Shown here in pieces: positions 1 through 10,035 of a stretch of 10,035 nt of DNA (within the stretch, counting starts at the first letter, position 1; every line of letters begins with the position of its first letter). Origin of the DNA: Candidatus Apopatosoma intestinale. Its GTDB lineage: Bacteria > Bacillota > Clostridia > Oscillospirales > CAG-272. The stretch is taken from positions 1-10,035 of the forward strand of contig JAGHUY010000246.1 in the NCBI GenBank assembly GCA_018064545.1, read 5' to 3'. Under the pieces are notes generated by a model. The model had not been told where the DNA came from, made no database searches, and worked only from the letters and a program-made list of their open reading frames with translations. Both the position numbers and the translations under genes were made by a program.

Positions 1-533
1 GGATGGGACGGATCGGACAGGCTTTTGCGGAGATCTGCCGCGGGTTCGGCATGGAGATACTGGCATACGATAAAGTTCCGTCCGATTCCGAGATTTCGTT
101 CTGCTCCCTTGACGAACTGTTTGAAAAAAGCGATATTCTGTCTCTGCATTGTCCGCTGACAAAAGAGACATATCACATGATCGATCGGGAGAGCATGCGA
201 AAAATGAAAAAAGGCGTCGTTCTTCTAAATACTTCGCGCGGAGCCTTGATTCACTCAGAAGCAGTGTTGGAGGGGATTAAGGAGCGAAAGATCGGGGCGG
301 CCTGTCTCGACGTGTACGAAGAGGAATCGGATTTCTTTTTTGAGGATTTTTCCGGCCATATCATGGAGGACGACGTGTTGGCGCGACTGCTCTCCATGCC
401 TAACGTCATCGTCACGTCGCATCAGGCATTTCTGACGGAAGAAGCACTGGATGCCATCGCCGGGACGACAGTCAATAACATTTTGACTTTTTTCGCCGGT
501 CTACCTGTACCGAATGAAATATCCTATTCATGA
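1..533 (+). CDS. ldhA: D-lactate dehydrogenase (D-2-hydroxyacid dehydrogenase family), 5' end cut by the window
   Basis: NAD-dependent enzyme that reduces pyruvate to D-lactate in the cytoplasm, regenerating NAD+ in fermentation. The window opens inside the nucleotide-binding domain: the first residues (MGRIGQAF) are the GxGxxG Rossmann loop, so roughly the first 150 residues lie outside. The 176 visible residues hold the family signature LLNTSRGALI with catalytic Arg79 (fragment numbering), the acidic stretch DVYEEESDFFFED with the catalytic Glu at about 106-108, and the catalytic His140 in TSHQAFLTEEA. The FFFED and HQAFLT wording is typical of LdhA-type D-lactate dehydrogenases rather than phosphoglycerate or hydroxyisocaproate dehydrogenases, although substrate cannot be fixed from sequence. 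The gene ends in TGA at 531-533, followed within a few bases by a strong terminator, so it is the last gene of its transcript. Confidence 0.9.
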   Translation, partial: MGRIGQAFAEICRGFGMEILAYDKVPSDSEISFCSLDELFEKSDILSLHCPLTKETYHMIDRESMRKMKKGVVLLNTSRGALIHSEAVLEGIKERKIGAACLDVYEEESDFFFEDFSGHIMEDDVLARLLSMPNVIVTSHQAFLTEEALDAIAGTTVNNILTFFAGLPVPNEISYS

Positions 534-534
534 G

Positions 535-561
535 AAAAAGCCCGCAAGCGCGGGCTTTTTT
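535..561. terminator. Bidirectional intrinsic terminator between convergent genes
   Basis: A 7-bp GC-rich stem (AGCCCGC at 539-545 pairs with GCGGGCT at 550-556, loop AAGC) is flanked by A-runs at 535-539 and T-runs at 556-561. It therefore works as a stem plus U-tract on both strands. It sits between the stop of the D-lactate dehydrogenase gene and the stop of the leftward FAD protein gene and can end both transcripts. Confidence 0.93.
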
Positions 562-563
562 GA

Positions 564-1940
564 TTATTCTGAAATGGTTTTTAATATATCTCTCGCGACA
601 TAGACGCCGCTTGCCGAGGCGTGGGACAGCGAGTGCGTGACACCGCTTCCGTCCCCGATGACGTACAGACCGTCATACCGTGTCATCAGCCGGTTGTCCG
701 TCTTCACGGTCATGTTGTAAAACTTCACTTCGACGCCGTAGAGAAGCGTGTCGTCGTTCGCCGTTCCGGGCGCAATCTTATCAAGCGCGTAGATCATCTC
801 GATGATGCCGTCAAGAATCCGTTTCGGAAGTACCAGACTGAGATCACCCGGCGTCGCTTTCAGCGTCGGCACCACAAATCCGTCCGCGATACGCGGCGGG
901 GTGCTTCTCTGCCCGCGAATCAGATCACCGAACTTCTGCACCATGACGCCGCCACCCAGCATATTGGAGAGTTTTACGATATTTTCCGCATAAGCCGTGC
1001 TGTCGTTGAACGGCTCGGAAAAATGTTTGCTGACCAAAAGCGCAAAATTCGTGTTTTCGGTGTGCTTGCTTTTATCCTCATAGGAATGGCCATTCACCGT
1101 CACGATGCCGTTTGTGTTTTCCGTCACGACCGCCCCGTGGGGATTCATGCAGAACGTCCGGACAAGATCGCCGTATTTTTCCGTGCGATAGACGATTTTG
1201 CTCTCGTAAAGTTCATCGGTCAGATGGGAGAAAATCTCCGCCGGCAGTTCCACGCGCACCCCCAGATCGACACGGTTGGAAAGCGTGGGAATCTCCAACT
1301 TTTTGCATACGCCCTCAATCCATTTGCTCCCGCTTCTGCCGACCGAGATGATACAACGGTCAGCCGTATAGCGAACGCCCTTACTGACGATGACAAACCC
1401 CTCGTTCGTCTTCTCGATCTCCTCGGCCGGAGAGCCGAAATAGAAATCGACGTGCTGTTTAAGGTAGGCATAGAGGTTTTCGAGAACCACATAGTTTTTA
1501 TCGGTTCCGAGGTGCCGGACGGATGCGTCCAGCAGATGCAATTTGTTTTGCAGACATTTTTTCTTCAAATCCGAATTGGCCGTGGTATACAGTTTTGTCC
1601 CCTCGCCACCGTTTTCCAGATTGATCCGATCCACGTAGCGCATCAGTTCCAGCGCCTGCTCTTTTCCGATAAACTCGTGGAGCGTCCCGCCGAACTGATT
1701 GGTGATATTGTATTTTCCGTCGGAGAAAGCGCCGGCGCCGCCGAATCCGTTCATGATCGAGCAGGTGGGACAGTTTACGCAGGAGGTAACTTTGACCCCG
1801 TCGATCGGACATTTTCTCTTTTCCAGCGGATTTCCCTGTTCCAAAACGCCGATTTTCAGATTCCGATTGCTTTTCGCCAGTTCATAAGCGGCAAAAATAC
1901 CGCCCGGACCGGCTCCGATGATCATAACATCGTATTTCAT
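564..1940 (-). CDS. COG2509-type FAD-dependent dehydrogenase, about 458 aa
   Basis: Predicted cytoplasmic NAD(P)/FAD-dependent oxidoreductase whose substrate is not established for the family. The N-terminal dinucleotide-binding fold is explicit: GAGPGG at residues 9-14, then an acidic strand end near VLEQGNP. A cysteine cluster follows (C44, C54, C57, C60, in the pattern C-x9-C-x2-C-x2-C), and then GFGGAGAFSDGKYN, a hallmark of this family. The second FAD contact GDGSGVTHSLSHA lies close to the C-terminus. Start choice: ATG at 1940 has AAGGAG on the minus strand at 1948-1953 with 7-nt spacing. An in-frame TTG two codons upstream is too close to the same site. It lies 40 nt downstream of the nitroreductase gene and ends at the bidirectional terminator, so it is the last gene of that leftward transcript. 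The four cysteines could bind a metal or Fe-S centre, which is inference only. Confidence 0.88.
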   Translation of the reverse strand: MKYDVMIIGAGPGGIFAAYELAKSNRNLKIGVLEQGNPLEKRKCPIDGVKVTSCVNCPTCSIMNGFGGAGAFSDGKYNITNQFGGTLHEFIGKEQALELMRYVDRINLENGGEGTKLYTTANSDLKKKCLQNKLHLLDASVRHLGTDKNYVVLENLYAYLKQHVDFYFGSPAEEIEKTNEGFVIVSKGVRYTADRCIISVGRSGSKWIEGVCKKLEIPTLSNRVDLGVRVELPAEIFSHLTDELYESKIVYRTEKYGDLVRTFCMNPHGAVVTENTNGIVTVNGHSYEDKSKHTENTNFALLVSKHFSEPFNDSTAYAENIVKLSNMLGGGVMVQKFGDLIRGQRSTPPRIADGFVVPTLKATPGDLSLVLPKRILDGIIEMIYALDKIAPGTANDDTLLYGVEVKFYNMTVKTDNRLMTRYDGLYVIGDGSGVTHSLSHASASGVYVARDILKTISE

Positions 1941-1980
1941 AATCAAACTCCTTTTATATGATACCTGCCGCAGTCAGTTC

Positions 1981-2495
1981 TTATAAGAACCGAACCATAT
2001 CCTCTATCGGTTTAGTCTTATCGTGCAAAGGATTCGGCATTACCCCGTCCTTAGGATAACCCATGACAAGCAATGCGGTGGATTCCAGATGATCCGGCAA
2101 TTCAAACTCCGTTTTTACAGCTTCGGGAATATAATGCATGACCCACGTAGAGCCAACCCCCAGATCGGCGGCTTCAAGCATCATGTGTGTGCAGACGATC
2201 GAAGCGTCAATATCTCCGGACGGTTTGCCGTCATACTCTCTTTTCCAACATTCATTCTTGTCAAAGCAGACCAGAATCGCCAAGGGGGCATGAAAATGAG
2301 ACCTTGTGCATTTTCTGAATTTCTCCAAAGCTTCTTCGGATTCAATCACAAAGATTCTCTGCGGCTGACGGTTGCAAGCCGTAGGGGCCACCTGACCGGC
2401 TCTCTCAGAATCTTTTCTATCACGTCTCTTTCAACTTTCCGATTTGCAAATTCTCTCACAGAAAACCGATTCTCTGCCAATTTCAAAAAATCCAT
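1981..2495 (-). pseudogene. Nitroreductase family protein, frameshifted near codon 31
   Basis: FMN-dependent NAD(P)H nitroreductase-like protein of the small (about 170 aa) clostridial type. The first 30 codons from ATG 2495 (minus strand GGAGG about 5 nt upstream) give MDFLKLAENRFSVREFANRK and end at EKIL, a classic nitroreductase N-terminus. The rest lies in another frame and resumes as AGQVAPTACNRQPQRI through to the TAA at 1981-1983, with VGSTWVMHY and LLVMGYPKDG later on. At the join the minus strand reads CTGAGAGAGCC. Removing one GA unit restores the frame and the usual KILxAG spacing, so the lesion looks like a 2-nt expansion of a GA repeat at about 2400-2407. A 1-nt loss that adds one residue is also possible. 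The shifted reading cannot make an intact protein. Either the gene is newly broken or the base calls are wrong. Confidence 0.85.
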
Positions 2496-2524
2496 TTTTT
2501 CCTCCAAATATCTTTTTTTCGTTT

Positions 2525-2692
2525 TTATCCCTTATCAATACTTTGGTATCCGATTTTTGGGGAATCCCAAATGTATATGAGCGTGTACGGAATATGATCG
2601 GTGAAGTATAAAACGTTCGAGCCGTTCAGATTCGAGCGCGGTTCGAGTTTTTTGATTCCGGGAATCGCACTGCCGTGATAAAATGACTCCAT
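2525..2692 (-). pseudogene. Truncated remnant of a clostridial conserved hypothetical protein (YHGSA...IYIWD type), 55 codons
   Basis: Reading left from ATG 2692 gives MESFYHGSAIPGIKKL, then LYFTDHIPYTLIYIWD, then a stop TAA at 2525-2527. From memory this resembles the first 50 residues of an uncharacterised Bacillota family of roughly 180 residues that starts with FYHGSxxxGIxxLxP and has YxYLTxxxxYALxYIWD. Here similarity stops after KIGYQ and the frame closes within five codons. No continuation is visible in other frames before the nitroreductase start 29 nt later, so the 3' two thirds appear to be deleted. A weak AGGTAGG lies upstream of the ATG, and a good promoter stands about 60-80 nt upstream. 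It may now act as a short leader ORF for the genes behind it. The family assignment is by recall. Confidence 0.6.
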
Positions 2693-2749
2693 GGTTCGCC
2701 TACCTGTTTTTTATTATTTAACAAAAATAATTTTCAATTTACAATTCTT

Positions 2750-2778
2750 ATTATAAAAGATTTGTGTGAATTTTTCAA
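2750..2778 (-). promoter_or_regulatory. Sigma-A promoter for the leftward remnant/nitroreductase/FAD transcript
   Basis: On the minus strand a -35 TTGAAA (2773-2778) and a perfect -10 TATAAT (2750-2755) are separated by exactly 17 nt. Transcription would start near 2743 and read left through the 55-codon remnant, the nitroreductase and the FAD protein. Confidence 0.8.
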
Positions 2779-2788
2779 CCGTGAGAGC

Positions 2789-2830
2789 AAAAAAAAGTCC
2801 TCGGCTTGCGGCTGATACAGGATGCCGAGG
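2789..2830 (-). terminator. Minus-strand intrinsic terminator bounding the hairpin array
   Basis: GCCGAGG and CCTCGGC arms (2824-2830 and 2799-2805) form a 7-bp stem with an 18-nt loop. On the minus strand this is followed by AC and eight T residues (A-run 2789-2796 on the plus strand). It would end anything transcribed leftward through the hairpin array, just before the next leftward promoter. The loop is long for a terminator. Confidence 0.6.
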
Positions 2831-2836
2831 AAACAT

Positions 2837-3007
2837 GTGATGTTTGCCCTGACGGGCAAGTGATGTTGTGCTGTCGCACGGTGATGCTTTGCGGCTCCGC
2901 CGCTAAGTGATGTGATGTGTTCCACCCACGCCCGCAGGCGCATCACTCGCCGTAGGCGAACATCACGCACGAAGTGCACATCACGTTCCGCTTGCGGAAC
3001 ACATCGA
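2837..3007. repeat. Palindromic array of seven small hairpins spaced by GTGATG (left half) and CATCAC (right half)
   Basis: Left half: GTGATG at 2837, 2860, 2881, 2907 and 2912 separates three GC-rich hairpins: TTGCCC/GGGCAA (2844-2859), GTGC/GCAC (2868-2879) and GCGGC/GCCGC (2891-2903). Right half: CATCAC at 2941, 2961 and 2979, and a degenerate CATCGA at 3002, separates four hairpins: CGCC/GGCG (2929-2940), TCGCC/GGCGA (2947-2959), GCAC/GTGC (2967-2977) and GTTCCG/CGGAAC (2985-3000). Because GTGATG and CATCAC are complementary, the halves can pair into one long arm with the hairpins as side branches. Hairpin sequences differ from one another while the spacers and layout are kept. No coding function is seen. 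Confidence 0.85.
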
Positions 3008-3009
3008 TC

Positions 3010-3049
3010 AAAAAAACGCCTTTTGTCCGGTAGACAAAAGACGTTTTTT
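3010..3049. terminator. Intrinsic terminator downstream of tRNA-Gln, usable on both strands
   Basis: A 12-bp near-perfect stem (3016-3027 with 3033-3044, loop CGGTA) has a T-run on each side: 3044-3049 on the plus strand, and the complement of the A-run 3010-3016 on the minus strand. It begins a few bases after the 3' end of the leftward tRNA gene and is its natural terminator. Confidence 0.9.
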
Positions 3050-3051
3050 GT

Positions 3052-3127
3052 TGGCTGCGGCACAAGGATTCGAACCTTGGTAATGACGGAGTCAGAGTCC
3101 GTTGCCTTACCGCTTGGCGATGCCGCA
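3052..3127 (-). tRNA. tRNA-Gln (anticodon CUG)
   Basis: The minus strand gives a full cloverleaf. The acceptor arms are TGCGGCA (3121-3127) and TGCCGCA (3056-3062), with a GCCAAGCGGTAAGGC D-arm typical of glutamine tRNAs. The anticodon stem ACGGA/TCCGT holds the loop CTCTGAC, which gives anticodon CUG, and the T-arm contains GGTTCGAATCC. A discriminator G and an encoded CCA follow (3052-3054). It decodes CAG. The gene stands alone with its own promoter and terminator, not in a tRNA cluster. Confidence 0.95.
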
Positions 3128-3162
3128 ATATTCACGCGTACCCGATCTTTGAGTACCCTAAG

Positions 3163-3191
3163 AGTATAGCAAAAGAAAATCGATTTGTCAA
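3163..3191 (-). promoter_or_regulatory. Consensus sigma-A promoter of tRNA-Gln
   Basis: On the minus strand a perfect -35 TTGACA (3186-3191) and -10 TATACT (3163-3168) are spaced by 17 nt. The start point would be near 3155, about 30 nt before the mature tRNA 5' end. This is a strong stable-RNA promoter placed back to back with the feoA leader. Confidence 0.9.
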
Positions 3192-3226
3192 GAGATAAAT
3201 CGAAAAAACACGGAGGATTTTTTTCG

Positions 3227-3523
3227 ATGCAAAAAACACTTGACCGAATCCAGTCCGGCAACTCCGGAACCGTTGTAAAAATAAACGGGGACGCATATAT
3301 ATGGAGACGGTATCTCTCTTTCGGGATTCTGCCGGGAACCGTCCTTACGGTGTTCTCTCATACCCAAACCGGTATGATCGTCAAGGTCGGCAATACCAAA
3401 TTGGCTTTTATGGGCGGATCATCCGAAAATATTCTCTGCGAAACACGGGATACGGAAAGGCGGAATGAGCATGACCGTAGCGCTCGTCGGAAACCCGAAC
3501 TGCGGAAAATCGACGCTCTTTAA
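3227..3523 (+). CDS. feoA: FeoA, ferrous iron transport accessory protein
   Basis: Small cytoplasmic SH3-like protein that works with the FeoB permease in Fe2+ uptake. The start is ATG 3227 (MQKTLDRI), with GGAGG at 3212-3216 and a rather long 10-nt spacing. FeoA features are the opening GNSGTVVKING, the central RRYLSFGILPGTVLTV (the L-x-x-x-G-(I/L)-x-P-G-x-x-(V/I) core) and the closing strand VKVGNTKLAFMGGSSENIL. The recognisable domain ends near residue 75. The frame continues through a charged tail of about 20 residues, overlapping feoB by 59 nt, which is longer than usual for this pair. A TGA at 3466-3468, overlapping the feoB ATG in the classic ATGA arrangement, lies in another frame. 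A small indel near the 3' end could therefore have extended the gene. No obvious Fur box was found upstream. Confidence 0.88.
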   Translation: MQKTLDRIQSGNSGTVVKINGDAYIWRRYLSFGILPGTVLTVFSHTQTGMIVKVGNTKLAFMGGSSENILCETRDTERRNEHDRSARRKPELRKIDAL

Positions 3524-5198
3524 CGTGCTGACAGGATCACGCGAAACGACCGGAAACCGGGCAGGGGTCACGTTTGCCGTCAAGGAATCTCCGCTGAAAA
3601 GCGAGGCCGTATCCGCCACCGTCGCCGATCTGCCCGGTCTTTACTCCCTGACGTCTGATCTGCGGGAAGAACGGGAAGCCAAAAAGTTTCTGACAAGCGG
3701 ACGGGTCGACGTGGTTCTCAACATTATTGACGCATCAAACTTAGAGCGAGGCCTTTTTCTGACACTTCAGCTTCTCTCGGTTTTTCCGCGAGTGATCGTC
3801 GCGCTGAACATGATGGACGAGGCCCGGCGGGACGGCACGGTGATCCGCATCGACGAATTATCAAGGGAATTGGGCGTACCCGTCGTGCCGATCAGCGCCG
3901 CCAAAAAAGAGGGCATCCGGGAACTCATGGCGGCGATCTCTCATTCGGGAAACGGGAAAAAGCCGTTTCTCACCGATGAAACCTGTGCCCAAGAAGCCGC
4001 GCGAATCGCTGGGAAATGCGCCGTCTATCCGCCGGGGGTCGGAGTGGCGACCGACCGGATCGACCGTGTTCTCTGCCGCCCGATCATCGGGATTCCTCTC
4101 TTTTTTCTGTTGCTCTTCTTCACGTTTTCTCTCGCATTTTCCTCGATCGGAAAAGGGGTACAGACGTTTCTTGTTTCTTTGACGGATTCGTTGGCATCTC
4201 TCTGCATCGGTTTTCTCTCGTCACGCGGGGTCAACGCTTATCTGCTCTATCTGCTTGAAAAAGGAGTTTTCGGCGGAGTATCGGCTGTTCTCTCTTTTTT
4301 GCCGCAGACGGTCACCCTGTTTTTTCTGTTGGAACTCATGGAGGAATCCGGGTATACGGCCAGAGCATCTTACGTCATGGATCGCGTCATGCGGGCGGTC
4401 GGCCTGTCCGGAAAAGCATTCGTTCCCGTCATCATCGGTTTCGGCTGTACCGTTCCCGCTGTCATGGCGTGCGAGACGCTCGACGCGGCAGAACACAAAC
4501 GGATTCTGTATTCACTTCCCTTTATTTCATGCAGTGCCCGCTTCCCGGTCATTCTCCTTTTTTCATCTTTATTTCCTCAGAAGATCGCTCCGTTTATGGC
4601 GTTTTTCTTATATTTCGCCGGAATCCTCGTCTTTATTCTCTCCTGTCTTCTTTTTTCGCGCAAAAAAGAACCGCCGCCGTCCGTCGTCATGGAATTGCCC
4701 CGGTTTCGCGTCCCGGCGATCCGGAACGTTTTCCGCACCGTGAGCCGGGAGATCCTTCATTTTCTTTCCCGGAGCGGAAGTATCGTTTTTCTGTCAAGCC
4801 TTTTGGTGACGGCCTTGACCACGCTGACGCCGCGCCTCACCCATGCGGGATCGGCAGAAGAAAGTCTGCTTTCGTTATTCGGAAAAATTCTGTCTCCGGT
4901 CACCGTGCCTCTCGGTTTTTCCGACTACCGTCTGACCGGAGCGCTTCTGTCCGGTTTTTTTGCCAAAGAATCCATTGTGGCCGCCGTCGGAGTCCTGTTT
5001 GAAAACGGTTTGACTTTGCCGACACCGACCGCCTTTTCCTTTTCTCTCTTTTCGGTACTGTATCTGCCGTGTGCCGCCACGGTGTCGGCATGGCGATCGT
5101 TTCTGACGCGAAAAGAGATCGCTTTCGGAGTGTTCCGATCGTTTCTTATCGCCTATCTCTTTACTTTTGCGGTGTCAGGGATCGTTTTTCTGTTCTGA
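3465..5198 (+). CDS. feoB: FeoB, GTP-gated ferrous iron permease
   Basis: Inner-membrane Fe2+ transporter with an N-terminal G domain. All G motifs are visible: GNPNCGKS (residues 9-16), the G2 threonine in RAGVTF, DLPG (55-58), NMMD (115-118) and SAAK (144-147). A helical linker leads to a run of membrane segments from about residue 195 to the C-terminus. The pore cysteines of the family are present at C328 (GFGCTVPA), C356 (SCSARFPV) and C536 (LPCAATVSA), and GFFAKESIVAAVGVL is typical FeoB. Two features are unusual. The usual GFGCNVPA gate motif has Thr in place of Asn, and at 577 residues it is short, with no cytoplasmic Cys-rich tail and no FeoC gene nearby. The start is ATG 3465, though ATG 3471 is also possible; both would use the AAGG at 3457-3460. 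Confidence 0.94.
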   Translation: MSMTVALVGNPNCGKSTLFNVLTGSRETTGNRAGVTFAVKESPLKSEAVSATVADLPGLYSLTSDLREEREAKKFLTSGRVDVVLNIIDASNLERGLFLTLQLLSVFPRVIVALNMMDEARRDGTVIRIDELSRELGVPVVPISAAKKEGIRELMAAISHSGNGKKPFLTDETCAQEAARIAGKCAVYPPGVGVATDRIDRVLCRPIIGIPLFFLLLFFTFSLAFSSIGKGVQTFLVSLTDSLASLCIGFLSSRGVNAYLLYLLEKGVFGGVSAVLSFLPQTVTLFFLLELMEESGYTARASYVMDRVMRAVGLSGKAFVPVIIGFGCTVPAVMACETLDAAEHKRILYSLPFISCSARFPVILLFSSLFPQKIAPFMAFFLYFAGILVFILSCLLFSRKKEPPPSVVMELPRFRVPAIRNVFRTVSREILHFLSRSGSIVFLSSLLVTALTTLTPRLTHAGSAEESLLSLFGKILSPVTVPLGFSDYRLTGALLSGFFAKESIVAAVGVLFENGLTLPTPTAFSFSLFSVLYLPCAATVSAWRSFLTRKEIAFGVFRSFLIAYLFTFAVSGIVFLF

Positions 5199-5285
5199 TT
5201 TCGGTCAGAATGGCAATTTTGTCCAATTTTTCACATAAAAATGGCTGCTTTTTTCATAAAATGTAAAAAATTTTTAAAGTTTTTG

Positions 5286-5313
5286 TTGACAAATTTTGTT
5301 GAAATGCTATAAT
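5286..5313 (+). promoter_or_regulatory. Consensus sigma-A promoter of the sigma factor gene
   Basis: A perfect -35 TTGACA (5286-5291) and a perfect -10 TATAAT (5308-5313) are spaced by 16 nt within an A/T-rich stretch. Predicted +1 is near 5320, giving a leader of about 30 nt. The preceding 80 nt after feoB hold only a weak TTCTGA/TCAGAA hairpin (5193-5210) and no convincing terminator. Confidence 0.88.
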
Positions 5314-5350
5314 TATTGTATGAAATTATTTTTTGAGGAAGAGTGAATCG

Positions 5351-5917
5351 GTGGATAACAATATGGAGGAACTCTTGCACGGAACAAAAGACGGAAAAAT
5401 GCTTTCTTTTGACGCCGTTTGGGAATCCTATCAGCCACTTCTGCATCACGTCGTCTTTGATGTAAAGCAAAAGTTTTCTCTTCCCGACTCCGACCGCGAC
5501 GATCTGATGCAGGAAGCCGCGATCGCACTGTACAATTCCGCGTGTTCTTTTGACGACTCCAAGGGTGTCTCTTTCGGCCTGTATGCCAAAATCTGTATAA
5601 AAAACCGTTTGATCTCTTTTATCCGTCGCGAATATAACGGGAATCTCCGTACCGACTCTTTGGATCAGGTGGACTCCGTCAGCCCCGTCTCTTCCGATTT
5701 TTCTCCGGAAGAACTGGTCATAAACAAAGAAGCTTTGTCGGAGTGGAACGAAAAAATCAACGCTTCTCTTACCGATTTTGAACGTTCCGTCTTTTGGCTC
5801 TACCTCGGCGGCATGTCCTATACCGACATTGCCGAAGCCTTGCACAAACAGAAAAAATCCGTCGATAACGCAATTGTGAGAATGAAAACCAAATTGAGAA
5901 AAGTTCTGAAAACATAA
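5351..5917 (+). CDS. RNA polymerase sigma-70 family factor, SigH-like
   Basis: Directs RNA polymerase to an alternative promoter set. Region 2 is seen in SFDAVWESYQPLL and DDLMQEAAIALYNSACSFD, with the DNA-melting segment in FGLYAKICIKNRLISFIRR. A short acidic and serine-rich linker follows. Region 4 is LTDFERSVFWLYLGGMSYTDIAEAL, then KSVDNAIVRMKTKLRKVL, which matches SigH-type factors (SxKxVDNALxRxKxKL). At about 188 residues it is a little shorter than sporulation sigma-H. The start is uncertain: GTG 5351 follows GAGGAAG at 5335-5341, whereas ATG 5363 has only GGTGG 8 nt upstream. No anti-sigma factor gene is adjacent, which argues against an ECF system. Whether it is the sporulation SigH or a paralogue cannot be settled here. 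Confidence 0.85.
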   Translation: MDNNMEELLHGTKDGKMLSFDAVWESYQPLLHHVVFDVKQKFSLPDSDRDDLMQEAAIALYNSACSFDDSKGVSFGLYAKICIKNRLISFIRREYNGNLRTDSLDQVDSVSPVSSDFSPEELVINKEALSEWNEKINASLTDFERSVFWLYLGGMSYTDIAEALHKQKKSVDNAIVRMKTKLRKVLKT

Positions 5918-5929
5918 ACACAAGGTATT

Positions 5930-5953
5930 AACTTTCTTTTTGAAAGTTTATAT
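5930..5953 (+). terminator. Possible weak terminator after the sigma factor gene
   Basis: AACTTTC (5930-5936) pairs with GAAAGTT (5942-5948) around a T5 loop, followed by TATAT. The stem is A/T-rich and the T-run is poor, so termination would be partial at best. The remaining leader up to the zinc-ribbon gene (about 100 nt) shows no riboswitch that I recognise and no clear promoter. Confidence 0.35.
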
Positions 5954-6054
5954 ATGCCCTAATAGCTTAAAGCAAGAGCGTTGTTATCAAAGGTGTCGGT
6001 TGAAATCCGTCTGTGGGCGCAATTTTATCCAAAATTCAAAGCGAGGTAAAACAA

Positions 6055-6333
6055 ATGTACGAGGACAAGACTTTAATTTGCAAGGACTGTGGTAAAGAGT
6101 TCGTTTTCACCGCCGGTGAGCAGGAATTCTATGCGGAAAAGGGCTTCCAGAATGAGCCCCAGAGATGCAAAGAATGCCGTATCGCCAGAAAGAACAGCGC
6201 AAGACCCCAGAAGGAAATGTTTACCACCGTTTGTGCAAACTGCGGCAAGGAAGCCAAGGTTCCTTTCCAGCCCACAAATGACAGACCTGTATATTGCAGC
6301 GAATGCTACGCTGCTATGAAGAACGAACAGTAA
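6055..6333 (+). CDS. Zinc-ribbon domain protein, 92 aa, four CxxC pairs
   Basis: A small cytoplasmic protein made of two treble-clef or zinc-ribbon units. CxxC pairs occur at C9/C12, C38/C41, C60/C63 and C81/C84, which would give two four-cysteine zinc sites. The first half (ICKDCGKEFVFTAGEQEFYA, then RCKEC) is the probable zinc-ribbon unit common in Clostridia; the exact function is unknown. Start choice: ATG 6055 has CGAGG at 6042-6046 with good spacing. An in-frame GTG at 6013 would add residues outside the domain and lacks such a site. Codon use differs from the flanking genes: arginine is mostly AGA and lysine mostly AAG, where neighbours prefer CGN and AAA. This suggests strong expression or a different origin. 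It follows the sigma factor gene with a 137-nt gap and ends at its own strong terminator. Confidence 0.87.
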   Translation: MYEDKTLICKDCGKEFVFTAGEQEFYAEKGFQNEPQRCKECRIARKNSARPQKEMFTTVCANCGKEAKVPFQPTNDRPVYCSECYAAMKNEQ

Positions 6334-6353
6334 TTCATACCAAGCCGTCATTT

Positions 6354-6378
6354 AGCCCCGCCGAGTGCGGGGCTTTTT
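6354..6378 (+). terminator. Strong intrinsic terminator after the zinc-ribbon gene
   Basis: AGCCCCGC (6354-6361) pairs perfectly with GCGGGGCT (6367-6374) around loop CGAGT and runs directly into T5. It separates the zinc-ribbon gene from the promoter of the next operon only 13 nt further on. Confidence 0.95.
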
Positions 6379-6390
6379 CTTTGCAAACGA

Positions 6391-6420
6391 TTGACAAAAA
6401 CGGCTGTTGGGATATATAAT
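6391..6420 (+). promoter_or_regulatory. Consensus sigma-A promoter of the lipoprotein-rpiB operon
   Basis: A perfect -35 TTGACA (6391-6396) and a perfect -10 TATAAT (6415-6420) are spaced by 18 nt. Predicted start is near 6427. The leader of about 40 nt contains a 7-bp hairpin (TTTCTCC 6438-6444 with GGAGAAA 6449-6455) ending six bases before the AGAGG ribosome binding site. Confidence 0.9.
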
Positions 6421-6467
6421 AGATAGGAAAAAACAGGTTTCTCCGTCCGGAGAAAGAAAGAGGAAAC

Positions 6468-6989
6468 ATGAAAAAAATCATTGCCATTCTTTTTTGCCTT
6501 CTTTTTGTTCTCATTCCCCTGACCTCCTGCGGGAAAAAGGAAAAACCGCCAACGGGAACAAAAAAAGTCGAGAGTGAATTTTTGGATTACAAATTGTACG
6601 TCCCGAAAGACTGGACAATAGACATTTCGACAGGATTTGCCGCCGCATCCGATTCCAAGGGACGCTCCGTCAGCGTGACCGAGGTGTCCCCGGAAGGTGA
6701 TTACGCCAGCATTGACGAGTATTACCGTAATTTTTACTGGAAAACCGTCCGCGATACGTTCGGAAACGTCGCTTTGACGGAATCCTATACCGAAAATCAG
6801 ACGCTTGGTGGCTACCCTGCCTGCCGTTACGTCCTGTCTTTTACGATTGGTGAGGAACAGTATACCGCCATGCAGGTCGTCGGCGTTCACGCTTACAATC
6901 TCTATATCTTCACGTATTTCTCCCCGGCCGACCTGTATGCGGACGGGCTGGAAACCGTAGAAGAACTGCTCGGATATTTTGCTTATTGA
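6468..6989 (+). CDS. Putative lipoprotein with a PsbP-like fold, 173 aa
   Basis: A secreted, membrane-anchored protein. It has a lysine start, a hydrophobic stretch (residues 4-18) and a clear lipobox LTSC with lipidated Cys21, followed by a charged linker rich in K, P and T. The mature part (YKLYVPKDWTIDISTGFAAA, then ESYTENQTLGGYPACRYVLS, then YIFTYFSPADLY) resembles, by recall, clostridial lipoproteins with a PsbP-like domain, in which a Y-x-x-Y-V-P-x-D/G-W opening is common. The function of these proteins is not known. The start is ATG 6468 with AGAGG just upstream. It is the first gene of a tight operon: the cysteine desulfurase ATG follows 16 nt after its stop. Its link to the cytoplasmic enzymes downstream is unclear. 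Confidence 0.82.
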   Translation: MKKIIAILFCLLFVLIPLTSCGKKEKPPTGTKKVESEFLDYKLYVPKDWTIDISTGFAAASDSKGRSVSVTEVSPEGDYASIDEYYRNFYWKTVRDTFGNVALTESYTENQTLGGYPACRYVLSFTIGEEQYTAMQVVGVHAYNLYIFTYFSPADLYADGLETVEELLGYFAY

Positions 6990-7005
6990 TTCTCGGAGGA
7001 TTCCT

Positions 7006-8187
7006 ATGATTTCCTATCTGGACAACGGCGCCACAACGCCGCTCTGTCAGCCGGCCTATGAAGCCATGAAACAAGTGGCGGAAAACACGTTCGGTAACCC
7101 CTCTTCTCTCCACACCCTCGGAATGGAAGCCGAATCCGTCGTGGAACAAGCCCGTCAGTCTGTCATGACCGCTTTTCAAAAACAGAAATTGGGAGATGCC
7201 CGTAAACCGGAGCAGATCGTTTTCACCTCAGGCGGCACAGAAGCCAACAATCTGGCACTTCTCGGCACCGCTCTTTCCAAAAGCCGCTTTGCCGGAAAAA
7301 CGATTCTCGTCGGAGAATCCGAGCACGCCTCCGTTTCCGCCTGTGCCGATCATTTGGAAGCTCTCGGTTTCCGTATCGTGCGGATTCCCTCGCCGAACGG
7401 CGTGTGGGATATGGACGCCTACCGTGCCGCGCTAAGCAAGAACGTGATTCTCGTTTCCGCCATGCTCGTCAATAACGAAACCGGGGCTCTTCATCAGGCG
7501 GAAGAGATCGTTCGCGTCGCTCATGAAGTCTCCCCGGACATCTTTGTTCATATAGACGCGGTACAGGCTTTCTGTAAATTCGTGCTTCCCCGCTGCCCCG
7601 GTGCCGATCTTGTTTCCGTTTCTTCGCACAAGATCGGAGGCCCTAAAGGGGTCGGCGCATAATACCTTTCTGAACGCGTTCTGAAAACCAAAAGTATCTC
7701 CCCCGTCCTTTTCGGCGGCGGGCAGGAAAACGCTCTTCGCTCCGGCACGGAAAACGTGATCGGGATTGCCGGTTTCGGTGCGGCGGCCGACTACTATATT
7801 TCTCACGTGGGCGAGCACAGCCGTCATTTTGCCGATTTGCGTACCTATCTGGAAGAACGGCTCAAAGAGCTTCCGGAAAACAGCGTTCGGATCAACGAAC
7901 CGGTTTCGCGTGTCGATTATATCGTCAGTCTGACGGTCTTCGGAATCCGGAGTGAGACCGTGCTTCACGCGCTGTCGGCTTCCGGTGTCTACGTTTCCGC
8001 CGGTTCCGCCTGTTCTTCCAACACGCATCACGCCAGTGCGGCGCTCGCCTCCTTCGGCCTGTCGGACGCAGATGCCGAATGTACCGTTCGCGTCAGTTTC
8101 GGCATTCAGAATACAAAAGAAGACATCGACGCTCTGATCGCCGGCCTTGCCGACGGCATTTCGCATCTGGCCAAAAAGCGTCGCTGA
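7006..8187 (+). pseudogene. Cysteine desulfurase (IscS/NifS family) interrupted by an in-frame TAA at codon 219
   Basis: PLP enzyme that takes sulfur from cysteine for Fe-S clusters or thiolated tRNA. The start is ATG 7006 with GGAGG at 6995-6999. Family features in order: YLDNGATTP at the N-terminus, GNPSSLHTLG, FTSGGTEANNLAL, His107 in ESEHASV, the PLP lysine K209 in SSHKIGGPKGVGA, then FGGGQENALRSGTEN, and the catalytic C336 in SAGSACSSNT. At 7660-7662 the reading GVGA is followed by TAA and then YL, where the family normally has GALY(L/V). A single change in a TTA leucine codon would explain it. The same frame continues intact to TGA at 8185-8187, giving 394 codons in all. A protein ended at 218 residues would keep the PLP lysine but lack the sulfur-carrying cysteine. 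Decay and base-call error are both possible. Confidence 0.9.
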
Positions 8188-8197
8188 TGAGGTGACT

Positions 8198-8614
8198 ATG
8201 GAATATATGACGTCCTCCCCGACGGAAACGGAGGAATTGGGAAGAACTCTTGCCAAAGAGTTGAAAAACGGTGATTTCGTCGCTATGTTCGGCGATCTCG
8301 GCGTAGGGAAAACCGCATTCGTGCGCGGCATTGCCGACGTTCTGTGCCCTGGCGTGCGCGTACAAAGTCCAACCTATACCATCGTCAACGCCTATCGCGG
8401 AAATCCGCCGCTGTATCATTTTGATATGTATCGGATCGAAAGCGAGGAATCTCTCTATTCCTGCGGTTTCTTTGATTATCTGGAATCCGACGGGATCTGC
8501 GTGGCGGAATGGTGCGAACATATCGAGCCGTTTATTCCGGAAACGGCGATCCGCGTCACGATCGAAAAAACAGGCGACGGCCCGGACTGTCGCAAGGTGG
8601 TGATTCTTCGATGA
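8198..8614 (+). CDS. tsaE: TsaE, ATPase for t6A tRNA modification
   Basis: A cytoplasmic P-loop ATPase needed with TsaB, TsaD and TsaC/Sua5 to make threonylcarbamoyladenosine at position 37 of tRNAs reading ANN codons. The Walker A motif is GDLGVGKT (residues 32-39). SPTYTIVNAY, HFDMYRI and the VAEWCEH segment follow in the order typical of this family. The 138-residue length fits. The start is ATG 8198, preceded by GAGG at 8189-8192 with 5-nt spacing and 10 nt after the desulfurase stop; longer in-frame starts run into the desulfurase gene. Its stop TGA overlaps the tsaB ATG as ATGA, so the two are translationally coupled. Confidence 0.93.
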   Translation: MEYMTSSPTETEELGRTLAKELKNGDFVAMFGDLGVGKTAFVRGIADVLCPGVRVQSPTYTIVNAYRGNPPLYHFDMYRIESEESLYSCGFFDYLESDGICVAEWCEHIEPFIPETAIRVTIEKTGDGPDCRKVVILR

Positions 8615-9324
8615 GTATGAAAATTTTGGCCATGGACACCTCAGCCAAAGCCGCTTCCGTCGCCATTACCGACGGGGAGACCCCTCTTGCCGTCTATTCT
8701 TTGGAAGCCGGACGAACCCACAGCGAAACGGTGCTTCCCATGGTGGAATCCGCGCTGAAAGTCGCGCATCTGACCCTTGACGACATCAATTTGTTTGCCG
8801 TCACAAACGGCCCCGGCTCTTTCACCGGTGTCCGGATCGGCATTTCCACGGTCAAAGGGCTGGCATTCGGCACGGGAAAACCGTGCGTCGGCGTCTCTAC
8901 CCTGCTCGCTTTGGCCTATAATCTGAAAGACGTGCGGGACGACTGCTTTCTCTGTCCGGTCATGGACGCCCGCCGCAATCAACTGTATAACGCCCTGTTT
9001 GATTACCGTAACGGTGAGTTTCACCGTCTGTGCGAAGACCGTCTGATCGCCATGAGCGATTTGCAAAAAGAGTTGGACGCGCTGGATAAGCCGATCTACG
9101 GAGTCGGAGACGGCTATGATCTTCTCGCCGGAAACTTTCCGGAACTGAAGGTAACCCCGATTCTGCTCCGGCCGCAAAACGCATACAGCGTCGCCCTGTG
9201 CGCGCTGTCCGAATATGAAAAGACGGCGGACAAAAACGGCTTTACCGACACCGTCCTTCTGCCAAAGTATCTACGCGCTTCTCAGGCTGAGCGAGAACTC
9301 GCGGAAAAAGAGAAAGGAGAATAA
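8611..9324 (+). CDS. tsaB: TsaB, t6A biosynthesis scaffold protein
   Basis: An ASKHA-fold partner of TsaD in the t6A37 complex, without catalytic metal ligands of its own. The opening strand ILAMDTSAKAASVAI and the loop NGPGSFTGVRIG (residues 66-77, followed by STVKGLA) are diagnostic. VMDARRNQLYNALFD in the middle is also typical. The 237-residue length is normal for a bacterial TsaB. The start is ATG 8611, overlapping the tsaE stop; ATG 8617 two codons later is an alternative, with AAGGTGG at 8594-8600 upstream of both. The usual follower rimI and the partner tsaD are not seen in this window. rpiB comes next after 2 nt. Confidence 0.93.
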   Translation: MSMKILAMDTSAKAASVAITDGETPLAVYSLEAGRTHSETVLPMVESALKVAHLTLDDINLFAVTNGPGSFTGVRIGISTVKGLAFGTGKPCVGVSTLLALAYNLKDVRDDCFLCPVMDARRNQLYNALFDYRNGEFHRLCEDRLIAMSDLQKELDALDKPIYGVGDGYDLLAGNFPELKVTPILLRPQNAYSVALCALSEYEKTADKNGFTDTVLLPKYLRASQAERELAEKEKGE

Positions 9325-9326
9325 AT

Positions 9327-9764
9327 ATGAAAACCATTGTTTTCGGCGCCGATCACGCCGGTTATTTGCTGAAAGATCAATTGATCGAAACCTGCCGTTC
9401 TCTCGGCTATTCCTGTCTGGACGAGGGCACAAATTCCGGGGAATCGGTCGATTATCCCGTCTTTGCCGCCAGAGTCTGTGAAACAGTCCGGAACGGCAAA
9501 GCCGATTGCGGCATCCTTGTTTGCGGGACCGGCATCGGCATGAGTATCGCGGCCAACCGCCACTTAGGCATCCGTGCGGCCGTCTGCTCAGATCCCGTCG
9601 CGGCCAAATATACGCGGCTTCATAATGACGCCAACGTTCTCTGCCTCGGAGCCAGAATGATCGGCAGTCTTGCCGCAGAAGAAATCGTCCGCGCCTTTCT
9701 GGAAACCGAATTCATGGGCGGGAAACATCAAAAAAGAATCGAAATGCTGGAAACATTTCATTGA
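9327..9764 (+). CDS. rpiB: RpiB, ribose-5-phosphate isomerase B
   Basis: Cytoplasmic enzyme interconverting ribulose 5-phosphate and ribose 5-phosphate in the pentose phosphate pathway. Some relatives act on galactose 6-phosphate (LacA/B) or allose 6-phosphate. Motifs seen: GADHAG with D9 and H10, the catalytic Cys66 in CGTGIGMSIAANR that forms the anion hole, His99 in RLHNDANVLCLGAR, and a C-terminal helix KHQKRIEML. The length of 145 residues is standard. The start is ATG 9327 with AAAGGAG 7 nt upstream. It begins 2 nt after tsaB and is the last gene of the operon. A large hairpin structure follows within a few bases of its stop. Confidence 0.94.
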   Translation: MKTIVFGADHAGYLLKDQLIETCRSLGYSCLDEGTNSGESVDYPVFAARVCETVRNGKADCGILVCGTGIGMSIAANRHLGIRAAVCSDPVAAKYTRLHNDANVLCLGARMIGSLAAEEIVRAFLETEFMGGKHQKRIEMLETFH

Positions 9765-9766
9765 GG

Positions 9767-9894
9767 GAAAGGGGTTGTAGCAAAACTATTTTTTATGTCA
9801 TTTTTCTTGTAAAAGATGCACAAAAAACAAGTCCGGGAGGCGTTTTTGCCTCCCGATTTTTGTGCATTATGCGAATTTTGCTACAACCCCTTTC
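9767..9894. repeat. Three-tier nested inverted repeat after rpiB, probably also a terminator
   Basis: Outer arms are a perfect 19-bp inverted repeat (9767-9785, GAAAGGGGTTGTAGCAAAA, with 9876-9894). Inside lies an 11-bp stem (ATGCACAAAAA 9816-9826 with 9857-9867), and inside that an 8-bp GC-rich stem (CGGGAGGC 9834-9841 with GCCTCCCG 9848-9855, loop GTTTTT). The right outer arm runs into TTCTTTTTTTTT (9895-9905). The inner hairpin followed by ATTTTTG could terminate rpiB transcripts on its own. The size (128 bp), perfect terminal arms and lack of a gene resemble a MITE-like element, but I see no convincing flanking target duplication. Confidence 0.85.
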
Positions 9895-9983
9895 TTCTTT
9901 TTTTATTCTTACAGAAAAGTTGATATGTTACATGATGATCGGAAACATTTTCCGGCGTTATTGGCGAAAGTAACAGTTTTCTA

Positions 9984-10013
9984 TTGACTTTTTTCGCGCT
10001 GATGTGATATAAT
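9984..10013 (+). promoter_or_regulatory. Sigma-A promoter reading out of the window
   Basis: A -35 TTGACT (9984-9989) and a perfect -10 TATAAT (10008-10013) are spaced by 18 nt. Its gene begins beyond the right edge. Between the nested repeat and this promoter (9906-9983) I see only a small CGGAAA/TTTCCG hairpin around 9940-9954. Confidence 0.82.
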
Positions 10014-10035
10014 AACAACATCAAAATCAAGAAAG

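Follow-up and report, generated by a model that had tools for sequence, protein, structure and literature searches.

The window, by which we mean the whole stretch of 10,035 nucleotides of Candidatus Apopatosoma intestinale that was analysed, carries on its minus strand a tRNA-Gln(CTG) gene (3052-3127; ARAGORN, and Rfam RF00005 with 58.2 bits), the host gene ahead of the element described here, with a putative promoter upstream of it (TTGACA-17-TATACT, 3163-3191, minus strand, consensus scan). Between the tRNA CCA and the element lies a near-perfect palindromic terminator hairpin (3011-3049, minus strand; repeat and terminator pattern scans), with 17-nt arms that are 94% complementary and a core, TTTTGTC..GACAAAA, whose exact sequence occurs only here in the host draft genome (G000). 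On the far side, a second terminator was read from the sequence (2789-2832, minus strand), with arms of 8 bp at 2798-2805 and 2824-2831 and eight T on the minus strand; the pattern scan finds the first terminator only (3020-3040), the loop of the second exceeding the scan rule. Another putative promoter from the consensus scan (TTGAAA-17-TATAAT, 2750-2778, minus strand) stands ahead of a nitroreductase-like frame (1981-2494, minus strand), in which the open frame 2391-1981 takes in no more than the latter portion of the domain (profile 89-167) and the piece 2494-2395, read in one frame, contains five stops, owing to a frame break or an assembly error. The same two causes apply to a class-V aminotransferase split over 6979-7662 and 7756-8187 of the plus strand (profile 2-210 and 256-371).

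The core of the element (3006-2837, 170 nt, read on the minus strand as in all that follows) is a palindromic array of seven hairpins, placed between and beside copies of a spacer word that reads GTGATG in the first half and CATCAC in the second. In plus-strand letters, GTGATG starts at 2837, 2860, 2881, 2907 and 2912, the last two copies overlapping, and CATCAC at 2941, 2961 and 2979. The array opens with CGATG and the first hairpin (2985-3006; sequence, alignment and word scan), in which arm X (TGTTCCGC) is joined through AA to its local complement GCGGAAC. Hairpins A (2967-2978), B (2947-2960) and C (2929-2940) follow, each with GTGATG ahead of it (2979-2984, 2961-2966 and 2941-2946). The centre (GGAACACATCACATCAC) holds a second complement of arm X (GGAACACATC, 2914-2923), which the repeat scan found to be 100% complementary to 2996-3005, and the overlapping spacer words CATCACATCAC (2907-2917; GTGATGTGATG on the plus strand). 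Hairpins D (2887-2906), E (2866-2880) and F (TTGCCCGTCAGGGCAAA, 2843-2859) complete the core, with CATCAC after each (2881-2886, 2860-2865 and 2837-2842, the last being the array end); the spacer words were located by word scan, and hairpins A to F from the sequence and the alignment. The letters of hairpin F are identical in two other copies of the host genome, on contigs C58 (locus L021) and C206 (L022). Two short forms were also observed in this genome (L021 on C58 and L324 on C84), in which the first hairpin runs uninterrupted (GATGTGTTCC..GGAACACATC) and hairpins A to C are absent; they are either precise deletions or the state that predates the addition of A to C.

The original prediction of a palindromic multi-hairpin array, with GTGATG changing to CATCAC and a terminator on both sides, was borne out: a 172-nt stretch reached a palindromic-word score of 3, as did none of 1,000 dinucleotide shuffles, and the best score in the rest of the window, sampled once every 20 bases, was 2. 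Folding on either strand, which it had also proposed, was evident as well, since both strands of 2789-3049 folded as RNA far better than their shuffles (z = -5.3 for the plus and -7.5 for the minus strand); DNA folding of 2835-3005 gave z = -5.4.

The window core was aligned with 27 of 33 non-redundant relatives, leaving out six over-long or irregular ones (L034, L051, L073, L080, L095 and L133). Standard pairs filled 97.1% of the pair cells, compared with 18-54% paired in slid control alignments, and changes on both sides of a pair were found in 120 cells versus 40.0 (sd 4.9) in shuffled alignments. Two weaker measures pointed the same way, the number of pairs with a both-sided change (15 versus 12.4 shuffled; 6 of 500 shuffles as high) and the number of further pair types (39 versus 34.3; 5 of 500). 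All but one of the 15 pairs changed on both sides lie in the side hairpins, the spacer words are almost invariant within the GTGATG family, and hairpins D and E are absent from the predicted consensus structure. A further feature is constant between families: two complements exist for the 5' arm of the first hairpin, the local one and that at the centre, adjoining the reversed word. The array structure is thus conserved while its letters change, in agreement with the selection on structure that had been suspected; the number of hairpins, seven, was also right. One point of the original prediction needs correcting, in that the hairpins are not arbitrary: they have positional homologues in the relatives, with letters changed on both sides at a time.

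At the default Rfam cut-off the window yielded the tRNA alone, and a permissive search brought out Gut-1 (RF01706) on both halves of the array, at 2935-3009 on the minus strand (38.7 bits, E = 2.1e-06) and at 2835-2918 on the plus strand (29.4 bits, E = 0.00048), both below the gathering threshold of 50. Each half aligns with model positions 1-77 of 77, the right half needing a longer third hairpin, and the copy in the window follows Gut-1 in order and lengths, with three hairpins that alternate with a repeated word, which also opens and closes the series. It departs from Gut-1 in that its halves score below threshold, its word is GUGAUG, and two Gut-1-like halves stand head to head, with an intervening sequence protein gene in some copies (see below). 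Stronger matches were obtained from arrays with other words, namely the GATAT copy of the host genome on contig C161 (60.1 bits) and the TGAAAT array of L209, with two matches of 72.8 bits, above the cut-off. Gut-1 proved common across the order as sampled, with matches in 81 of 197 genomes, in 68 of them above the cut-off, and often with many matches in one genome, up to at least 22 with 22 candidates scored in each; across the phylum 2 of 199 genomes had a match, G000 being one of them, and among 14 control genomes there was one (Escherichia coli), below the cut-off. The 30 stored best Gut-1 loci included 27 with a triple-arm signature (away from the match in L300 and L315), 16 behind a tRNA, and two with the protein gene within 900 nt.

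In its treatment of Gut-1, Weinberg 2010 (PMC2864571) regards the motif as certainly an RNA, probably not cis-regulatory and found in the human gut only, and groups it with noncoding RNAs. In the literature searched, which lacks most subscription journals, this was the only work found to give the accession RF01706, and the works listed did not include one on the element as such; some of the present arrays may be among the 3161 candidate structured RNAs from human microbiomes that PMC8040213 presents. The left half of the array is a divergent Gut-1, so that half of the element lies within a described motif.

The copies expected in the host genome and in related Clostridia were found, compensatory changes included, and the window array is one member of a large family that has the same architecture with other spacer words in many genomes of the order. 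A search of 59 genomes (G000 and relatives) with the word pattern gave matches in 18, a part of these matches being coding noise; the real copies, compared by eye, came from three families of the order. A second pattern matched 20 of 295 genomes, likewise with noise among the matches. At least 116 stretches in named genomes carried the first-hairpin pattern, and the 80 matches listed were all Clostridia by name, many of rumen or gut origin. No match was found to the exact first-hairpin pattern among IMG/VR viral contigs, nor by blastn (E 1e-5) among phages and plasmids, and a phage or plasmid vehicle is therefore unsupported. Most hosts are draft assemblies of uncultured bacteria, taken as one genome per species, with copies often at contig ends.

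In the host genome, GTGATG copies lie behind tRNA-Gln(CTG) (the window copy), tRNA-Gln(TTG), tRNA-Ala, tRNA-Tyr and tRNA-Val, and a GATAT copy behind tRNA-Leu; no adjoining tRNA was found for the copies on contigs C364, C240, C183, C346 and C347. The copies nearest to that of the window have single hairpins in common with it. Those of class B, in several genomes (RUG and RGIG ones among them), have a near-identical left hairpin and, by eye, unrelated flanks, five such places being occupied in G062 alone; they are dispersed, near-identical copies at unrelated sites, as in MITE-like elements. The spacer words vary across families (by eye, AATGATG/CATCATT, AATGAAG/CTTCATT, TGAAAT/ATTTCA, TGAATTG/CAATTCA, GATAT/ATATC and others), yet the two halves change together and stay complementary. 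AT-rich arrays with TTCACTATTCATT-like words were observed behind terminators at L342, L351, L353, L354, L356, L358, L359, L207 and L205, and look like a sister class of the present elements. L132 has a pair of tRNA-Val genes, with some 1.1 kb from one to the other and two element cores behind each, and the copies are 94% alike over 580 nt. L127 and L173 are nearly identical (98.9% over 664 nt), which was dropped as evidence of movement because both lie behind what appears to be the same tRNA end.

A complete tRNA on the same strand was present within 130 nt upstream of 59 of 145 distinct copies, a set drawn with a loose pattern that admitted a few doubtful ones, and the nearest tRNAs end 32-47 nt before CGATG. 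Within 150 nt upstream of 125 copies, 57 had a tRNA on the same strand and none on the opposite strand. Three further copies (L056, L107 and L121) follow what we take, by eye, to be tmRNA 3' ends. In L010, L061, L086, L097, L119 and others, only the last 20 nt or so of an apparent tRNA precede the element, as at the far end of a tRNA-integrated island. Among 36 arrays of all words, 11 were behind a tRNA and 13 behind a strict terminator hairpin, a hairpin that was met at 3 of 600 random places; for arrays of many words, a place directly behind a tRNA or a terminator hairpin is commoner than chance would give. GAATTG or CGATAT arrays directly follow the hairpin formed by the last codons of a gene that we presume to be rlmD/rumA-like from its C-terminal motif (L195, L201, L202, L270 and L272). 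L092, L130 and L134 are enclosed by an inverted repeat that resembles a terminator, with one arm on each side, and in G062 an apparent first terminator arm precedes the five class-B copies, the far side of which is mostly past the contig end. Inverted repeats from flank to flank, compared over 87 GTGATG copies, numbered 7 versus 2 in mismatched pairs at a score of 12 or more and 12 versus 11 at a score of 10, which is suggestive for a few copies only.

Occupied and empty sites were sorted by eye, tRNA by tRNA. The joined flanks of the tRNA-Tyr copy of G077 matched in 39 of the 41 genomes of its genus, and the site was read in 24. It held GC-rich arrays of different words in L347, L350, L355, L360, L362 and L363 as well as the GTGATG element in G077, AT-rich arrays in L342, L351, L353, L354, L356, L358 and L359, and a plain terminator or another insert in others; one such small insert (L340, L348 and L361) has inverted and direct copies of the tRNA 3' end around a hairpin ACAGTCC..GGACTGT. 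Behind the tRNA-Gln of another genus, G300 has a GTGATG element, the element of G214 has a different word, and G223, G249 and G307 have no element; the site search gave no match in the sixth genome, G144. The tRNA-Cys sites, chosen by the tRNA pattern alone, had GC-rich arrays behind 6 of 29 genes (L209, L211, L214, L221, L225 and L226). One tRNA site can therefore be empty or hold different word families across species. No movement event was seen among these genomes, one per species, and no empty site that keeps both of its flanks came out of the joined-flank searches.

A strict scan detected a second copy of the terminator 3' arm at 6 of 43 hairpin sites, with none in 20 shuffles per site. 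These were L207, L342, L356 and L359, which make up four of the eight named AT-rich sites, together with L208 and L216; no duplication was found at the GC-rich arrays of the 43-site set or for the window copy. In L205, which carries the intervening sequence protein gene, the arm was seen by eye on both sides of the array. As for the terminators of the window, that at 2789-2832 is probably the original one of tRNA-Gln, displaced by the insertion, to judge from other copies without a gene, behind which terminators were made out by eye. The palindromic one (3011-3049) either arrived with the element or is part of the site; near-perfect terminators at empty tRNA-Cys sites favour the latter, whereas copies at different sites with one common left hairpin, in G077 and G062, oppose it.

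In some copies the last word is followed by a promoter-like stretch and a frame of about 119 amino acids that matches PF05635 (E = 3.2e-27) and TIGR02436, with one solved relative (2rld). PF05635 is the four-helix-bundle 23S rRNA intervening sequence protein (IVP). To measure the linkage from the side of the gene, 70 loci were taken, with genes picked only by PF05635; they contain the majority of the 92 matches to this profile from 59 genomes. A palindromic word array was present upstream of 36 of 72 IVP genes versus 0 of 30 control genes (one additional IVP gene was excluded, its upstream sequence being too short), the other half of the IVP genes having no detected array. Under a stricter length filter, the triple-arm signature was upstream of 36 of 70 IVP genes, compared with 0 of 350 shuffles and with 16 of 698 control genes, five elements of the same kind being among these 16. 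The array precedes the IVP promoter at a fairly constant spacing. Seen from the arrays, an IVP gene was within 1200 nt of 27 of 107 GTGATG copies, and the whole host draft (92% complete) had no PF05635 match. Among the 32 genomes listed in both searches, an IVP gene occurred in 14 of 17 with Gut-1 versus 4 of 15 without (p = 0.0036).

On a quick protein tree with several long branches, built from the 51 IVP proteins with a word class (39 without a class were left out), the spacer word changed 12 times versus 28.6 with shuffled labels, and none of 200 shuffles was as low. Several word classes occur within one host in G014, G013 and G028, indicating that the word goes with the element and not with the host. 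Array and IVP gene thus travel as a unit; the agreement between word and protein could come from DNA linkage alone, and the tree is no proof of binding. In L004, L011, L151, L155, L156 and L174 the promoter and ribosome-binding region are apparently kept and the next frame is, by eye, not obviously a four-helix-bundle gene; these frames are possibly cargo or captured host genes. The Gut-1 likeness, the four-helix-bundle gene in relatives, the frequent location at tRNA and terminator hairpins, and the single orientation of the tRNAs go beyond the original prediction.

The intervening sequences (IVS) of 23S rRNA, as discussed in PMC4990558, resemble the present family in the IVP protein family, in being called selfish, and in replacing a hairpin loop and having a terminal stem; a transposition origin, and an open frame that assists mobility, are presented there as unproven ideas, and the IVP is said to have no known function. 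The present family differs in lying outside rRNA, behind tRNA, tmRNA, rlmD-like or terminator hairpins, and in having a repeated-hairpin array. The window copy itself is behind tRNA-Gln and not in a 23S helix, and the host draft has no PF05635 frame. PF05635 is described as Avd-like, in connection with diversity-generating retroelements, in a passage of PMC10053308; unlike in such systems, several array-bearing genomes have no reverse transcriptase match. A figure legend in a paper on rare CRISPR-linked genes (PMC10910872) names the 23S rRNA IVP domain.

The array is not a CRISPR, as had been stated at the outset, since what would be its "spacers" can pair with themselves as hairpins, and the word is inverted halfway along. 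REP and BIME sequences, which go with RAYT transposases, also combine a short conserved word with hairpins and are dispersed outside genes, as the present family is, but the latter has no steady Y1 partner, forms mirror-symmetric arrays of 6-7 hairpins and is linked to an IVP, so its separation from a simple REP cluster holds too. No Y1 transposase match was found in the array-bearing G014, G028, G050, G038 and G058, and G000 has a single one, on another contig (C225); reverse transcriptase (RVT_1) gave 0 matches in G000, G014, G028 and G050 and none in G038 and G058, while both enzymes were present in the array-bearing G003, G007, G013 and G031. With five array-bearing genomes lacking either enzyme, a reverse transcriptase or Y1 as a general helper was set aside as unsupported, and, with four others having both, neither looks required.

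Taken together, we think it likely that the array in the window belongs, as a non-autonomous copy, to a dispersed family of selfish elements with nucleic-acid hairpins as their landing sites, and a non-autonomous mobile element, one of the options first raised, is thus the best reading of the data. The mobility of the family is deduced from the sequences, namely from dispersed similar copies, from tRNA sites occupied in some species and empty in others, and from arm duplications in some AT-rich relatives. The autonomous form would consist of a hairpin or terminator, a palindromic array of 6-7 short hairpins, a promoter and one IVP gene. The IVP would bind the folded array of its own element, as RNA or single-stranded DNA, and help to position the element 3' of a hairpin in the host; the joining itself might, at a guess, be done by host replication or repair enzymes, and to our knowledge no nuclease or recombinase activity has been attributed to IVP proteins. 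Some AT-rich relatives have the 3' arm of the hairpin used as target both before and after the array, as though insertion had duplicated it. Gene-less copies would move in trans and displace the old terminator of the tRNA; the window copy, between tRNA-Gln and its presumed old terminator, would need such help, as no IVP gene was found in G000. A terminator that stays in place ahead of the array would let the tRNA unit work on, which would make carriage cheap.

Other explanations were weighed against this one. The array could be a functional noncoding RNA with a regulatory or structural role, transcribed either by tRNA read-through or off the opposite strand, and a putative structured RNA made leftward in this manner is possible; the strong covariation and the fit of half of the element to the model of Gut-1, which Weinberg 2010 regards as certainly an RNA and places among noncoding RNAs, speak for this, but we regard it as unlikely in view of the many copies per genome (up to at least 22 matches), a mirror symmetry common to both strands, a link to one gene rather than to a regulated host function, and the coexistence of different words in one host. 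That the array is only an operator or attenuator, bound by the IVP encoded downstream for self-repression, would suit its position upstream of the IVP promoter at a fairly steady distance and a word that follows the IVP protein; the absence of an IVP gene from most copies (80 of 107 within 1200 nt, and 28 of 30 Gut-1 loci within 900 nt) and the dispersal of gene-less copies with their structure kept give this explanation a low probability.

We see only a slim chance that the array is a REP/BIME-like palindrome moved by a Y1 transposase or a passenger of a group IIC intron reverse transcriptase, since G014, G028, G050, G038 and G058 (drafts, 86-98% complete) have no match to either enzyme, G000 has none to reverse transcriptase, and the linked protein is an IVP and not a Y1; the likeness of word and hairpin to REP, the preference of group IIC introns for terminators, the one Y1 match in G000 and the occurrence of both enzymes in some array-bearing genomes are what this explanation has in its favour. 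The 3' ends of tRNA and rlmD genes are integrase sites, and apparent partial tRNA 3' ends before some copies, with rlmD-like 3' ends as a second site, would agree with relics of larger genomic islands whose attachment region includes the hairpins. But arrays are found at plain terminators too, have a conserved inner structure of their own and carry a gene in part of the copies, and such an origin seems very improbable.

Returning to a selfish family that settles at hairpins, a broader claim can be offered tentatively, with the odds, as we see them, leaning slightly against it: that this is a distinct kind of mobile element, in which the array is recognised by a four-helix-bundle protein that has no known catalytic activity and that inserts it at the hairpins of host RNA genes and terminators, with duplication of the 3' arm, Gut-1 being one half of the element and the 23S IVS its special case in rRNA. 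With the selfish-element reading, the orphan Gut-1, described from the human gut only, would acquire a range of hosts, a full-length form and a probable nature, and the 23S intervening sequence protein would gain a candidate partner, the array of its own element. The ideas of IVS as selfish and mobile set out in PMC4990558 find a non-ribosomal setting in this family. A gene-poor selfish element would then live beside essential tRNA genes, leaving their transcription unbroken.
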